Shown: in pieces, positions 1 through 64,000 of the stretch | How the letters are laid out: each line of letters begins with the position of its first letter | How positions within the stretch are numbered: position 1 is the first letter of the stretch | Origin: Massilia sp. METH4 | GTDB lineage: Bacteria; Pseudomonadota; Gammaproteobacteria; Burkholderiales; Burkholderiaceae_D | NCBI RefSeq assembly: GCF_037094685.1 | Contig: NZ_CP146614.1 | Location: 3,658,001 to 3,722,000, forward strand | Length of the DNA: 64,000 nucleotides | Direction of reading: 5' to 3' | Made by a program: the position numbers and the translations under genes | The notes under the pieces: model-generated | Database searches by the model: none | Seen by the model: the letters and a program-made list of their open reading frames with translations, nothing else | What the model was told of the DNA's origin: nothing

Positions 1-23
1 CCCCGATGGCCGAAGCCGCCTGA
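1..23 (+). CDS. possible 3' end of an upstream gene (partial)
   Basis: Reading from base 3, a few codons (P-M-A-E-A-A) end in TGA at 21-23. A strong rho-independent terminator follows 21 bases later, which is the usual arrangement for the end of a transcription unit. The piece is too short to recognise the protein, and the frame is chosen only because of the stop and the terminator. Confidence 0.3.
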
Positions 24-44
24 TCGTCGCTGTCTTTCTCCGTT

Positions 45-71
45 GGGGCCGCCGTGTGCGGCCCCTTTTTT
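45..71 (+). terminator. rho-independent terminator
   Basis: Perfect 8-bp stem GGGGCCGC (45-52) and GCGGCCCC (58-65), 5-nt loop, then six T (66-71). It ends transcription of the gene lying to the left of the window. Confidence 0.85.
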
Positions 72-94
72 GTGTCGCCGAAAAATTGTTTGCC

Positions 95-119
95 GAAACC
101 GGGGTCTGACCCCGGTTTC
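95..119. repeat. 25-bp perfect palindrome, GGGGTCTGACCCC type
   Basis: Two 12-bp arms around a single central base, with core GGGGTCTGACCCC, followed by a GGAAATAT-like tail. A related core (GGGGTCAGACCCC) with a similar tail lies near 58623, and a degenerate one near 36400. This looks like a dispersed REP-type extragenic palindrome. No transposase gene is present in this window. Confidence 0.75.
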
Positions 120-194
120 AGGAAATATGTTGCAAGTTGGAAGTGTTGTAAAAAATCGGGATAGTCGCCGCGCCGTACCGTGCGAGGCGAAAGT

Positions 195-256
195 GTTGTA
201 AAAATTCGGGGACAGTCCCCGTGCGGTTGTAAAAATTCGGGGACAGTCCCCGTGCG
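195..256. repeat. two tandem copies of a 31-bp palindromic repeat
   Basis: Identical 31-bp units at 195-225 and 226-256. Each starts GTTGTAAAAATT and contains the palindrome CGGGGACAGTCCCCG. A degenerate copy precedes them at about 144-175. The rest of 24-411 holds no convincing gene: small open frames here simply translate the repeats. Confidence 0.85.
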
Positions 257-411
257 GTTGTTGGGTTGTTTTCGTTGTTTTGAGACCAGTTCAGCGGCAG
301 TTGGATTGCCGTTGGGCGAAAAAAATTGAGACCAAAATGACCACGCTGTCTAGCGGATTCATCAAGCAAATTGTGACATTCGGTGTTTTGATACATGTTG
401 CACTGCGGAAA

Positions 412-423
412 ACGAACGTTCGT
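412..423. promoter_or_regulatory. 12-bp palindrome, candidate TetR-family operator
   Basis: Perfect palindrome ACGAACGTTCGT located 70 bp upstream of the FadL-family gene. The form and length fit operators of TetR-type fatty-acid regulators, but the regulator is not in this window and no clear -35/-10 pair could be fixed around it. Confidence 0.4.
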
Positions 424-493
424 ATCAAAATTTCCGATGGTGTAGTATCCTCGCCCCCGCAGCCCCAGCTGTTATAGGGGAGCAATTATCTAA

Positions 494-1939
494 ATGGTAA
501 GAATAGATAGCGAGACTACCTTGGACAAAAAATATCTGACCCTGATCATTACGGCCGCGCTGGCGGCCGTTTCCGCGACGGCCGGCGCATCCGGCTACCG
601 CTTCGGCTCGCAGAGCGTATCGTCGCAAGGCACGGCCGAGGCCAACGGTGCCGAGGCGGCCGACGCTTCCACCATCTTCGCCAACCCGGCGGGCCTGTCG
701 CGCCTGGAAGGCCGGCAGATCATGGGCGGCGTGACCGGTCTGGTGCCGCATTCGACCTATGCGGACAGCGGCTCGACCCGCTTCACCGGCACGAGCACGG
801 GTGGCCAGAAGCTGCAGGACGAATACGCGCCGAAAGCCGTGGCGGCCCCTTCGCTGTACTACAGCCACAAGATCAACGACCAGTTGACCGCCGGCTTCGG
901 CATGTTCGTGCCGTACGGCGCCAACCTGTCGTACGACTGGGATTGGGCCGGCCGCTATGCGCTGACCGACATGAAGCTGACCGCCATCTCGCTGAACCCG
1001 TCGGTGGCCTGGAAGATCAACGAGCGTCATTCCATCGGCTTCGGTCTCACGGCCGAATTCATGAAGGCCACCCTGGGCCAGATGGTGGACGTGCCGGGCT
1101 CGGTGGCTGCCGCGCGGGGCAACCCCGCCACGGCCGCCCAGCTGCTCGGTGCGATCGTCGCCGCCGGCGGCAATCCTGCCGCCCTGGCCGCGATTCGCGA
1201 TGCACGCGCCGAGGTCGAGGGCAAGGACTGGGGCTACGGCTTCAACGTGGGCTACCTGTACCAGCCGGCGCCGGGCACCCGCTTCGGCATCGCCTACCGC
1301 TCGCATATCGACCACAAGCTGGGCGGCGGCGCGGACTGGGACTTTTCCAGCGTGACGACGGACCGCGTGATCAACGCCATCATCGAGAATCGCTCGCACC
1401 ACGAGGACTCGGCCGCGCGCGTCAAGCTGCGCACGCCGGAAACCGTGTCCGTGAACGGCTATCATGAATTCGACGCCCGCCTGGCCGGCATGTTCGACGT
1501 GACCTGGACGCGCAATTCGCGCATGCAGAACATCAACATCGAATTCCTGGGCACCGACAACGGCGACCTGGTGATCCGCCAGCAGTGGAAGAACACCGTG
1601 CGCGTGGCGCTCGGCGCGAACTACAAGCTGAACGACAAAGTGATGCTGCGCGCCGGTATCGCCCACGACGAGGCGCCGGTGCGCAGCGACGCGCTGCGCC
1701 ATGCCGCGCTGCCCGATTCGGACCGCAATCAGCTGTCGTTCGGCTTCAACTGGAAGCTCACGCCGAAGTCCTCGCTCGACGTGGCTTACTCCTACCTGGA
1801 CTTCAAGAAAGCCAACGGCGCGTACAAGAACGACTGCCGCCCTGGCGTGCTGGAGTGCACTGGTAACGGCGAAACCACCCGCGGCACCTGGCAGACGCAC
1901 ATGAACCTGCTGGGCGTGGCCTACAACTACCAGTTCTGA
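494..1939 (+). CDS. OmpP1/FadL family outer-membrane transport protein
   Basis: Beta-barrel outer-membrane protein of the family that takes up long-chain fatty acids and other hydrophobic compounds. After a signal peptide ending near A-G-A, the mature start G-Y-R-F-G-S-Q-S and the stretch A-A-D-A-S-T-I-F-A-N-P-A-G-L are the typical FadL N-terminal hatch sequences. The C-terminus ends in aromatic F (V-A-Y-N-Y-Q-F), as expected for Bam-dependent insertion. At 481 aa the length is normal. GGGGAG at about 477 serves the ATG at 494. A TTG at 521 would give a more compact signal peptide (M-D-K-K-Y-L...), so the exact start is uncertain. A palindrome upstream may be an operator. The substrate cannot be read from sequence. 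Confidence 0.9.
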   Translation: MVRIDSETTLDKKYLTLIITAALAAVSATAGASGYRFGSQSVSSQGTAEANGAEAADASTIFANPAGLSRLEGRQIMGGVTGLVPHSTYADSGSTRFTGTSTGGQKLQDEYAPKAVAAPSLYYSHKINDQLTAGFGMFVPYGANLSYDWDWAGRYALTDMKLTAISLNPSVAWKINERHSIGFGLTAEFMKATLGQMVDVPGSVAAARGNPATAAQLLGAIVAAGGNPAALAAIRDARAEVEGKDWGYGFNVGYLYQPAPGTRFGIAYRSHIDHKLGGGADWDFSSVTTDRVINAIIENRSHHEDSAARVKLRTPETVSVNGYHEFDARLAGMFDVTWTRNSRMQNINIEFLGTDNGDLVIRQQWKNTVRVALGANYKLNDKVMLRAGIAHDEAPVRSDALRHAALPDSDRNQLSFGFNWKLTPKSSLDVAYSYLDFKKANGAYKNDCRPGVLECTGNGETTRGTWQTHMNLLGVAYNYQF

Positions 1940-1961
1940 CGCGAACCGGTATAAAAAAAAA

Positions 1962-1993
1962 GCCGGCACCTCGCAAGAGGTGCCGGCTTTTTT
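1962..1993. terminator. bidirectional terminator between convergent genes
   Basis: 11-bp perfect stem GCCGGCACCTC / GAGGTGCCGGC with a GCAA loop, A-run on the left (1953-1961) and T-run on the right (1988-1993). It can serve both the FadL-family gene (+) and the lipoprotein gene (-). Confidence 0.9.
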
Positions 1994-2004
1994 CATGGCA
2001 CGGC

Positions 2005-2409
2005 TTACTGGTTCGGCGTGGTGCCCGTGCCGGACGTGCCCGTGCCGCCGGTGGTGCCCGACGTGCCCGAGGTGCCGCCGGTACCCGTGCCGGTGCCCGT
2101 GGTGCCGGCAGCGCCGGCATCGGTGCCCGTTGCGCCGGTGCCCGTACCGGTCGTGCCGGCGGCGCCGGCATCCGTGCCGGTCGTGCCGGTGGCGCCCGTC
2201 GCACCGCCGGTGGCGCCGGCGTCACCGCTGGTACCGCTGGCCGGCGGGGTGGCCGGAGCGGCCGGGGTGGTGCTCGTGTCCGGCGTTACGGCCGGTGCCG
2301 TCGTGTCGGTCGCGGGCTGGTCCGCATCGCGGTTCTTGCAGCCGGTCAGCACGGCAGTACCCAGCACTGCGGCCAGGACCAGGGCGGACGGTTTACTCAG
2401 CTTAATCAT
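2005..2409 (-). CDS. small low-complexity lipoprotein (Gly/Thr/Ala-rich)
   Basis: A 134-aa protein of unknown function. A signal peptide ends in the lipobox V-L-T-G-C, so it should be lipidated and membrane-anchored. After K-N-R-D-A-D the rest is a disordered tail of G, T, A, S and D, including an imperfect repeat of G-T-D-A-G-A-A-G-T-T-G-T-G. AAGGAG lies 5 bases before the ATG at 2409. An in-frame ATG 15 bases further upstream overlaps that ribosome site and is unlikely to be used. The repeated codons make the DNA a small minisatellite, so the length may vary between strains. The opposite strand is also open for 215 codons, but only as a mirror of this composition. Confidence 0.75.
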   Translation of the reverse strand: MIKLSKPSALVLAAVLGTAVLTGCKNRDADQPATDTTAPAVTPDTSTTPAAPATPPASGTSGDAGATGGATGATGTTGTDAGAAGTTGTGTGATGTDAGAAGTTGTGTGTGGTSGTSGTTGGTGTSGTGTTPNQ

Positions 2410-2516
2410 TTCGACTCCTTTCAAAGTGGGTAGATTGGCGAAACCATTAGGTATCGTTAGACCGCCAGGATGGTTGCCGGTTCATGATGTGCCTGATAGT
2501 AATATCCGCTGTCCCC

Positions 2517-3431
2517 TCAGGCTGGGGCAAGCGTACGCAACAGGGCCGGTACTTCGGCCGAAATCTCCCGTGCCAGGTAACCCAGCACGCCATATCGGAT
2601 CGACAGCTGCTCGCCGGCGGACGCATGCAGCGCGATCCCCCAGGCGGCAGCCTGCTCGAGCGTAGCGCCACGTGCCGCCAGGCCGGCAATGATGCCTGCC
2701 AGCGTATCGCCCGAGCCGGAAATCGCCAGGCCGACATTGCCGCCCTGGTGTTGCCACTGCCGGCCGTCCGGCGCCGCGATTACCGTGGTCGCGCCTTTCA
2801 GCGCCACGATTGCGTTCCAGCGCCGCGCGGCCTCCTGCGCCGCCTCGAGAGGGGCGGCGCAGATCTGTTCCTTGTCGCGCCGGGTGAGGTGCGACAGCTC
2901 GCCGGCGTGCGGCGTCATCAGCACTGGCTCGGCGAAGCGAAAGTGTTCCATGTCCTTCGGTTCCTCGAGCAGGTGCGGTTCACCCTGCGCCCGCACGGCC
3001 CCCATGGCGGCAGCGTCGAGAATCAGCGGGGTGCCGGCGAAGCGGGGCAGCAGCGCATGCACCAGTTCCGCTGTCGCCGCATCGTCCTGCATGCCGGGGC
3101 CCACGAGTACCGCACTCGCCTTGCCGGCCTGGTCGCCGAGCTTGCGTGCCGCATCCATCGTGAAACCGCCCCCGGCCGTTTCCAGCAGGCCGATCACGCG
3201 CGCCTCGGGAATCGCCATCGCGACCAGCGGCGCCACCGTGGCGGCCGTGGCCATCGTCAGCTTGCCCGCTCCGGCCCGCAGCGCGGCCGTGGCGGCGAGC
3301 ATCACGGCGCCCGGCATTTCGCGCGAGCCGCCGATGATCAGCACATGGCCGCGGCCTTCTTTGTCGTCGTCGAACGACGGTTCGGGCAGCGCCCATTCCC
3401 GTAACGTTCGCGCGGTGATCTCGGTTGTCAT
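2517..3431 (-). CDS. nnrD: ADP-dependent NAD(P)H-hydrate dehydratase
   Basis: Repairs damaged (hydrated) NADH and NADPH using ADP; a cytosolic ribokinase-fold enzyme of the CarKD/NnrD family. Recognisable parts are the N-terminal G-H-V-L-I-I-G-G-S loop, T-P-H-A-G-E in the middle, and the nucleotide motif G-S-G-D-T-L-A-G-I-I-A-G-L near the C-terminus. It is a stand-alone dehydratase domain without the NnrE epimerase fused in E. coli. AGGAG sits 5 bases before the ATG at 3431. An ATG at 3449 overlaps the stop of the upstream phosphatase gene (ATGA) but lacks a ribosome site of its own. The overlap implies co-transcription with the phosphatase. Confidence 0.9.
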   Translation of the reverse strand: MTTEITARTLREWALPEPSFDDDKEGRGHVLIIGGSREMPGAVMLAATAALRAGAGKLTMATAATVAPLVAMAIPEARVIGLLETAGGGFTMDAARKLGDQAGKASAVLVGPGMQDDAATAELVHALLPRFAGTPLILDAAAMGAVRAQGEPHLLEEPKDMEHFRFAEPVLMTPHAGELSHLTRRDKEQICAAPLEAAQEAARRWNAIVALKGATTVIAAPDGRQWQHQGGNVGLAISGSGDTLAGIIAGLAARGATLEQAAAWGIALHASAGEQLSIRYGVLGYLAREISAEVPALLRTLAPA

Positions 3432-3445
3432 CATCGCTCCTGTCG

Positions 3446-4210
3446 TCATGCCTTGGGCGCGGCCGGCTGGTCCTTGCCTTTCGTGACGGGCGTGCCGGTC
3501 GAGGTCAGCGGCGCAACGAAGTTCTCCAGGTCGAGCACGAGCTTGCCACGCTTGCCGGCGGTGGGGTCGAAGCGGTAGGACGTAACGCTGCAGTTCGGCA
3601 CATCGCCGGCGCGGTCGATCGCCAGGATCGTCTGCTCGTCCATCCGTTCCAGCAGGTAGCGCAGGCAGTTGACGATCACCTGGTGTCCCACGATCAGCAC
3701 GCGCTCGCAGCGGTATTCACGGGTGATGGTGTCGAGCACGCTGCGCAGACGCAGGATCACGTCGCACCAGCTTTCGCCGCCGGGCGGCCGGAAGTAGAAT
3801 TTGCCCACGTGGCGGCGCTGTTCGTGCAACTCGGGATACTTGTCGGCGATGCCCAGCGGCGTGAGCCGGTCGACGATGCCGAACTCCTTCTCGCGCAGCC
3901 GTTCGTCCGCCACCACCGTGAGCAGCTCGTCGCGATCGAGGCCGTTCACCACGGCCATCGCCGTTTCACGGGCGCGCACATAGGGCGAGAACAGCACTAC
4001 GTTCGGCCGGTGTTCCGGCGGCAGCGAGCAAAACCATTGCCCCAGCGCGGCGGCCTGGCGCTCACCGAGCTCGGACAGCGGCACGTCCATGTCCCGCTCG
4101 GCGATGTCGATCAGGAACTGCGAAGCCGCTTCCGCCGCTTCGCGCGCGACATTGCCGGCACTTTGTCCGTGCCGCACCACCCAGATCTGTTGAGGCCATT
4201 TCTGTTCCAT
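3446..4210 (-). CDS. histidine phosphatase family protein
   Basis: A 254-aa member of the phosphoglycerate-mutase-like histidine phosphatase superfamily. The phospho-accepting motif V-V-R-H-G-Q-S is near residue 13 and the second catalytic histidine is in V-L-I-V-G-H-Q. Y-V-R-A-R-E-T-A supplies the usual Arg/Glu pair. The substrate is not predictable. It is the first gene of a two-gene unit with nnrD, overlapping it by four bases if the upstream nnrD ATG is used. The C-terminal 30 residues are polar and add nothing to the domain. Confidence 0.8.
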   Translation of the reverse strand: MEQKWPQQIWVVRHGQSAGNVAREAAEAASQFLIDIAERDMDVPLSELGERQAAALGQWFCSLPPEHRPNVVLFSPYVRARETAMAVVNGLDRDELLTVVADERLREKEFGIVDRLTPLGIADKYPELHEQRRHVGKFYFRPPGGESWCDVILRLRSVLDTITREYRCERVLIVGHQVIVNCLRYLLERMDEQTILAIDRAGDVPNCSVTSYRFDPTAGKRGKLVLDLENFVAPLTSTGTPVTKGKDQPAAPKA

Positions 4211-4330
4211 CGCCGTCCGTCGTTGTCATTCGGTTTGCGAATACTAGACGAAACCACAAAACGATGGCGCGAGATGGTGGCGCAACCGGACGCGACCGCT
4301 GAGCCGGGTCGGCCGGCGCGTCCGGCAAGG

Positions 4331-5734
4331 TCAGGCGGGGGTAGGGTCCGATTCGATATCCTCGCCCGCGTCGTCGCGGTCGAACACGGCAAGATCGGTC
4401 TCGCCCATCACGCGCGACGTGAGCGTGCCGGCCGTGATTGCACCGGAAACATTCAGTGCCGTGCGGCCCATGTCGATCAGCGGTTCGATCGAGATCAGGA
4501 GGCCGGCGAGCGCCACCGGCAGGTTCATCGAGGAAAGCACGATCAGCGCCGCGAACGTGGCGCCGCCGCCCACGCCCGCCACGCCTACCGACCCGATCGT
4601 GATGACGGCCAGCAGCGGCAGCAGGAACGACACGGTGAATGGATCGATCCCCACGGTGGGGGCGATCATCACGGCCAGCATCGCCGGATAGATGCCGGCG
4701 CAGCCGTTCTGGCCGATCGTGGCGCCGAACGAGGCCGAGAAATTGGCGATGCCTTCGGGCGTGCCCAGGCGTTGCACCTGCGTCTGCACATTCATCGGGA
4801 TCGCCCCGGCACTGCTGCGCGAGGTGAACGCGAACGTCAGCACGGGCAGGATCTTTTTGGCGAAGCGCAACGGATTCAGGCCGGTGCCCGCCACGATCGC
4901 CAGGTGCACGCCGAACATCAGCAGCAGCGCGCAATAGGAGGCGGCCACGAAGCCGATCAGGTTCAGGATATCGGCATAGCTCGACGTGGCGACCACCTGG
5001 GCCATCAGCGCGAAGATGCCGTAGGGCGTGAGCCGCAGCACCAGCGTCACGATGCGCATCACGATCGCGTGCGCCACCTTCACGGCATGGTCGAACGACA
5101 CGAACAGGTCCGGCTTCTTGTCGGCGATGCCGATCGCGGCGATGCCGACGAACACGGAAAAGATCACGACGGCAATCGTCGACGTCTTGCGCCCACCCGT
5201 CATGTCGAGGAAGGGATTGGCGGGAATGAACGACAGGATCATGTTCGGCAGCGAGATCGCCTGCGCGTCGGCCAGCCGGCCTTCCAGGTAGGCACCGCGC
5301 GCCACTTCGGCGGCGCTGGCGGTCAGGCCCGCGGCGGACAGGCCGAACAGCTTGGCCATCAGGATGCCGATCGCCGCGGCGACCGCCGTCGTCGCCATCA
5401 GCGTGCCGATCGTCAGCGCGCTGATCTTGCCGAGCGATTTCGCGTCGCGCAGCTTCAAAATCGCCGCCACGATCGACACCATGATCAGCGGCATCACGAT
5501 CATCTGCAGCAGCTTCACATAGCCGCTGCCCACGATGTCAAGGTATTCGCCCGTGGTCTTGATCACCGCGCCGTCGGCACCGTACAGCGCCTGGAGCGCC
5601 GCGCCGAAGACCACGCCCAGGCCGAGCGCGGTGAACACCCTGACCGTGAAGCTGGCGTGCCGGCGTTGCTGGCTGTACAGGAAGCCCAGCAGCAGGAGGG
5701 CGGCGGCGAGATTGAGCAGAACGGAGAACGTCAT
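4331..5734 (-). CDS. tcyP: L-cystine/cation symporter TcyP family
   Basis: Sodium/dicarboxylate-symporter-fold inner-membrane carrier (DAACS family) of 467 aa. Stretches such as F-T-S-R-S-S-A-G-A-I-P, A-S-F-G-A-T-I-G-Q-N-G-C-A-G and E-P-L-I-D-M-G-R-T-A-L-N-V-S-G match E. coli YdjN/TcyP closely, including the re-entrant hairpins, so cystine uptake is the best assignment. Overall length and the acidic C-terminal tail also agree with TcyP. AGGA precedes the ATG by 6 bases. The gene is probably transcribed alone: 120 bp separate it from the phosphatase gene downstream. Confidence 0.88.
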   Translation of the reverse strand: MTFSVLLNLAAALLLLGFLYSQQRRHASFTVRVFTALGLGVVFGAALQALYGADGAVIKTTGEYLDIVGSGYVKLLQMIVMPLIMVSIVAAILKLRDAKSLGKISALTIGTLMATTAVAAAIGILMAKLFGLSAAGLTASAAEVARGAYLEGRLADAQAISLPNMILSFIPANPFLDMTGGRKTSTIAVVIFSVFVGIAAIGIADKKPDLFVSFDHAVKVAHAIVMRIVTLVLRLTPYGIFALMAQVVATSSYADILNLIGFVAASYCALLLMFGVHLAIVAGTGLNPLRFAKKILPVLTFAFTSRSSAGAIPMNVQTQVQRLGTPEGIANFSASFGATIGQNGCAGIYPAMLAVMIAPTVGIDPFTVSFLLPLLAVITIGSVGVAGVGGGATFAALIVLSSMNLPVALAGLLISIEPLIDMGRTALNVSGAITAGTLTSRVMGETDLAVFDRDDAGEDIESDPTPA

Positions 5735-5901
5735 CGGAATCCTGGCGGTGTAATAAAGTTTGGTATTGCAGGGTTGCTTGCCGGCGAAATCATTGCTTCG
5801 CCATTTCTTCGACGAATTTTACCGCCGTCACGACGCTCGCGTGCGACTGCCGCGCGACCGGCGTGAGAATATTGCTGCATATCCTTATGCAATGGAGCAC
5901 G

Positions 5902-6417
5902 ATGAAAGCCCTGCAAAAACTGTTCGGCGCCGGCTATATTGCCGTCGCGGTGTTCTTCCTGGTCAGCGGTGTCGCCCTGGTGGGCATGGCCGCCTGGGAA
6001 ATCTGGGAAGCATTGACCGCCGCGGTCGATTCGGAAACGCCGCCCCGCTTCGTGCAGATCCTGGAATGCATCGGCTTGCTCACGATCGCCGTGGCGGCCT
6101 TCGAGCTGGGGCAGACGGTGCTGGAGGAAGAAGTGCAGCGCGAAGCGAGCATCAGCACGCCGACCCGGGTACGGCGTTTCCTGTCGCGCTTCCTGGTCGT
6201 GGTTGTCGTGTCGCTGTCGATCGAATGCCTGGTGTCCGCATTCCAGTCGCTGCATGGCCACCCGGAACTGCTGCCGCATGCCGCCGTGATCGGGGTATGC
6301 GCGGCGCTCCTGCTGCTCGCGTGGGGAGCCTTCATCCGCCTCAACATTCCCGCCGAACACCTGGAGCCGCAAGCCATGCAGGAAGCGCAGGCGGAGGACC
6401 GGAAAATCGATACCTGA
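5902..6417 (+). CDS. uncharacterised small membrane protein
   Basis: 171 aa, not recognised. It has three to four hydrophobic segments: residues about 10-30, 50-70 ([14 protein letters not shown]), 95-115 and 130-150. The charged stretch E-E-E-V-Q-R-E-A between the second and third should be cytosolic. TGGAG lies 5 bases before the ATG at 5902. An upstream in-frame GTG at 5863 has no ribosome site. It is divergent from tcyP across about 165 bp in which no clear promoter was found. Confidence 0.65.
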
Positions 6418-6440
6418 GGCGCCGGACTACCCCGCGTGCT

Positions 6441-8228
6441 TCAAAAACCCGGCGGCCGCTCGCCCGCCACGCCGGCCAGCCGCTCCAGGGCCATGCCGGC
6501 ACGCGCCAGCGTGCCCTCGTCGAACAGGCGGCCGATCAGCGTCACGCCATGCGGCACGCGGCGCGGTGGCGCGAACTTGGGCAAGGGGCGCGAAGGGTGG
6601 GGCGCCCAGTCGCTGCGGGCCTGGGCCACCTGCACGAAGCCGGTGCGCAAGGTCAGCGAAGGGTGCCCGGTATGGTTGGAGATGACGATCATCTCGTCGC
6701 GCAGCGACGGCACCAGCAGCACGTCCACCGACCGGAAGATGTCGGCCATGCGCTGTGCCACCATACGGCGCAGCCGGTCGGCCTGCACGAAGTCGACGGC
6801 CGACAGGAAGCGCGCCTGGCGCAGGAAATTCGGCCACGCATCCGGCGTCTGTTCCGACAGCAGCTCCATCTTGCCCGAGAACGTCCATTCCTCGAAGGCG
6901 GCGGCCGCCTCGGCGAACAGGATCGTGTTCAGCGACATGTACGGCCAGGCCGGCAGCGCCACCGGCACCGGCTTCATGCCTGCCTTCTTCGCCAGCTCCA
7001 GCGCGGCGCGGTCGACGTCGGTCGCTTCCTTCAGCCACTCCGGCAGGTAGCCGATGCGCAGGCCGCGCACGGGCTGGGCCGGATCGAAATCGAGCTTGGC
7101 GGAGACGCTTGCCACGTCGCCGGCATCCGGCCCGGCGATCGCGTGGAGCACCAGCATCGAGTCCTCCACCGAGCGCGTCATGGGGCCGAGCTTGTCGAGC
7201 GACCAGCACAGCGTCATCGCGCCCGTGCGCGGTACGCGCCCGAAGGTTGGGCGCAGGCCGGTCACGCCGCAGCGCGTGGCGGGGCTGACGATCGAACCGC
7301 CCGTCTCGCTGCCGATCGTGAAGGCCACCAGCGCGGCGGCCATCGCCGCGCCGGGGCCGGCGCTCGATCCCGACGCGCCTTCCTCGGGCAGCCAGGGGTT
7401 CATCGTTTGCCCGCCGAACCAGATGTCGTTCATGGCCAGCGCGCCCAGCGACAGCTTGACCAGCAGCACGGCGCCCGCTTCGCGCAGGCGCGAGATCACC
7501 GTGGCATCGGTGACGGGGATGCGGTCCTTCAACGGCTCGGCGCCCCAGGTTGTGGCCACGCCGGCCGTGTCCAGCAAGTCCTTCACGCCATAGGGGATGC
7601 CGTGCAGCGGCCCGCGGTACCGGCCGGCCGCGATCTCGCGGTCGGCCGCGCGCGCCTGTTCCAGCGCCTGCTCCGGCAGCAGCGTGATGACGGCGCGCAG
7701 GCGCGGATCGAACTGCCGGCAGCGCGCGATATAGATCTGCGTGAGGCGCTCCGAAGTGAGCTGGCGAGCCTCGATCCAGCGCGACAGCCGGGCCACGCTG
7801 GCGTAGGCGATATCGGCGTCATTGGCGGGCAGCGGGCCGGCATCGGCAAACCCGCGCACGAAGCGGGCCCGTGCCGGGCCGGCCTGCGTTCCCGGCAGCA
7901 CCGGGTCGAAGTGCGACATCGGTGCCACGTCATCCTCGATGCGCACCTTGTTCGGGCCGGTGCGGCGCTCCGCCAGCCCGGCCAGGCCGGTGGGCCAGGC
8001 TTGCGCGGCCATCTCGCGCTGCGCCGGCGTCAGCGTCACCTGCATCAGCTTTTCCGCTTCCGCGAACGTGGCGGGCGACACCTTCGGCCCGGCGGCGGGC
8101 GCCGTCCCGAACGTGGGCGGAGCGCCGGCGGGGGACGGCGGCTCGGCGGCGGCATGGGCGGTCGCGGTGATATTGGCGGCCAGCAGGCCGAGCGGGGCGT
8201 TGATCAGGAAGCGGCGGCGGTCGGTCAT
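6441..8228 (-). CDS. exported amidase (amidase-signature family)
   Basis: A 595-aa amidase-signature hydrolase. The catalytic Ser-cisSer-Lys triad is visible: Lys in G-V-K-D-L-L-D (about residue 215), the Gly/Ser-rich [10 protein letters not shown] (about 283-292), and S-E-T-G-G-S-I just after it. The N-terminus D-R-R-R-F-L-I-N followed by a hydrophobic stretch and A-H-A is a twin-arginine (Tat) signal, so it should act in the periplasm. About 120 extra residues precede the conserved core. The amide substrate is unknown. It is divergent from the molybdenum hydroxylase genes, which also use a Tat-like signal, and the 123-bp gap could hold shared control. Confidence 0.88.
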
Positions 8229-8351
8229 CTTATACGGAAGTGTGATAGGCGCAATTGCCGTGCGAGTCTATCATCGGGGCGACATGGTTGCGACTGTTGC
8301 CCTATAGTTCCACCCTTGTTTCACGACTATCCACTGAATGAAGGAGTCCGC

Positions 8352-8816
8352 ATGCCCACCCTGAACATCAATGGCACCGATACCGCGCTCGACGTACCGG
8401 ACGATATGCCCATCCTGTGGGCGCTGCGCGATGTCGCGGGCCTGACCGGCACCAAGTTCGGCTGCGGGGTCGCCCTGTGCGGCGCCTGCACCGTGCACCT
8501 GGACGGCCAGCCGATCCGCTCGTGCGTCACGCCCGTGTCGGCCGCGGCCGGCAAGAAGATCGTCACCATCGAGGCGATCGGCAACGATCCGGTCGGGGCG
8601 AAGGTGCAGGACGCGTGGCGCAAGATCGACGTGGTGCAATGCGGCTACTGCCAGTCCGGCCAGGTGATGGCCGCCACGGCGCTGCTGACGGCGACGCCGA
8701 AGCCAAGCGATGCCGATATCGACAACGCCATGTCCGGCAATATCTGCCGCTGTGGCACCTATGGCCGCATTCGTGCCGCCATCAAGATCGCGGCGGGCAC
8801 CGCCGTGGCGAAATGA
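8352..8816 (+). CDS. [2Fe-2S] subunit of a molybdenum hydroxylase (IorA-like)
   Basis: 154-aa small subunit of an aldehyde/isoquinoline-type oxidoreductase. It carries two iron-sulfur clusters that pass electrons from the molybdenum site. The N-terminal ferredoxin-like motif [11 protein letters not shown] plus a later C gives four Cys, and the C-terminal helical domain has C-G-Y-C-Q-S-G and [14 protein letters not shown] is 5 bases before the ATG. The next gene, encoding the molybdopterin subunit, begins 11 bases after the stop. There is no FAD subunit, as in IorAB-type enzymes that donate to a membrane cytochrome. The true substrate cannot be told from sequence. Confidence 0.92.
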
Positions 8817-8827
8817 GGAGGGGCGCG

Positions 8828-11086
8828 ATGGGCAACATGCACGAGAAAATGAATGTGGCTGCCGGCGAGGTCTCCGGTGGCCGCCGCCGCTTCCTGCGCG
8901 TGGGCGCCGCTGCCGGCGGCGGCCTGCTGGTCAGCTTCCTGCTGCCGGGCTGCAACCGCAAGGAAAACGACCGGCAGGAGGCGCCGCCTGAAAAGGCCGT
9001 CGGCCATGCCGCCACCGCCGTCTCCGACGTGCCGCCGGGGCTGGCGCCGAACGCCTTCATCCGCATCGACCGCGAAGGCATCGTTACGCTGATCATGCAC
9101 AAGGTCGAGATGGGGCAGGGCACCTACACGTCGATTCCCATGCTGATCGCCGAGGAACTGGGCGTGGACCTGGCGAAGGTGAAGCTGGAGCATGCGCCGG
9201 CCGACAACAACCTGTACAGCGACCCGCTGCTGGGCGGCCAGGTGACGGGTGGCTCGACCTCGATCCGCGGCGCCTGGAAGCCGCTGCGCGAGGCCGGCGC
9301 CACCGCCCGCGCCGTGCTGGTGGAGGCCGCCGCGCAGCGGTGGAACGCGAAAGCGGAAACGCTGCGCGTGGCCAACGGCACCGTCACGGACGGCGCCGGC
9401 AAGACGCTGCATTATGGCGAGCTGGTGGAGGCCGCCGCGAAGCTGGAGGCGCCGAAGACGGTGGCCTTGAAAGACCCCGGTTCGTTCACCCTGATCGGCA
9501 AGAAGCACGCGCGGCTCGACTCGCCGCCGAAGGTCGACGGCACCGCGCAGTTCGGCATCGACGTGAAGCTGCCGAACATGGGCATCGCCGCCGTGTCGGC
9601 CTGCCCGGTCATCGGCGGCAAGCTGATCGCCTCGAACGATCCGAAGGCGCTGGCCGTGCCGGGCGTGCGCGAAGTGCTCAAGATCGGCAATGCGGTGGCC
9701 GTGGTGGCCAGCAATATGTGGGCCGCCAAGCAGGGCCTGGCCGCGCTGGCCCCGCAATGGGAAGCCGGTGCGAACGCCAACGTGACCACGGCCTCCATCG
9801 TGGCCGACATGGTGGAAAAATCGAAGGGCAAGGGCGCGGTGGCCACCGACAAGGGCAACGCGCTGAAGGACCTCGATGGCGATGCCAAGGATGGCCGCAA
9901 GATCGAGGCGGTGTACGAGGCGCCGTTCCTGGCGCACGCGACGATGGAGCCGATGAACTGCGCCGTCGACCTGCGCGCCGACGGCTGCGACCTGTATTGC
10001 GGCACCCAGGTGCCCAGCCTGGCGCAGGGCGCGGCGGCCAAGATCACCGGCCTGCCGATCGAGAAGGTAAAGGTGCATAACTTCTACCTGGGCGGCGGCT
10101 TCGGGCGCCGCCTGGAAGTCGACTACGTGACGCAGGCCGTGGCGTTCGCGAAGGCGCAGGCCAAGCCCGGCCCCGTGAAATTCGTGTGGACCCGCGAGGA
10201 AGACATCCAGCACGATATGTACCGCCCGTATTACGTGGACCGCATCGCGGCGCGGCTGGACGACAAGGGCAGGCCGCAGGCATGGTTCCACCGCGTGACG
10301 GGTTCCTCGGTCATGGCGCGCTTCGCGCCGCCAGCGGTGAAGGACGGCATCGACCCGGATGCCGTCGAGGGCGCGGCCGACCTGCAGTACACGATTCCCG
10401 GCCTGCACGTGGAGTACCTGCGTCACGAGCCGCCGATCCCCACTGCCTTCTGGCGCGGCGTGGGGCCGACCCACAATGTGTTCGTGGTGGAGAGCTTCAT
10501 CGACGAACTGGCGCACGCCGCGAAGCAGGACCCGGTGGCCTACCGCCGCGCGCTGCTCGACAAGTCGCCGCGCCTCCTGGGCGTGCTGAACCTGGCCGCT
10601 GAAAAGGCGGGGTGGGGCAAGCCCCTGAAGGCCGTGGCCGGGCGCAAGGTGGGCCGCGGCGTTTCGGCGCAGTTCGCCTTCGGCAGCTACATGGTGCAGA
10701 TCGCCGAAGTGTCGGTGGGGCCGGAAGGCGACGTGACCGTGCACCGTGTCGTATGTGCGCTCGACTGCGGCCAGCCGGTCAACCCGGACGGCATCGTGGC
10801 GCAGATGGAAGGCGGCATCGTGTTCGGCCTGACGGCGGCATTATGGGGCGAGATCACGCTCGAGGGCGGGCGCGTGGTGCAGTCGAACTTCAGCGATTAC
10901 CGGATGATGCGCATGAACGAGGCGCCCAAGGTCGAGGTGCACATCGTGGCCAGCAAGGACGAGCCGGGTGGTATCGGCGAGCCCGGCACGTCCGGGATTG
11001 CGCCCGCGCTGTGCAATGCCATTTTCGCCGCCACGGGCCAGCGGATCCGCAAGCTGCCCGTGTCGGCTTCGCTGAAAAAGGCCTGA
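8828..11086 (+). CDS. molybdopterin-binding subunit of a molybdenum hydroxylase (IorB-like)
   Basis: 752-aa large subunit of the xanthine-oxidase family. The N-terminal G-R-R-R-F-L-R-V-G-A-A-A-G-G-G-L is a Tat signal, and it is followed by L-L-P-G-C, which resembles a lipobox, so the holoenzyme is probably exported and possibly anchored. The catalytic Glu lies in I-G-E-P-G-T-S-G near the C-terminus. G-G-G-F-G-R-R binds the cofactor. AGGAGG precedes the ATG at 8828. Paired with the [2Fe-2S] subunit, it should hydroxylate an N-heterocycle or an aldehyde. Cofactor maturation genes are not in the window. Confidence 0.92.
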   Translation: MGNMHEKMNVAAGEVSGGRRRFLRVGAAAGGGLLVSFLLPGCNRKENDRQEAPPEKAVGHAATAVSDVPPGLAPNAFIRIDREGIVTLIMHKVEMGQGTYTSIPMLIAEELGVDLAKVKLEHAPADNNLYSDPLLGGQVTGGSTSIRGAWKPLREAGATARAVLVEAAAQRWNAKAETLRVANGTVTDGAGKTLHYGELVEAAAKLEAPKTVALKDPGSFTLIGKKHARLDSPPKVDGTAQFGIDVKLPNMGIAAVSACPVIGGKLIASNDPKALAVPGVREVLKIGNAVAVVASNMWAAKQGLAALAPQWEAGANANVTTASIVADMVEKSKGKGAVATDKGNALKDLDGDAKDGRKIEAVYEAPFLAHATMEPMNCAVDLRADGCDLYCGTQVPSLAQGAAAKITGLPIEKVKVHNFYLGGGFGRRLEVDYVTQAVAFAKAQAKPGPVKFVWTREEDIQHDMYRPYYVDRIAARLDDKGRPQAWFHRVTGSSVMARFAPPAVKDGIDPDAVEGAADLQYTIPGLHVEYLRHEPPIPTAFWRGVGPTHNVFVVESFIDELAHAAKQDPVAYRRALLDKSPRLLGVLNLAAEKAGWGKPLKAVAGRKVGRGVSAQFAFGSYMVQIAEVSVGPEGDVTVHRVVCALDCGQPVNPDGIVAQMEGGIVFGLTAALWGEITLEGGRVVQSNFSDYRMMRMNEAPKVEVHIVASKDEPGGIGEPGTSGIAPALCNAIFAATGQRIRKLPVSASLKKA

Positions 11087-11087
11087 G

Positions 11088-11657
11088 TTACGAAAGCTGC
11101 GCGGCCCGCCGCGCGCGGCGCCGCGCCAGCGCACCGATGCCCGCCAGGCCACCCAGCAGCATCAGCCCGGCCGAGGGTTCGGGCACGGGGCTGATGCTGA
11201 TGCCGGCCGTGCTGGCGCCCGTGATGCTGAACGCCCCGGCATCCATGTCGGCGTAGCCGGTCACCACGAAGGTGTAGTGCTTGCCTGGCTCCAGGAAAGT
11301 CTGCATCGCGGAGAAGTGGTAGATATTGTCCGCGACCGTCATCAGGTTCTTCATGCCGTCATTCGGATCGAAACCTTGCTCACTGTAGAGGAAGGTGACG
11401 CAGGCGAACTCGCAGCTCGTCAGGAACGAGTTTTCCCAGTTGAACGGATTCGGGCCTTCTTCGGTGACGACGTCGAAAGCCTGGTACGCCACGCCCGTGT
11501 TTTCTGGGTCGGGAAGGCCGCCCCAGTAGGCGGGAGGAATGAAGACGGGGCCATTGGTCGTGTCGCCGGTCACTGTCACGATGTCGGCGCAAGCATGCTG
11601 GATGAAGCCGGCCAGCAGCAGCGTGGCGGCGATCGTATTGCGGAGCAGGTTTTTCAT
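11088..11657 (-). CDS. PEP-CTERM sorted exported protein (paralogue 1)
   Basis: 189 aa with an N-terminal signal peptide (M-K-N-L-L-R-N-T...Q-H-A-C-A) and a C-terminal sorting signal: V-P-E-P-S-A, a hydrophobic helix, then R-R-R-A-R-R. Such proteins are processed by an exosortase and sent to the surface or to exopolysaccharide. The middle contains the paired T-S-C-E-F-A-C motif, also seen in the neighbour. AGGAG is 6 bases before the ATG. It is about the size of, and clearly related to, the gene just upstream (shared D-T-T-x-G-P, A-Y-x-A-x-x-V, T-S-C-x-F-x-C), so this is a tandem duplication. Confidence 0.85.
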   Translation of the reverse strand: MKNLLRNTIAATLLLAGFIQHACADIVTVTGDTTNGPVFIPPAYWGGLPDPENTGVAYQAFDVVTEEGPNPFNWENSFLTSCEFACVTFLYSEQGFDPNDGMKNLMTVADNIYHFSAMQTFLEPGKHYTFVVTGYADMDAGAFSITGASTAGISISPVPEPSAGLMLLGGLAGIGALARRRARRAAQLS

Positions 11658-11669
11658 CGGTTCTCCTGG

Positions 11670-12248
11670 TCAGGCTGCGATGTGGGTGGAAGCGGCCGGA
11701 CGACGGCGCGCGGCAACGCCGAGGCTGGCCAGGCCGGCGCCGAGCATCAGCCAGGCGGAAGGTTCCGGCACGGGATTGAGCGGCGTGATTTCGTACGCGC
11801 CGAGGGAGGAGACAGTGGTGCTGAAGTAGCCATAGGACGCGGCATCCTCGCCCGTGATGAGGATCGTGTAGTTCCCGACTTCCAGCGGGCCATGGAAGTA
11901 GGTCGTGTTATTGGTCGCCCCATACGGGACGGCGAAAAGGAAATTGTCAGTGGGATTCGCCGCGTCGAATGCGCCGGTGTAGATATACATCGAGCAATCG
12001 AAAGCGCACGACGTGGCGAAGTTGATGTCCTCCAGATATTCGAGGGCCTCGACGTTGTATGCGCGGTAAGCCACGTCCGGAACGGTCGGGTAGAAAGGCC
12101 AGTTATCTGGGCTCTCGTCGATCCGGTCCCAGGTCGGCCCCCCGGTCGTGTCGCCGTTGAAAGTCGTAATGGTGGCGCCGGCGTGTTGGGCGAAGCCCGC
12201 CAGCAGCGCGGCGCCGATCAGCATGCGGCGCAGGATGGTTGTCTGCAT
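11670..12248 (-). CDS. PEP-CTERM sorted exported protein (paralogue 2)
   Basis: 192 aa, paralogous to the next gene. Signal peptide to about Q-H-A-G-A, conserved T-S-C-A-F-D-C with the two Cys spaced as in the paralogue, and the C-terminal V-P-E-P-S-A-W-L-M plus helix plus R-R-R. Only 12 bp separate the two genes, so they are one transcript. AGGAG precedes the ATG at 12248 by 9 bases. The function is unknown. A shared beta-rich domain of roughly 110 residues between signal and tail is likely. Upstream lie two LacI-type palindromes that might control the pair. Confidence 0.85.
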   Translation of the reverse strand: MQTTILRRMLIGAALLAGFAQHAGATITTFNGDTTGGPTWDRIDESPDNWPFYPTVPDVAYRAYNVEALEYLEDINFATSCAFDCSMYIYTGAFDAANPTDNFLFAVPYGATNNTTYFHGPLEVGNYTILITGEDAASYGYFSTTVSSLGAYEITPLNPVPEPSAWLMLGAGLASLGVAARRRPAASTHIAA

Positions 12249-12360
12249 CAAGAATTGCTCCTATCGTAACGGTTGATCCGGTCGACAGCGCTCCGCGGGC
12301 CGGACGTGGCTTGTGGCCGCTCCGCCGACAGGCGCTGTGCCGGGCATGGTCATTCGTGAG

Positions 12361-12374
12361 TGATAGCGCTACCA
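12361..12374. promoter_or_regulatory. LacI-type operator-like palindrome (left copy)
   Basis: TGATAGCGCTACCA, a 14-bp palindrome with one mismatched pair and a central CG, the form used by LacI-family sugar repressors. A near-identical site starts 185 bp to the right. It lies about 110 bp upstream of the tandem PEP-CTERM genes. Confidence 0.5.
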
Positions 12375-12545
12375 ATAATGCTCGAAAATCGTTCCGTTAG
12401 CGATCGGGCAGGGGCCGGCCGCACCCTTCGACCTGACGCGGTCGTGCCTGCGCCTGTCTTTTAACGGAACACGCTCCGCGACGTGGATCCTGCTGCGCGG
12501 CGCGTGAGACCATGCTAACTGATCGTCAACGCTGAGGTAAGCCGA

Positions 12546-12559
12546 TGATAGCGTTATCA
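12546..12559. promoter_or_regulatory. LacI-type operator-like palindrome (right copy)
   Basis: TGATAGCGTTATCA, one mismatched pair, central CG. It pairs with the similar site at 12361, and a tetrameric LacI-type protein could loop the DNA between them. No LacI regulator gene occurs in the window. Confidence 0.5.
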
Positions 12560-12615
12560 AACAATGGCTGTTCCCGGCAGCGGTTTTCGTGTCTTTTTGG
12601 TTACAGCCGAGGATT

Positions 12616-13896
12616 TCAGCCGCGGACGCGGCGCCGGCTGCGACAAGGTTCCGAGTCGATCAGCCGCAGCAGGCTGTCCGGCTTTACCGGCTTGACGAGG
12701 TATTCGTCGAAGCCGGCCTCGAGCGCGTTTGTACGGTCCTGCGCCTGCCCATAGCCGGAGAGCGCGATGGCGAAAGTGCGCACATCGGCGTCCCGCAGGC
12801 GGCGGATGACTTGCAGCCCGTCCAGGCCGGGCAGCCCGATATCGCAAATCAGCACGTCGAAGCCGCCTTCTTGCGCCAGCGCCAGGCCGGCGATGCCGTC
12901 GTAGGCCGCGGTGACGTCGTGCGCATCGAGCATCAGGAAGCCCTTCAGCGTATCGCACACGTCCACGTTGTCCTCGATCAGCAGCACGCGGCAGGCTTCG
13001 TGCGCCTGCGGCGCGGCGGCCTGGTCCGGCGCCTCGGGCATCGGCCCGCCGGCCGGCAATTCCACGGTGAAGATGCTGCCCAGGCCGGGACCGGCGCTGT
13101 CGCCCTGCACGGTACCGCCGTGCATGTGCACCAGGTTGCGCACCACGTTCAGGCCCACGCCGAGTCCCCCCTCGGAACGGGCCAGCGAGCGGGGCCCCTG
13201 GGTGAACAGGTCGAAGATATGGGGCAGCACGTCGGCGCCGATCCCCGTGCCGTTGTCGGCCACCGTTACCCGCACGCCCGCCGGTCCGGCACCGCCTTCG
13301 AGCGTGATGGCGCCGCCGTCCTGCGTGTATTTCGACGCGTTGGCGAGCAGGTTCGAGAACACCTGCGTAAGCCGCACGCGGTCGCCCTGCAAGGTCAGTT
13401 CCGGTCCGGTGACGCGCACCTCCAGCCGCTGCCCCCGGTCGGCGATGCGCGGCTGGACGGTTTCGACGGCGCGCTCGATCACGTCCGCCAGCGTGACCGG
13501 CGTCATGTCCAGCGTGATGCGCCCGCTGCTGATGCGGGCGGCGTCGAGCAGGTCGTCCAGCAGCCGGGCCATGTGCTCGGTCTGGCGGCTGATCACGTTG
13601 CGCAGCGCGGTCAGCTCCGGCGTCAGCGCGGGCATGCGTTCGAGCATGGCGGCGGCCATGCTGATGGGAGCGAGGGGATTGCGCAGCTCGTGGGCCAGCA
13701 TGGCGAGAAATTCGTTCTGGCGCCGGTTGGCCGCCTGCGCCTCGTCCTGCAAGGTCTGCGCATTGACGGTGGCTTGCACCAAGTGGCTGTTGGCCTCGCG
13801 CAGCAGCTTGTTCTCGAAGCGGGCCTGGCGCAGCGCAAGCCGCAGCGCCGCGGCGTCCAGCGGTTCGTCGTCGTGCGGCTGCGCCAGGTCGGTCAT
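12616..13896 (-). CDS. soluble hybrid histidine kinase / response regulator
   Basis: 426 aa with no membrane segment. An N-terminal coiled coil (about 15-60) leads into HisKA with phospho-accepting His69 (L-A-H-E-L-R-N), then an HATPase domain with N-box F-S-N-L-L-A-N-A, G1 A-D-N-G-T-G-I-G and G2 G-G-L-G-V-G-L. A C-terminal receiver starts at about 305 with Asp352 as acceptor (I-C-D-I-G-L-P-G). No PAS, GAF or other sensor domain is present, so its input must come from a partner. It starts 3 bases after the kaiC stop, implying translational coupling and a shared pathway with the KaiC protein. Confidence 0.88.
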   Translation of the reverse strand: MTDLAQPHDDEPLDAAALRLALRQARFENKLLREANSHLVQATVNAQTLQDEAQAANRRQNEFLAMLAHELRNPLAPISMAAAMLERMPALTPELTALRNVISRQTEHMARLLDDLLDAARISSGRITLDMTPVTLADVIERAVETVQPRIADRGQRLEVRVTGPELTLQGDRVRLTQVFSNLLANASKYTQDGGAITLEGGAGPAGVRVTVADNGTGIGADVLPHIFDLFTQGPRSLARSEGGLGVGLNVVRNLVHMHGGTVQGDSAGPGLGSIFTVELPAGGPMPEAPDQAAAPQAHEACRVLLIEDNVDVCDTLKGFLMLDAHDVTAAYDGIAGLALAQEGGFDVLICDIGLPGLDGLQVIRRLRDADVRTFAIALSGYGQAQDRTNALEAGFDEYLVKPVKPDSLLRLIDSEPCRSRRRVRG

Positions 13897-13899
13897 CCG

Positions 13900-15369
13900 T
13901 CAGCCGCCGTCGCTCTGGATTGACGGGTGGCCGGACAGCATGCCGTCGAAACCTACCCTGGCGGCGTCGATTTCGATGCCGGCGTCGGTGATGCGGAACA
14001 TCCGCAGCGCGCTGCTGTGCGAGCAGCCGCGCAGCTTGACGACCGAGATCACCCTGGCCAGTTCGCCCTCGACTTCGACATAGCGGGTGGCGATGATGCC
14101 GTCGGTCAGGAACGAGATCTCGGCATCGGAGAAGCGCAGTTCCGTGAAGCGGTCCTCCATGCCCATGGTGACGATCACCGTCACGCCCATCTTGGCAAGG
14201 CTGGACAGGATGCGGAACACGGTCAGCCGGAACTCGCGCCGGAACTCGGGGGCCAGGTACAGCAGGAATTCCGACAGGGAGTCGATCACCACGCGCCTGG
14301 CGCCGGTCTCGTCGATCGCGGCCAGCAAGTCTTGCAGCAGCTCGTCGGCGGTCAGGTCGAGCGCGCGGCTCTCGACGATGCGCACGTGGCCCGCCTGGAC
14401 CATTTCGGCTAGCGACGCATTGCGCAGCCGCGACGTGCCTTTCTCGAAATAGCAGGCGACGCCTTTCTCGCCCTGGCGCACGCCCTCGGCCAGGAACTGC
14501 GTGCCGAGGATCGTCTTGCCGGAGCCCGAGGGACCGGTGACAAGGATCGAGTGGCCCTGCGGGATGCCGCCGTGCAGCAGCACGTCCAGCGAGGGCACGC
14601 CGCTGGGGATGCGCCGCGGGTCGCGGTCCACTTCCACGCCGTGCAGCCGGTCCGTGGCGAGCGGCGGCAGCATGCGGGGGAAGATGCGCACGCCGTCGTC
14701 GCCGATGCGGAACGTGTGCATGCCGGCCATGTGCGCCTGGCCGCGCATCTTGACGATGCGGATCTTGCGTACGATCGAGTTGTCCTGCTGCGACTGGGAC
14801 AGCGACAGCACGCCGTCCGCCACCGTCATGATCGGGTTCGCTTCCGCATCGACGTGGGCGTATTCGCCGATCAGGAAGGTGGTGGCCTGCCAGCTGGTCA
14901 TGCGCGTGCCCAGTTCCTGGATGAAGTGCTGCAGATCGGCGAGGCCCTCGGCGCCGCTGCGTGCCGTCTGCGCCACGGAGCGGAACGAGTCGACGAACAC
15001 GAGGCTCGGCGAGAATGCCTCCACCTCGCGCATGATGCGTTCGAGCACGCCGGAGAAATCACCGTTCTTCAAGTCGTCGGCCAGGTTGACGTAGCGGATC
15101 GCGCTGCCTACCTTGCCGAGCTCGAAGAAACTGTATTGCTGCTGGTAGCGCAGCATCTTCAGCGGCGGCTCGCCCAGCACGGTGAAAAACAGCGCGCGCC
15201 GCTCGGCCGTGGCCAGGGCGAACATCATCTGGTGCGCCAGCGTTGTCTTGCCGCTGCCGGGAGCTCCGGCGATCAGGTTGAAGGAATACTCGCCGAGTCC
15301 GCCGCCCAGCAGGGTGTCCAACCCCGGCACACCGGTCTCCAGCAATCCCAGACTCACTTTGTCGCTCAT
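13900..15369 (-). CDS. kaiC: KaiC-like double RecA-domain ATPase
   Basis: 489 aa with two RecA/KaiC ATPase domains in tandem. Walker A motifs are G-A-P-G-S-G-K-T (35-42) and G-P-S-G-S-G-K-T (about 279-286). Cyanobacterial KaiC has paired catalytic Glu in each half: here the first half has L-G-E (66-67) and the second F-E-K, so only one Glu is retained in each. In the C-terminal half, F-S-D-A-E-I-S-F-L-T-D (about 413-423) aligns with the KaiC phosphorylation loop and keeps the Ser431 equivalent, but has Phe in place of Thr432. The long C-terminal KaiA-binding tail is short. It is the middle gene of a three-gene operon without kaiA or kaiB, so a clock role is doubtful and a kinase-linked signalling switch is more likely. 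Confidence 0.9.
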   Translation of the reverse strand: MSDKVSLGLLETGVPGLDTLLGGGLGEYSFNLIAGAPGSGKTTLAHQMMFALATAERRALFFTVLGEPPLKMLRYQQQYSFFELGKVGSAIRYVNLADDLKNGDFSGVLERIMREVEAFSPSLVFVDSFRSVAQTARSGAEGLADLQHFIQELGTRMTSWQATTFLIGEYAHVDAEANPIMTVADGVLSLSQSQQDNSIVRKIRIVKMRGQAHMAGMHTFRIGDDGVRIFPRMLPPLATDRLHGVEVDRDPRRIPSGVPSLDVLLHGGIPQGHSILVTGPSGSGKTILGTQFLAEGVRQGEKGVACYFEKGTSRLRNASLAEMVQAGHVRIVESRALDLTADELLQDLLAAIDETGARRVVIDSLSEFLLYLAPEFRREFRLTVFRILSSLAKMGVTVIVTMGMEDRFTELRFSDAEISFLTDGIIATRYVEVEGELARVISVVKLRGCSHSSALRMFRITDAGIEIDAARVGFDGMLSGHPSIQSDGG

Positions 15370-15789
15370 TTACTTCTGCTCCCCTGCATTGTTTGGTGCC
15401 AGCGCGCCGTTCCAGGCGTTGTCGATCAATTGCGTCGTCAGTGCCTCGCCGATCAGCTCGGAAAGCAGCCGCGTGAAGGTAGTCAACAGGGCTTCGTTCG
15501 CCAGCGCCGCCTGCGCCGGTTCCGCCCGGGCAAGGTCTTCTTTCAGTGTCCGGAACAATGCGTCCAGTGTCTGCGACGACGCGCTGACGGTGAGCCAGCC
15601 ATGCTGCGGCGCCAGCACTCGGCCGGTGCGCACGTAGAGGGCACTGAATCCGATCTCGCCGATCAGGGGACTCAGGTGCACCGCCAGCGAGCGCCAGGGC
15701 AGCAGATGCCGCTCGTCGGCATCCGCGCCGCCGGCCTGGGCCAGCATCGCGCGAATCACTTGCCGGCGCTTGTCGTCTTTGTTATCCAT
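15370..15789 (-). CDS. uncharacterised 139-aa protein heading the kaiC operon
   Basis: Not recognised. It is a soluble, helix-rich protein without Cys, signal peptide or membrane segment. The clearest features are the central L-L-P-W-R-S-L-A-V-H-L-S-P-L-I-G-E-I-G-F and a C-terminal amphipathic stretch T-F-T-R-L-L-S-E-L-I-G-E-A-L. Its TAA stop is directly followed by the kaiC ATG with no gap, so the two are translationally coupled. It may take the place of KaiA/KaiB as a KaiC partner, but that is inference from position only. The ATG at 15789 has no strong ribosome site. Confidence 0.7.
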   Translation of the reverse strand: MDNKDDKRRQVIRAMLAQAGGADADERHLLPWRSLAVHLSPLIGEIGFSALYVRTGRVLAPQHGWLTVSASSQTLDALFRTLKEDLARAEPAQAALANEALLTTFTRLLSELIGEALTTQLIDNAWNGALAPNNAGEQK

Positions 15790-16020
15790 GCATGCTGATC
15801 AGTGTGAAGGTGCTTGGCGGCCGGGTCGAACGCCCCCGCCTGGTCGCCGCCATTATAGCCGGGTAAAGATGATCGTTCGGCTAAGCGGTGCGAGCGTGCG
15901 GGCACGTCCGGACCATGGTGGCATTGCCGCTTCGATAAGGCAAACGAATTCAGCGGCCCCAAGCAGGAAAATCGCGGCCGTGCTATCCTGCCCGGCTTAG
16001 TTTTTTGGTCGAACAAATTC

Positions 16021-17241
16021 ATGCAACAAGCAGCACTTTCCGATACCAGTCCCACCATCGTCGCGCCGCGCGGCGCCGGCTGGGCCGAACTGGCGCTGGC
16101 CCTGGGCGGCCTGGCCATCGGCACCGGCGAATTCGCCTCCATGAGCATCCTGCCGCTGGTCGCGCAAGACCTCGGCACCACCCTGCCCGACATGGGCCAC
16201 ATGATCAGCGCCTACGCGCTGGGTGTGGTGGTCGGCGCGCCCCTGATCACGATCTTCATGGCGCGCATGCCGCGCCGCATGATGCTGATGTGCCTGATGC
16301 TGATGTATGCCGTCGGCAATATCCTGGGCGCGCTGGCGCCCACGCCGGGCCTCCTGATTCTGGCCCGTTTCGTGGCCGGCATTCCGCACGGCGCCTATTT
16401 CGGCGTGGCGGCCCTGGTCGCGGCCGCGCTCGTGACGCCCGACAAGCGCGCGCAGGCGGTGGGCCGCGTGATGCTGGGCCTGACCGTCGCCAACATCTTC
16501 GGCGTGCCGCTGGCCACCTGGCTGGGGCAGGTGATGGGCTGGCGCTCCGCGTTCACGATCGTCGGCGGCATCGCCATGCTGACGGTGGCGATGGTCTACG
16601 TGTTCCTGCCATATATCGCGGCCGGCAACGCCAGCATCCGCGGCGAACTGGGCGTGTTTCGCCGCTTGCAGGTCTGGCTCACGCTGCTGATGGTGGCGAT
16701 CGGCTTCGGCGGCATGTTCGCGATGTATACCTATGTGACGCCGACGCTGCAGCAGCTCACGCATGCCTCGCCGCTGGAGATTTCCGTGCTGCTGGGCATG
16801 ATCGGCGTGGGCATGACGGTGGGCAGCCTGGTGGGCGGATGGTTCGCCGACCGCAACCAGACGGCCACGATCTTCGGCGTGCTGATCTGGGAGGCGCTCG
16901 TGCTGGCCGCGTTCGCCTATACGAGCTCGAACCTGTGGCTGGCCGGCCTGAACCTGTTCCTGATCGGTACCGGCATTGCCGTGGTACCGGCCGTACAGAC
17001 GCGGCTGATGGACGTGGCCGGCGACGCACAGACGGTGGCCGCGGCGCTGAACCATTCGGCCTTCAATATCGCCAACGCGCTGGGCGCCTGGGCTGGCGGC
17101 GTCACGATCGCGGCCGGCTACGGCCTGCAATCGACGGCGCTGGTCGGCGCGATCCTGCCGCTGGGCGGCATTGCCGTGCTGGCCGTGTCGCTGGCCGTGG
17201 AGCGCAAAGACGCCGCCCGGGCGGCGGTGCCGGCCGCCTGA
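16021..17241 (+). CDS. MFS efflux transporter (DHA1 / AraJ-like)
   Basis: 406-aa inner-membrane carrier with about 12 predicted helices. The first helix G-L-A-I-G-T-G-E-F-A-S-M and the helix 2-3 loop G-A-P-L-I-T-I-F-M-A-R-M-P-R-R match the AraJ/sugar-efflux and multidrug DHA1 branch. H-G-A-Y-F-G-V-A-A-L-V in helix 4-5 also fits. The export substrate is not predictable. It is divergent from the kaiC operon across 231 bp and appears to be a single-gene unit. Confidence 0.82.
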   Translation: MQQAALSDTSPTIVAPRGAGWAELALALGGLAIGTGEFASMSILPLVAQDLGTTLPDMGHMISAYALGVVVGAPLITIFMARMPRRMMLMCLMLMYAVGNILGALAPTPGLLILARFVAGIPHGAYFGVAALVAAALVTPDKRAQAVGRVMLGLTVANIFGVPLATWLGQVMGWRSAFTIVGGIAMLTVAMVYVFLPYIAAGNASIRGELGVFRRLQVWLTLLMVAIGFGGMFAMYTYVTPTLQQLTHASPLEISVLLGMIGVGMTVGSLVGGWFADRNQTATIFGVLIWEALVLAAFAYTSSNLWLAGLNLFLIGTGIAVVPAVQTRLMDVAGDAQTVAAALNHSAFNIANALGAWAGGVTIAAGYGLQSTALVGAILPLGGIAVLAVSLAVERKDAARAAVPAA

Positions 17242-17335
17242 CCCGACACAGGGACCAGGCGGGGCACCAGCAGCGGTGCATCGGCCGGGCGGGCCGCGAG
17301 CTATACTCGTGGCCCGATCGACCACCACTGCGGCA

Positions 17336-19273
17336 ATGACGGAAGAACATGATGACGAGCGGCTGAGCCTTGAGCTCGGCCTGGCGGAGCGCGGCATCGC
17401 GCTGATGAAGATGGAGGGCAGGGTGTTCCTGCGCTTCGATGGCACGGCGCGCACGGCGGACCTCGCCGTGCCCTACGCGCTGGTGCCGGCGCACGGCGTG
17501 CTGGCCAAGCCGTCGAAATGGCGCAAGCTCGATGCCGATGCGCGCGCCGCCCTGATCCGCGAACGCTCGACCGAACGTGCCATGCGCGAGCTGCATGACA
17601 GCGTGACGGCTTTCGTCGAGGAACTGGCCGCGGAATGCGACGAGTTCGGCCTGGCACCGATGGACTTCCTGCACACGCTGGCGGACGTGCAGACTTCCGA
17701 ACCCGCGACCGTGGTGTTCGACCGCATCCGCCAGCGCCTGGGCCACGCGGTGGAGCGGCAGCGCGAGGAACAGCATGCCGAGCGCACCCGCCAGAGCATC
17801 AACCTGGCCGAATACCCCGCCTCGTTCGAGGTCGCGCGGCGCCTGCCGCGCAAGTTCATCGCGCTGCTCGGCCCCACCAATTCCGGCAAGACGCACAAGG
17901 CGATGGAAGCGCTGGCCAAGGCGGCCAGCGGCGTGTACCTCGCGCCGCTGCGCCTGCTGGCGCTGGAGAACTACGAGCGCCTGCTGGAGGTGACGCGGCA
18001 TGGCAAGCCCCTGGCCGTGAGCCTCGTTACCGGCGAGGAGCGCAGGCTTGCCGAAGGCGCCACGCACGTGGCCAGCACGGTCGAGATGCTCGATACCCGC
18101 ACCCCGGTCGACGTGGCCGTGATCGACGAGATCCAGATGCTGGCCGACCGCGACCGCGGCGCCGCCTGGACGGCCGCCGTGTGCGGCGCGCCGGCCCGCA
18201 CCGTGTACCTGGTGGGCGCGCCGGAAGCGCGCCGCGCGGTGGAAGCGCTGGCCGAACGCCTGGAATGCCCGATCGAAGTTCACGTGATGAAACGCAAGGG
18301 CCCGCTGGCGATGGAGCCCGGCCCGGTGCGCAAGGTGAAGAACCTGCGCCCCGGCGATGCGCTGATCGCCTTCTCGCGCCGCGACGTGCTGATGTGGCGC
18401 GACATGGTGGCCGAGATGGGCCACTCGGTGGCGACCGTGTACGGCAACCTGTCGCCCGAGGTCCGGCGCGCGCAGGCGCAGCGCTTCCGCGATGGCGAAG
18501 CCGATATCGTGGTGGGCACCGATGCGATCGCGATGGGCCTGAACATGCCGATCCAGCGCATCGTGATGACGAGCACCGTGAAGTTCAACGGCTACGAGGA
18601 AGAGGAAATTCCCGCCCCGCTGGCCCGGCAGATCGCCGGGCGGGCAGGGCGCTACGGCATCCACGAGGAAGGCCTGGTGGCAGGCTACGACCCGGAAAGC
18701 CACGAAGTGATGCGTTCGCTGCTGAAGGAAAAGCCGGTGCCGATGAACGCCAGCGGCTTCGCCGTGGCGCCCACGCTGGAACACCTGCACCGCATCGCCG
18801 CCGTCACGCACGAAACGTCGCTGGCCAAGCTCCTGAAGCGCTTCATCCACAATATCGACGTGCCGGACGGCTTCTTCTATCCGCGCATCACCGAGGACCA
18901 GATGGACCGTGCCGTGTGGCTCGACACGCTGCCGCTGGCGGTGGCCGACAAGTTCACGCTGTCGCTGGTGCCCGTGTCCACCAAGGTGCTGGCGCTGCAG
19001 ACCGCGTGGGAGCACTGGAGCATGGCGCTGTCGAAGAAACGCATCACGCGCCTGAAACCAGAAGACCACCAGCTGTACCACATGACCCTGCAGGAAGTGG
19101 AAGACACGTGCCGGCTGTATTCCGCCTATGCATGGCTGGGCTACCGGCTGCCCGAATACTTCCCCGATATCGAACTGGCGCTGGAACTGTCGCGCGAGGC
19201 TTCCGCGCGGGTCGACACGATGCTGCAGGACCAGAATGCGTCGTCGCGGCGCCGGCAGCACCGGCGCCGCTAA
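17336..19273 (+). CDS. SUV3-like ATP-dependent RNA helicase
   Basis: 645 aa. After about 170 N-terminal residues without a known domain comes a superfamily-2 helicase core: Walker A G-P-T-N-S-G-K-T (about 179-186), D-E-I-Q-M as the Walker B (about 264), and motif VI Q-I-A-G-R-A-G-R-Y-G. The GPTNSGKT/DEIQM pair and the C-terminal region are typical of the mitochondrial SUV3 group, whose members unwind RNA for degradation with a partner exonuclease. Bacterial versions are known in Proteobacteria. A basic tail (S-R-R-R-Q-H-R-R-R) may bind RNA. A TATACT box at 17302 could be the -10 element. The ATG has no clear ribosome site. Confidence 0.85.
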   Translation: MTEEHDDERLSLELGLAERGIALMKMEGRVFLRFDGTARTADLAVPYALVPAHGVLAKPSKWRKLDADARAALIRERSTERAMRELHDSVTAFVEELAAECDEFGLAPMDFLHTLADVQTSEPATVVFDRIRQRLGHAVERQREEQHAERTRQSINLAEYPASFEVARRLPRKFIALLGPTNSGKTHKAMEALAKAASGVYLAPLRLLALENYERLLEVTRHGKPLAVSLVTGEERRLAEGATHVASTVEMLDTRTPVDVAVIDEIQMLADRDRGAAWTAAVCGAPARTVYLVGAPEARRAVEALAERLECPIEVHVMKRKGPLAMEPGPVRKVKNLRPGDALIAFSRRDVLMWRDMVAEMGHSVATVYGNLSPEVRRAQAQRFRDGEADIVVGTDAIAMGLNMPIQRIVMTSTVKFNGYEEEEIPAPLARQIAGRAGRYGIHEEGLVAGYDPESHEVMRSLLKEKPVPMNASGFAVAPTLEHLHRIAAVTHETSLAKLLKRFIHNIDVPDGFFYPRITEDQMDRAVWLDTLPLAVADKFTLSLVPVSTKVLALQTAWEHWSMALSKKRITRLKPEDHQLYHMTLQEVEDTCRLYSAYAWLGYRLPEYFPDIELALELSREASARVDTMLQDQNASSRRRQHRRR

Positions 19274-19284
19274 GCTGTGCTCGC

Positions 19285-20508
19285 TTACTGCGCGCCGGCC
19301 GCTGCCGGCGCAGCGCCCTTGCGCGGCCCCGGCAAGGCGACCGGCTTGCCATTGACGACCAGGCCGCCGTCGCGCCACTCGATGGTGGAACGCATCGCTT
19401 CGCCCTCGACGCGGGCGTAGCCGTTGCTGACTGCCTTGCCGACCATGCCTTCGTACACCTGCTCCGCCGTCGGGGCCTGTCCGTCCTTATTGCCCTGATT
19501 GCGTGCAGCGATCACGGCAGCGACCTCGCGCAGCAGGCCCAGCGGCACGGTCACCTCGAAGTGCATGGCCAGCCTGGCCAGCGCGCGTTGCGGCGTTTCG
19601 AGATCCTCGGCCGTCACGCCCGGCAGCGCGATGCTGCCCTGGATGCTGGCGGTATGGCCCTTGTAGCGCCCGCTGAGATCGTCGATCTTCAGTTCCGCGC
19701 CGGACAGCGCCAATTCCTTCAACTGCTTGATGACCTGTTCCGGGTCGCCCGCTCCCTGCTCGGCCATGCGCCGCAGCATGGCGCGGTCAAGGCCGTTCAA
19801 CTGGTAAGCCAGGTGCAGCGCGTCGATGTCCTCGCCCGCCACCGTCAGCCGGTCGGCATCCATCTCGATGCGCTGGTCGATCCGGTCGCCGCGCTCGGTG
19901 GTGGTGGCAACGAAGCGCGGCCGTGCCAGGTGCGCCGCCGGGCCCTTCGGTCCGTTGAACACGAGCGATTCCGCATTCCCGACCATGGTGCCGATCCACA
20001 AGCCGTCGCCCGCACGCCGCTGCGCGCTCTTCGTAATCCCTTCCTTCAGCTCCATGCTGCCGCCAGCGCCCCGCATCGTCACGAGGGGTACCCGGCCTTC
20101 GCTATCGAGCTGGCGGCCGTCCGCGCTGCGCGTCGCCAGGACCGACGCGGTGCCCCAGCGCACCGTGGTGCCGTTCGCGCTGTACTGGTGAGCGGGCAAG
20201 GTCAGCCGTTGCACCGTGCTCGTACCCGACTTCGGCAGGTTTTGCACGCGCACCGGTTTTTCGCTGCCGAAGACCGTCTTCATCGCTGCGCGTTGTTGCG
20301 CAGTGGGCGCCGGCGCGGGCTTGGGGCCGGGCTGCAGGCTGTCGCGCAGCAAGCGCTCCAGGCCCTGCATGGCCAGTTGCGCCACGGTCGGCTTCGGTTT
20401 CTGCGCGGCGGCGCGTGCCTGGGCGGTGGCCTCCGGCCTGGCGGGGGAAGGAGCGGCCGCGGTGGCGGAAGCGGCAGTGATGGTGGCGGCGAGGAGCAGG
20501 GCTTTCAA
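19285..20508 (-). CDS. YdgA-like (DUF945) exported protein
   Basis: 407 aa with an N-terminal Ala-rich signal (A-A-T-I-T-A-A-S-A-T-A-A-A) and a proline/alanine linker. A long domain follows whose C-terminal part (A-R-V-E-G-E-A-M-R-S-T-I-E-W-R-D-G-G-L-V-V-N-G-K-P) resembles the E. coli YdgA family end. The role of that family is poorly known. The only in-frame start at this end is TTG (20508), and no ribosome site precedes it, so the N-terminus is provisional. It lies convergent with the helicase gene, 11 bp apart. Confidence 0.65.
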   Translation of the reverse strand: MKALLLAATITAASATAAAPSPARPEATAQARAAAQKPKPTVAQLAMQGLERLLRDSLQPGPKPAPAPTAQQRAAMKTVFGSEKPVRVQNLPKSGTSTVQRLTLPAHQYSANGTTVRWGTASVLATRSADGRQLDSEGRVPLVTMRGAGGSMELKEGITKSAQRRAGDGLWIGTMVGNAESLVFNGPKGPAAHLARPRFVATTTERGDRIDQRIEMDADRLTVAGEDIDALHLAYQLNGLDRAMLRRMAEQGAGDPEQVIKQLKELALSGAELKIDDLSGRYKGHTASIQGSIALPGVTAEDLETPQRALARLAMHFEVTVPLGLLREVAAVIAARNQGNKDGQAPTAEQVYEGMVGKAVSNGYARVEGEAMRSTIEWRDGGLVVNGKPVALPGPRKGAAPAAAGAQ

Positions 20509-20635
20509 GGTGTCGAGCGGTAGAGTTGAAAAGGGGCAGTGTATAGAAATTTATTGCTGGAAAATGCGCGAATCATCACATCGCTCAACTTGGTGAGTTG
20601 CCGGTTTCGTGATATTTCCTGCGAACGTACACACC

Positions 20636-20641
20636 TATAAT
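20636..20641 (+). promoter_or_regulatory. -10 box six bases before the start codon
   Basis: Perfect TATAAT at 20636-20641 with the ATG of the DUF418 gene at 20648. If this is a real -10 element, transcription would begin at or next to the A of the start codon, giving a leaderless mRNA. No good -35 hexamer was found at 16-18 bp. Confidence 0.45.
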
Positions 20642-20647
20642 GGCCGG

Positions 20648-21838
20648 ATGAACCCATCCACCCGCCTGGACCTCGTCGACGCGCTGCGCGGCTTCGCCGT
20701 CGTGTCGATCATGCTGCTGCATAACCTCGAGCATTTCGACCTGTACCACAAGCCGGGCGGGCAGCCGGCCTGGCTGGCGGCGCTGGACCAGACGGTGTGG
20801 GACACGATGTTCTTCCTCTTCGCCGGCAAGTCTTACCTGGTGTTCGCGCTGCTGTTCGGGTTGACGTTCCACCTGCAGTTCGCCCGGCGTGCCGCGGCGG
20901 GCGAGGATTTCCGGGCCCGCTTCGCCTGGCGCATGGTGTTGTTGCTGGGATTCGGGCTCGTCAACTCGCTGTTCTACCAGGGCGACATCCTGTCGTTCTA
21001 CGCAGTGATGTCGTTCACGCTGCTGCCGGTGGCCAAGCTCGGCAGCCGGACCGTGCTGGCCATCGCGGCGATCCTGCTGCTGCAACCGTATCTCTGGACT
21101 CATGTGCTGCAGGCGCTGCCCCAGCCGGACGTGAAGCCGGCCGACCCGGCCTCCTGGGCTTATTTCGGCCAGACCACCAGCTACCTCGGCAGCGGCACGC
21201 TGTGGCAAACGTGGGCGGGCAATATCACGACCGGCAAGGCTGCCGCGGTGCTGTGGAGCTGGGAAAACGGCCGCTTCTTCCAGATTCCGGCCTTGTTCAT
21301 GCTGGGCATGCTGGCCGGCCGCGCCGGCGTGTTCGCCCTGTCGGATGCGAACCGAACCTTCTGGCGCAGGACGTTGCTGCTCGCGCTGCCTTGCTTCGCC
21401 GTGCTGTACGCGGCAACGAAGGGCATCGACGTGACCGCGCCAGGGGAGGCCCTGCGGCGGCCACTGATGACGATCGTGAAGTCATGGTCGAACTTTGCGC
21501 TGATGGGCGTGATCGTGGCCGCATTCGCGCTGCTGTACCAGCGCGGCACGTTTGTGCAGGGCTGGAAGGCTTTCGCCCCGCTGGGCCGGATGAGCCTGAC
21601 CAGCTATGTGGCGCAGTCGGTCGTCGGCACCGCCATCTATTACGGCTTCGGGCTCGGGCTCTACCAGTACACGGGGGCCACTGCTTGCCTGCTGATTGGC
21701 GCGGTACTGGCCCTGTTGCAGGGCTGGTTTTCGGCGTGGTGGCTGCGCCACCACAAGCAGGGGCCGCTGGAAGCGTTGTGGCACCGCGCTACGTGGCTTG
21801 GCGCGGCTAGTGCCCCACTGGGTCGTCCAGCCAGCTGA
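20648..21838 (+). CDS. DUF418 family membrane protein
   Basis: 396-aa polytopic protein with about 9-10 hydrophobic helices. The N-terminus R-L-D-L-V-D-A-L-R-G-F-A-V is the hallmark of the DUF418 and related acyltransferase-like membrane proteins, and the C-terminal block G-R-M-S-L-T-S-Y-V-A-Q-S is the DUF418 signature. The reaction and substrate are unknown. The 3' end overlaps the convergent IMPACT gene by 32 bp. The start follows a TATAAT box by only six bases. Confidence 0.88.
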   Translation: MNPSTRLDLVDALRGFAVVSIMLLHNLEHFDLYHKPGGQPAWLAALDQTVWDTMFFLFAGKSYLVFALLFGLTFHLQFARRAAAGEDFRARFAWRMVLLLGFGLVNSLFYQGDILSFYAVMSFTLLPVAKLGSRTVLAIAAILLLQPYLWTHVLQALPQPDVKPADPASWAYFGQTTSYLGSGTLWQTWAGNITTGKAAAVLWSWENGRFFQIPALFMLGMLAGRAGVFALSDANRTFWRRTLLLALPCFAVLYAATKGIDVTAPGEALRRPLMTIVKSWSNFALMGVIVAAFALLYQRGTFVQGWKAFAPLGRMSLTSYVAQSVVGTAIYYGFGLGLYQYTGATACLLIGAVLALLQGWFSAWWLRHHKQGPLEALWHRATWLGAASAPLGRPAS

Positions 21839-22406
21839 CCTTGCCTGCGCCCGCCTCGTTCAAGCGCGTCACCAGCGCTTGCGCGGCATTCTCCGGCAGG
21901 CTGAAGTGGAACGTGACTTCGTCGCCATGCGCTGCCGCCAGCAAGGCCGCGCCGGCGGCATCGAGCTCGCGCCGCAGCAAGCCCTCCAGCGCATAGGGTA
22001 CCGCGCAGTGCAGCTCGCGCGACTTGACGATGGCCACGCGCTCGGCCTTCAGCAGCGCCTGCGCCACGCCATCGGTATAGGCCCGTACCAGGCCGCCGGC
22101 GCCCAGCTTCACGCCGCCGAAGTAGCGCACCACGGTAGCCAGCACGCCTTCCAGGTCCTGGTGGCGCAGCACGTCGAGCATGGGGCGGCCCGCGGTTCCG
22201 CTGGGCTCGCCGTCATCGACCGCCGCCGACTGGCCGCCGGCCAGCAGCGCCCAGCACACGTGGGCGGCGCCGGGATGCTCGGCTTTCAGTCGGGCCACGA
22301 CGGCCTGGGCGGCGGCGCGGTCCGTCATCGGCTGCACGCAGGCGATGAAGCGGCTTTTCTTGATCAGGAGTTCGGCGGAGCAGGGGGCGGCAAGGGTGTG
22401 CGGCAT
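21807..22406 (-). CDS. IMPACT/YigZ family protein
   Basis: 199-aa two-domain protein of the YigZ/IMPACT family. The N-terminal domain carries K-S-R-F-I-A and the signature D-D-G-E-P-S-G-T-A-G-R-P-M, followed by V-V-R-Y-F-G-G-V-K-L-G-A-G-G-L-V-R-A-Y. The C-terminal part is the small DUF1949-like ferredoxin fold. The cellular role in bacteria is uncertain; a link to translation or proline peptidase regulation has been proposed for relatives. The ATG at 22406 is chosen over an upstream TTG. The end overlaps the DUF418 gene on the other strand. Confidence 0.9.
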   Translation of the reverse strand: MPHTLAAPCSAELLIKKSRFIACVQPMTDRAAAQAVVARLKAEHPGAAHVCWALLAGGQSAAVDDGEPSGTAGRPMLDVLRHQDLEGVLATVVRYFGGVKLGAGGLVRAYTDGVAQALLKAERVAIVKSRELHCAVPYALEGLLRRELDAAGAALLAAAHGDEVTFHFSLPENAAQALVTRLNEAGAGKVSWLDDPVGH

Positions 22407-22479
22407 CGATGGGCAAGGCGGCAAATAGGGCGGAACCGCCGATTGTAACCGGCGGCGGCGCCATCGATGCCGGGCGACG

Positions 22480-23667
22480 TCAGGCGTAGCAGCGCAGCCG
22501 GGCGGCGAAATCGCGCAGCACCGCGATGCCGGAGCGTTCGGCCTGCTCGCACCAGTCCCGCAGGTGGGCCAGCAATTCTTCCGGTGCCGCGTGCTGGCGC
22601 TGCCACAATTCGGCCAGCTCGGCGCGCAGCTGCTGCATCTTCCACAGGGCGCTGCGATGGTGCAGGAACAGGGCCAGCGAAGCGGCCTGCTCGCCGGTCA
22701 CGAGGCCGGGATCGCGGCGCAGCAGCCGGTAGACTTGCGCCAGGAAACGCTTGTCGAACACCACGTCGTGCGCCTGTTTCGCATCTTGCCGGAAGGCCCG
22801 CCGCAGCATGCGCGCATAACGGGCCATCACCTCGTGCCGGTTGGCGATGATCGCGTGCAGCGTGTGCAGGTCGGCCACCGGCTTGGCCGGAGCGCGCCCG
22901 GGGCGTGGCGCCACGCGGGTGACCCGCGCCAGGCGGCAGGCCTGCAGCAGCCGGATGTAGAGCCAGCCCACATCGATCTCGAACCAGCGCGACGACAGGC
23001 GGGCCGAGGTGGGGAAGGTGTGATGGTTGTTGTGCAATTCCTCGCCGCCGATCAGGAAGCCCAGCGGGGCGATGTTCGTGGCCGCGTGCGGCCCGTCGTA
23101 GTTGCGGTAGCCCCACCAGTGGCCGAGGCCATTGATGACGCCGGCCGCCGTCACCGGAATCCACAGCATTTGCACGGCCCAGACGGTCAGGCCAATCACG
23201 CCGAACAGTGCCACGTCGATCACGAGCATCAGTCCCACGCCCTGCCAGGTCCAGCGCGAATAGACGTGCCGCTCCACCCAGTCGTCCGGCGTCCCCGCGC
23301 CGTATTGCGCCAGGGTGTCGGACTTCGCGGCCTCGGCCTTGTACAGCTCAGTGCCCTGCGTCAGCACGCGGCGAATGCCGAATACGGCCGGGCTGTGCGG
23401 GTCGCCATCGGCTTCGCAGCGGGCATGGTGCTTGCGGTGCACGGCCACCCATTCGCGCGTGCCCATGCCGGTGGTGAGCCACAGCCAGCAGCGGAAGAAG
23501 TGACTGGCCAACGGATGCAATGTCAGCGCCCGGTGCGCCTGGCAGCGGTGCAGGTAGATGGTGACGGCGGCGATGGTGATGTGCGTCAGCACCAGGGTCC
23601 AGGCGACGATGGCCCAGGCACCCCAGTCGAGCAGGCCGTGAGACAAGAAGGCGAGGAAGGCATCCAT
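22480..23667 (-). CDS. membrane acyl-CoA (delta-9 type) fatty acid desaturase
   Basis: 395-aa di-iron desaturase. The three histidine boxes are H-R-C-Q-A-H (40-45), H-R-K-H-H (77-81) and H-N-N-H-H (about 211-215), spread between four hydrophobic segments as in stearoyl-CoA/acyl-lipid desaturases. It would introduce a cis double bond into saturated acyl chains and so adjust membrane fluidity. A charged C-terminal region of about 150 residues (after D-V-G-W-L-Y-I-R-L) is longer than in minimal enzymes. AAAGGGA precedes the ATG at 23667. No electron-donor gene is adjacent. Confidence 0.9.
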   Translation of the reverse strand: MDAFLAFLSHGLLDWGAWAIVAWTLVLTHITIAAVTIYLHRCQAHRALTLHPLASHFFRCWLWLTTGMGTREWVAVHRKHHARCEADGDPHSPAVFGIRRVLTQGTELYKAEAAKSDTLAQYGAGTPDDWVERHVYSRWTWQGVGLMLVIDVALFGVIGLTVWAVQMLWIPVTAAGVINGLGHWWGYRNYDGPHAATNIAPLGFLIGGEELHNNHHTFPTSARLSSRWFEIDVGWLYIRLLQACRLARVTRVAPRPGRAPAKPVADLHTLHAIIANRHEVMARYARMLRRAFRQDAKQAHDVVFDKRFLAQVYRLLRRDPGLVTGEQAASLALFLHHRSALWKMQQLRAELAELWQRQHAAPEELLAHLRDWCEQAERSGIAVLRDFAARLRCYA

Positions 23668-23815
23668 GCTGTCCCTTTCCGGATCGGCAGGGGACCAGCA
23701 TAGCCGGTTTCGGCGGGCGAGTCGATGTGCACACACCAACCCGGCTCCGGCGAGGATGCGCCGGGCTGCGCAAGGCGGCCCGGCAGGGCGGCGCGTGCCG
23801 CCCTCGGGCGCTCGA

Positions 23816-24385
23816 TCAGCCGCGCGCGGCCAGCTGACGCCTGCGCAGCGCCGCCACGCCGATCAGGCCGACGCCCAGCATCAGGTAGGTGGACGGTTCC
23901 GGCACGGCCGTGACCTGCACGCTGCCGCTGTTGATGCTGGCGGCGATGTCACCGCTGCCACTGTCGAGCAGGATCGTGTCCCTGATCGTCAACGCCGAGT
24001 ACCCGGCGCCGATGGTCTGGAACGAAATCGAGCCCAGCAGACCGCTGCCCGAAACGCCAGGCAGGCTGGCGCCGTAGATCGAGTTGAAGATGAGCGTGAC
24101 CGTGCCGGCCGTGTTGTCGATCAGGCCGGAATAACTGCGCGTATCGTAGCCGAGGAAAATATCGCCTATCGTGCTCTCGGTGGCCTGCAATACGGTCGGG
24201 TCGAACGACAGTGCGAACTCGTACGAGTACAGGTCGGTCACGTCGGCGATCCGCACGTCCAGCTGGACGGCCTGGCCGACGGTCGCGGAACCCGGCGTGA
24301 CGACCGCATTGACGGATGCGGCATGTGCCTGGATGCCTGCCACACTCAGCAGCGCAGCGCCCAGGTATTTCTTCCATACACTCAT
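23816..24385 (-). CDS. cohesin-domain protein with PEP-CTERM sorting signal
   Basis: 189 aa. The signal peptide ends at I-Q-A-H-A. Residues about 24-160 form a cohesin-type domain: V-G-Q-A-V-Q-L-D-V-R-I, D-L-Y-S-Y-E-F-A-L-S-F-D-P-T-V-L, I-D-N-T-A-G-T-V and G-S-G-L-L-G-S-I-S-F are the conserved strands. The C-terminus V-P-E-P-S-T-Y-L-M, a hydrophobic helix and R-R-R is an exosortase sorting tail, so the cohesin should be displayed outside the cell. Cohesins bind dockerins, and the gene 83 bp upstream encodes a metalloprotease ending in a dockerin-like domain. GGAG lies before the ATG (AAAGGAGAAAAAG). Confidence 0.88.
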   Translation of the reverse strand: MSVWKKYLGAALLSVAGIQAHAASVNAVVTPGSATVGQAVQLDVRIADVTDLYSYEFALSFDPTVLQATESTIGDIFLGYDTRSYSGLIDNTAGTVTLIFNSIYGASLPGVSGSGLLGSISFQTIGAGYSALTIRDTILLDSGSGDIAASINSGSVQVTAVPEPSTYLMLGVGLIGVAALRRRQLAARG

Positions 24386-24421
24386 CTTTTTCTCCTTTGC
24401 CTGGTGGCGGTGAACGGTGAT

Positions 24422-24442
24422 CCCGGCCGCAGGGCGGCCGGG
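24422..24442 (-). promoter_or_regulatory. intercistronic hairpin without T-run
   Basis: Perfect 8-bp stem CCCGGCCG / CGGCCGGG with a 5-nt loop, between the protease stop and the cohesin gene start. There is no T-run, so it is more likely an mRNA-processing or stability element, or a partial attenuator setting the ratio of the two products, than a terminator. Confidence 0.5.
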
Positions 24443-24468
24443 CGGTGCTCAACAAGAACGGCCGGACA

Positions 24469-27400
24469 TCAATTGCACGACGTTCCCTGCGGCACACGGA
24501 CGGCCACGTAGTTCAGGTCGCGCACGTTGATGATGCCGTCCCGAACCGTGTCGGCCCGCGCGTCGAAGCCGTTCTGGCTGCTACGCTTGCCGAATGCCGC
24601 AGTAATGATCCCCATGTCCGCACAGTCTACGCTGCCGTCTGCGTTGATGTCGCCCGTCAGATTGATAGTGAAGTTCGCGTTCGACACGTCGAAGAACACG
24701 TTGCCAAGCGCTTCCACCTTGACGCGGCCCTTCGTCGTCGCCAGCGACGGCAGCGTTACCGGGGCGCTGCCGTCGTTCGCCGTGCTGGCCGCGAGCACGT
24801 GCGGCCAGGTCTTGCCGCCATCCGTGGAGAGGGAGATTTTCACGTTCTCCACGCCGACCGGGGCGGCGTTCGTGTTGGCGACGCTCCAGGTCACCGTTTG
24901 CAGGGAACCTGCTTCCAGCGTGACTGCCGCGTTGGGCGACGTTACCAGGAACGGCCCGGCATCCCGTGCCAGCACGAGCCGCGTGTCGGCACTGCTGACG
25001 CCGCCGCGGCCGTCGCGCGCGGTGAGCCGGAAGTTCAGCGACGCCGGGTTGGCGTTCGTGCCGGGCAGGCCCACGTAGGCGGCCGTCGGCAGGAACTCGG
25101 CGTAGCACTCGATGTTGGCGGCCGTCGGCGTGGCGGCCGGCGTCGGGCAGGCGCCGGTCTCGGCATTCGTGTTGTTGGCCAGGATCTGGTCCAGGTCCGG
25201 GAACACGCGCGTCGGATTGGTCGTCACGTGGTTCTCGCCGGGCGAGTTGTACTTGATCGTGTCTTCGCTCGTGACCACGGCGCGCTTGCCGAACTGGCTG
25301 AACAGCGGGCCGTTCTTCTTCACGTTGTCGAACAGCGCCGTGCCGTCGGCGCCGCCGCGGTCGTTCTGCTCCCACAGGTAAGTCACCGTGTCGCCTTCGC
25401 CGTCGGTGGCGCTGCCAGTCAGAGCGAACGGGGTGCGTACCGGGATCGTGTAGCCGGCCGGGGCGGTTACCAGGGGCGCGCTGTTGCCGGTGCCCGAGAT
25501 GTTGCCACCGCGTGTGGTGAGGCCGCCGGCGACGATTTCGCCGACATAACCGGTCACGCCGGACGAGAAGTTCACCAGCTGCAGCTGGCCGACATTGGTG
25601 CGGGCGAGCGTGCCGCCGAAAGTGATGTTGAAGCCGGCGTCCGACAGCGCGCTGATGTTCACGGTGCCGCCCCTCGGCCAGCCGGCGATGTTCTGGATCG
25701 CCTGCTTGATGGCCGCCGCCGTGTAGTTGGTGCCCCGTACGATCGGCGCGGACAGGTTGCCGTTCCAGCTGATCCGGAATTGCCGGCCGTTGCTGGTGAA
25801 GTTGCGCAGCACCGCCGCCTGCAATTCATTGAGCTCGGATTCGCCGCTGGTGACGTAGGAGGTGATCTCGTCGAAGCTGCGCTGCGACCAGTACGGGTCG
25901 CTGTGCGGCTGCACATTGTCTTCCCGGCAGATGCCGGCATAGGCCATGATCGACGTTCCCGAGCCCGGCTCGACGGAGGTTTCCGGGTTGCGGTTGCCGC
26001 CCGAGCAGTTCCAGTTCACGCCATTGAACGTGTGGTTGCCCGCGAACTGGTGGCCGATCTCGTGCGCTACGTAGTCGACGGCGAAGTAGTCGCCGATCGG
26101 GGTCGGTACGCCCGTGCAGCCTTGCGCCTTGCCGCTGCTGCCCACGACCCCCAGGCTGGCGATGCCGCCGCCGTTCAGGCCGAAGGCAATGTGGCCGATG
26201 TCGAAGTTGCTGGCGCCGACCAGCAGGCCGGTGACCACGCGGTTGCGCGACAGGGTCGGCGAGTCGCAGCCGGAGGCCTGCTCCACGGTGTAGCAGGCCG
26301 TGGCGCCGCAGGGGCCGTTGGCGCCGGTCATCTGCGCGTCGGTGTCGAGGTTCAGCGCGTCGTTGCCGTCGACCAGCACGAGGCGGATCGACGTTTCATC
26401 CTCGTAGATCTGCGTGACGCGGTTGACCAGCGTGACCTTGGCGGCCGTTACGTTGGCCGAGCCGCCGAAGTAGCTGGCATAGGACGGGTCGGTGACCAGC
26501 GCCAGCCGGTAGGTGCGCAACTGGTTGCCCGTCACGGCGCCGGCGGCCGCGCTGGCGTCCACCACGTGGTAGGCGGCCGTGGTGGTGGCGCGGCCGTCGC
26601 TTGCCGTCACTTCGAAGGCCCCCTTGCCGCCGGCCGGCAGCGTGAGCGCCAGCACGCCGTTGCTGTCCGCCGTGGCGGCCACCGTTTGCACGCCGCCATC
26701 CTCGCCCTCGGCGCGCACCGTGACGTTGACGGTGGCGCCCGGCGTGAAGTTCAGGCCGCGCACTTCGACGTTCTCGCCTTCCTTGTAGAAACCGCGCGAC
26801 AGCGTCAGCTGGGCGCCGCCCAGCGCCGCCTCGACGAGCGGGCCGTGCTGGTTGACGAGATCCCGGCTGTGATAGCTGGCGTACAGGCTGTCATCGAGGT
26901 GGTAGTAAGGATCGACGTACCAGCCGCCGTTCGGCGAACGCACGGAGGCGTGCAGGCCCAGCTTCGTGATGTCCATGCGCAGCGTGGCCGTCGGATCGTC
27001 GATGCCCTTGCCGCGGTAAGTCTTGATGTCGGGGTGCCTGGCCGCCAGGCCCGGCTCCATGATGGGCGCCTCGACCAGCGCGAAACGCTGGTAGCCGCCA
27101 TCCGGGTGGGGCAGGGAAATCGTCAGCGTGTCGGGAATGTCGTCGATGCCGCGCTCCTGCGGCGCGCCGGCCGTCAGTGCCTGCATGCCGGGCTTGTCCA
27201 GGGTGGCGGCGTGGAAGCGCTTGAGCTTGAGTGCAACCTTCCTGTCGCTGCGGCCGACGGCCAGCGAGTCGGCCGGGGTCGCCGCGCTTTGCCAGTGCGG
27301 CGCGGCGCGCTGAATGGACACTGCCGGGTTGGCGGCCTGCGCCGCAAGCGCGATCGGCGCGGCGGCGGTGAAGGCGAGGGCGATACTGAGGAACAGGGAC

Positions 27401-27474
27401 GATCGCGCACCCGGTACGATGCGCTGTTGCTGGTTCCCGCCGTGGTGCGGCGGGGTCGACGGCTTGATTCTCAT
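24469..27474 (-). CDS. secreted reprolysin-like zinc metalloprotease with C-terminal dockerin
   Basis: 1001 aa. A signal peptide (to about A-L-A-A-Q-A) is followed by a propeptide and an Ig-like domain (about 215-300), then a metzincin catalytic domain with H-E-I-G-H-Q-F-A-G-N-H (His471, Glu472, His475, His481) and a Met-turn S-I-M-A-Y-A-G near 508. Two further beta-sandwich regions follow. The end (about 939-995) is dockerin-like: G-D-I-N-A-D-G-S-V-D-C-A-D and, after a linker, A-D-T-V-R-D-G-I-I-N-V-R-D, two calcium-binding loops with D/N at positions 1, 5 and 12. AAAGGA precedes the ATG at 27474. It appears to form an operon with the cohesin/PEP-CTERM gene downstream, suggesting non-covalent surface attachment of the protease. 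Confidence 0.9.
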   Translation of the reverse strand: MRIKPSTPPHHGGNQQQRIVPGARSSLFLSIALAFTAAAPIALAAQAANPAVSIQRAAPHWQSAATPADSLAVGRSDRKVALKLKRFHAATLDKPGMQALTAGAPQERGIDDIPDTLTISLPHPDGGYQRFALVEAPIMEPGLAARHPDIKTYRGKGIDDPTATLRMDITKLGLHASVRSPNGGWYVDPYYHLDDSLYASYHSRDLVNQHGPLVEAALGGAQLTLSRGFYKEGENVEVRGLNFTPGATVNVTVRAEGEDGGVQTVAATADSNGVLALTLPAGGKGAFEVTASDGRATTTAAYHVVDASAAAGAVTGNQLRTYRLALVTDPSYASYFGGSANVTAAKVTLVNRVTQIYEDETSIRLVLVDGNDALNLDTDAQMTGANGPCGATACYTVEQASGCDSPTLSRNRVVTGLLVGASNFDIGHIAFGLNGGGIASLGVVGSSGKAQGCTGVPTPIGDYFAVDYVAHEIGHQFAGNHTFNGVNWNCSGGNRNPETSVEPGSGTSIMAYAGICREDNVQPHSDPYWSQRSFDEITSYVTSGESELNELQAAVLRNFTSNGRQFRISWNGNLSAPIVRGTNYTAAAIKQAIQNIAGWPRGGTVNISALSDAGFNITFGGTLARTNVGQLQLVNFSSGVTGYVGEIVAGGLTTRGGNISGTGNSAPLVTAPAGYTIPVRTPFALTGSATDGEGDTVTYLWEQNDRGGADGTALFDNVKKNGPLFSQFGKRAVVTSEDTIKYNSPGENHVTTNPTRVFPDLDQILANNTNAETGACPTPAATPTAANIECYAEFLPTAAYVGLPGTNANPASLNFRLTARDGRGGVSSADTRLVLARDAGPFLVTSPNAAVTLEAGSLQTVTWSVANTNAAPVGVENVKISLSTDGGKTWPHVLAASTANDGSAPVTLPSLATTKGRVKVEALGNVFFDVSNANFTINLTGDINADGSVDCADMGIITAAFGKRSSQNGFDARADTVRDGIINVRDLNYVAVRVPQGTSCN

Positions 27475-27769
27475 GCAATGTCCTTTCGGCGTGGTTGCTC
27501 TGCTCAGTGTTCGTGTGTTGTGGTGCGTCTTCCTGGAGTCATCCGGTGTGGTCTGCCATCTCGGGGTGGCGGTGGCCCTCATCCATTGATGCAACGAAGG
27601 CAATAAACTCAACAATACTATTGCCGCTTTATCATCCGGCTCAAGCTCTATTTCGCGAGGCGTTGTAAAGACGATGAAAAAGCAGCAAGCGAGCTGTGCG
27701 TAACGGGCTCGTAACCTCTTTGTTCGACCGCGTCGGATACAATCGCCGCCTTCGATCCGGTGCCGCCGG
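27475..27769. other. divergent intergenic region between protease and rhodanese genes
   Basis: 295 bp, less GC-rich than its surroundings, with no gene seen. A TACAAT box at 27738 could be the -10 of the rhodanese gene, though no matching -35 was found. The AT-rich stretch around 27600-27640 probably carries the protease promoter. Confidence 0.5.
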
Positions 27770-28711
27770 ATGACTGTCCGACCACGTTCCTTGAATATCG
27801 TTCCTCATCTTTCCAGGCCGGATGCACGTGCCGGCCTGGCCCGCCCCCGGCAGCTCGTCAGCGCGGCTTCGCTCGCCTGCTTGCTGCCTGGCACGGCCAT
27901 GCCCGCGCACTGCCGGCTGCTCGAAGCCGGCTGCGGCGCGCTGCACCTGTTCGACCAGGCCCACATTCCCGGGGCCGGCTACCTGGACACATGCGCGATC
28001 GAGGGCGGGCCGCTATGGAACAAGGTGCCGGATGATGTGCTGCTGAGCGTGTTGCTGGCACAGGGCATCCGCCACGACACCACCGTCATCCTGTATGGCC
28101 GCAACAACCCCGCCGCCGCGCGCGTGGCTCATTTGCTGCTGTATGCCGGCGTGACCGACGTGCGGCTGCTCGACGGCGGCTTCGCGGCCTGGCAGGCCGG
28201 CGGCCATCCCTGCGAAGCGGGGCCGGCGCGGCCATGTGTCGCCGCAACCGGCTTCGGTGCGCCATTCCCCGCGCGTCCCGATTACCTCGTCGACATGGGA
28301 GAGGCGCGCGCCTTGCTGGCCCGGCCCGACGGCGCGCTGGTCAGCATTCGCAGCGAGGCGGAATTCCTCGGCAAGGTCTCGGGCTACAGCTATATCGCCG
28401 CGCGCGGCGACATTCCTGGCGCGCTGTGGGGCAGGGCGGGCGAAGATGGCGACGTGAACAGCATGAGCGCTTACCAGCTCACTGATGGCCGCATGCGGCC
28501 ATCCGCCGAGATCGCGGCCATGTGGGCGGAGGAAGGCATCACGCCCGGCCGGCGCATCGCTTTCTACTGCGGCACGGGATGGCGGGCGTCGATGGCGTTC
28601 TTCTATGCCTGGCTGATGGGGTGGGAGGAGATTGCCGTGTATGACGGCGGGTGGCTGGAGTGGAGCGGGGCTGGTTATCAAGCGGCCGCCGGTGGTACCG
28701 GCTGCACGTGA
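27770..28711 (+). CDS. two-domain sulfurtransferase (rhodanese)
   Basis: 313 aa with two rhodanese domains. The N-terminal domain is inactive: in place of the catalytic Cys it reads I-L-Y-G-R-N-N-P. The C-terminal domain has the active loop F-Y-C-G-T-G-W-R-A-S, where Cys carries the persulfide. It would move sulfane sulfur from thiosulfate or a mercaptan to cyanide or a thiol acceptor. The active loop is closer to the 3-mercaptopyruvate/thiosulfate group, but the donor cannot be settled. The N-terminal 40 residues are basic and weakly hydrophobic rather than a clear signal peptide. It is a single-gene unit. Confidence 0.85.
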   Translation: MTVRPRSLNIVPHLSRPDARAGLARPRQLVSAASLACLLPGTAMPAHCRLLEAGCGALHLFDQAHIPGAGYLDTCAIEGGPLWNKVPDDVLLSVLLAQGIRHDTTVILYGRNNPAAARVAHLLLYAGVTDVRLLDGGFAAWQAGGHPCEAGPARPCVAATGFGAPFPARPDYLVDMGEARALLARPDGALVSIRSEAEFLGKVSGYSYIAARGDIPGALWGRAGEDGDVNSMSAYQLTDGRMRPSAEIAAMWAEEGITPGRRIAFYCGTGWRASMAFFYAWLMGWEEIAVYDGGWLEWSGAGYQAAAGGTGCT

Positions 28712-28757
28712 AGGGTGTGGAATATCCTGTTGACGCCATGCCGAATCGATATGGCTC

Positions 28758-29243
28758 CTACTCGCGCGCTTCCGGTCGTGGCTTGCCGGTCAGGTGGAAC
28801 CGTCGGGTAAAACCGAAGGGTCTTTTCACGCCAGGCGGGTCGAACAGTACCGGCCATGCAAAAACTTGCGCAGGGAGGACCGTCAGCACCCAGTCCGTAT
28901 CACCAAAAAAACGAAAGCGCACTGTGTCGGGCTGGATGGGTTGGAGGCCCGAAAGATGACCGGTTGAGTACATGGCACCCAGCCTGGCCCAGTCGAGGAT
29001 GTTCGCAGCACGATCGAGCAGATATATCCGCAGAGTCTCTTCGTGCGGAATGCCATCGGTAAGGAAAATGAGGAACACATCATTGCAGGTGAATGCCGCT
29101 TCCAGAAAAGCGCCTTCGACCAATTTTCCGGTTCTTGCCCCGTTCAGACATATCTCGCTGAATGGGGTGGTGTCATCCGATGCCTCTGGCAGCGGGTGTG
29201 TGGAAATTTCCGATGTGCCCCTCATGGTCATGTCTTCTACCAC
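28758..29243 (-). CDS. putative immunity/partner protein overlapping a toxin remnant
   Basis: Up to 161 aa, not recognised. It is soluble and mixed alpha/beta, with F-L-I-F-L-T-D-G and D-W-V-L-T-V-L-P as core-like strands and a single conserved-looking Cys pair region (E-I-C-L-N-G...F-T-C-N-D). It opens with GTG at 29243, overlapping the stop of the toxin-tail fragment; an ATG at 29231 is an equally good start. A small gene overlapping the 3' end of a polymorphic toxin is the normal place for its immunity gene, which is the only basis for the suggestion. Base composition is visibly less GC-rich than the flanking genes, consistent with acquisition from elsewhere. Confidence 0.55.
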   Translation of the reverse strand: MVEDMTMRGTSEISTHPLPEASDDTTPFSEICLNGARTGKLVEGAFLEAAFTCNDVFLIFLTDGIPHEETLRIYLLDRAANILDWARLGAMYSTGHLSGLQPIQPDTVRFRFFGDTDWVLTVLPAQVFAWPVLFDPPGVKRPFGFTRRFHLTGKPRPEARE

Positions 29244-29650
29244 ATGAAGCCTGCGCCGAATGCTGCCAGCGCGCCGCCAACAAAGGCCCCTACGGTCACG
29301 CAGACCGGTGCGCCGGGGCCGCAGGCCAACCCTGCTAAGACGCCACCGGTAATTCCGCCCGCTACGCTCGCACCAGTGACCGTGGCTTCCTTCCTCAAGG
29401 CCAGCACTCTGTCCGTAGAGTTCGCGACGTTATAAACCGACAGAGCGAGAGAGAGAACAACAAGACCCCGTCCTGCATATGAAAGCCGTGCGATGGCCCG
29501 AGTCACTGAAGGGTTAGACTTGCCGGCGGCGCTAACGATGGCCGCGAATACGGTGTTTTGCTGTCCTGCCGAGAGACGCGAAAAACTTACGTATGCCGCA
29601 GTTGTTGATCTCTGGCAGTCTGCAAGCGAGGTGGAAACAAAAAAGCCCAC
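29237..29650 (-). pseudogene. 3' fragment of a polymorphic toxin / secreted effector
   Basis: 137 codons open from a GTG that lies inside the tRNA-Lys terminator hairpin, so the reading frame has no proper start of its own. The product is a tail only: a helical part (about 20-60), then a glycine-zipper membrane region ending C-G-P-G-A-P-V-C-V-T-V-G-A-F-V-G-G-A-L-A-A-F-G (given here as family signature). Such tails end large T6SS- or contact-type effectors in beta- and gammaproteobacteria. The N-terminal and catalytic parts are missing. Most likely it is what remains after insertion and deletion next to the tRNA genes. It could still be expressed by read-through, but this is doubtful. Confidence 0.5.
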
Positions 29651-29672
29651 GAATCTAAGTTCGTGGGCTTTC
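29638..29672 (-). terminator. terminator of the tRNA-Lys array
   Basis: 12-bp stem AAAGCCCACGAA / TTCGTGGGCTTT with a 6-nt loop, continuing into a T-run on the minus strand. It begins 12 bp after the CCA end of the last tRNA-Lys. Confidence 0.85.
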
Positions 29673-29683
29673 TTGATGAATCT

Positions 29684-29759
29684 TGGTAGGCCGTGCGGGA
29701 TTCGAACCTGCGACCAACGGATTAAAAGTCCGCTGCTCTACCAGCTGAGCTAACGACCC
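29684..29759 (-). tRNA. tRNA-Lys (UUU), copy 3 in transcription order
   Basis: 76 nt including encoded CCA. Acceptor GGGTCGT / ACGGCCT, D-arm GCTC..GAGC, anticodon loop CTTTTAA (anticodon TTT) and T-loop GGTTCGAATCC. It differs from the other two copies at a few positions in the D and T arms. Confidence 0.97.
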
Positions 29760-29790
29760 AAGGTAAAACCAGCAATCTCAATTTTGCGAG

Positions 29791-29866
29791 TGGTAGGCCG
29801 TGCGGGGCTCGAACCTGCGACCAACGGATTAAAAGTCCGCTGCTCTACCAACTGAGCTAACGACCC
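29791..29866 (-). tRNA. tRNA-Lys (UUU), copy 2
   Basis: 76 nt with CCA. Same anticodon loop CTTTTAA and T-loop GGTTCGAGCCC. Nearly identical to copies 1 and 3, with a 31-bp spacer to copy 3. Confidence 0.97.
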
Positions 29867-29924
29867 TCTGCAAAACTGTTACTGCGTTGCTACAACTACT
29901 AGTATACCAACTGCTTCTTTCGAG

Positions 29925-30000
29925 TGGTAGGCCGTGCGGGGCTCGAACCTGCGACCAACGGATTAAAAGTCCGCTGCTCTACCAACTGAGCTAACGACCC
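29925..30000 (-). tRNA. tRNA-Lys (UUU), copy 1
   Basis: 76 nt with CCA. It is the first tRNA transcribed from the promoter at 30018-30047. A 58-bp spacer separates it from copy 2. Confidence 0.97.
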
Positions 30001-30017
30001 GCTGCGAAAGAAGCGGG

Positions 30018-30047
30018 ATTATAGGACAGCCCAACCGTGCCTGTCAA
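30018..30047 (-). promoter_or_regulatory. strong sigma-70 promoter of the tRNA-Lys array
   Basis: On the minus strand, consensus TTGACA (30042-30047) and consensus TATAAT (30018-30023) are separated by 18 bp. Transcription should start about 10 bp before the first tRNA. Confidence 0.85.
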
Positions 30048-30101
30048 ATGCTTGGGAGCATCGAATTGTGCAAACTTCGACCGGGCCATCCGCCACCCGC
30101 G

Positions 30102-30848
30102 TTACTTGCCCCCCAGGCGCTCCTTGGCGGTGCGTGCGGCGGCCGTGTTCGGGTAGTTCTTGATCAGGTCGTTCAACGTCTTCTTTGCGTTGTTGACGGC
30201 TTTCAGCTCGGCCTGGCAGCTGGCGATGTTCAGCATGGCATCGGCGGCCTTCGGGCTGTCCGGGTAGTTCTTCACCACGGCCTGCTGCGCCACGATGGCG
30301 GCCTTGCAGTCGCGTTGCAGGTAGTGGGCGTTGCCGAGCATGTACTGCGCATTGGCCGCATAGGGCGAGCCTGGATAGCGGCGCACGAAGTTCTGAAGCG
30401 CCGTGGCTGCACCTTCGTAGTTCTGCTCCTTGAACAGCTGCATGGCGGCGTCGTAGGCGTTCTGCTCGGACTGCTCCACCGAAGCCGTCTGGCCGTCGAT
30501 TTCCACCTGGCGCGGCTCGAGGGCGCGCAGGCGCTTGTCGAGGTCGGCGTACAGGTCCTTCTGGCGCTTACCTGTCACTTCAATCTCGTTCTGCAGTACT
30601 TCGACCTGGCCGCGCAGGCGCGCGATTTCCTGCATCGTCTGGTCGTGCTGGGCGATCAGGTCCAGCGTGGAGGTCTTCTCGGCCTTCGTGTCGAGACGGG
30701 AGTTGAGCTCCTTCGTCAGCGCTTCCACCTTGGCGCGCAGGTCGAGGATCGCGCGGCGTGCCTCGTCGTCGTCGAATACGCCGGCGCTGGCATGCAGGGA
30801 CAGCGTGGCAATGGCCAGCGCAACAGCCGTCTTGGTGAATTTGATCAT
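30102..30848 (-). CDS. cpoB: Tol-Pal accessory protein CpoB (YbgF)
   Basis: 248-aa periplasmic protein that links peptidoglycan synthesis to outer-membrane constriction through TolA. Signal peptide to S-L-H-A-S-A-G, then an N-terminal coiled coil (about 35-115) for trimerisation. The C-terminal tetratricopeptide repeats begin at Q-N-A-Y-D-A-A-M-Q-L-F-K and include the typical F-V-R-R-Y-P-G-S-P-Y-A-A-N-A-Q-Y repeat end. It is the last gene of the tol-pal cluster, separated from pal by a strong hairpin terminator, so it may be expressed at lower level through read-through or from its own start. Confidence 0.95.
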   Translation of the reverse strand: MIKFTKTAVALAIATLSLHASAGVFDDDEARRAILDLRAKVEALTKELNSRLDTKAEKTSTLDLIAQHDQTMQEIARLRGQVEVLQNEIEVTGKRQKDLYADLDKRLRALEPRQVEIDGQTASVEQSEQNAYDAAMQLFKEQNYEGAATALQNFVRRYPGSPYAANAQYMLGNAHYLQRDCKAAIVAQQAVVKNYPDSPKAADAMLNIASCQAELKAVNNAKKTLNDLIKNYPNTAAARTAKERLGGK

Positions 30849-30867
30849 GTTGTAAACGCTCTCAATG

Positions 30868-30911
30868 AAAAAACGGGGCAGCGCGCAGTATAACGCTGCG
30901 CGCTGCCCCGT
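30868..30911 (-). terminator. terminator between pal and cpoB
   Basis: A 16-bp perfect stem (30873-30888 with 30896-30911), 7-nt loop, followed on the minus strand by a T-run. It lies directly after pal and only 20 bp before cpoB, so it should cut most transcripts ahead of cpoB. Confidence 0.85.
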
Positions 30912-30941
30912 CAGTACGAATGTCAGGCCGGAGGCCGTCGA

Positions 30942-31472
30942 TTACTTGTAGACGATGTCGGCACGACGGTTCTGTGCCCATGCCTCTTCGTTGCTGCCCT
31001 GTGCCTTCGGCTTTTCCTTGCCCAGCGAAACGGCTTCGATCTGGCCTTCGTTCACGCCCAGTGCCACCATCGCGCGCTTCACGGCTTCGGCGCGCTTCTG
31101 GCCCAGGGCGAGGTTGTATTCCGCGCCGCCGCGTTCGTCGGTGTTACCCTGGATCAGGATGTTGCGGCTGGTGTTCTTGGTCAGGTAGTCGGAGTGGTTG
31201 GTCACGACCGGCTTGCCGTCTTCGCGCACGACATAGCTGTCGAAGTCGAAGTACACGCTGCGCTGTGCCAGCACGCCTTGCGGATCGTCCAGCGGGTCGA
31301 TCGACTTGGTTTCCACCGGGGCCACGGAACGGGTGGTGTCAGCTTGCGCAGGCGCTTCGGCCGGCTTGCTTTCCACTACGGGTGCCGGCTCGGAAACCTT
31401 GACGGGGCTCGAGCAAGCTGCCAGCAGGGCGGCGCTGCTGATGATGAAGGCGATGCTTTTTACGTTACGCAT
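30942..31472 (-). CDS. pal: peptidoglycan-associated lipoprotein Pal
   Basis: 176-aa outer-membrane lipoprotein that holds the membrane to peptidoglycan and is moved by TolB and TolQRA. The lipobox L-L-A-A-C is followed by a short linker and an OmpA-like domain with Y-F-D-F-D-S, G-N-T-D-E-R-G-G-A-E-Y-N-L-A-L-G-Q-K-R-A and a final R-R-A-D-I-V-Y. Normal length. AGGAG lies 7 bases before the ATG. The gene is 43 bp downstream of tolB. Confidence 0.97.
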   Translation of the reverse strand: MRNVKSIAFIISSAALLAACSSPVKVSEPAPVVESKPAEAPAQADTTRSVAPVETKSIDPLDDPQGVLAQRSVYFDFDSYVVREDGKPVVTNHSDYLTKNTSRNILIQGNTDERGGAEYNLALGQKRAEAVKRAMVALGVNEGQIEAVSLGKEKPKAQGSNEEAWAQNRRADIVYK

Positions 31473-31515
31473 GTTGATTCTCCTGGTCGTTGTGAAAGGT
31501 CTTTACTGCCTGTTT

Positions 31516-32778
31516 TTACTTCATGAAAGGACCCCAGGTGGGCTCCTTGATTGCTCCGGCCTGAATGGTCAGGCGTTGCTTGACCCGGCCGTCCACCGAC
31601 ACCACCGCCAGGGCCTTGCGCCCGCCCGATTCGGTCGAGTACAGGATGTACTTGCCGTTCGGAGCGAAGCTGGGGGCCTGGTCGTTGGTGTTGTCCGACA
31701 AACGTTGCTCCTGGCCGCTTGCCAGATCCAATACATAGAGCTGGAAGTTGCCGTTGCGCCGGGAAATATAGGCCAGCGATTTTCCATCGGAGGAAATACG
31801 CGGGCTGATGTTGTAGCTGCCGTTGAACGTCACGCGCTGGGCATCGCCGCCGTTCACGCTCATGCGGTAGATCTGCGGGCCGCCGCTGCGGTCGCTGGTG
31901 AAGTAGATCGACTGGCCGTCCGCCGAGAACTGCGGCTCGGTATCGATGCCGCTGCTGTTGGTCAGCCGGCGCAGGCCGCCGCCGGTACTGTTGGCGAGGT
32001 AGACCTGCGTGTTGCCCGTCTTCGACAGCGCCAGCGCGATGCGGCTGCCGTCCGGCGACCAGGATGGCGCCGAGTTGCTGCCGCGTTCATTGGCGATCAC
32101 GGTGCGCTGGCGCGTGATCAGGTTCTGCACGTAGATCACCGGCTTCTTCTGCTCGAACGACACGTAGGCCACCTTGGTGCCGTCCGGCGACCACGACGGT
32201 GAAATGATCGGCTCGTTCGACGACAGCGCCAGCTGCACGTTCTCGCCGTCGGCGTCGGCCACCTCAAGGCGGTAGGAGCGGCCCTGCTGCGTCACGTAGG
32301 CGATGCGGGTGGCGAAGATGCCGCGCACGCCGGTCAGTTTTTCGTACACGTCGTCGGCGATCTTGTGCGCCGACAGGCGCGTGAATTGCGCCGGCGCCTG
32401 CTGGTCCAGCTGCGAGATCTTCGTGTTCTGGATCGTGGACATCAGCTTGTAGCGCACGTCGTACGTGCCGTTCGGCTGCTTCTGCACGGTGCCAACGACC
32501 AGGGCATCCGCGCCGCGTGCCTTGTAGGATGCCGCGTCGACATTGTTCACGTCGCTGATCGTGCCGGCGTCGATCACCTTGAAGGCGCCACTGCGCTCCA
32601 GGTCGGTCTTGATGACCTTCGAGATCTGCGTCGGCGATTGGCCTTCGTCCACGAAGGCGGCGACCGCCACGGGGATCTGGTTGCTGCCGACACCCGAGAT
32701 TTCCACGCGCAATTGCGCCTGGGCGGTCAGGCTGGCCAGCATGCCAGCGGTAAGGAACACGGAAGTAAGTTTTTTCAT
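31516..32778 (-). CDS. tolB: Tol-Pal periplasmic beta-propeller TolB
   Basis: 420 aa. The signal peptide ends at L-T-A-Q-A. An N-terminal D2 domain is followed by a six-bladed propeller with WD40-like repeats such as P-S-W-S-P-D-G-T-K-V-A-Y-V and P-S-W-S-P-D-G-S-R-I-A. It binds Pal and TolA and transmits the proton-driven force to Pal. A TTG overlapping the tolA stop would add four residues; the ATG at 32778 is preferred because it directly precedes the K-K-L signal. Same operon as tolA, 8 bp apart. Confidence 0.96.
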   Translation of the reverse strand: MKKLTSVFLTAGMLASLTAQAQLRVEISGVGSNQIPVAVAAFVDEGQSPTQISKVIKTDLERSGAFKVIDAGTISDVNNVDAASYKARGADALVVGTVQKQPNGTYDVRYKLMSTIQNTKISQLDQQAPAQFTRLSAHKIADDVYEKLTGVRGIFATRIAYVTQQGRSYRLEVADADGENVQLALSSNEPIISPSWSPDGTKVAYVSFEQKKPVIYVQNLITRQRTVIANERGSNSAPSWSPDGSRIALALSKTGNTQVYLANSTGGGLRRLTNSSGIDTEPQFSADGQSIYFTSDRSGGPQIYRMSVNGGDAQRVTFNGSYNISPRISSDGKSLAYISRRNGNFQLYVLDLASGQEQRLSDNTNDQAPSFAPNGKYILYSTESGGRKALAVVSVDGRVKQRLTIQAGAIKEPTWGPFMK

Positions 32779-32786
32779 AGTTCGCG

Positions 32787-33743
32787 TCAAGGCAAGTCTT
32801 TCAAATTGAATGCCGCGGTGATTTCCCGTTCCACCGTGCCGTCTTTCTTTTTGGGCAGAGGCGACGATTTACTAATCGCGTTCTCCACGGCGGCATCGTA
32901 GGCGGGAATTCCGCTGCTCTTGATCTTTCGGACCGAAACGATTTCCCCAGTCGGCAATTGCGTAATCCTGAACTCGGCACTCGGGTTGCCGGGAACGTCC
33001 TGGCTGCCCGCGTAGCTGATATTGCTCTTGATCCTGGCCGCGATCGCGGCCTTGTAGCCGCTGTCCATCCGTGGCGCGGTCGATTTCTCGGCCGTGCCGC
33101 TGCTGGTGCCGCCCGCCGCGCCTGTGAGCCGGCGAATTTCCTCTTCGCGGATCTTGGCGATGCGTTCGGCATCCCTCTTTTCCGCAGCTTTCTTGGCCGC
33201 CAGCTCTTTCTTCTTCTTGTCCTCTTCGGCCTTCTTGTCGGCTTTTTCCTTCTGTTCGGCCAGGCGCTGCTCTTCCTCGCGCTTTTTCTTCTCGTCTTCC
33301 TTCTTCTTCTGGTCGGCGAGCTTGCGCTCATCCTCGAGCTTCTGCTTGCGTTTTTCTTCCTTCTCGGCCGCGATGCGCTTTTCCTCTTCGCGCTTCTTCT
33401 CGCGTTCCTTGCGCAGCGCGATCTCCGGATCGGGCTTGGGCGGCGTCACCTCCCGCGGCGGCGGCGGGGCCGGCGCCGGGGCAGGCGGGGGCGGCGCCGG
33501 TTCGGGTTCGGGCTGCGGCTCGGGTTCCGGCGTGGGCGGCGGCGGCGGGGCGGCCTGCTGCGTCGTCAGGTCCCATACCTCCGCTTCCACGGCCACGGGT
33601 TCGGAGCTTTGCCAATTGATGCCGCCCCACAGGAACAGGAACAGCAGCGCGTGCGTGGCCAGGGCGAGCCCGAAGGCACGCCAGCCACTGTCATGCCGGG
33701 GTACCCGATACGGGCCGCCCGTGTTCGCTTCAATTGTCGCCAT
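32787..33743 (-). CDS. tolA: Tol-Pal energy transducer TolA
   Basis: 318 aa. One N-terminal membrane helix (about 25-42) is followed by a Pro-rich stretch (P-P-P-P-P-T-P-E-P-E-P-Q...), a long Lys/Glu/Ala coiled coil (about 110-205) spanning the periplasm, and a C-terminal TolA/TonB-like domain. The TonB-like fold is seen in R-I-T-Q-L-P-T-G-E-I-V and A-A-V-E-N-A-I. It connects TolQR in the inner membrane with TolB and Pal. Its ATG follows the tolR stop by three bases. The Pro-rich and coiled-coil codons make the opposite strand look open in long frames, which are not genes. Confidence 0.95.
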   Translation of the reverse strand: MATIEANTGGPYRVPRHDSGWRAFGLALATHALLFLFLWGGINWQSSEPVAVEAEVWDLTTQQAAPPPPPTPEPEPQPEPEPAPPPPAPAPAPPPPREVTPPKPDPEIALRKEREKKREEEKRIAAEKEEKRKQKLEDERKLADQKKKEDEKKKREEEQRLAEQKEKADKKAEEDKKKKELAAKKAAEKRDAERIAKIREEEIRRLTGAAGGTSSGTAEKSTAPRMDSGYKAAIAARIKSNISYAGSQDVPGNPSAEFRITQLPTGEIVSVRKIKSSGIPAYDAAVENAISKSSPLPKKKDGTVEREITAAFNLKDLP

Positions 33744-33746
33744 GCC

Positions 33747-34184
33747 TTACTTCGTTGCCAGACCAACGCGGGTGATGCCCATCTTCTTCGCTTCGGAAAT
33801 CAGCTGGATCACATCGTCGTACTTGCTTTCCTTGTCGCCCGCGATCAGCACCGGATAGTCGGGGTTGTCCTCGTGCAGCGCTTCCAGCTTGCGCACCAGG
33901 GCATCGCGGTTCGGCGCCGTTTCGGGCGCATCGGCATTCTTGCCCGCGATGCCGATCGACAGCGCACCGTTGGGCTTGATGGTGACCTGGATATAGGCGT
34001 CCGGCGGGCGCACCGCCTTTTCCGCGTGCGGCAGGTCGATCGAGCTCGGGTTGTTCGAGCTCGGCATCACCATGAAGATGATCAGCAGGCAGAGCATCAC
34101 GTCGATGTAGGGCACGACGTTGATCTCGGATTTCAGCTTGCGGCCGCGGCCGCCGCGCATGCTGCTGTTGAAGGACGATGCCAT
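33747..34184 (-). CDS. tolR: Tol-Pal proton-channel subunit TolR (ExbD family)
   Basis: 145 aa. One N-terminal membrane helix contains the proton-path Asp in Y-I-D-V-M-L-C-L-L-I-I-F-M, and a periplasmic domain follows. AGGAG precedes the ATG by 6 bases. It pairs with TolQ, whose gene ends 17 bp upstream. Normal length. Confidence 0.96.
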   Translation of the reverse strand: MASSFNSSMRGGRGRKLKSEINVVPYIDVMLCLLIIFMVMPSSNNPSSIDLPHAEKAVRPPDAYIQVTIKPNGALSIGIAGKNADAPETAPNRDALVRKLEALHEDNPDYPVLIAGDKESKYDDVIQLISEAKKMGITRVGLATK

Positions 34185-34201
34185 GTTGGCTCCTTTCCCG
34201 G

Positions 34202-34894
34202 TTAACGCGACTGGCGCTGCAGGATGTTGGAGAACTCCTCGACGAAGCTTTCGAAGCGGATCGCCAGGCGGTCGATGTCATGCGAGAAGCGGTTGTAGGC
34301 AACCACGGCCGGGATCGCCGCGAACAGGCCGATCGCGGTGGCGATCAGTGCCTCGGCGATGCCGGGCGCCACGGCCGACAGGGTGGCCTGCTGCACATTG
34401 GCCAGGCCGCGGAACGCATTCATGATGCCCCACACGGTGCCCAGCAGGCCGATGTACGGCGACACGGAACCGACCGAAGCCAGGAAGGCCAGGTGCGACT
34501 CGAGCACGTCCATCTCGCGCTGGAACGCCGCCCGCATCGCGCGGCGGGCACCATCCAGGATCGCACCCACGTCCAGCGCCTCGCGGGCCGCGGTGGCGGC
34601 CTGCTTGCCCTTGATGAACTCACCCATGCCCGCCTCGAAGATGCGCGACAGCGCGCCGTTGTTGGCGCGGTTGCTGCCGGCGGCCTGGTACAGCTGGTGC
34701 AGGTTGCCGCCGGCCCAGAACGTTTTTTCGAAGTCGATCGTCAGGCGGCGCGCGGCGCGCACGTCGAACCATTTCTTGAAGATGTAGGTCCAGCTGACGA
34801 TGGACAGGCCGAGCAGCAGCGCCATGATCAGCTGCACGATCAGGTGCGCATTGGAGATGAGGGCGATGAAGGAAAGATCTTGGGAACCGTTCAT
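34202..34894 (-). CDS. tolQ: Tol-Pal proton-channel subunit TolQ (ExbB family)
   Basis: 230 aa with three membrane helices (about 15-37, 135-160, 168-190). The cytosolic loop between helix 1 and 2 and the conserved G-L-L-G-T-V-W-G-I-M-N-A-F and P-G-I-A-E-A-L-I-A-T-A-I-G-L-F-A-A-I-P-A-V are ExbB/TolQ signatures. With TolR it forms the proton motor for TolA. A 130-bp gap with three 12-bp tandem repeats separates it from ybgC, so a promoter could lie there. Confidence 0.96.
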   Translation of the reverse strand: MNGSQDLSFIALISNAHLIVQLIMALLLGLSIVSWTYIFKKWFDVRAARRLTIDFEKTFWAGGNLHQLYQAAGSNRANNGALSRIFEAGMGEFIKGKQAATAAREALDVGAILDGARRAMRAAFQREMDVLESHLAFLASVGSVSPYIGLLGTVWGIMNAFRGLANVQQATLSAVAPGIAEALIATAIGLFAAIPAVVAYNRFSHDIDRLAIRFESFVEEFSNILQRQSR

Positions 34895-34967
34895 TTATAA
34901 ATTAGTTAGAATGGTAACGACTAGCAAAGGCTCAAGCTGCTTCTCGGCGCTGTGAGGCGATGTGCAA

Positions 34968-35002
34968 TTGCACGGTAATTTGCACGGTAATGCGCACTGT
35001 AA
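34968..35002. repeat. three 12-bp tandem repeats upstream of tolQ
   Basis: TTGCACGGTAA occurs at 34968-34978 and 34980-34990, and a diverged third copy GCGCACTGTAA at 34992-35002, all with 12-bp period. The spacing is just over one helical turn, which would place protein sites on one face of the DNA. No known motif recognised. Confidence 0.55.
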
Positions 35003-35024
35003 CGGACTCCTGCCCGGGCGCCGT

Positions 35025-35432
35025 TCACGCCACATAGGCGCGCATGCGTTCGGCCGCGGCATCGGGCACCGCGCGCGGCCTCAACGCCGAGTCGACGCAG
35101 CCCACCTTCACGTGGGCCGTGTTGAGCAGGGTCGTGCCGCGCCACGCCTGCTGCCGGAACACGACGGAGGCGCGGCCAAGCTTCTCGATAACTAGTGTTA
35201 ATGATAGAGCATCGTCCAGTTTGGCCGGCGCATGATAGTCCGCGCTGACATTCTTCACCACGAACATGGCATCGTGCTCTTCCAGCAGCACCTGCTGGCC
35301 GATACCGATCGCGCGCAGCCATTCGGTACGGGCGCGTTCAAAGAACTTCAGGTAATTGGCGTAATAGACGATGCCGCCCGCGTCCGTGTCCTCGTAATAG
35401 ACACGGACTTCCCAGGTGAACTCTGAAGACAT
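35025..35432 (-). CDS. ybgC: Tol-associated acyl-CoA thioesterase YbgC
   Basis: 135-aa hot-dog-fold thioesterase. The 4-hydroxybenzoyl-CoA thioesterase motif Y-E-D-T-D-A-G-G-I-V-Y-Y-A-N-Y-L contains the catalytic Asp. It hydrolyses short acyl-CoA or acyl-ACP and is usually the first gene of the tol-pal operon, as here. The ATG at 35432 gives the standard N-terminus M-S-S-E-F-T-W; the open frame extends 11 codons further upstream with no ribosome site. Confidence 0.94.
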   Translation of the reverse strand: MSSEFTWEVRVYYEDTDAGGIVYYANYLKFFERARTEWLRAIGIGQQVLLEEHDAMFVVKNVSADYHAPAKLDDALSLTLVIEKLGRASVVFRQQAWRGTTLLNTAHVKVGCVDSALRPRAVPDAAAERMRAYVA

Positions 35433-35596
35433 GGTGAGATTGCTACAAGTGTTATTGGGCAACATTCTACGCCATTTGGCATGAAACGTTGCTAAAAGTT
35501 TGCTGACGGTATGTCAAGCTGATCAGTTAAACAAATTCGCCGCGCCCGACCAATACTTGTAACATTCGCTTACGAATCTTTCGCGTCGGTAATTTC

Positions 35597-36346
35597 TTAC
35601 GACGCACGCTTGATCGCCAGCGGCCCGGCGGCCTGGCAGGTCGGCATCATCTCGATCATGTTGATGTTCACATGCGGCGGCAGGGTGGCGATCCAGTACG
35701 CGGTGGCAGCGATATCGTCCGCCGTCAGCGGCGTGGTGCCTTCATAAACCTTGGCGGCCGCCGCATCGTCGCCCTTCAGGCGCACGTTCGAGAACTCCGT
35801 GCCGCCGCACAGGCCCGGCGCGATATTGGTCGCGCGCACGCCCGTGCCGACGAGGTCCGCGCGCAGGTTCAGCGTGAACTGGTCGACGAAGGCCTTGGTG
35901 GCGCCATACACATTCCCGCCCGGGTAGGGGAAGCGGCCGGCCACGGAGCCGATGTTGATGATCAGGCCGCTATTGCGTTCCACCATGCCCGGCAGCACGG
36001 CGCGGGTCATCGTCACCAGGCCCGTGCAATTGGTCGCGATCATCGTTTCCCAGTCTTCCAGCTGCGCCTCGTGCGCCGGCTTGATGCCGAGGGCGAGGCC
36101 GGCGTTGTTGACCAGCACGTCGATCTCGCGCCAGCCCGCGGGCAGCGCCTGGAGCGCGGCGTGGATGCCGGCCTTGTCGGTCACATCCAGCGGCACGGTG
36201 CGCACGTTGGGGCCGAGTTCGCCGGCCAGCGCTTCCAGCCGGTCGGCGCGGCGGCCGGCGATCAGCACGCGGTGGCCATTCGTGGCGAAGATGCGCGCCA
36301 TCGCGGCGCCGAAGCCGGCGGTTGCGCCGGTGATGAAGACGATCAT
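35597..36346 (-). CDS. short-chain dehydrogenase/reductase (YdfG-like)
   Basis: 249-aa NADP-dependent SDR. The cofactor loop T-G-A-T-A-G-F-G is at residues 6-13, N-N-A-G-L-A follows strand 4, and the active-site Ser-Tyr-Lys is in G-S-V-A-G...Y-G-A-T-K. Overall it resembles YdfG (3-hydroxy acid/serine dehydrogenase), including the C-terminal P-P-H-V-N-I-N-M-I-E-M-M. The substrate is likely a small beta-hydroxy acid but is not proven. The ATG at 36346 starts the protein one residue before the first strand (M-I-V-F-I-T-G). Confidence 0.88.
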   Translation of the reverse strand: MIVFITGATAGFGAAMARIFATNGHRVLIAGRRADRLEALAGELGPNVRTVPLDVTDKAGIHAALQALPAGWREIDVLVNNAGLALGIKPAHEAQLEDWETMIATNCTGLVTMTRAVLPGMVERNSGLIINIGSVAGRFPYPGGNVYGATKAFVDQFTLNLRADLVGTGVRATNIAPGLCGGTEFSNVRLKGDDAAAAKVYEGTTPLTADDIAATAYWIATLPPHVNINMIEMMPTCQAAGPLAIKRAS

Positions 36347-36380
36347 GGACGTTTTTCCCAAAGTGCGGTTGCGCGGAAAT

Positions 36381-36449
36381 TTAACCCAGAAGCAAATTCT
36401 GGGGCCAGACCCTTTTGGGTCTGATCCCGGCTTCTGCCGTTGGGGTTAA
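36381..36449. repeat. nested imperfect palindrome (dispersed repeat)
   Basis: Three nested arms: TTAACCC with GGGGTTAA on the outside, AGAAGC with GCTTCT inside, and CAGACCC TTTT GGGTCTG at the centre. The core resembles the GGGGTCTGACCCC palindromes at 95 and 58622. No open frame or transposase is associated. Confidence 0.7.
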
Positions 36450-36555
36450 ACAAGGTAGAGGCATCGAAGCCGGCAAACCCAAAGATTGTAGCCGAAACGA
36501 CAGTGTTGTGGTCGCGCTACCAACGCCGTCGTCTTGAGAACGGCAAGCTGTTTCC

Positions 36556-36584
36556 TTGCCCAGACTCTGCACATCACATACAAT
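36556..36584 (+). promoter_or_regulatory. glyA promoter
   Basis: TTGCCC (36556-36561) and TACAAT (36579-36584) with a 17-bp spacer. The expected start near 36591 is about 10 bases before the ZTP aptamer. Confidence 0.65.
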
Positions 36585-36600
36585 CTCGGCTCCATTTATG

Positions 36601-36717
36601 TCTCACGTAACTGGCGAAAAGCGGCAATGCCGTCGGCATGATCGTCGGCAAATACGCGAAAGGTGGGTATCCACCGGGGAACGTGGGATGTCTCAACGCC
36701 GTTCGCCTGGGCAGCCT
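36601..36717 (+). ncRNA. ZTP (pfl-type) riboswitch upstream of glyA
   Basis: The left half has CACGTAACTGGCG, a lower stem closed by GGGGAACGTG and an inner hairpin GGTGG-GTAT-CCACC. The right half ends in the nearly invariant CGCCTGGGCA (36704-36713), the pseudoknot/hairpin of the ZTP class. These RNAs sense the folate-stress signal ZTP/ZMP and commonly control glyA, purH and folD. The glyA start is about 100 bases further on. The region between holds GC-rich hairpins (GCGCGGATGCACGCGC; CCGGGCTGCC..) that could form the expression platform. An in-frame upstream extension of glyA through this RNA is not coding. Confidence 0.85.
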
Positions 36718-36814
36718 CGATGGAATCGCGCGGATGCACGCGCGACCGGGCTGCCTTTGGCCACCCGGCCCGCGTCATTCGATCCTATCTGCCAGTCCTA
36801 ATCGGAGTTATTTC

Positions 36815-38059
36815 ATGTTCGCAAAAGATCACACCCTCGCCTCCATCGACCCGGAACTGTTCGGCGCCATCCAGAGCGAGAACAAGCGCCAGCACGACCA
36901 CATCGAGCTGATCGCGTCGGAGAACTACACCTCGCCGGCCGTGATGGAAGCGCAGGGCTCGCAACTGACGAATAAATACGCGGAAGGCTATCCGGGCAAG
37001 CGCTACTACGGCGGTTGCGAATACGTGGACGTGGTGGAACAGCTGGCGATCGACCGCGTCAAGCAGCTGTTCGGCGCGGAAGCCGCCAACGTGCAGCCGA
37101 ACTCCGGTTCGCAGGCGAACCAGGGCGTGTTCTTCGCCGTGCTCAAGCCGGGCGACACGATCATGGGCATGTCGCTGGCCGAAGGCGGCCACCTGACGCA
37201 CGGCATGGGCCTGAACATGTCCGGCAAGTGGTTCAACGTGGTGTCCTACGGCCTGACCGCCGAGGAAGACATCGACTACGCCGCCATGGAAAAGCTGGCC
37301 AACGAGCACAAGCCGAAGCTGATCATCGCCGGCGCCTCGGCCTTCTCGAAGAAGATCGACTTCGAACGCTTCGCCGCCGTGGCCAAGGCCGTCGGCGCCT
37401 ACTTCATGGTCGACATGGCCCACTACGCCGGCCTGATCGCCGCCGGCCTGTACCCGAACCCGGTGCCGCACGCCGACTTCGTCACGTCCACCACGCACAA
37501 GTCGCTGCGCGGCCCGCGCGGCGGCATCATCCTGATGAAGGCCGAGCACGAGAAGATCATCAACTCGGCGATCTTCCCCGGCATCCAGGGCGGCCCGCTG
37601 ATGCACGTAATCGCAGGCAAGGCGGTGGCGTTCAAGGAAGCGCTGTCCGATGAGTTCAAGGCCTACCAGCAGCAGGTGGTCAAGAACGCCGACGTGCTGG
37701 CCAAGACGCTGATCAAGCGCGGCCTGCGCATCGTCTCCGGCGGCACCGAGTCGCACGTGTTCCTGGTGGACCTGCGCGCCAAGAACCTGACCGGCAAGGA
37801 AGCCGAGGCGATCCTGGGTTCGGCCCACATCACCTGCAACAAGAACGGCATTCCGAACGACCCGCAAAAGCCGTTCGTCACCTCCGGCATCCGCCTGGGC
37901 AGCCCGGCGATGACCACCCGCGGCTTCAAGGAAGCCGAGGCCGAAGAGGTCGGCAACCTGATCGCCGACGTGCTGGACAACCCGCATGACGCCGCCACGA
38001 TCGAACGCGTGAAGGCCGCCGTGAAGGTCCTGGCCGACAAGTTCCCGGTTTACGCGTAA
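36815..38059 (+). CDS. glyA: serine hydroxymethyltransferase
   Basis: 414-aa PLP enzyme that interconverts serine plus tetrahydrofolate with glycine plus methylene-THF, the main source of one-carbon units. The N-terminal [17 protein letters not shown] and the PLP-lysine in S-T-T-H-K-S-L-R-G (Lys229) are diagnostic. GGAG is 8 bases before the ATG. Control by the ZTP riboswitch just upstream fits, since ZTP rises when 10-formyl-THF is short. The transcript ends at the strong terminator after the stop. Confidence 0.98.
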
Positions 38060-38081
38060 TCGGCACATTGCTACTATCGGG

Positions 38082-38111
38082 GCGCCGGGCTGCAAAGCCC
38101 GGCGCTTTTTT
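38082..38111 (+). terminator. glyA terminator
   Basis: 10-bp stem GCGCCGGGCT / AGCCCGGCGC, GCAA loop, six T. It lies just before the nrdR start, so nrdR must use read-through or its own promoter. Confidence 0.9.
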
Positions 38112-38131
38112 CATCCTCATTCCATCACCAC

Positions 38132-38599
38132 ATGAAATGTCCGTTCTGCCAGCATGATGAAATCCACGTCCTCGATACGCGCGTATCGGAGGAGGGGGAT
38201 GCGATCAAGCGCCGGCGGCGCTGCGGCAGGTGCGACAAGCGTTTCACCACGTACGAGCGGATTGAACTTTCGATGCCGTTCGTGGTCAAAAAGAACGGCA
38301 GCCGGATGGAGTACTCCGAAGCAAAATTGCGCGGCAGCCTGATGCTCGCGCTGCGCAAGCGGCCGGTGGCCGCCGCCGCGGTCGACGACGCGGTAAAGGC
38401 GATCGAGGAAAAACTGCTCACCAGCGGCAAGCGCGAAGTCGATTCGAATTACATCGGCGAGCTGGTGATGGCCGAGCTGAAGCGGCTCGACAAGGTTGCG
38501 TATATCCGCTTCGCCTCCGTCTACAAGAATTTCGAGGACCTGGCCGAATTCCAGGATGCGATCGAGGAAGCCGGCCAGGAGCGTAAGCGGCAGGACTAG
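38132..38599 (+). CDS. nrdR: transcriptional repressor NrdR
   Basis: 155-aa regulator of ribonucleotide reductase genes. The zinc ribbon uses Cys3, Cys6, Cys31 and Cys34 (K-C-P-F-C...[16 protein letters not shown]), followed by the ATP-cone (about 49-139) that senses ATP/dATP. Length and sequence are standard. glyA-nrdR proximity is common in proteobacteria. Confidence 0.97.
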
Positions 38600-38606
38600 A
38601 AGTAAC

Positions 38607-38654
38607 GCCGCACAGCCGGCGCGGCAGGAGTAGTGCCGCACAGCCGGCGCGGCA
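38607..38654. repeat. two 20-bp direct repeats after nrdR
   Basis: GCCGCACAGCCGGCGCGGCA occurs at 38607-38626 and again at 38635-38654, period 28 bp. Each copy can fold (GCCGC...GCGGC). They fall in the 249-bp gap between nrdR and the pilin operon, where no gene or clear promoter was found. Confidence 0.75.
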
Positions 38655-38848
38655 ACGCCGCCGGGGGCGTCGCAGCCCGTCACTATCATCTTTCACCTCG
38701 GACGTGGTCGCTTTTGACTGCGTTTCCTGCGCTGGCGCAAGTCTCCACGGAAATTGTTGAGCTAAGCCGCTCGAGCTTGAGCAGCCACAACCGCCCCGCG
38801 CCGCTGCCGGCTAACTTGTACGGCAATGTCGATGGGGGGAGGTTGCCG

Positions 38849-39382
38849 ATGCGCCATGTTGCCGGGTTCGCCTTGATGGAAGTGCTGGTCGCCGTCTTCG
38901 TGCTGGCCTTGGGCCTGGTGGGCGGCATGGCGATGCAATTGCATGCGATGCGCGCGCGGCACGAATCGGCGCTGCTTTCCGCGGCATTGCAGATCGCCGT
39001 GGCAATGGCCGACCGCATGCGCGCCAATGCCGGGCAGGTGCCGGTCTTTTACCTCGACGTCGACTACGACGCGCAGGCTGCAACAGGTCCGGCCGCGCTG
39101 GACAACCCCTGTACGGCCGATTCCTGCAACCCGGCCCAAGTGGCGCAAGCCGATATCCACGAACTGCAAAGGCAGGTCCGCACGCAGTTGCCTGCCGGGC
39201 GGGCACGGGTATGCCGCGATGCGCAGCTATACGAAGCAGGCCGCATGCGCTGGGAATGCAGCGGCGCGCCGGGCGACCCCGTCGTCGTCAAGATCGGTTG
39301 GCGCGGCAAGCGGGCGGACGGCACGCCGGAGCGCCGCGAAACACCGGGCGTGGCTGTCACGGTGGCCGGGGTGGGGCAATGA
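38849..39382 (+). CDS. pilV: type IV pilus minor pilin PilV
   Basis: 177 aa. Prepilin signal with cleavage at G-F in M-R-H-V-A-G-F-A-L-M-E-V and Glu5 of the mature protein, then the hydrophobic assembly helix. The four Cys in N-P-C-T-A-D-S-C-N-P and V-C-R-D...W-E-C are typical of the PilV C-domain. GGGGGAGG precedes the ATG at 38849. It is the first gene of a six-gene minor-pilin operon whose members overlap by a few bases. The minor pilins prime pilus assembly together with PilY1. Confidence 0.88.
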   Translation: MRHVAGFALMEVLVAVFVLALGLVGGMAMQLHAMRARHESALLSAALQIAVAMADRMRANAGQVPVFYLDVDYDAQAATGPAALDNPCTADSCNPAQVAQADIHELQRQVRTQLPAGRARVCRDAQLYEAGRMRWECSGAPGDPVVVKIGWRGKRADGTPERRETPGVAVTVAGVGQ

Positions 39383-40296
39383 GGGCGCCAGGCCGCCAGG
39401 GCGGCATCGGCCTTGCCGAGATGCTGGTCGCATTGGGGCTTGGGCTCGTCGTCGCGCTGGCGGCGGCGGCGATGCTGCTGGTCGCCAACGGCGACTTCGC
39501 GCAGCATGCGGCCAGCGCCCGGATCGACGATGGCGGGCGCTATGCGCTGGAGCTGGTCGGGCAGGCGCTGCGCCAGGCCGCCTGGACTGACCTCGATGCG
39601 GGCACACCGCCGCCCGACGGCGATGCCGCCATCGCCGGGCTCGACAACCGCACATTGCCGCGCATGGCGGCCGGCATGGAGGAGGCGTCGCCGGCCCGTA
39701 CCCTGCATGGCAGCGACGTGCTTGCCATTCGCTTCGCCGGGTCGGGCACCGACGGCGGCGATGGCTCGATCGTCGACTGTGCCGGCTTCACGGTCGGCGC
39801 TGGAGAAGCCGGCTGGAGCATCTTCTACGTCGGCACCGCCGGCGACGGCGAGACGGAATTGCGCTGCAAGTACCGAGGAAACTCGGGCGCCTGGAATGCC
39901 GATGCCATCGTGCGCGGCGTCGATTCCTTCCAGGTGCTGTACGGCCTGGATACCGATGCCGATGGCATTCCGAACCGCTACCTGAACGCCACTGCCGTGC
40001 ACGCGCTCGATGCGGCGCTGCCGCTGTCCGGTGCGACGCACCAGGAGCGGGCACTGGACCTGCGCCGCAAGACGCACTGGAAAAGGATCGTCGCCGTGCG
40101 GGCCGCCTTGTTGCTGCACGGCGAGGCGCGCTCGCGCGCCGGTTCGCTGCCGGTGCGCTGGCAACTGTTCGGCGGCCGCGTGGACCCGGACGATCCCGGC
40201 ACGCTGGTCGACGAAGCCGCGATGCCCGAGCCCCTGCGGCTGCGCGCGCGACGCCTGTTCGACACGGTGGTGCTGCTGCGGAACCGGGACGGTTGA
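39379..40296 (+). CDS. pilW: type IV pilus minor pilin PilW
   Basis: 305 aa. The prepilin motif G-G-I-G-L-A-E-M-L-V-A-L-G-L has the cleavage Gly and Glu5, and a long C-terminal domain with two Cys (I-V-D-C, L-R-C) follows. The ATG overlaps the pilV stop as ATGA, so translation is coupled. Larger than average for a pilin, as usual for PilW. It joins PilV, PilX and PilE in the tip-priming complex. Confidence 0.87.
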   Translation: MRAPGRQGGIGLAEMLVALGLGLVVALAAAAMLLVANGDFAQHAASARIDDGGRYALELVGQALRQAAWTDLDAGTPPPDGDAAIAGLDNRTLPRMAAGMEEASPARTLHGSDVLAIRFAGSGTDGGDGSIVDCAGFTVGAGEAGWSIFYVGTAGDGETELRCKYRGNSGAWNADAIVRGVDSFQVLYGLDTDADGIPNRYLNATAVHALDAALPLSGATHQERALDLRRKTHWKRIVAVRAALLLHGEARSRAGSLPVRWQLFGGRVDPDDPGTLVDEAAMPEPLRLRARRLFDTVVLLRNRDG

Positions 40297-40298
40297 CG

Positions 40299-40862
40299 AT
40301 GTGCCGGCGGCAGGACGGCATCGCGCTGGTCGTGACGCTCGTGATGCTGGTGGCCGTGCTGATGCTGGCCGCCAGCGCGGCGGGATTGGCCCTGATGGGA
40401 GAGAAGGCGGCACGCGCCGGGCGGGACCGGCAGGTGGCGCTGCAAGCTGCGGAGGATGCGCTGATGGATGCGGAACGCGATATCGAGGAAGCGGGGGCCG
40501 ACCGGGCCGCCTTGCTGGCCGGGCCGGCGGCGTTCGGCCCCGGCTGCGGCACCGGCGCGGCCCTTGGCCTGTGCGGCCCGGCCGGCGATGGGGCGCCGCC
40601 GGCGTGGCAAGCGGTCGACCTGGCGGCGGAAGGCGCCAGCGTGCCGCTCGGCCATTTCACGGGCGCGGCGATGCAGACGGGGGAGGGCGCGCTGCCCATG
40701 CGGCGCCCGCGCTACATCATCGAACGGCAGCCCTACCGTCGCGCGGGCGAGGAGGCCGGCGGCATGCCGCGCTATTACTATCGCGTGACCGCGATCGGCT
40801 TCGGCAACCGCGAAGGCACGCAGGTCGTGCTGCAATCGGCCTGGCGCCGGCCCGGCGATTGA
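40299..40862 (+). CDS. pilX: type IV pilus assembly protein PilX
   Basis: 187 aa. The N-terminus R-R-Q-D-G-I-A-L-V-V-T-L-V-M-L is the PilX type, where the usual Glu5 is absent, and a helix and small C-domain with two Cys follow. A TTG overlapping the pilW stop could add two residues; the ATG at 40299 is preferred. The next gene begins 10 bp after the stop. Confidence 0.83.
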   Translation: MCRRQDGIALVVTLVMLVAVLMLAASAAGLALMGEKAARAGRDRQVALQAAEDALMDAERDIEEAGADRAALLAGPAAFGPGCGTGAALGLCGPAGDGAPPAWQAVDLAAEGASVPLGHFTGAAMQTGEGALPMRRPRYIIERQPYRRAGEEAGGMPRYYYRVTAIGFGNREGTQVVLQSAWRRPGD

Positions 40863-40872
40863 TGGAGGGACG

Positions 40873-43026
40873 ATGGAAAGGTCCAGCCATGCATCGTCGC
40901 GCTGCCGCCGCACGAACGGCCGCGCCATGCCATTCTTCGCACCCGGCCTGGCGCTGGGCCTTTGCTGCGCCACGGCCCTGGCGCCGGCCGCTTCCGGTCC
41001 GCCGGCCATCGTCATCGACGGCCAGGCCGCGGCGCTGGCCTGCGCCACCGACCGCCCTGTGCACGGGGCCGCGCTGGCCGTTGCCGGAACGGGATCGCCG
41101 CCGGCAGCGGGGAGCCTGTTCCGCGTCTCGTACGACTTCGCAAGCGGCAGCGGCACGCTGACCCGTACCCCGCTGAGCCGGGGCGAGGCGGGCGGTGCCA
41201 CGCCCGTGTGGGATGCAGCGGCCGTCCTTGCCGGCACGCCGCCCGCGCGGCGCCGCATCTACACCATGCAGGCCGACGGCAGCACGGCGCCGTTCGAGTG
41301 GGACAGCCTGGCGCCATCGCAGCAGGCTGTCCTGGACCTGCCGCCCGGCGGGGGCGCCGCCGACGGCCTCGGGCCGGCCCGCCTGGCGTGGCTGCGTGGC
41401 GAACGCGCGCTCGAGGGTACGACGTTCCGCCGCCGCGCCGGCCTGCTGGGCGACTCGGTGCACGGCGCGCCTCTCTACATCGGGGCGGGCGCCAACCGGC
41501 ATGCCGACATCGCGTATTCGGCCTTTTACCGGGGCACCGAGCGCCGCACCCCGGCCGTGTACCTGGGGGCGAACGACGGCATGCTGCATGCGTTCGACGC
41601 CGCCACGGGCAGCGAGTTGTTCGCCTATGCGCCGGCGATGCTGGTGCCGGCACTGAGCGCCTTGCCTGCTCCAGACTACACGCACCGCGCATATGTCGAC
41701 GGGCCGCTGGCTGCCGGCGAAGCCTTCATCGGCGGCGCCTGGCGCAGCGTGCTGGTGGGTTCTCCCGGCGCCGGCGCCCAGGGCTTGTTCGCGCTCGATG
41801 TCACCGATCCCGCCGCGTTCGATGGCGGCCTGGGCGTACTCTGGGAATTCACCGACCGCGACGATGTTGCCATGGGAAATGTGATGCAGCCGGCACAGGT
41901 GGCGCGGCTGAAGCTGCGCATGCGCGGCGACACGCCCGTGTACCGCGATTTCGCCGTGACGGGCAATGGCTTGAACAGCCATGCTGCCGATGCCGCGCAG
42001 GGCGAGGCGAACGGCGCCCTGTTCCTGCTCGCGCTGGACAAGCCGCCCGCCGAGCGCTGGCGGATCGACACCAATTACTACCGCCTCGACACGCCGCCGG
42101 GCGACCCGGCGCGCCCCGGCGGACTGGCAGCGCCCGCGCTGGTGACGAACGAGGAAGGCGTGCTGCGCCATGCGTATGCCGGCGACCTCCAGGGAAGGTT
42201 GTGGCGTTTCGACTTTACCCGCCACGCGCCATGGCGCGGCAATCCCCGCCTGCAACCCGTATTCATGGCGCGTGACGGGGCGGGCCGGCCGCAGCCGATC
42301 ACGCAGCCGCCGCGGATCGTGCACGCGCAAGGCGGCGGGTACCTGCTGCTGTTCGGGACCGGCAGCCTGTATGGCCGGGCCGAGCGCGACCCGGCGGGCT
42401 TCGCGCCGCAATCGTATTACGCGGTGCACGACGATCCGGCGGCACCGGCACGCCCTGCGCCGCTGGAGCGGAGCGACCTGGCCGAACGATACGTCGAAGG
42501 CGAGGCAGCGGATGCGCGGTTCACGGTCCTCGGCCGGCAAGCCACGGCCGGTTCCGGTCGGCGGTACAAGGGCTGGTACCTGGATTTCCCGGCGGGCGGC
42601 ACGACCGGCGAGCGCAGCGTTGCGCCCGGCGCGCTGGCGGACGGCAAGCTCGTCTTCACCACGGTCGTACCCGGCAGGGACCGCTGCGCGCCCAGCGCCA
42701 GCCGCCGCTATGTGCTGGATGCATTGACCGGCTTGCCGGTCAATGCCGGCGGCAGCGTGCTGGCGCGCGGCCTGACGGGCGTACTCGTGCCAGACGTCGT
42801 CCACGGCGCTCCGTTGCTGCTGCCCGGCCCACGCAGGCCCATGGCGCGCGAGCCGACCGGCCGGGTACGCGTGACGCGCGAGACGGCGATCCTGCATGCC
42901 GGCACGGCGGCCGAAGTCGACGGCGGCGTCAGCGGGGCTAGCTGGCCTGCCGGCCGCCTGTCGTGGCGCGAGGTGGCGAACTGGCGGCAATTGCATCGCG
43001 CGGCGGTGCCGGGAGGACGGCCATGA
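40873..43026 (+). CDS. pilY1: short PilY1-like pilus tip protein lacking the vWA domain
   Basis: 717 aa, clearly shorter than standard PilY1 (over 1000 aa). After a signal region (L-A-L-G-L-C-C-A-T-A-L-A-P-A-A-S-G) there is no von Willebrand A domain. The C-terminal beta-propeller is present: G-D-S-V-H-G-A-P-L-Y, V-Y-L-G-A-N-D-G-M-L-H-A-F-D and Y-A-G-D-L-Q-G-R-L-W-R-F-D are PilY1 signatures. In typical PilY1 an Asp-rich loop (D-x-N-x-D-G) just before Y-A-G-D-L binds calcium; here, near residues 421-445, it reads T-N-E-E-G-V-L-R-H, so the site looks lost. It overlaps pilE by four bases. Confidence 0.85.
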   Translation: MERSSHASSRCRRTNGRAMPFFAPGLALGLCCATALAPAASGPPAIVIDGQAAALACATDRPVHGAALAVAGTGSPPAAGSLFRVSYDFASGSGTLTRTPLSRGEAGGATPVWDAAAVLAGTPPARRRIYTMQADGSTAPFEWDSLAPSQQAVLDLPPGGGAADGLGPARLAWLRGERALEGTTFRRRAGLLGDSVHGAPLYIGAGANRHADIAYSAFYRGTERRTPAVYLGANDGMLHAFDAATGSELFAYAPAMLVPALSALPAPDYTHRAYVDGPLAAGEAFIGGAWRSVLVGSPGAGAQGLFALDVTDPAAFDGGLGVLWEFTDRDDVAMGNVMQPAQVARLKLRMRGDTPVYRDFAVTGNGLNSHAADAAQGEANGALFLLALDKPPAERWRIDTNYYRLDTPPGDPARPGGLAAPALVTNEEGVLRHAYAGDLQGRLWRFDFTRHAPWRGNPRLQPVFMARDGAGRPQPITQPPRIVHAQGGGYLLLFGTGSLYGRAERDPAGFAPQSYYAVHDDPAAPARPAPLERSDLAERYVEGEAADARFTVLGRQATAGSGRRYKGWYLDFPAGGTTGERSVAPGALADGKLVFTTVVPGRDRCAPSASRRYVLDALTGLPVNAGGSVLARGLTGVLVPDVVHGAPLLLPGPRRPMAREPTGRVRVTRETAILHAGTAAEVDGGVSGASWPAGRLSWREVANWRQLHRAAVPGGRP

Positions 43027-43484
43027 AACGCATGCGGCACGGCAGCCGGGGTTTCACCCTCATCGAACTCATGGTCGTGGTGGCGCTCGTCGGCGTGCTG
43101 GCCGCGCTGGCCTATCCCGGCTATCGCCAGCACGTGGTACACGCCAGGCGTACCGAGGCGCAGGTGGCCTTGCAGGCGCTGATGCAGCAGCAGGAACGCT
43201 ACTTCACGCAGCACAATCGCTACATCGCCTTCGGTGCCGGGGCTGATACGGCCGACGCGCGGCTGTTCCGCTGGTGGTCCGGCACCAGTGCCGCCACGAG
43301 CGCCTATGAAATCGAAGGCAAGGCTTGCGACGGCGAAGACATCGCCGATTGCGTGCAACTGATCGCCACCCCCGGCACCACCCGGGTGGGCCGCCGCTTC
43401 CAGGACCCGTCATGCGACCGCCTGATCCTCACCAGCACCGGCCTGCACCTGGCCAGCGGCCCGGCCACCCGCTGCTGGCACTGA
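43023..43484 (+). CDS. pilE: type IV pilus minor pilin PilE
   Basis: 153 aa with a classic prepilin signal R-G-F-T-L-I-E-L-M-V-V-V-A-L-V-G and the conserved P-G-Y-R-Q-H-V-V-H-A-R-R-T-E-A. The C-terminal disulfide pair (D-P-S-C, T-R-C-W) is present. The ATG overlaps the pilY1 stop as ATGA. It is the minor pilin usually next to pilY1, not the major subunit. Confidence 0.88.
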   Translation: MKRMRHGSRGFTLIELMVVVALVGVLAALAYPGYRQHVVHARRTEAQVALQALMQQQERYFTQHNRYIAFGAGADTADARLFRWWSGTSAATSAYEIEGKACDGEDIADCVQLIATPGTTRVGRRFQDPSCDRLILTSTGLHLASGPATRCWH

Positions 43485-44038
43485 CGCCGGCGGCGCGCGC
43501 GTTCACGCTGGTGGAGATGATGGTCACGCTGGCCATCGCCGCCATCCTGCTGGGCGCGGCGGCGCCGGGTTTCCAGGCCATGCTCGAGCGCCATGCGGTG
43601 CGCGCCGCGGCCGCCGATCTGCTGGGGGCGCTGCACCTGGCCCGTTCGCAGGCGATCGGGCGCGGCGAAACCGTCGTCGTCGCGCCGGCCGACGCGGCCG
43701 GGGCGGCCTGGCGTGGCGGCTGGGCCGTGTTTGCCGATCCCGACGGGGACGCCCGGCCCGGGCCGGGGGAAACGGTCCTGTTCCGGCATGGCCCGGCACG
43801 CGACGGCCTGCGCATCTGGTCGCGGCTGACCCACGCTGCGCCGCCTTTCCATGTCGCCTATAATAGTGCAGGCCGTAGTTGCCGTGCCGGTAACAGCCGG
43901 GCGCCCAACTGGGGCACGCTGTCGCTGCAGCTCGGCAGTACGCGGCGCAACATCAAAATCAATATGCTGGGCCGCGCGCGGCTGTGCGACCCGGCCGTGG
44001 AATCCGGCTGCGACATGGCAAGCTCCGCCGGCGAATAG
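43412..44038 (+). CDS. fimT: type IV pilin FimT / GspH family
   Basis: Up to 208 aa. The pilin helix A-F-T-L-V-E-M-M-V-T-L-A-I-A-A-I-L is followed by a GspH/FimT domain with R-S-Q-A-I and a C-terminal Cys pair. Residue -1 at the cleavage site is Ala (R-A-F-T-L) instead of the usual Gly. The only in-frame ATG (43412) would overlap pilE by 73 bases and give a 30-residue leader. A CTG at 43481, overlapping the pilE stop as CTGA, would give an ideal seven-residue leader M-T-P-A-A-R-A. FimT-type pilins bind DNA in some transformable bacteria. It is the last gene of the operon; ribD starts 5 bp later. Confidence 0.8.
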   Translation: MRPPDPHQHRPAPGQRPGHPLLALTPAARAFTLVEMMVTLAIAAILLGAAAPGFQAMLERHAVRAAAADLLGALHLARSQAIGRGETVVVAPADAAGAAWRGGWAVFADPDGDARPGPGETVLFRHGPARDGLRIWSRLTHAAPPFHVAYNSAGRSCRAGNSRAPNWGTLSLQLGSTRRNIKINMLGRARLCDPAVESGCDMASSAGE

Positions 44039-44043
44039 GGACC

Positions 44044-45183
44044 ATGCAAAGCAATGATCTGAATATCGGCAACGACCACGCGGGCAGTGACCGGCCGGGG
44101 AACGACCTGGCGGCCATGCGCCTCGCGCTGCAATGGGCGGAGAAGGGGCTGTACACCACCTCGCCGAACCCGCACATCGGTTGCGTCATCGTGAAGGAGG
44201 GCGTCGTCATCGGCGCCGGGGTCACGCAGCCCGCCGGCCAGGACCATGCCGAGATCCAGGCGTTGAAGGACGCCGAGCGCCGCGGCTTCGACGTGCGCGG
44301 CGCGACCGCCTATGTGACGCTGGAACCGTGCAGCCATTACGGCCGCACGCCGCCCTGCTGCGACGCGCTGGTGCGCGCCGGCCTGAAGCGGGTGGTGGCG
44401 GCGATGGAAGACCCGAACCCGCTGGTGGCGGGCCAGGGCCTGGCGCGCCTTGCGCAGGCGGGCATCGAAGTCTCCTCGGGCCTGCTGGCCGACGAGGCCT
44501 ACGAATTGAACATCGGCTTCTTCTCGCGCATGACGCGGCAATTGCCCTGGGTGCGCATGAAGGCGGCCGCGAGCCTGGATGGCATGACGGCACTGCACAA
44601 CGGCACCAGCCAATGGATCACCGGTGAGGCGGCGCGCAGCGACGGCCATGCATGGCGCGCCCGCGCCTGTGCGATCCTCACCGGCATCGGCACCGTGAAG
44701 GCGGACGATCCGCAACTGAACGTGCGCGCCGTGGCCACGCCGCGCCAGCCACGCCGCATCGTCGTCGACAGCCGGCTCGACATCGATCCGGCCGCCCGCG
44801 TGCTGCAGGGCGGCGGCACGTGGATCGTGGCCGCCGTGACCGATCACGAGCGCGAGGCGCGCCTGCGCGATACGGGCGCGGAGATCATCACGCTGCCAAA
44901 TGCGCACGGCAAGGTCGACCTGGCCGAACTGATGCGCGAGCTGGGGCGGCGGCAAATCAACGAACTGCACGTGGAGGCGGGCACGAAGCTCAATGGCTCG
45001 CTGGTGCGCGAGCGGTGCGTGGACGAGCTGCTGCTGTACCTCGCGCCCACGCTGCTGGGCGATGCGCAAGGCATGTTCGCGCTGCCGGCGTTGACCGACC
45101 TGGCCGGCAAGTACCCGTTGAAATTCCACGAGACCCGGATGGTGGGGGACGACCTGCGCATCCTGGCCCGCTTTAGTTATTGA
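44044..45183 (+). CDS. ribD: bifunctional riboflavin biosynthesis deaminase/reductase
   Basis: 379 aa. The N-terminal cytidine-deaminase-like domain has zinc ligands H-A-E (68-70), P-C-S-H (Cys96) and P-P-C (Cys105). The C-terminal half is the 5-amino-6-ribosylaminouracil reductase (S-L-D-G-M-T-A, W-I-T-G-E-A-A-R, V-E-A-G-T-K-L-N-G-S-L). Together they do the second and third steps from GTP. The N-terminal 20 residues before the domain are unusually polar. It leads into ribE after 46 bp and follows the pilin operon closely. Confidence 0.96.
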   Translation: MQSNDLNIGNDHAGSDRPGNDLAAMRLALQWAEKGLYTTSPNPHIGCVIVKEGVVIGAGVTQPAGQDHAEIQALKDAERRGFDVRGATAYVTLEPCSHYGRTPPCCDALVRAGLKRVVAAMEDPNPLVAGQGLARLAQAGIEVSSGLLADEAYELNIGFFSRMTRQLPWVRMKAAASLDGMTALHNGTSQWITGEAARSDGHAWRARACAILTGIGTVKADDPQLNVRAVATPRQPRRIVVDSRLDIDPAARVLQGGGTWIVAAVTDHEREARLRDTGAEIITLPNAHGKVDLAELMRELGRRQINELHVEAGTKLNGSLVRERCVDELLLYLAPTLLGDAQGMFALPALTDLAGKYPLKFHETRMVGDDLRILARFSY

Positions 45184-45229
45184 CCTGCTCACTGACCTGC
45201 TCACCGACCCATCACTGAAAGAGAAGAAC

Positions 45230-45856
45230 ATGTTTACCGGAATCGTCGCCGCTGTCGGCAAAATCCAGAATGTCACCCCGCTGCCCGGCGGCATCGATGC
45301 CGGCGTGCGCCTCGTGATCGACGCGGGCGGCTTGCCGATGGCCGACGTGGCCCTGGGTGATTCGATCGCCATCAACGGCGCCTGCATGACCGTGGTGGAA
45401 AAGACCGCCGACAGCTTCGCCGTCGACGTGTCGCGCGAGAGCCTGAACTGCACCGCGGGCCTCGATGCCGTGGGCGAAGTGAACCTGGAAAAGGCGCTGA
45501 CGCTGAACGAGCGCCTCGGCGGCCACCTGGTTTCCGGTCACGTGGACGGCCTGGGCGTGGTGCGCAAGTTCGAACCGGTCGGCGAATCGTATGAACTCGT
45601 CGTCGAGGCGCCGGCCGAGCTGGGCAAGTACCTCGCGTTCAAGGGTTCGATCGTCGTCAACGGCGTGTCGCTGACCGTCAACCGGGTGGAAGACGTGCCC
45701 GGTGGCTGCCAGTTCTCGATCAACCTGATTCCGCACACGATCCAGGTCACCACATTGAAGCACCTGAAGGCGGGAACGAAGGTGAACCTGGAAATCGACC
45801 TGATCGCGCGCTACGTCGAGCGCATGCTGTCGGTCGGCAAGGACGTGCAAGGCTGA
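45230..45856 (+). CDS. ribE: riboflavin synthase alpha chain
   Basis: 208 aa with two lumazine-binding repeats. The first begins M-F-T-G-I-V-A-A-V-G and both carry the S-V-x-G-V-S/C-L-T-V-like segment (S-I-A-I-N-G-A-C-M-T-V; S-I-V-V-N-G-V-S-L-T-V). It converts two 6,7-dimethyl-8-ribityllumazine molecules into riboflavin and the RibD-pathway pyrimidine. GAGAAG precedes the ATG. Confidence 0.96.
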   Translation: MFTGIVAAVGKIQNVTPLPGGIDAGVRLVIDAGGLPMADVALGDSIAINGACMTVVEKTADSFAVDVSRESLNCTAGLDAVGEVNLEKALTLNERLGGHLVSGHVDGLGVVRKFEPVGESYELVVEAPAELGKYLAFKGSIVVNGVSLTVNRVEDVPGGCQFSINLIPHTIQVTTLKHLKAGTKVNLEIDLIARYVERMLSVGKDVQG

Positions 45857-45861
45857 CCGCC

Positions 45862-46824
45862 ATGAAGGCGCTGGCCGGGCTGTTGCTCGCTGCATGCTGC
45901 GCCAGCGCCGGTGCGACCGGCAATATGCCGGTCGTCTTCGAGCCGGCCGGCCCTCAGCGGATGCCGGGCAAGGAAATCTGCAAGAATGACCCGGCTTCCG
46001 CTTCGGGCAATGACACGGCGGCGATGACGGCCCTGCTGTCCGCCCCCGAATACGCCTCGGTGCGGCCGCTGTTCAATGCCGCGCAGCCGCAGGTGATGTG
46101 GTGGATCCGCAAGGCCGCGTCGATGGATTTGCAGGCGCTGCTCACGGCCTTCCACGAAGCGAACCACATGCTCGACTTCGCGCTGTCGGCATGCCACGGC
46201 AACCGCGCGGTGTTCCACTTCCGCGGCGAGATCCACGTGACCGACTACGAGTGGGGCCAGGCGCCCGGCTTCGTGCTGGCGGCGCGCGAAATCCCCGAGA
46301 ACATCAAGGCCCAGGCGAACGGCCGCTATGGCGTCTACTTCGGCAACCGCAACGTCAACCGCGGCGACTTCTTCCCGCTGATCGACGAATTGAATGCCCA
46401 TGTGGCCGGCGCCGAATTCGAAGTGGCGCTGGCCGATACGCCGGTGTACCGGGAGATGGCGAAGCGGGCCAACTCGATCAACGGCAATATCGGCGGCATG
46501 GCCGACTTCATGCTCTACACTGTCGCCTACCTGAAGGCGCTGCGTGCCAGCGATCCGCCGGCGTGGACGCGGCTGGTGGCACGCAAGAAGATGATGGCGC
46601 ACGTGCAGCGGCTGTGGACGGCCGCCGAGGCCGTACTGGCCAAGGCTGCGCCGCTGGCGCCGGAGCACGGCGGCCTGTACCAGTACCCGACCGCCGCCCT
46701 CGTCGCCGCCTATGCGCCGGCCATGCTGGCCGAACTCGATGCCGCGGGCATCCGCCACGGCGGCCGCGCTCCGGCACCCAAGCCGATCGCTTCGCCGGTC
46801 AGCGCGCCTTCCGCGGCGCAATGA
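45862..46824 (+). CDS. exported protein with HExxH motif (unknown)
   Basis: 320 aa, not recognised as a named family. Signal peptide L-L-L-A-A-C-C-A-S-A-G-A. The motif A-F-H-E-A-N-H-M-L-D-F-A-L (about residues 95-107) contains HExxH, and E-L-N-A-H-V-A-G-A-E-F-E follows about 80 residues later with possible third ligands. This pattern suggests a zinc metalloprotein, perhaps a peptidase, but the fold is unconfirmed. The gene starts 5 bases after ribE and may be co-transcribed. Its end overlaps the convergent DUF885 gene by 26 bp. The C-terminal 30 residues are Pro/Ala-rich. Confidence 0.7.
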   Translation: MKALAGLLLAACCASAGATGNMPVVFEPAGPQRMPGKEICKNDPASASGNDTAAMTALLSAPEYASVRPLFNAAQPQVMWWIRKAASMDLQALLTAFHEANHMLDFALSACHGNRAVFHFRGEIHVTDYEWGQAPGFVLAAREIPENIKAQANGRYGVYFGNRNVNRGDFFPLIDELNAHVAGAEFEVALADTPVYREMAKRANSINGNIGGMADFMLYTVAYLKALRASDPPAWTRLVARKKMMAHVQRLWTAAEAVLAKAAPLAPEHGGLYQYPTAALVAAYAPAMLAELDAAGIRHGGRAPAPKPIASPVSAPSAAQ

Positions 46825-48571
46825 AATCCTGCTCCACGGCCGCCTTCAGCAGGTCGGGCGGCAAGATGCCCTGGGCGATGATGAAGTCGTTGAATTCCTT
46901 CTGCCGGAACTTGTCGCCCAGCTCGATCTCGGCCAGCGTGCGCAGCGCGCGCAGCTTCACGTAGCCGTAGTAATACGAGGTGGCCTGGCCCGGCGAGCGG
47001 TAGGAATAGCGGTCCACTTCCGATTGGGCGAACGGCTCCGACAGGCCCACCTCCTTCATCAGGAATGCCTTGGCCTGTTCCGGCGTCATGCGGCCCAGGT
47101 TGATCGACGGGTCGAGCATCGCGCGCGCCATGCGCAGCTGGCGCATCTGCAGCGACACCAGCTGGGCCTCCGGCGGCATATGGGGCAGGATCAGCGCTTC
47201 CGAGTACAGGCCCCAGCCTTCCACATTGGTGCTGTTGAAGGCGAAGTTGGCGCGCGCGATCGACATGCCCTGTTCCACCATCGAGGCGAACTGCAGTTCG
47301 TGGCCGGGGCGGGCTTCGTGCGCGGCCAGGGTCCACGCCATGGCCTCGTAGTCGAAATCGTCCATCTTGCCCTTCGATTTCGGGTTCGACAGCGGGATCA
47401 CGAACTCGCCGTACTCGCCGGTATTGCCGATCAGGCGGGGCGGGCTCATGAAGGGCGCCGGCGTGGCGGCCGCCTCGGCATTGGTAGCCGTGCGGATGTT
47501 GGGCGCGCGCGTGGGCAGCGTGACGATGTCATGGCGCCGGATCACGTCCTCGATCTCCTTCACCCGGTCGCGGTAGTACGGCAGCAGCTGGTCGGCGGGA
47601 ATCGAAGTCTTCTTCAGCTCGCGGATCACGTCGCGGTAATCGCTCGACGGCAGCTTGCGCCGGGCCGCGATCGTGTTGGCGACCACCTGCATCTGGTCGC
47701 GCACTTCCTGGAAGTCGAAGCTGGCGCGCTCGATCATCTGTTCCGGCGTGATGTCCACGCCCACGTTCACCAGGCGGTTCACGTACAGCGCGGGCGGCAG
47801 TCGCACCTCCTTGCGGGCGCGCGGCAGGATGCTGGCGCGGGTCCAGTCGTCGTAGGCCTTCACCTGGTTCTTCAAGGTCGCGAAATCGGCTTCCCAGCCG
47901 GTCAGCCCGGCCTTCGTGAACAGCTCGGCGATGCCGTCGAGGTAAGTGGGGTTGTTGTTCAAGCCATCCTGGACCTCGCCCACATAGGGGCCGATCAAGC
48001 CCTTTTGCGCCAGCCTTTCCTCGCCGCGCTGGCGCGCCAGGGTGGCCAGCGGCGTGTAGCCTCCCTCGGCGCCGACATAGCGCTTCAGGCGCACCAGCGC
48101 GGCCTTCTGGCGCTCGGGCTTGTTGCGCGGGTCGAGCAGGACCTGCAGCCCACCGTACACCAGCTCCGCCACGTTCACGTAGTTGAGCAGGTACTGTCGT
48201 TGCAGCTTCATGGTGGCGATCTTCTTTTCGCGCGAGTCGATCAGGATATCGAGGTCCTGGCGCACCTTCGGATCGCGCTCGGCGGCGCGCTGCTGGCGCA
48301 GCGAAGCGAGGCGCTTCTCCGTGTCGGCCAGCTCGCGCTCGTAGTCGCGCGGCTTGAAGTCGGCGACCGCGGTATCGAATTCCTCGCTGCCGACCGACGA
48401 GGCTTCTTCGGGCAGATAGCGGCCGGTGTCCTGGAGCACGGGTCGGGTGTAGGCGTCGCTGGTGGCGACCCATGCGGGTGCCGGGTTGGCGGCACCCGTG
48501 GCGATATTCGTGAAAAGATTCGCGGCGAGAAGCAGGGCGGTGAGGGCGGCGAGACGGCCGGTGCGAGACAT
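46799..48571 (-). CDS. DUF885 family exported protein
   Basis: 590 aa. The signal peptide ends near T-G-A-A, and a large all-helical DUF885 domain follows. The zinc-peptidase-like motif H-E-A-R-P-G-H is in A-A-H-E-A-R-P-G-H-E-L-Q, and the family end-block G-Q-A-T-S-Y-Y-Y-G is present. Members resemble M32-type metallocarboxypeptidases, but activity is rarely shown. GGGAG lies before the ATG at 48571. The opposite strand and a longer upstream extension (through the antiporter gene) are open only because of codon composition. Confidence 0.9.
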   Translation of the reverse strand: MSRTGRLAALTALLLAANLFTNIATGAANPAPAWVATSDAYTRPVLQDTGRYLPEEASSVGSEEFDTAVADFKPRDYERELADTEKRLASLRQQRAAERDPKVRQDLDILIDSREKKIATMKLQRQYLLNYVNVAELVYGGLQVLLDPRNKPERQKAALVRLKRYVGAEGGYTPLATLARQRGEERLAQKGLIGPYVGEVQDGLNNNPTYLDGIAELFTKAGLTGWEADFATLKNQVKAYDDWTRASILPRARKEVRLPPALYVNRLVNVGVDITPEQMIERASFDFQEVRDQMQVVANTIAARRKLPSSDYRDVIRELKKTSIPADQLLPYYRDRVKEIEDVIRRHDIVTLPTRAPNIRTATNAEAAATPAPFMSPPRLIGNTGEYGEFVIPLSNPKSKGKMDDFDYEAMAWTLAAHEARPGHELQFASMVEQGMSIARANFAFNSTNVEGWGLYSEALILPHMPPEAQLVSLQMRQLRMARAMLDPSINLGRMTPEQAKAFLMKEVGLSEPFAQSEVDRYSYRSPGQATSYYYGYVKLRALRTLAEIELGDKFRQKEFNDFIIAQGILPPDLLKAAVEQDFIAPRKAR

Positions 48572-48656
48572 GGAGCTCCCTTTCTGATGATGGCCCGTCG
48601 GGGCAAAGGCCCGATTGTATGCCGCCGTGAGGCCGCGTTGGCATACACTTTGGCCC

Positions 48657-50387
48657 ATGACCGTCTCCGACCTTCGCGAAACCCTCCTGTTCCTGCTGCT
48701 CGCCGGGCTGGCCGTACCCTTGCTGCAGCGGCTGCGCATCAACCAGATGCCGGGCTTCCTGCTGGTCGGCCTGTGCTTCGGCCCCCATGGCCTGGGCACG
48801 TGGGCGGGCGATGCCGCGTGGCTGGCCGACATCACGTTCCACGACGTGGAAGGCGTCAAGATGTTCGGCGAACTGGGCATCCTGTTCCTGATGTTCATGA
48901 TCGGCCTGGAACTGTCGCCCGCCAAGATCTGGGCGCTGCGGCGCGACGTGTTCGGCAGCGGCACGGCGCAGGTGGCGCTCTCGGCGGCCGTGATCGGCGC
49001 GATCGCCATGTGGTTCGGCAACACGCCATCGGCCGCGCTGACGCTCGGCCTGACGCTGGCAATGTCGTCCACCGCCGTCGTCATGCAACTGCTTAGTCGC
49101 GCGGGCGCGCTGGCTTCGCCGCTGGGCCAGGCCTGCTTCGGCATCCTGATGCTGCAGGACCTGGCCGTGGTGCCGGTGCTGATCCTCGTCGAAAGCCTGG
49201 CCGGCAGCGGCGGCGCGCTGTGGTGGACCCTGCTGCTCGCGGTGGCGAAGGCCGCGGCCACCATCGCCCTGGTCTATGTGGCGGGCCGGCGCCTGGCGCG
49301 CCCGCTGTTCGCGGCCTTCGCCGTGCAGCGCCAGCCCGAGGTGTTCGTGGCGCTGATCCTGCTGCTCACGCTGGGCGTGGCGGCCGCCACCGCCGCGGCG
49401 GGTCTTTCGATGGCGCTGGGGGCCCTGCTGGCGGGGCTGCTGCTGGCGGACACCGAATTTCAGTATGAAGTCGAAATCATCGTCGAGCCATTCCGGGGCC
49501 TGTTGATGGGCATGTTCTTCATGGCCGTCGGCATGGAGCTCGACCTGCGCATCGTGGCGCAGTATCCGGTGCTGCTGCCCTTGTCCGTGCTGGGCCTGTT
49601 AGTCGTGAAGGGCGGGGTGGTCGCCGCCGTGCTCCACCGGCTGGGATGGCGGCGGGCCGTGCACGCGGGCCTGCTGATGGGGCAGGGCGGCGAGTTCGCT
49701 TTCATCATCCTGGGCTACGGGGTCGGCTCCGGGCTGGTCGAGGGATCGACGGGCCAGTTCATGCTGGTGCTGGTCACGGCCAGCATGCTGGCCACGCCGG
49801 CCGCCGCCGCGCTGGGCGGGCGCATCGCCGCGCGCGGCGGCGCCAGCACACCGGAGGCGCAACCGTCGGAACATGCGTACCGTGCCGGCCATATCATCAT
49901 CGGCGGCTACGGCAGGGTGGGGCGGCTGGTGGCGGACGTGCTGGCGCTGCAGGGCATCGCCTACGTGGCCGTGGACCGCGATCACCAACTGGCCGCGGCC
50001 GGCAGGGATGGCAGGTGCAACGTGTATTCCGGCGACGCATCGATGCCGGACATGATGGAACGCCTCGGCGTGGGCCGTTCCGCCGGCGTGGTGCTGACGA
50101 TGGACGATCCCAAGGCGGCCCTGCAGGCCACCCACGCGCTGCGGCGGCAGTATCCGTCGATTCCGATCTTCGCGCGGGCGCGCGACGAGAAGCACGCCCG
50201 CCTGCTGAAGGACGCCGGCGCGAGCGGGGTGATTTCCGAGACGGTGGAATCGGGCCTGCAACTGGCCCACTTCGCGCTGGGCGCCGCCGGCATGCCGGAA
50301 ACGGCGGCCGGCTTCCACATCGGCGTCGAGCGGGCCGAGCGGGTCGAGCGGACCACGGGGGACCCGGTTCCGCCCGCGCCACATTGA
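48657..50387 (+). CDS. CPA2-type potassium/proton antiporter (Kef-like)
   Basis: 576 aa. About 12 membrane helices form a Na+/H+-exchanger domain (M-P-G-F-L-L-V-G-L, F-L-M-F-M-I-G-L-E-L, M-S-S-T-A-V-V-M-Q-L, L-Q-D-L-A-V-V-P). A cytosolic TrkA-N Rossmann domain starts near residue 415 with H-I-I-I-G-G-Y-G-R-V-G-R. This matches KefB/KefC-type systems that release K+ during electrophile stress, though the glutathione-specific loop cannot be confirmed and no KefF/KefG ancillary gene is adjacent. The ATG follows a weak -10-like TACACT by seven bases. It converges with osmC, 3 bp apart. Confidence 0.9.
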   Translation: MTVSDLRETLLFLLLAGLAVPLLQRLRINQMPGFLLVGLCFGPHGLGTWAGDAAWLADITFHDVEGVKMFGELGILFLMFMIGLELSPAKIWALRRDVFGSGTAQVALSAAVIGAIAMWFGNTPSAALTLGLTLAMSSTAVVMQLLSRAGALASPLGQACFGILMLQDLAVVPVLILVESLAGSGGALWWTLLLAVAKAAATIALVYVAGRRLARPLFAAFAVQRQPEVFVALILLLTLGVAAATAAAGLSMALGALLAGLLLADTEFQYEVEIIVEPFRGLLMGMFFMAVGMELDLRIVAQYPVLLPLSVLGLLVVKGGVVAAVLHRLGWRRAVHAGLLMGQGGEFAFIILGYGVGSGLVEGSTGQFMLVLVTASMLATPAAAALGGRIAARGGASTPEAQPSEHAYRAGHIIIGGYGRVGRLVADVLALQGIAYVAVDRDHQLAAAGRDGRCNVYSGDASMPDMMERLGVGRSAGVVLTMDDPKAALQATHALRRQYPSIPIFARARDEKHARLLKDAGASGVISETVESGLQLAHFALGAAGMPETAAGFHIGVERAERVERTTGDPVPPAPH

Positions 50388-50390
50388 GCC

Positions 50391-50813
50391 TTACAGCAGC
50401 GTGGCGTCCAGCGTGATGTCGGCCTTCAGCAGTTTCGACACGGGGCAGCCGGCCTTCGCCTTGGCGGCCAGTTCCTGGAATTTCGCGTCGTCGGCACCGG
50501 GGATTTTCGCCTGCAAGGTCAGGTGCACGGCGGTGATCGCGAAGCCATCATCCTGTTTCTCCAGCGTGACGTCGGCCTTCGTTTCCATGCGCTCGGCCGT
50601 CAGGCCCGCTTCGCCCAGGATCAGCGACAGTGCCATCGTGAAGCAGCCTGCATGGGCGGCGCCGATCAGCTCCTCCGGATTGGTGCCGGGCTTGCCTTCG
50701 AAGCGGCTGGCGAAGCCATAGGGGTATTCTTTCAGGGCGCCGCTGTGGCTGCTGATGGCGCCCTTGCCATCCTTGATGCCGCCGGACCAGACAGCCGAAC
50801 CGTAAGTCTTCAT
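50391..50813 (-). CDS. osmC: OsmC-type organic hydroperoxide reductase
   Basis: 140 aa. Two redox Cys are in A-A-H-A-G-C-F-T-M-A-L and A-G-C-P-V-S-K-L-L, the OsmC spacing. N-P-E-E-L-I-G-A-A-H is the subfamily marker distinguishing OsmC from Ohr. It reduces organic hydroperoxides and is generally induced by osmotic or stationary-phase stress. GAGGAG precedes the ATG. Normal length. Confidence 0.93.
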   Translation of the reverse strand: MKTYGSAVWSGGIKDGKGAISSHSGALKEYPYGFASRFEGKPGTNPEELIGAAHAGCFTMALSLILGEAGLTAERMETKADVTLEKQDDGFAITAVHLTLQAKIPGADDAKFQELAAKAKAGCPVSKLLKADITLDATLL

Positions 50814-50927
50814 CTTGATCTCCTCAACAGGTTTGGTCGGTGAAACCCGTGTATCTTATGGCAACTGCCCTGGCAACGGCGTCTGGCTTGCGGGAGAGGG
50901 TTGCAATTTTCCTGGAGTCGTATACGC

Positions 50928-50944
50928 TGATATCACTGATATCA
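50928..50944. promoter_or_regulatory. operator of the VapBC module: two abutting 8-bp palindromes
   Basis: TGATATCA (50928-50935), one base, TGATATCA (50937-50944), 15 bp upstream of the antitoxin start. Two palindromic half-sites in this position fit autorepression by ribbon-helix-helix antitoxin dimers. Confidence 0.6.
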
Positions 50945-50959
50945 ACCGCGGAGGCTGCC

Positions 50960-51166
50960 ATGCGTCAATTGCTGGTTCGCGACCTGGAAGAAGAAGTCGT
51001 CGATGCCCTGAAACGATCCGCCGCGGCCAATGGTCGCAGTACCGAGGCGGAACACCGCGAAATCCTGCGTGCCCATCTGGTGGTACGGCCCAACCGGCGC
51101 TCATTCAAGGAAGTGCTGGCGGAAATGCCGTACTTCGGTGACGACGACCTGTTCGACGTGCGCTGA
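50960..51166 (+). CDS. vapB: ribbon-helix-helix antitoxin (FitA/VapB type)
   Basis: 68 aa. The N-terminal M-R-Q-L-L-V-R-D-L-E-E-E-V-V-D-A-L-K-R-S-A-A is the FitA-like DNA-binding strand and helix. The C-terminal F-K-E-V-L-A-E-M-P-Y-F-G-D-D-D-L-F is the toxin-wrapping segment. GGAGG lies 5 bases before the ATG. The toxin gene starts two bases after its stop. Confidence 0.88.
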   Translation: MRQLLVRDLEEEVVDALKRSAAANGRSTEAEHREILRAHLVVRPNRRSFKEVLAEMPYFGDDDLFDVR

Positions 51167-51168
51167 GC

Positions 51169-51600
51169 ATGTATCTACTCGACACGAACGTCATCTCCGA
51201 ATACCGCAAGGGCAATCGAGCCGATCGCGGCGTGTGCCGGTTCTTCGAGAGCACCAGGAACGGCGTGCTGTTCCTGCCGGCACAGGTGATCGGGGAGATC
51301 CAGGCAGGCATCTTCAGGTTGCGCCGGCTCGACGACGGGGCGGCGGGCCAGCGGGCGGATACCTACCAGCTCTGGCTCGACGGCCTGGTGGCCGAGTTCA
51401 AGGACCACGTGCTGGAATTCGACGTGGAAGCGGCGCGCGTGTGGGGCACGATGCTTTCCCATGAAAAGAAGGACCCGCACACGATCGACAAGCAGATCGC
51501 CGCGATGGCGCTGGTGAACGACCTGACGGTCGTCACGCGCGACAAGGGGGATGCGTTCGCACGCATCCCCGGCTTGCGCAAACTGAATCCCTTCGGTTAG
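51169..51600 (+). CDS. vapC: PIN-domain ribonuclease toxin VapC
   Basis: 143 aa. PIN-domain acidic residues are Asp5 (L-L-D-T-N-V-I-S-E), Glu43 (I-G-E-I-Q-A-G), Asp107 (T-I-D-K-Q-I-A) and Asp125 (V-T-R-D-K-G-D). It would cleave RNA when not bound by the antitoxin encoded just upstream. All catalytic residues look intact. The stop overlaps the convergent SMP-30 gene by four bases. Confidence 0.92.
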   Translation: MYLLDTNVISEYRKGNRADRGVCRFFESTRNGVLFLPAQVIGEIQAGIFRLRRLDDGAAGQRADTYQLWLDGLVAEFKDHVLEFDVEAARVWGTMLSHEKKDPHTIDKQIAAMALVNDLTVVTRDKGDAFARIPGLRKLNPFG

Positions 51601-52478
51601 CCGAAACGCGCCACCGGCACGCCGGCGACGTCGGTCTGCACCGAGAACAAGGCTCCCGCTTGCGGATCGGCTGCGCGCTGGGCGGCGCCGAAGCCCTGCC
51701 AGGCGCTCGTGATGTAGAGCGTCTTCAGGTCCGGCCCGCCGAACGCCACCGACGAAGGTTGCGTGACGGGCATCGGGATGGTGGCCAGCAGGTCGCCCGC
51801 CGGGCTGTAGCGGCACACGCGGGCACCGCCCCATTGGGCGATCCACACGCAATCCTCGCTGTCGACGGTCATGCCGTCCGGCGAGCCTTCGCCTTCGCCG
51901 AACTGGCGCCACAGCCGCGGCGCGCCCAGGCTGCCGTCGGCCCTTACCTCATATGCGTAGGTGCGGTTGAGGAAGCTGTCGTTGTGGTACATCGTGCGCC
52001 CGTCCAGGCTGAATGTCGGGCCGTTGCAGATGTGGTATTCGGGCAGCGCCACGTGCAGGCTGCCGTCGGGGTCGAGCCGGAACAGCTTGCCGTCCGCCCG
52101 GCTCACGTCGCGCGCATTCATGGAGCCAGCCCAGATACGGCCGGCCGTGTCGGCCTTGGCATCGTTCAGGCGTATGCCCGTGTCCGCCCCGGGGAGCTTG
52201 TGCAGGTATTCGAACCGTGGCTGTGGATCGAGCCAGAGGCGCACGATGCCGTCGCGCAGGCCCGCCATGTAGCCGTCGCCGTCCTTGCGGGGGATCAGCC
52301 AGCACACATAGTCGGGCAGCGGCCAGGCATGGCGCGTGCCGTCGGCATTGGCGTTCGCATCGAGCGCGTGCAGCGTGTTGCCGACGAGGTTGACGAAATA
52401 CAGGCGGTTCTGTTCGGGAATCCAGACCGGGCCTTCGCCCAGTTCGGCTCCCAGCGGCCACAGGTTTTGCGGGGTCAT
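51597..52478 (-). CDS. SMP-30/gluconolactonase family protein
   Basis: 293-aa six-bladed propeller lactonase. Metal ligands are recognisable: Glu in L-G-E-G-P-V-W, Asn in R-L-N-D-A-K, and Asp in S-P-D-G-M-T-V-D. It would hydrolyse a sugar lactone; the pathway is not shown by neighbours, which are a toxin gene and a signalling gene. No strong ribosome site is seen before the ATG. Normal length. Confidence 0.9.
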   Translation of the reverse strand: MTPQNLWPLGAELGEGPVWIPEQNRLYFVNLVGNTLHALDANANADGTRHAWPLPDYVCWLIPRKDGDGYMAGLRDGIVRLWLDPQPRFEYLHKLPGADTGIRLNDAKADTAGRIWAGSMNARDVSRADGKLFRLDPDGSLHVALPEYHICNGPTFSLDGRTMYHNDSFLNRTYAYEVRADGSLGAPRLWRQFGEGEGSPDGMTVDSEDCVWIAQWGGARVCRYSPAGDLLATIPMPVTQPSSVAFGGPDLKTLYITSAWQGFGAAQRAADPQAGALFSVQTDVAGVPVARFG

Positions 52479-52564
52479 GTCGATTTGATAGGTTGAAAAT
52501 CCGGCGCTTATTGCATGAGTTCACAGTACGCAGGCTCCACGCGAGCCGAAGCGCATGCATTCAC

Positions 52565-52583
52565 CCCAGGTCTTGCACCTGGG
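52565..52583. repeat. short inverted repeat between SMP-30 and signalling genes
   Basis: CCCAGGT / ACCTGGG with a 5-nt loop and no T-run. It lies in the 190-bp gap between two genes on the minus strand. It could act as an RNA hairpin after the upstream gene. Confidence 0.4.
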
Positions 52584-52669
52584 ATGACTCGGAATGTACC
52601 TGAAAGCACCGCGCCTGTGGGCATGCCGGGCGCGGATCGGCGAAATTGTGATCGCAGCGTGCGGGCGGG

Positions 52670-55600
52670 TTATCGGTAGAGCGCACGGTCGGCGCCGGGC
52701 GGCTGCGGCTGGCGCCGCGGCTGTACCAGGTCGAATGCTTCGCGCACCGCTTCGCGCAGCTCGTCGTCGTCCCACGGCTTGCTGAGGAATTTATAGATGG
52801 CGCCGCGGTTGACGGCATCCATGATCGAGGCATGGTCGGCATAGCCGGACATGATCATGCGCACCGTGCGCGGGTACAGTTCGCGGGTGCGCGCCAGCAG
52901 TTCGCTGCCGCTCATGTGCGGCATGCGCTGGTCGGAGATGATGACCTGCACGTCGTTCACGGCCAGCATTTCCAGCGCTTGCGCGCCGCTGCCGGCCAGC
53001 AGAACCTGCCAGCCCTCGCGCCGGAAGACGCGCGCCAGCGCGCCCAGCACGCCCGGCTCGTCGTCCACCAGCAGCAGCGTGCGGCGCGCCGGCGGCACGG
53101 GGGCCAGCGGCGCCAGGCTGCGCCGTTCGCGCAGCAGCGCCTCCAGGCCCTCGGCCGGCAGCGGGCGGCTGAACAGGTAGCCCTGGATCTTGTCGCACCC
53201 CATGTCGCGCAGGAAGGCGAGCTGGCCCTCGGTCTCGACCCCCTCGGCCACCACCACCAGGTTCAGGCCGTGGGCCAGCGCCGTCGTCGCCCGCGCGATG
53301 GCGGCGCTGCGCGGCTCGCTGGTGATGTTCTTCACGAAGGTCTGGTCGATCTTCAGCTTGTCGAGCCGGAAGCGCGACAGGTAGCCGAGCGAGGAGTAGC
53401 CGGTGCCGAAGTCGTCCAGCGACACGGAAACGCCGAGGGACGCCAGTTCGTTCAATTGCATCTGCGTGTGCTCGCTGTCGTTCATCATCACCGTCTCGGT
53501 CAGTTCCACCTCGAGCCAGCGCGGCGCGAGGCCGGAAGCCTGCAGCGCCCTGCGCACCACGGCGGGCACGGTGCCGGCCGCGAACTGGCGCGCCGAGACG
53601 TTGACGGCCACCGTCAGCGGCGGCAGCCCGGCCAGCTGCCAGGCCCGGTTCTGCCGGCATGCTTCCTCGATGACCCAGTTGCCGATCTCCAGGATCAGGC
53701 CACTGTCCTCGGCCAGCGGAATAAAGTCGCCCGGCGGCACGTTGCCCAGTTCACCGCTCTGCCAGCGCAGCAGCGCCTCCACGCCCGACACGCGGCCGTC
53801 CGGCAGCGAAACCTGCGGCTGGTAGTGCAGGCGCAGCTCGTTGCGTTCGATGGCGTGGCGCAGGTGCACTTCCAGCGACATCCAGCGCAGCGCGTGCGCA
53901 TTCATTTCGCCGGTGTAGAAGTGGAAGTTGTTGCGGCCGTTGTCCTTCACATGCGACAGCGCCACGTCCGCGCCGGTCAGCAGGGCGCCCGGCGTGGCCC
54001 CGTCGCGCGGATACATGCTGATGCCGACCGAGGCGGTCACATACACGTCCTGGCCCGCCAGGCGCACGGGTTGCGCCACCTGATCCATCAGGTTGCGGAC
54101 GATGACGATGATGTCGTCCACGTTCTGGAAGCGCGTCAGCACCAGCGCGAATTCGTCGGCGCCCAGGTGCGCCAGCGTGTCGCCCGGCGGCACGATGGGC
54201 GCGACGCGGCGGGCGATTTCCTGCAGCAGCGCATCGCCCGTGGCGTGGCCGAGTGCGTCGTTGATGCGTTGCAGGCGGTCGATGTCGAACAGCAGCAGCG
54301 CTACGCCGCCGCCATTGGGCCCGGCCGCCGTCAAGGCCAGTTCCAGGCGGTCGTTCAGCAGGTTCCGGTTGGGCAGCAGCGTCAGCGGATCGTGATTGGT
54401 GACGAAGTCGAGCTGCGTGTGCGCCTCCTTCAGGGCACTGATGTCGCTCGACACGGAAACATAGGCGACCACCTGTTCGCGCTGGTCGCGCACCGCATTG
54501 ATGCGCAGGCGCTCCGGGTACACCTGGCCGTTCTTGCGGCGGTTCCAGATCTCGCCCGACCACTGGCCCTGGGTTTCCAGGCTGTGCCACATGGCCCGGT
54601 AGAACGCGCTGTCGTGCCGGCCCGAGCGCAGCAGACGGGGATTCTGGCCCATCACCTCGCGCTCGGCATAGCCGGTGGTCTGTTCGAATGCCGGGTTGAC
54701 CGCGATGATGTTGGCGCCGGCATCGGTCATCGTGATGCTGTCCTGCGTGCTGTCGAACACCTGGGCCGACAGGCGCAGGCGTTCCTCGAGCGCGCGGCGC
54801 GCCGTGATGTCGCGCAGGATGCTCGTGAAGATTGCCTCGCCGTTCACGTGCACCACCGACAGCGCCAGCTCGCCGGTGAACTCCTCGCCGCTCTTGCGCT
54901 TCAACGTGAGTTCGACGATGCGCGCGCTGTACGAGCGTTCGCCGCTCCTGCGATAGCGCTGCACTCGCTCGCGGTGCTCCGGCAGCGAACGGTCGGCGAT
55001 CAGCTGCGTGATCGGCTGGCCCAGCATGTCCTGTTCCTTGTAGCCGAACATGGTCTCGGCGGCGCGGTTGAAATGCAGGATGCTGCCATCCTGGTCGGAA
55101 CCGATGATCGCGTCCGGCGCCGATTGCGTCATCGCCCGGTAGCGCGCCTCGCTGGCGCGCAGCGCCGCGTCCGCGCTGCGGCGTGCCGAGGCTTCCATCT
55201 GCAGCTGCGCCGCGTGGCGCTGCACCACTTCATACAGGTTCATGTTTTCGTAGGCGACGGCCAGCTGCGCCGCCAGCATGCGGATGAACTGTTCGTCCGT
55301 ATCGTCGAAGCAGGACGCGCCGCGGCGCCTGGCGGCGTACAGCCAGCCATACAGGTGGAACTGGTCGCGCACGGCCAGACCGAGGAGGCTTTCCACTTCC
55401 GGGTGGCCGCCGGGCAGCACGGGAAGGTCACCGTCCGTGCGGCAGTGCCGCAGCACGTGGTGGCGGTCCATCATCGCGGCCGGGAAGGTTTTCCTTTCCA
55501 CCAGAGCCGGTTGCACCAGGGCCGGGTCGATGCCTACCGCTTCCACATGCTGCACGGCGCTTTCGTGCGCGTCGAGCAGGCAGAGCACGACGATATCGGC

Positions 55601-56191
55601 CCGCAGGATCGCGCTGGCGGCAAGGCAGAAGCGGCGCGCCATCGCACCCGCGTCGCGCTCGCCGTTCAGGCGCAACGACAGCTCGTGCAGGGCCGCCATG
55701 CGTTCGATGGCGCTGCCGGGCGTGTCCTGGGCCAGCGCCGGCGTGCCGAAGAAGGCCTCCGGCGCGAACACGGCGATGCCGGGTGGCGCGGTGGCGTCGC
55801 CGGGCAATTCGGCGCTTGGTACGTCGAGGCCCAGTTCCAGGTTGACGGCGTCCAGGATCGCCTGCGGTTCGGCGGGCTTGGGCAATACGCTGCGCACGTC
55901 GCAAGCCGCGGCCATGGCACGCAGCTCCGGCATGGAGTAGGTGGCGGAGAAGAAGATCACCGGCGTGTGTGCCAGCTCGGGAATGGCGCGCAAGTGCTGC
56001 ACGAACTCGTAGCCGTCCATCGTCGGCATCAGGATGTCGGTGATCACCAGGTCCGGCCGATGGCGATGGCACAGGTCGAGGGCCTGCGCGCCGTCGGCGG
56101 CTTCGAGCACGCTGTGCGACGTGAAACCGAGCAGTGTCAGCAGGTAATCCCGGTTTGTGGGGCGGTCATCGACAATCAGAATGGTGGCCAT
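52670..56191 (-). CDS. REC-GAF-PAS-PAS-GGDEF-EAL-REC signalling protein
   Basis: 1173 aa, soluble. The N-terminal receiver has Asp52 as acceptor (V-I-T-D-I-L-M-P). A GAF domain follows (about 175-330), then PAS (about 345-455) and PAS (about 465-590). The GGDEF domain has a degenerate site L-G-A-D-E-F (about 678), so cyclase activity may be weak or lost. The EAL domain has G-V-E-A-L-L-R-W (about 803) with a likely intact phosphodiesterase core. The protein ends with a second receiver (about 1040-1165; V-I-I-S-D-Q-R-M-P) of the kind usually found in RpfG-like regulators. It probably lowers c-di-GMP under control of two phospho-inputs. AAAGG precedes the ATG. No kinase gene is adjacent. Confidence 0.9.
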   Translation of the reverse strand: MATILIVDDRPTNRDYLLTLLGFTSHSVLEAADGAQALDLCHRHRPDLVITDILMPTMDGYEFVQHLRAIPELAHTPVIFFSATYSMPELRAMAAACDVRSVLPKPAEPQAILDAVNLELGLDVPSAELPGDATAPPGIAVFAPEAFFGTPALAQDTPGSAIERMAALHELSLRLNGERDAGAMARRFCLAASAILRADIVVLCLLDAHESAVQHVEAVGIDPALVQPALVERKTFPAAMMDRHHVLRHCRTDGDLPVLPGGHPEVESLLGLAVRDQFHLYGWLYAARRRGASCFDDTDEQFIRMLAAQLAVAYENMNLYEVVQRHAAQLQMEASARRSADAALRASEARYRAMTQSAPDAIIGSDQDGSILHFNRAAETMFGYKEQDMLGQPITQLIADRSLPEHRERVQRYRRSGERSYSARIVELTLKRKSGEEFTGELALSVVHVNGEAIFTSILRDITARRALEERLRLSAQVFDSTQDSITMTDAGANIIAVNPAFEQTTGYAEREVMGQNPRLLRSGRHDSAFYRAMWHSLETQGQWSGEIWNRRKNGQVYPERLRINAVRDQREQVVAYVSVSSDISALKEAHTQLDFVTNHDPLTLLPNRNLLNDRLELALTAAGPNGGGVALLLFDIDRLQRINDALGHATGDALLQEIARRVAPIVPPGDTLAHLGADEFALVLTRFQNVDDIIVIVRNLMDQVAQPVRLAGQDVYVTASVGISMYPRDGATPGALLTGADVALSHVKDNGRNNFHFYTGEMNAHALRWMSLEVHLRHAIERNELRLHYQPQVSLPDGRVSGVEALLRWQSGELGNVPPGDFIPLAEDSGLILEIGNWVIEEACRQNRAWQLAGLPPLTVAVNVSARQFAAGTVPAVVRRALQASGLAPRWLEVELTETVMMNDSEHTQMQLNELASLGVSVSLDDFGTGYSSLGYLSRFRLDKLKIDQTFVKNITSEPRSAAIARATTALAHGLNLVVVAEGVETEGQLAFLRDMGCDKIQGYLFSRPLPAEGLEALLRERRSLAPLAPVPPARRTLLLVDDEPGVLGALARVFRREGWQVLLAGSGAQALEMLAVNDVQVIISDQRMPHMSGSELLARTRELYPRTVRMIMSGYADHASIMDAVNRGAIYKFLSKPWDDDELREAVREAFDLVQPRRQPQPPGADRALYR

Positions 56192-56440
56192 GGTACCTTT
56201 CGATGGTCCTGGGAATTCATGCTACTCCGCCGACCTTGCCGCGGGCGCACGCCTGTTGTTCTGATAGCCGATCATACCCAGTCCGGTTGAGGTTGCCTAC
56301 GGGCTTGTTGGTTTTCAGGCAAGCATGGCAGCTTGTACCGCAGGAAATGTGCGGGAATGCGGCCGGCGGCGGATTGTCGGGTGAAAGCGCGCCAAATCCT
56401 TTAAAATAGCGGGTTGCGAAACACGCCAAGGATTTATTAC

Positions 56441-57550
56441 ATGACTATCTCCAGCACCGAAGAAATCGTCGCCGAACTGCGCGCCGGGCGCATGGTGATC
56501 CTGGTCGACGAAGAGGACCGCGAGAACGAGGGCGACCTGGTGCTGGCCGCCGATTTCGTCACGCCGGAAGCCATCAACTTCATGATCCGATACGCGCGCG
56601 GGCTCGTGTGCCTGACGCTCTCCGAGGAAATCGTCGACCGGCTGGAACTGCCGCTGATGGCGACCCGCAACGGCACGTCCTTCGGGACCAATTTCACCGT
56701 GTCGATCGAAGCCGCCGAAGGCGTCACGACCGGCATTTCCGCGGCCGACCGCGCCCGCACGATCCAGGTGGCCGTCGCCAAGGACGCGAAACCGGACGAC
56801 CTGGTGCAACCGGGCCACATCTTCCCGCTGCGCGCCGTGAAGGGCGGTGTCCTGATGCGCGCCGGCCACACCGAAGCGGGCTGCGACCTGACCGCCATGG
56901 CCGGCCTGACCCCGGCCTCGGTGATCTGCGAGATCGTCAAGGACGACGGCACGATGGCGCGCCTGCCGGACCTGCTGGAATTCGGCAAGGAACATGGCCT
57001 GAAGATCGGCACGATCGCCGACCTGATCCATTACCGCAGCGCCAAGGAATGCATGGTCGAACGGGTGGCCGAGCGGGAATTGCGCACGGCCCACGGCGAC
57101 TTCCGCATGATCGCCTTCCGCGACACGCCGAGCGGCTCGGCCCACCTGGCGCTGGTGCACGGCGACGTGACGCCCGAGGAGGAATCGCTGGTGCGCGTGC
57201 ACCAGCCGGTATCCATCCTGGACCTGCTGGAAACGGAAGCCACCACGCACTCCTGGAACGTGTCGGCCTCGCTGAAGGCGATCAAGGCGGCGAAGCAGGG
57301 CGTGATGGTGCTGCTCAACTGCGGCGAGACGGCCGAGCAGCTGTTCGGCCAGCTGGCCGCGCTGGACAAGGATTCCAAGCCAGTGGGCCGCGCCGCCAGC
57401 ATGGACCTGCGCACCTATGGCATCGGCGCGCAGATCCTGCGCGCCATCGGCGTGCGCCGCATGAAACTGCTCGCCAGCCCGCGCAAGATGCCGTCGATGA
57501 CGGGCTTCGACCTCGAAGTGACCGGCTACCTGGCCAAACCCGAAGCGTAA
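56441..57550 (+). CDS. ribBA: 3,4-dihydroxybutanone-phosphate synthase with degenerate GTP cyclohydrolase II domain
   Basis: 369 aa. The N-terminal RibB half is complete: D-E-E-D-R-E-N-E-G-D and H-T-E-A-G-C-D-L carry the ribulose-5-phosphate site. The C-terminal half has the GCHII fold but lacks the zinc Cys triad: where active enzymes read S-E-C-L-T-G-D...C-D-C-G, this one has H-Q-P-V-S-I-L-D. So it most likely makes only the four-carbon precursor, as in many Burkholderiales, and another ribA must exist elsewhere. Followed 28 bp later by ribH. No FMN riboswitch was found upstream. Confidence 0.94.
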   Translation: MTISSTEEIVAELRAGRMVILVDEEDRENEGDLVLAADFVTPEAINFMIRYARGLVCLTLSEEIVDRLELPLMATRNGTSFGTNFTVSIEAAEGVTTGISAADRARTIQVAVAKDAKPDDLVQPGHIFPLRAVKGGVLMRAGHTEAGCDLTAMAGLTPASVICEIVKDDGTMARLPDLLEFGKEHGLKIGTIADLIHYRSAKECMVERVAERELRTAHGDFRMIAFRDTPSGSAHLALVHGDVTPEEESLVRVHQPVSILDLLETEATTHSWNVSASLKAIKAAKQGVMVLLNCGETAEQLFGQLAALDKDSKPVGRAASMDLRTYGIGAQILRAIGVRRMKLLASPRKMPSMTGFDLEVTGYLAKPEA

Positions 57551-57578
57551 TCCACCTACTATATAGAAGAGGCCCATC

Positions 57579-58067
57579 ATGACCGTAGGAACCTACGAAA
57601 CCAATCTGAACGGCGAAGGCCTGCGCATCGGCATCGTCCAGGCACGTTTCAATGAAGATGTGTGCCACGGCCTGCTGTCGGCTTGCCTGGCGGAGCTGAA
57701 GCACCTGGGCGTGGCGGACGAGGATGTGCTGCACGTGACCGTGCCGGGCGCGCTGGAAATTCCGCTGGTGCTGCAGAAGATGGCCGAATCCGGCCAGTTC
57801 GACGCGCTGGTGGCGCTCGGTGCCGTAATCCGCGGCGAGACGTACCACTTCGAGCTGGTGTCGAACGAATCGGGCGCCGGCATCACCCGCATCGGCCTGG
57901 ACTACAGCATTCCCATCGCTAACGCCGTGCTGACGACCGAGAACGACGAACAGGCCGAAGTGCGCATGGCCGCCAAGGGCGCCGATGCGGCCCGCGTGGC
58001 CGTCGAGATGGCCAACCTGGCAATCGCGCTCGAAGAGCTGCAACAGGACGCCGGCGACGAAGAATAA
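57579..58067 (+). CDS. ribH: 6,7-dimethyl-8-ribityllumazine synthase
   Basis: 162 aa. Family signature V-P-G-A-L-E-I-P-L and [12 protein letters not shown]. It condenses the RibB product with the RibD-pathway pyrimidine to form lumazine, the substrate of RibE. Normal length with an acidic C-terminal tail. It lies between ribBA and nusB, a common arrangement. Confidence 0.97.
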
Positions 58068-58094
58068 GCGCCGCAGTAATACAAAGGAATCGAC

Positions 58095-58565
58095 ATGAAC
58101 GACAAACCCGTGCACGCCAACCCCAGCAAGAATCGCACCCCGCGCCACCGCGCACGCGAGTTCGCGCTGCAGGGCCTGTATCAATGGCTGCTGAACAATG
58201 AACCGGCGAAGACGGTGGTCAACAATATCCGCGGCGCCCACGGCTTCGACAAGGCCGACGGCGACTTCTTCGCGGCGCTGCTGTACGGCACGATCGAGCA
58301 ATCGGTCGAGCTGCGCGAAGCGTTTGCCCCGCTGGTCGACCGCGGCATCGGCGAACTGTCGCCGATCGAGCACGCCGTGCTGCTGCTGGGCGCCTTCGAG
58401 CTGAAGAACCACCCGGAAATCCCGTACCGCGTCGTCATCAACGAAGCGGTCGAGCTGACCAAGTCCTTCGGCGGCATCGACGGCCACAAGTACGTCAACG
58501 GCGTGCTGGACAAGCTGGCCCCGAAATTGCGCGCCGACGAAGTGACGGCGGACAAGAAACGCTGA
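58095..58565 (+). CDS. nusB: transcription antitermination factor NusB
   Basis: 156-aa all-helical RNA-binding protein. R-H-R-A-R-E-F-A-L-Q-G-L-Y-Q-W and the C-terminal F-G-G-I-D-G-H-K-Y-V-N-G-V-L-D are the NusB signatures. With NusE it binds boxA of rRNA leaders. AAAGGA precedes the ATG. Last gene of the ribBA-ribH-nusB operon. Confidence 0.97.
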   Translation: MNDKPVHANPSKNRTPRHRAREFALQGLYQWLLNNEPAKTVVNNIRGAHGFDKADGDFFAALLYGTIEQSVELREAFAPLVDRGIGELSPIEHAVLLLGAFELKNHPEIPYRVVINEAVELTKSFGGIDGHKYVNGVLDKLAPKLRADEVTADKKR

Positions 58566-58587
58566 CCCGCCCCCTCGCACAGCTCAA

Positions 58588-58609
58588 GCCACCTCCGGGT
58601 GGCTTTTTT
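58588..58609 (+). terminator. terminator after nusB
   Basis: GCCACC / GGTGGC with a 4-nt loop and six T. Confidence 0.85.
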
Positions 58610-58621
58610 GTTGCCCAAAAC

Positions 58622-58716
58622 CGGGGTCAGACCCCGATCCTTGGAAATATTTCCTCAACCCCGGTGACAGGCACCACGGTTCTTGAAACATTTCTCGAAC
58701 CCGGGTGCCTGTCACC
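58622..58716. repeat. cluster of extragenic palindromes between nusB and the transglycosylase gene
   Basis: CGGGGTCAGACCCCG near 58622-58636 is followed by a GGAAATATTTCC tail. GGTGACAGGCACC (58663-58675) and its exact reverse complement (58704-58716) flank a GAAACATTTC core. The same core-plus-tail design occurs at 95-135. No transposase gene nearby. Confidence 0.75.
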
Positions 58717-58743
58717 CGGTTTTCGTCACCGGTTTTGAGCAAT

Positions 58744-58768
58744 AAAAAAGCCACCCGAGGGTGGCTTT
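58744..58768 (-). terminator. terminator of the lytic transglycosylase gene
   Basis: On the minus strand, GCCACC / GGTGGC stem then a run of T (A-run at 58744-58749 on the plus strand). It mirrors the nusB terminator. Confidence 0.8.
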
Positions 58769-58786
58769 GCGTTGCGCGCTGGACGA

Positions 58787-59713
58787 TTACAGGCCGGCGA
58801 TCTGCTCAGGTTCCGGCTTGGCCGTCTCGGCTTCGGCCGCCGGCTTCGCGTCCGTGCTGGCGGTCACGGTGGCCGGAGCAGGGGCGGGGGCCGGAGGGCG
58901 GGTGAACGTCGGCACTTTCTTGCCGACCGATACCTGCTTCAGGCGCTTGTATTCGGCGAGCACGCGGGAGCCATAGCCGTCGTCCGTCTCGAAGGCGGCG
59001 GCGCCCACGTAGTATTTCAGGCCGGCTTCCACGGAACCGCCGCGCTGCACGTAATCCTTCAGGATCAGCGAGCCGACACGGATGTTGGCGACAGGGTTCA
59101 GGGCCGCCTGCACGCCGCCCATGTCCTCGAACTTGTCGTGGTGGACCTTGGACATGACCTGCATCAGGCCCTGGGCGCCCATCGGGCTTTCCGCGAACGG
59201 GTTCAGGCCGGATTCGATCGCCATCACCGCGAGGATCAGCAGCGGGTCGATCTTGATCTCGCGCGCCGTGACATAGGCGGTCGATACCAGCATATTGGCC
59301 GCGTCGTTCGCCACGCGGTAGCGCTTGGACAGCCAGTCCGTCACCCATTGCTGCTGCTTGCGGGTGCCGAGCAGCGCCTTTTCCTCGGCCGGCGTGAGCT
59401 TGGCCGTGTCGGCCGCGGCGGTGACGGCCGGAGCCTCCATCAGCTCATGCAGCGGCGGCGCGGTCACGGTGGCCACCGGGGCGGGCATGGCCGGCTCTTG
59501 TGGAGCCAGCGATTTCGTCAGCGCGTGGGCCAGGTCCGGACGGGCCCACAGCACGCCGAGGATGACGAGGGCGGTCACGCCGAAGATCGTGAACGCGTGT
59601 TGCGCGGTCGTGAAGACGCTGCGCAAGGTGATGCGCTGCGCGCCGAAGCGCGCGGCCGGTCCGCAGACCAGCGAGCGGCCGGCATCAGCCAGGCCATTGA
59701 AACGATTGATCAT
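58787..59713 (-). CDS. membrane-anchored lytic transglycosylase (SLT domain)
   Basis: 308 aa. One N-terminal membrane helix (about 38-60), a Pro/Ala-rich linker and a Slt-type transglycosylase domain with the catalytic Glu in A-I-E-S-G-L-N-P-F-A and the family block S-P-M-G-A-Q-G-L-M-Q-V-M. It would cleave peptidoglycan from the periplasmic face. The C-terminal 40 residues are again Pro/Ala-rich. GGGAG precedes the ATG at 59713. It stands alone, convergent with nusB. Confidence 0.88.
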   Translation of the reverse strand: MINRFNGLADAGRSLVCGPAARFGAQRITLRSVFTTAQHAFTIFGVTALVILGVLWARPDLAHALTKSLAPQEPAMPAPVATVTAPPLHELMEAPAVTAAADTAKLTPAEEKALLGTRKQQQWVTDWLSKRYRVANDAANMLVSTAYVTAREIKIDPLLILAVMAIESGLNPFAESPMGAQGLMQVMSKVHHDKFEDMGGVQAALNPVANIRVGSLILKDYVQRGGSVEAGLKYYVGAAAFETDDGYGSRVLAEYKRLKQVSVGKKVPTFTRPPAPAPAPATVTASTDAKPAAEAETAKPEPEQIAGL

Positions 59714-60219
59714 AGAACTCCCTGCAATGTCCGTAAAAGCATGCCCCTCGCCGCGCATGGGCGCGCGACACCGTTGCTGTGCAATTGCCGTGCATCAGAT
59801 GTGTTATCGTCCGTCGCCGCCGGGAAGCGCGCGAGCCGGAACGCCTTATTGCTTGCCGGAGCTGATTCATTCGGTGATCAGTCCGCAATACAACTTTGTT
59901 CGGGGTGAAGGCTGGCTGGCCTGGAAGGCTCACAACCTTGAGGCAGACGCCTCGGGAACAACACTCCTTAAAATGTTTTGTGGAGCCCCGACTCTCCGTG
60001 AATGAATGAGCGACACGTAGTTGGCATTTTTGCCATGTCCTCTTCAAGTAGGTCGAATTGTAGAAGCCGTTTTATATCAAGTCAATACTAACGAAATCGT
60101 TCTTTATAACTTTTGGATATGGTTTTCTACTGCAGGGTTGAGTTAAAACCAATAGAATCAAACACTTGTCCGGATGACTTGACGCCGGCCGTCGAACGAG
60201 AAAAAAACGTAAAAATTGT
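59714..60219. other. 506-bp intergenic region, AT-rich on the right
   Basis: No convincing gene. The left part is GC-rich. The right 200 bp (about 60020-60219) is markedly AT-rich compared with the rest of the window. GAGGC-AGAC-GCCTC near 59940 is a short hairpin. It probably holds promoters for the transglycosylase gene and ubiD, and an unrecognised small RNA cannot be excluded. Confidence 0.5.
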
Positions 60220-61704
60220 ATGAAATATTCAGATCTGCGGGATTTTATTGCCCAGCTGCAAAAAATTGGCGAACTTAAGCCCGTTTCCTTGCCAGTTTCG
60301 CCACATTTGGAGATGACGGAGGTATGCGATCGCACCTTGCGGGCCGGCGGGCCAGCTCTGCTGTTTGAAAATCCTACGAATTTCGACATCCCCGTTCTTG
60401 GTAACCTGTTCGGCACGCCGCGCCGCGTGGCGCTGGGCATGGGTGCGGAAAGCCTGGGCGAGTTGCGCCGCATCGGCCACGTGCTGGCGCGCCTGAAGGA
60501 GCCGGAGCCGCCGAAAGGCTTCAAGGACATCATGGACATGGGCTCCCTGGTGAAGGCAGTATGGGACATGGCGCCAAAGGAGCAGCGCAGCGCTCCCTGC
60601 CAGGAGATCGTCTGGGAAGGCAACGACGTCGACCTGGGAAGGTTGCCCATCCAGCACTGCTGGCCAGGCGATGTGGCCCCTCTTATTACCTGGGGGCTCG
60701 TCATCACGAAGGGGCCGAACAAGAAGCGCCAGAACCTGGGCATCTACCGCCAGCAGGTGCTCGGCCGTAACAAGGTCATCATGCGCTGGCTGGCGCACCG
60801 GGGCGGCGCGCTGGACTTCCGCGAACATTGCATCCGCCATCCCGGCCAGCCCTACCCGGTGGCGGTGGCGCTGGGCGCCGATCCGGCCACGATCCTGGGG
60901 GCGGTGACGCCGGTTCCCGACACGCTGTCCGAATACCAGTTCGCCGGCCTGCTGCGTGGCAGCCGCACGGAACTGGTGAAGGCGATCGGCAGCGAATTGC
61001 GCGTGCCCGCATCGGCCGAGATCGTGCTGGAAGGGCATATCTACCCGGACGAAAACCACCCGTCCGGCTACGAGCATGCGCTGGAAGGCCCGTACGGCGA
61101 CCATACCGGTTATTACAATGAGCAGGACTGGTTCCCGGTGTTCACGATCGACCGCATCACGATGCGGCGCGATCCGATCTACCACTCCACGTACACGGGC
61201 AAGCCGCCGGACGAACCCGCCGTGCTGGGCCTGGCTTTGAACGAGGTCTTCGTGCCGCTGCTGCAAAAGCAGTTCACCGAGATCACCGATTTCTACCTGC
61301 CGCCGGAAGGCTGCAGCTACCGCATGGCCGTGGTGCAGATCCGCAAGCAGTACGCGGGGCATGCCAAGCGCGTGATGTTCGGCGTATGGAGCTTCCTGCG
61401 GCAGTTCATGTATACGAAGTTCATCGTCGTCGTCGACGAAGACGTCGACATCCGCGACTGGAAAGAGGTGATCTGGGCCATCACGACCCGCGTCGACCCC
61501 ACCCGCGACACGACGCTGGTCGACCACACGCCGATCGACTACCTCGATTTCGCCTCGCCGATCAGTGGCCTGGGCAGCAAGATGGGCATCGATGCCACGA
61601 ACAAGTGGCCGGGCGAAACGACGCGCGAATGGGGCACGACGATCCAGATGACGCCTGAAGTGAAGCGCAAGGTCGACGATATCTGGCAACAGCTGGGCTT
61701 GTGA
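60220..61704 (+). CDS. ubiD: 4-hydroxy-3-polyprenylbenzoate decarboxylase UbiD
   Basis: 494-aa prenylated-FMN-dependent decarboxylase of ubiquinone synthesis. The N-terminal [10 protein letters not shown], the central G-I-Y-R-Q-Q-V-L-G and the acidic pair in A-E-I-V-L-E-G are typical of UbiD, and the length matches the E. coli enzyme (497 aa). It needs the prFMN made by UbiX, whose gene is not in this window. The ATG has a weak ribosome site. Confidence 0.96.
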
Positions 61705-61728
61705 GTACACATCGTCCGCCGGACCGGT

Positions 61729-61734
61729 TATAAT
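61729..61734 (+). promoter_or_regulatory. -10 box of the 4.5S RNA gene
   Basis: Consensus TATAAT with the 5' end of the RNA 8 bases downstream. No matching -35 hexamer was clear at 17 bp. Confidence 0.6.
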
Positions 61735-61741
61735 GACGTCT

Positions 61742-61838
61742 GGCGGGCCCCTGCGCATTGCGGCATGGCTAACCTGGTCAGGTCGGGAACGAAGCAGCCA
61801 AAGCTGTTCACCGCAAGTGCCGCAGATCAGGCTCGCCT
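61742..61838 (+). ncRNA. ffs: 4.5S signal-recognition-particle RNA
   Basis: Small bacterial SRP RNA. The conserved apical part reads ACCTGGTCAGGTCGGGAACG followed by AAGCAGCC, with the tetraloop region and the internal loops for Ffh. The ends pair GGCGGGCC (61742 on) with GGCTCGCC (to 61837). It brings Ffh to ribosomes making membrane proteins. Confidence 0.95.
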
Positions 61839-61850
61839 CCCTAATCTCGA

Positions 61851-61875
61851 AAAAAGCTGCCTCGGCAGCTTTTTT
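61851..61875 (+). terminator. first terminator after 4.5S RNA
   Basis: AAAAAGCTGCC / GGCAGCTTTTTT hairpin with T-run, 13 bp after the RNA. Confidence 0.9.
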
Positions 61876-61888
61876 CATATCGAAGCCC

Positions 61889-61912
61889 AAAGCTGCCGAG
61901 GCAGCTTTTTTT
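61889..61912 (+). terminator. second terminator after 4.5S RNA
   Basis: AAAGCTGCC / GGCAGCTTT with a seven-T tract. It reuses the stem sequence of the first terminator, so it looks like a duplication giving fail-safe termination before dnaX. Confidence 0.85.
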
Positions 61913-62058
61913 ACGTCCCCTTATCTTTACGACCGTACGCCCATCCGTGCCGGCTCCGGTACCTGTCCCGTCAGGTGACGCGGGCTCGGCCTCGGCCGCC
62001 TTGCCCCTAAGCATCAGCCTGCCGGGCTATTGTTGGCCTCACACGTCACCGACTGCGG

Positions 62059-62064
62059 TAAAAT
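62059..62064 (+). promoter_or_regulatory. -10-like box six bases before the dnaX start
   Basis: TAAAAT at 62059-62064, with the ATG at 62071. As with the DUF418 gene, this would give a leaderless or nearly leaderless mRNA. No clear -35 and no ribosome site were seen. Confidence 0.4.
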
Positions 62065-62070
62065 CCCGGC

Positions 62071-64000
62071 ATGTCCTATCAAGTCCTCGCTCGCAAGTAC
62101 CGTCCCCGCAACTTTGAAACGCTCGTCGGCCAGGAGCACGTCGTGCGTGCGCTGACGCATGCGCTGGGCACCGGCCGCCTGCACCACGCCTACCTGTTCA
62201 CCGGCACGCGCGGTGTCGGCAAGACTACGCTGTCGCGCATCCTGGCAAAGTCGCTCAATTGCACCGGGCCGGACGGCACCGGGGGCATCACCGCCACGCC
62301 CTGCGGCGCGTGCGAGGCATGCCGGGCGATCGATGGCGGCCGCTTCGTCGACTATATAGAGATGGACGCTGCCTCGAACCGCGGCGTGGACGAGATGGCG
62401 CAGCTGCTCGAGCAGGCCGTGTACGCGCCGACCAATGCGCGCTTCAAGGTCTATATGATCGACGAGGTGCACATGCTCACCAACCACGCCTTCAATGCCA
62501 TGCTGAAGACGCTGGAAGAGCCACCCGAGCACGTGAAATTCATCCTGGCGACGACCGATCCGCAAAAGATCCCCGTCACCGTGCTGTCCCGTTGCCTGCA
62601 GTTCAACCTGAAGCAGATGCCGCCGGGGCACATCGTGGGCCACCTGGAAAACATCCTGGGCCAGGAAGGCGTGACGTTCGAGCAGCCGGCACTGCGCCTG
62701 CTGGCGCAAGGCGCCCATGGCTCGATGCGCGACGCGCTGTCGCTGACCGACCAGGCGATCGCCTACGCGGCCGGCGCCGTCACGCTGGAAGCGGTGCAGG
62801 GCATGCTGGGCGCGCTGGATCAGTCTTACCTGGTTCGCCTGCTCGATGCGCTGGCTAACCGCGATGGCGCCGACCTGATGGCGGTGGCCGATGAAATGGC
62901 CAGCCGCAGCCTGTCGTACAACGGTGCACTGCAGGACCTGGGCACCCTGCTGCACCGGATCGCACTGGCACAGACGGTGCCGGCAGCCGTGCCGGAGGAC
63001 TTGCCGGAATACGCCGACATCATCCGCCTCGCCGCCGTGTTCGACGCCGAAGAGGTGCAGCTGTATTACCAGATCGCCGTCCACGGCCGCAATGAACTCG
63101 GTCTGGCGCCGGACGAATACGCGGGCTTCTCGATGACCTTGCTGCGCATGCTGGCCTTCCGCCCCGGCGTGGGCGGTGCCGATGCGGCGCCCGCCGGCGG
63201 TCCGGCCAGCGCACCGGCCAATCCGCAACTGGGCCGCCCGTTGCCGGCCGCTTCGCCAGCCCGCGCAGCGGCGGCTGCGGCGGCACCCGCCGCGCCGCGC
63301 GCCGCGAGCGCTGCCGCCGCGCCGCAGCCCGTGGCCGCCGCGGCGCCCCGCGCAGCGGCACCGGCACCGGTGCAGCCGGCGCCTGCCGCTCCTGCCCAAG
63401 CCGCGGCACAGGCCCCGGCACGCCCGTCCGGCCCCGTGAGCCCCGCCCGCGCCGCCATCAACGCCGCGCTGGAAGCGGCCCGCGCGGCCACGCTGGCACG
63501 CACCGGGGCGCGTCCGCCGATGCGAACGTCCGCGCCCGAAGAGCCGGCACAGCCGCCGGCGCCGGAAGTGGCTGCCGCGCCGGCCAAGCCCTTGCCATGG
63601 GAAGATGCGCGGCCGCAGGGTGAAGCGGCCGTGCTCGAAGCGCCGCCCGTCGTGCAACCGCAGGCGCGCCCGGCCCCGCCGGAGGATGACGACCTGCCGC
63701 CGTGGGTCACCGAGTTCTCCGATGACAGCGCCGTTGCCGCGCCGGCCCAGCGGGCGCCGCAGGCTCAGACGCGGCCCGAGGCGCCCGCGGCACCGCAGGC
63801 CGCCGTCGCGCCGGCCGCCGTGCCGGCACGCCCGAGCGCGCCGAGCGAGGCGCCGTATGCCTACGTGGTCACGCCGGTTCCGGAACTGGAATGGGATGGC
63901 AACTGGCCGCTGCTGGCCGCGCACCTGCCGCTGCGCGGCGTGGCGCAGCAACTGGCCACCCAGGCCGAACTCATCGAATGCAAGATCGACGGCAACGCGG
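62071..64000 (+). CDS. dnaX: DNA polymerase III subunits gamma/tau (partial, runs off the right edge)
   Basis: 643 codons visible, C-terminus outside the window. N-terminal M-S-Y-Q-V-L-A-R-K-Y-R-P-R-N-F starts the AAA+ clamp-loader ATPase: Walker A G-T-R-G-V-G-K-T-T, four zinc Cys in L-N-C...C-G-A-C-E-A-C, Walker B V-Y-M-I-D-E-V-H-M-L, and S-R-C near the sensor. From about residue 370 a long Ala/Pro-rich linker leads toward the tau C-domain. It loads the beta clamp and links polymerase to helicase. The complementary strand is open for 645 codons (62014-63951) only as a composition shadow. The start lies six bases after a TAAAAT box. Confidence 0.97.
   Translation, partial: MSYQVLARKYRPRNFETLVGQEHVVRALTHALGTGRLHHAYLFTGTRGVGKTTLSRILAKSLNCTGPDGTGGITATPCGACEACRAIDGGRFVDYIEMDAASNRGVDEMAQLLEQAVYAPTNARFKVYMIDEVHMLTNHAFNAMLKTLEEPPEHVKFILATTDPQKIPVTVLSRCLQFNLKQMPPGHIVGHLENILGQEGVTFEQPALRLLAQGAHGSMRDALSLTDQAIAYAAGAVTLEAVQGMLGALDQSYLVRLLDALANRDGADLMAVADEMASRSLSYNGALQDLGTLLHRIALAQTVPAAVPEDLPEYADIIRLAAVFDAEEVQLYYQIAVHGRNELGLAPDEYAGFSMTLLRMLAFRPGVGGADAAPAGGPASAPANPQLGRPLPAASPARAAAAAAAPAAPRAASAAAAPQPVAAAAPRAAAPAPVQPAPAAPAQAAAQAPARPSGPVSPARAAINAALEAARAATLARTGARPPMRTSAPEEPAQPPAPEVAAAPAKPLPWEDARPQGEAAVLEAPPVVQPQARPAPPEDDDLPPWVTEFSDDSAVAAPAQRAPQAQTRPEAPAAPQAAVAPAAVPARPSAPSEAPYAYVVTPVPELEWDGNWPLLAAHLPLRGVAQQLATQAELIECKIDGNA

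Follow-up and report, generated by a model that had tools for sequence, protein, structure and literature searches.

OlpA-type anchors of Clostridium thermocellum show one cohesin on a surface-anchored protein, which binds a dockerin-tagged enzyme directly; the anchor is an S-layer-type module (S-layer homology, SLH) and belongs to a Gram-positive bacterium with a scaffoldin-based cellulosome. The window studied here, a stretch of 64,000 nucleotides of Massilia sp. METH4, contains two adjoining genes, which encode a dockerin-tagged protease and a cohesin/PEP-CTERM protein, and its structure matches include the solved complexes 3ul4 and 4dh2 of OlpA-type single-cohesin anchoring proteins. The feature common to OlpA and the window pair is a single cohesin plus a surface-sorting part, a likeness claimed only for how they would work, whereas the window shows a PEP-CTERM tail, a Gram-negative host, no scaffoldin found in the genome, and an anchor gene adjoining the enzyme gene. 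By analogy, the window pair can be seen as a rebuilt form of the OlpA idea of one anchored cohesin, now bearing an exosortase signal and lacking a scaffoldin.

In a report on cellulosome producers (PMC12484212), an S8 protease with a double dockerin and a cysteine peptidase on ScaE are proposed to be held at the surface through dockerin-cohesin binding; these are S8 and cysteine types from Firmicutes, whereas the window encodes an M12B metzincin with its own adjoining anchor. Surface tethering has been suggested for cohesin/dockerin proteins of ANME archaea (excerpts of PMC9012536; PMC5244752). These archaea and Archaeoglobus fulgidus (2xdh) resemble the window in having dockerin and cohesin proteins that are unconnected with cellulose degradation; however, some ANME proteins bear several cohesins, and the excerpts describe neither an enzyme-anchor gene pairing nor an exosortase-tailed cohesin. 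Ca. Stygibacter (Cloacimonadota) shows S8 and C25 peptidases with C-terminal dockerins, and PMC8542988 describes one scaffoldin of 3,755 aa that carries cohesins in tandem and attaches to the cell by a CTD, in contrast to the single paired anchors found here. The PEP-CTERM/exosortase system (Haft 2006, PMC1569441) is represented by the C-terminal signal of the window anchor and by two exosortases in the genome. A term search found neither "cohesin" nor "dockerin" in the main text of that paper, and a search of papers open without subscription found none joining cohesin, dockerin and PEP-CTERM, and one mentioning exosortase together with cohesin and dockerin. What is new here is the proposed role of PEP-CTERM as a docking platform.

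The sequence-only reading of this DNA had described a protease ending in a dockerin, followed in the same direction by a cohesin gene, and both genes are indeed on the minus strand in this order (Table 1). The host is a soil-type bacterium. Elements read from the sequence are a Shine-Dalgarno-like AAGGAG, which precedes the cohesin ATG inside the intergenic gap, and a signal peptide in each product, that of the protease (N-terminal) from this source only. The gap also contains a 9-bp GC stem of unremarkable fold (z -1.07), and no sigma-70-like promoter or T-tailed terminator, both of which were looked for, was called on its minus strand. A perfect stem of at least 8 bp is present in the intergenic gap of 10 of 30 relatives (the shuffles preserved base composition only).

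Table 1. Coordinates of the gene pair and its domains in the window.
Feature	Position	Strand	Details
Protease gene	24469..27474	-	ATG 27474, stop 24469, 1001 aa
Secreted metzincin, M12B/reprolysin-like metalloprotease	24469..27474	-	Pfam Reprolysin_2/3/4/5 and Dockerin_1
Dockerin, type I	24472..24654	-	PF00404 match and PDB match
Intergenic gap, 83 nt	24386..24468	-	Between protease stop and cohesin ATG
Cohesin/PEP-CTERM anchor gene	23816..24385	-	189 aa
Cohesin domain, single copy, aa 27-158	23912..24307	-	Pfam and structure match
PEP-CTERM sorting tail, aa 160-183	23837..23908	-	PF07589 and helix in model

The protease matches Pfam Reprolysin_2 (6e-31) and shows both the zinc site and the Met-turn of the M12B metzincins: the motif HExxHxxGxxH, as HEIGHQFAGNH, and SIMAYAG. 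The zinc-motif histidines and glutamate and SIMAYAG are unchanged across 32 aligned protease homologues. Both calcium loop-helix repeats claimed for the end of the protein are present, and the Dockerin_1 profile (PF00404), with which the claim was to be checked, matches aa 941-990 above its gathering score, though only just (24.1 against 22.9 bits), which places the domain among the type I dockerins. This score, barely above the cut-off, counts against the explanation preferred here, as does a Val at position 3 of calcium loop 2, where Asn is the commonest residue; Val is found there in 8 of 54 dockerins, including that of the window. The nearest entry in a PDB sequence search is the cellulosomal dockerin 2y3n_B (E 7e-6). 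The protein database's precomputed domain list for the window protease (P0001) contains no dockerin; 118 of the 120 listed proteins carry PF00404. A Cys lies in loop 1 of the window dockerin and another at its C-terminus, and exactly two Cys are present in the C-terminal segments of all 53 named relatives; the pair may form a disulfide clasp.

The anchor protein shows only a single cohesin and a sorting tail, without any further Pfam domain and without an SLH match in a Pfam search extended to E 1. The fusion of these two parts and the cohesin profile check were both borne out: PF00963 gives 52.6 bits (cut-off 24.1) and PF07589, 32.7 bits (cut-off 20.7). The nearest PDB sequence is the cellulosomal 3l8q_A (E 2e-7), and the modelled domain has the cohesin jelly-roll fold, with the A. 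fulgidus cohesin 2xdh as best Foldseek match. The tail contains a VPEP motif, then a hydrophobic helix, predicted at 164-188 in the structure model, and then a basic end; together with the N-terminal signal, the PEP motif, TM helix and basic end make the protein a PEP-CTERM/exosortase substrate by its features. The whole genome has 78 PEP-CTERM tails above the cut-off, and its two exosortases (PF09721, 254.9 and 219.4 bits) are read as adjoining polysaccharide genes.

The survey of the gene pair in relatives, proposed with the earlier reading, favours a kept association. All 31 dockerin loci examined in the genus (28 M12B and three phosphoesterase) are followed directly by a gene for a PEP-CTERM cohesin or cohesin-like protein, and the M12B protease pair is thereby kept in 28 of 28. 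For the named loci and the window, a nearby cohesin was found, with profiles (cohA, cohAll and c1-c3) built from these same families, at 51 of 54 dockerin-bearing proteases and at none of 26 dockerin-less ones; one dockerin-less locus (L067/L124) was covered for about 300 nt upstream, and 22 of the 26 are distant (21 actinomycetes and one Acidobacteriota). Two arrangements are present among the 51 pairs: 35 have the cohesin downstream on the same strand, and 16 have it upstream and divergent. A search for neighbours among all six-frame open stretches of at least 70 aa showed that, in every divergent case, one small gene of 108-208 aa is between cohesin and protease. The other four dockerin-less proteases end at the dockerin junction and have no cohesin in the flanks examined. 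They form one clade (SH-aLRT 100) within the dockerin-bearing Oxalobacteraceae (96); across the whole genomes, three of the four lack any cohesin-like domain, and the only one in the remaining genome is in a secretin-type frame of 775 aa. This clade retains the protease body, and dockerin and cohesin were lost jointly, once. Conversely, three Rubrivivax MAGs (L129, L135, L136) have the dockerin and no cohesin in the flanks examined, and the small gene which separates the pair elsewhere is still present; a cohesin-like PEP-type gene is present, unlinked, in one of the three genomes, and the other two show none. On the tree these cases require three changes, two of them forced by starred branches, so the local cohesin was lost from beside a surviving dockerin no less often than both halves were lost together, which happened once.

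The likeness to cellulosomes drawn in the sequence-only reading fits the chemistry, not the architecture. The whole genome contains two dockerin matches above the cut-off and three cohesin-like domains at three separate places, the third being C-terminal in a secretin-like protein; no multi-cohesin scaffoldin was found in it, and the cellulosome was rejected on this ground. For both dockerin genes, a PEP-CTERM gene with a cohesin or cohesin-like domain is the neighbour or lies two genes away. The second dockerin gene encodes 547 aa, in which a Pfam search extended to E 0.01 finds no cellulase domain, and, with only these two dockerin genes above the cut-off in the genome, no set of dockerin-tagged cellulases was found.

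Related bacteria and more distant ones repeat the dockerin/cohesin pairing with several other, non-homologous secreted enzymes, among them a GDSL-type dockerin protein of genome G088, which is immediately preceded by a class II cohesin. The type of a dockerin goes with the class of the cohesin beside it. The divergent cohesin-like members (L071-L074, L084 and L086), which were part of the cohAll training set, do not reach the Pfam cut-off for cohesin where scanned, L086 having no Pfam cohesin match; they align to the classical set with 98.3% in hhalign and have a weak PDB match (E 0.0012). The f53 set, outside that training, matches cohAll in six of seven members, and its alignment gives 97.0% in hhalign and a PDB cohesin at E 8e-11; taken singly, all members are under the Pfam cut-off, and L205 and L206 show no Pfam cohesin signal. 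The recurrence of the pairing suggests a general means of retaining enzymes on the cell surface or in its slime. It appears somewhat more probable than its opposite that a surface-display principle not yet described is common to Burkholderiales and one or more further orders of their class: single hydrolases (M12B, C25, C39-like and M9 proteases, nucleases, GDSL lipases, phosphoesterases and a glucuronyl esterase) with a C-terminal dockerin, each on a private adjoining single cohesin with an exosortase-type tail, the matching classes allowing several orthogonal pairs per cell.

A predicted interface gained partial support. Both products of the pair of a relative, Rugamonas aquatica, were folded on one 270-aa chain read through the stop codon, with a pTM of 0.77; placement of the cohesin alone, about 140 of the 270 aa, would give an estimated pTM near 0.5. 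The joint placement speaks for an interface; it comes from a single read-through chain of a relative, assessed by pLDDT and pTM only. Dockerin and cohesin distances give a partial Mantel value of 0.18, reached in 17 of 2000 permutations and also by five of 40 control stretches (other 60-column stretches of the protease).

The two genes probably form a dedicated display pair of one enzyme and one anchor. The docking proposed in the sequence-only reading gains support from the profiles, the kept pairing and the joint loss, binding itself being predicted. The protease would be exported by its signal peptide, and its C-terminal calcium-binding dockerin would fold; the anchor would also be exported, and one of the two exosortases would process its PEP-CTERM tail, so that one cohesin would be exposed on the outer surface or end up in the exopolysaccharide matrix. 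The dockerin would then plug into the cohesin and hold the protease non-covalently, probably in a calcium-dependent manner, so that digestion products may stay near the producer. If this is true, the cohesin-dockerin bond would leave the cellulosome and serve Gram-negative bacteria for the everyday display of enzymes, and docking sockets would be a concrete role for some PEP-CTERM proteins, a group of mostly unknown purpose; if the classes are orthogonal, they offer new matched dockerin/cohesin pairs for protein engineering.

A chance or loose similarity, with an ordinary EF-hand-like calcium repeat taken for a dockerin and a generic beta-sandwich PEP-CTERM protein taken for a cohesin, is highly improbable. 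The PF00404 margin of just 1.2 bits would suit it, as would 13 further genus matches (frames of 341-481 aa) which are confined to the profile's second part (positions 19 to 49-52) and were rejected as dockerins; L085, the one examined, proved to be a phosphodiesterase containing one EF-hand. Giant repeat frames with dockerin matches (e.g. G021 C128, G102 and G128) had no cohesin gene in the stretches examined. Docking could also be real and serve another end than display, the cohesin protein being a periplasmic chaperone, an export escort or an inhibitor that the PEP-CTERM tail merely places in the envelope. Such an escort or immunity role also suits the pairing with many different, potentially self-harmful hydrolases; however, the partner's bare composition, cohesin and tail, argues against it, as does the survival of the protease body in the joint-loss clade, and we hold it to be quite unlikely.

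Slightly less unlikely, though still doubtful, is that the two are co-regulated surface-gene neighbours, the dockerin binding another cohesin (e.g. that of the secretin-like protein) and the small cohesin binding something else. The existence of that third domain, the cohesins in frames of about 770 aa that are common in the genus, and the three dockerin-bearing relatives without a local cohesin agree with this, whereas a dedicated display pair better suits an association that survives a change of gene order and strand, was lost jointly once, is repeated with unrelated enzymes and shows dockerin types that follow the class of the neighbouring cohesin. In addition, 24 of the 25 genus cohesin matches in frames below 300 aa adjoin a dockerin gene, and the remaining one (G052 C163) comes from a secretin cluster and is a shifted frame.

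The secreted M12B metalloprotease is present in 32 of the 74 genomes of the genus. Twenty-eight of these proteases are full-length, including the dockerin, and all 28 have the cohesin/PEP-CTERM gene directly downstream, some of these cohesin genes being overlooked by the Pfam cohesin profile alone. The other four stop at query residue 939-941, which is the dockerin junction (...NFTIN or NFIIN, then the stop), and inspection and profile find no cohesin/PEP-CTERM neighbour at any of them (L124, L125, L128 and L149; at one, the upstream sequence covered is only about 300 nt). Genome-wide, a search for cohesin-like domains finds none in three of these four genomes, and the sole one in the fourth is in a secretin-type frame. 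In a tree of the protease body, built by a quick method with 79 named loci and the window (80 rows), the four form one clade (support 100) nested in dockerin-bearing Oxalobacteraceae (96); this is most simply read as a single joint loss of dockerin and cohesin. Among the 80 rows, a cohesin gene is within the examined flank of 51 of the 54 dockerin-bearing proteases and of none of the 26 dockerin-less ones (21 from actinomycetes, one from an Acidobacteriota MAG and the four genus loci). Of the 51 loci, 35 have it downstream in the orientation of the protease, and 16 (Paucibacter, Roseateles, Rubrivivax and kin) have it upstream on the other strand, at a distance of 0.8-1.2 kb; in all 16, one small gene separates cohesin and protease. 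The gene arrangement is altered between lineages and the neighbourhood is retained; the sequence-only reading, which derived docking of the protease on the adjacent cohesin/PEP-CTERM protein from adjacency, is supported on this point.

The three dockerin-bearing exceptions (L129, L135 and L136) belong to Rubrivivax MAGs, and four profiles, at E up to 1, detect no local cohesin in them. One of these genomes has an unlinked cohesin-like gene with a sorting-type tail, and genome-wide no cohesin-like gene is detected in the other two, which as MAGs are possibly incomplete. The exceptions require three changes on the protease tree, two of them forced; therefore local loss of the cohesin with the dockerin kept is, on this tree, at least as frequent as joint loss. 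Owing to them, confidence that the protease docks to its own neighbouring cohesin anchor is slightly reduced, and we still consider it quite likely. The small in-between gene is retained in the three MAGs: in the Rubrivivax/Paucibacter lineage this gene, of about 110-210 aa and on the cohesin strand, as in the 16 divergent loci, stays in place where the cohesin is missing.

Folding was done chain by chain. Five relatives have the cohesin gene following in frame, and for these the one intervening stop was read through (TAA as Q). The set contains the Rugamonas aquatica pair and 94 other rows: five joined chains, 45 dockerins and 45 cohesins. Both modules are predicted to fold: pLDDT is 95-97 in the dockerin blocks and 84-98 in the cohesin blocks, and mostly below 65 in the linker/signal stretch. 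The joined Rugamonas aquatica chain has a pTM of 0.77 over 270 residues, against about 0.5 expected if the cohesin alone were placed (our own estimate from the pTM formula); the dockerin is therefore probably placed with confidence relative to the cohesin in this cognate pair.

Class I cohesins pair with dockerins having a Cys in loop 1 and a terminal Cys in 52 of 72 pairs, and a further two class I pairs (GDSL) fell under other only because the pattern excluded Arg preceding Cys. Class II cohesins pair with 11 dockerins ending in C-x4-C and with seven other dockerins. As 51 of the 72 pairs come from M12B orthologues, and many of these sequences served to train the class profiles, it is the 21 other enzymes that are informative. 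In G088, a genome outside the training, a C-x4-C dockerin again goes with a class II cohesin. This ending marks a second dockerin class, common to Burkholderiales and the f53 genomes described below. The M12B-family dockerins contain exactly two Cys, in loop 1 and at the C-terminus, in 53 of 53 named sequences, which suggests a disulfide clasp; the available part of PMC12484212 speaks of a different kind of clasp in a C. thermocellum dockerin.

Across the genus, 53 PF00404 matches are over the cut-off, and 39 of them span the whole profile (start 1-2, end 50 or later, by table reading). A cohesin or cohesin-like PEP-CTERM gene is nearby in 38 of the 39, two of the partners (L084 and L086) being weak as cohesins; the lone exception is a 12,833-aa frame showing no cohesin neighbour in the 11 kb around the match. 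The 14 partial matches include one in a cohesin-partnered GDSL lipase (G048 C68) and 13 that match only profile positions 19 to 49-52. Those of about 400 aa (profile 19-52 only) are probably false dockerins, among them L085, a phosphodiesterase with a single EF-hand. Enzyme partners in the genus include a calcineurin-like phosphoesterase, GDSL lipases, a C39-like peptidase and a propeller protein. The phosphoesterase-dockerin cluster of L071 and L072 also has a cohesin match two genes upstream of its cohesin-like PEP gene, inside an ORF of about 300 aa that resembles a secretin/TonB short domain at the N-terminus.

Dockerins are found in 19 of 300 genomes of the order-wide sample. All 27 listed places outside the own genome were examined: three have a cohesin neighbour, beside an M12B protease (G129), a C25 peptidase (G266 C102) and a GDSL-type enzyme assigned by its N-terminal motif (G088), and 24 have none, many of them in giant frames. 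In the phylum-wide sample (398 genomes), cohesin is found in four genomes and dockerin in 18, and neighbours were read at the examined places only, seven f53 dockerin genes and L210-L217. The f53 genes come from five genomes, all in a single family that belongs to a different order of this class. Behind each of the seven lies a gene of about 190 aa whose product has a hydrophobic C-terminal tail; six of these products match our in-house cohesin profile, untrained on them, and, taken as an alignment, the group hits solved cohesins (E 8e-11). Their enzymes are LTD/EEP nucleases, an endonuclease I, a glucuronyl esterase with CBM9, an M9 collagenase and one unassigned. The pairing of dockerin and cohesin genes recurs with unrelated secreted enzymes. 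The eight other places (L210-L217) have no sorting-tailed cohesin neighbour. A large neighbouring protein in L212 (G444) has a weak match to Pfam cohesin, which makes a scaffold-like system possible at this place. In the f87 genomes (L212, L215, L216 and L217), genes in tandem encode proteins that terminate in dockerin-like repeats of longer spacing (about 70 aa).

Dockerin and cohesin probably dock one to one in a calcium-dependent manner, which would keep the protease on the surface or within the matrix. The own genome contains two exosortase genes, one adjoining a glycosyltransferase gene and the other a chain-length/tyrosine-kinase type gene (ORF reading), in line with exopolysaccharide-linked sorting. 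In the literature searched, cohesin, dockerin and PEP-CTERM are nowhere found together. Cohesin, dockerin and exosortase co-occur in one source, an ANME review, whose available text treats them separately; the closest ideas, in the accessible parts of other sources, are surface tethering in ANME (PMC9012536), a dockerin-bearing C25 peptidase on a scaffoldin (PMC8542988) and a surface-docked S8 protease (PMC12484212). The domains are already known, since databases label some products "Dockerin domain-containing" and "cohesin domain-containing"; the new element appears to be the one-to-one enzyme-anchor system, undescribed within the searchable literature.

The own genome shows 78 PEP-CTERM tails over the cut-off, two dockerin matches over the cut-off and three cohesin-like domains. 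The second dockerin gene has a cohesin-like PEP-CTERM gene two genes away, and G041, G049 and G070 show this layout too; the run encodes a C-terminally extended cohesin-like PEP-CTERM protein, a 483-aa esterase-like protein, the dockerin protein itself (547 aa) and a small membrane protein. A secretin-like protein has the third cohesin-like domain as its C-terminus, the domain being named via the relative L078, which matches Pfam Secretin and Cohesin. Similar secretins are found at L080 and L218, both with adjoining pseudopilin-like genes, and in many frames of about 770 aa among the genus cohesin matches. In the window, the C-terminal part of the fatty-acid desaturase gene adjoining the pair partly matches the Pfam ISL3 transposase model (E 3e-7).

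Positions of the features in the window, in the examined loci and in the own genome (G000)
Feature	Window or locus	Own genome
M12B protease with dockerin, minus strand	window 24469-27474	
Dockerin of the protease	window 24472-24654	
Cohesin/PEP-CTERM gene, minus strand	window 23816-24385	
Desaturase gene	window 22480-23739	
Second dockerin locus	L074: 6418-10503	G000:C1:5112429-5116502
Secretin-like protein with C-terminal cohesin	L202:1-1878	G000:C1:3124875
Gene of about 300 aa with cohesin match	L071:4744-5649	
Gene of about 300 aa with cohesin match	L072:4948-5853	
Small in-between gene	L129:5012-5485	
Small in-between gene	L135:5127-5621	
Small in-between gene	L136:5195-5647
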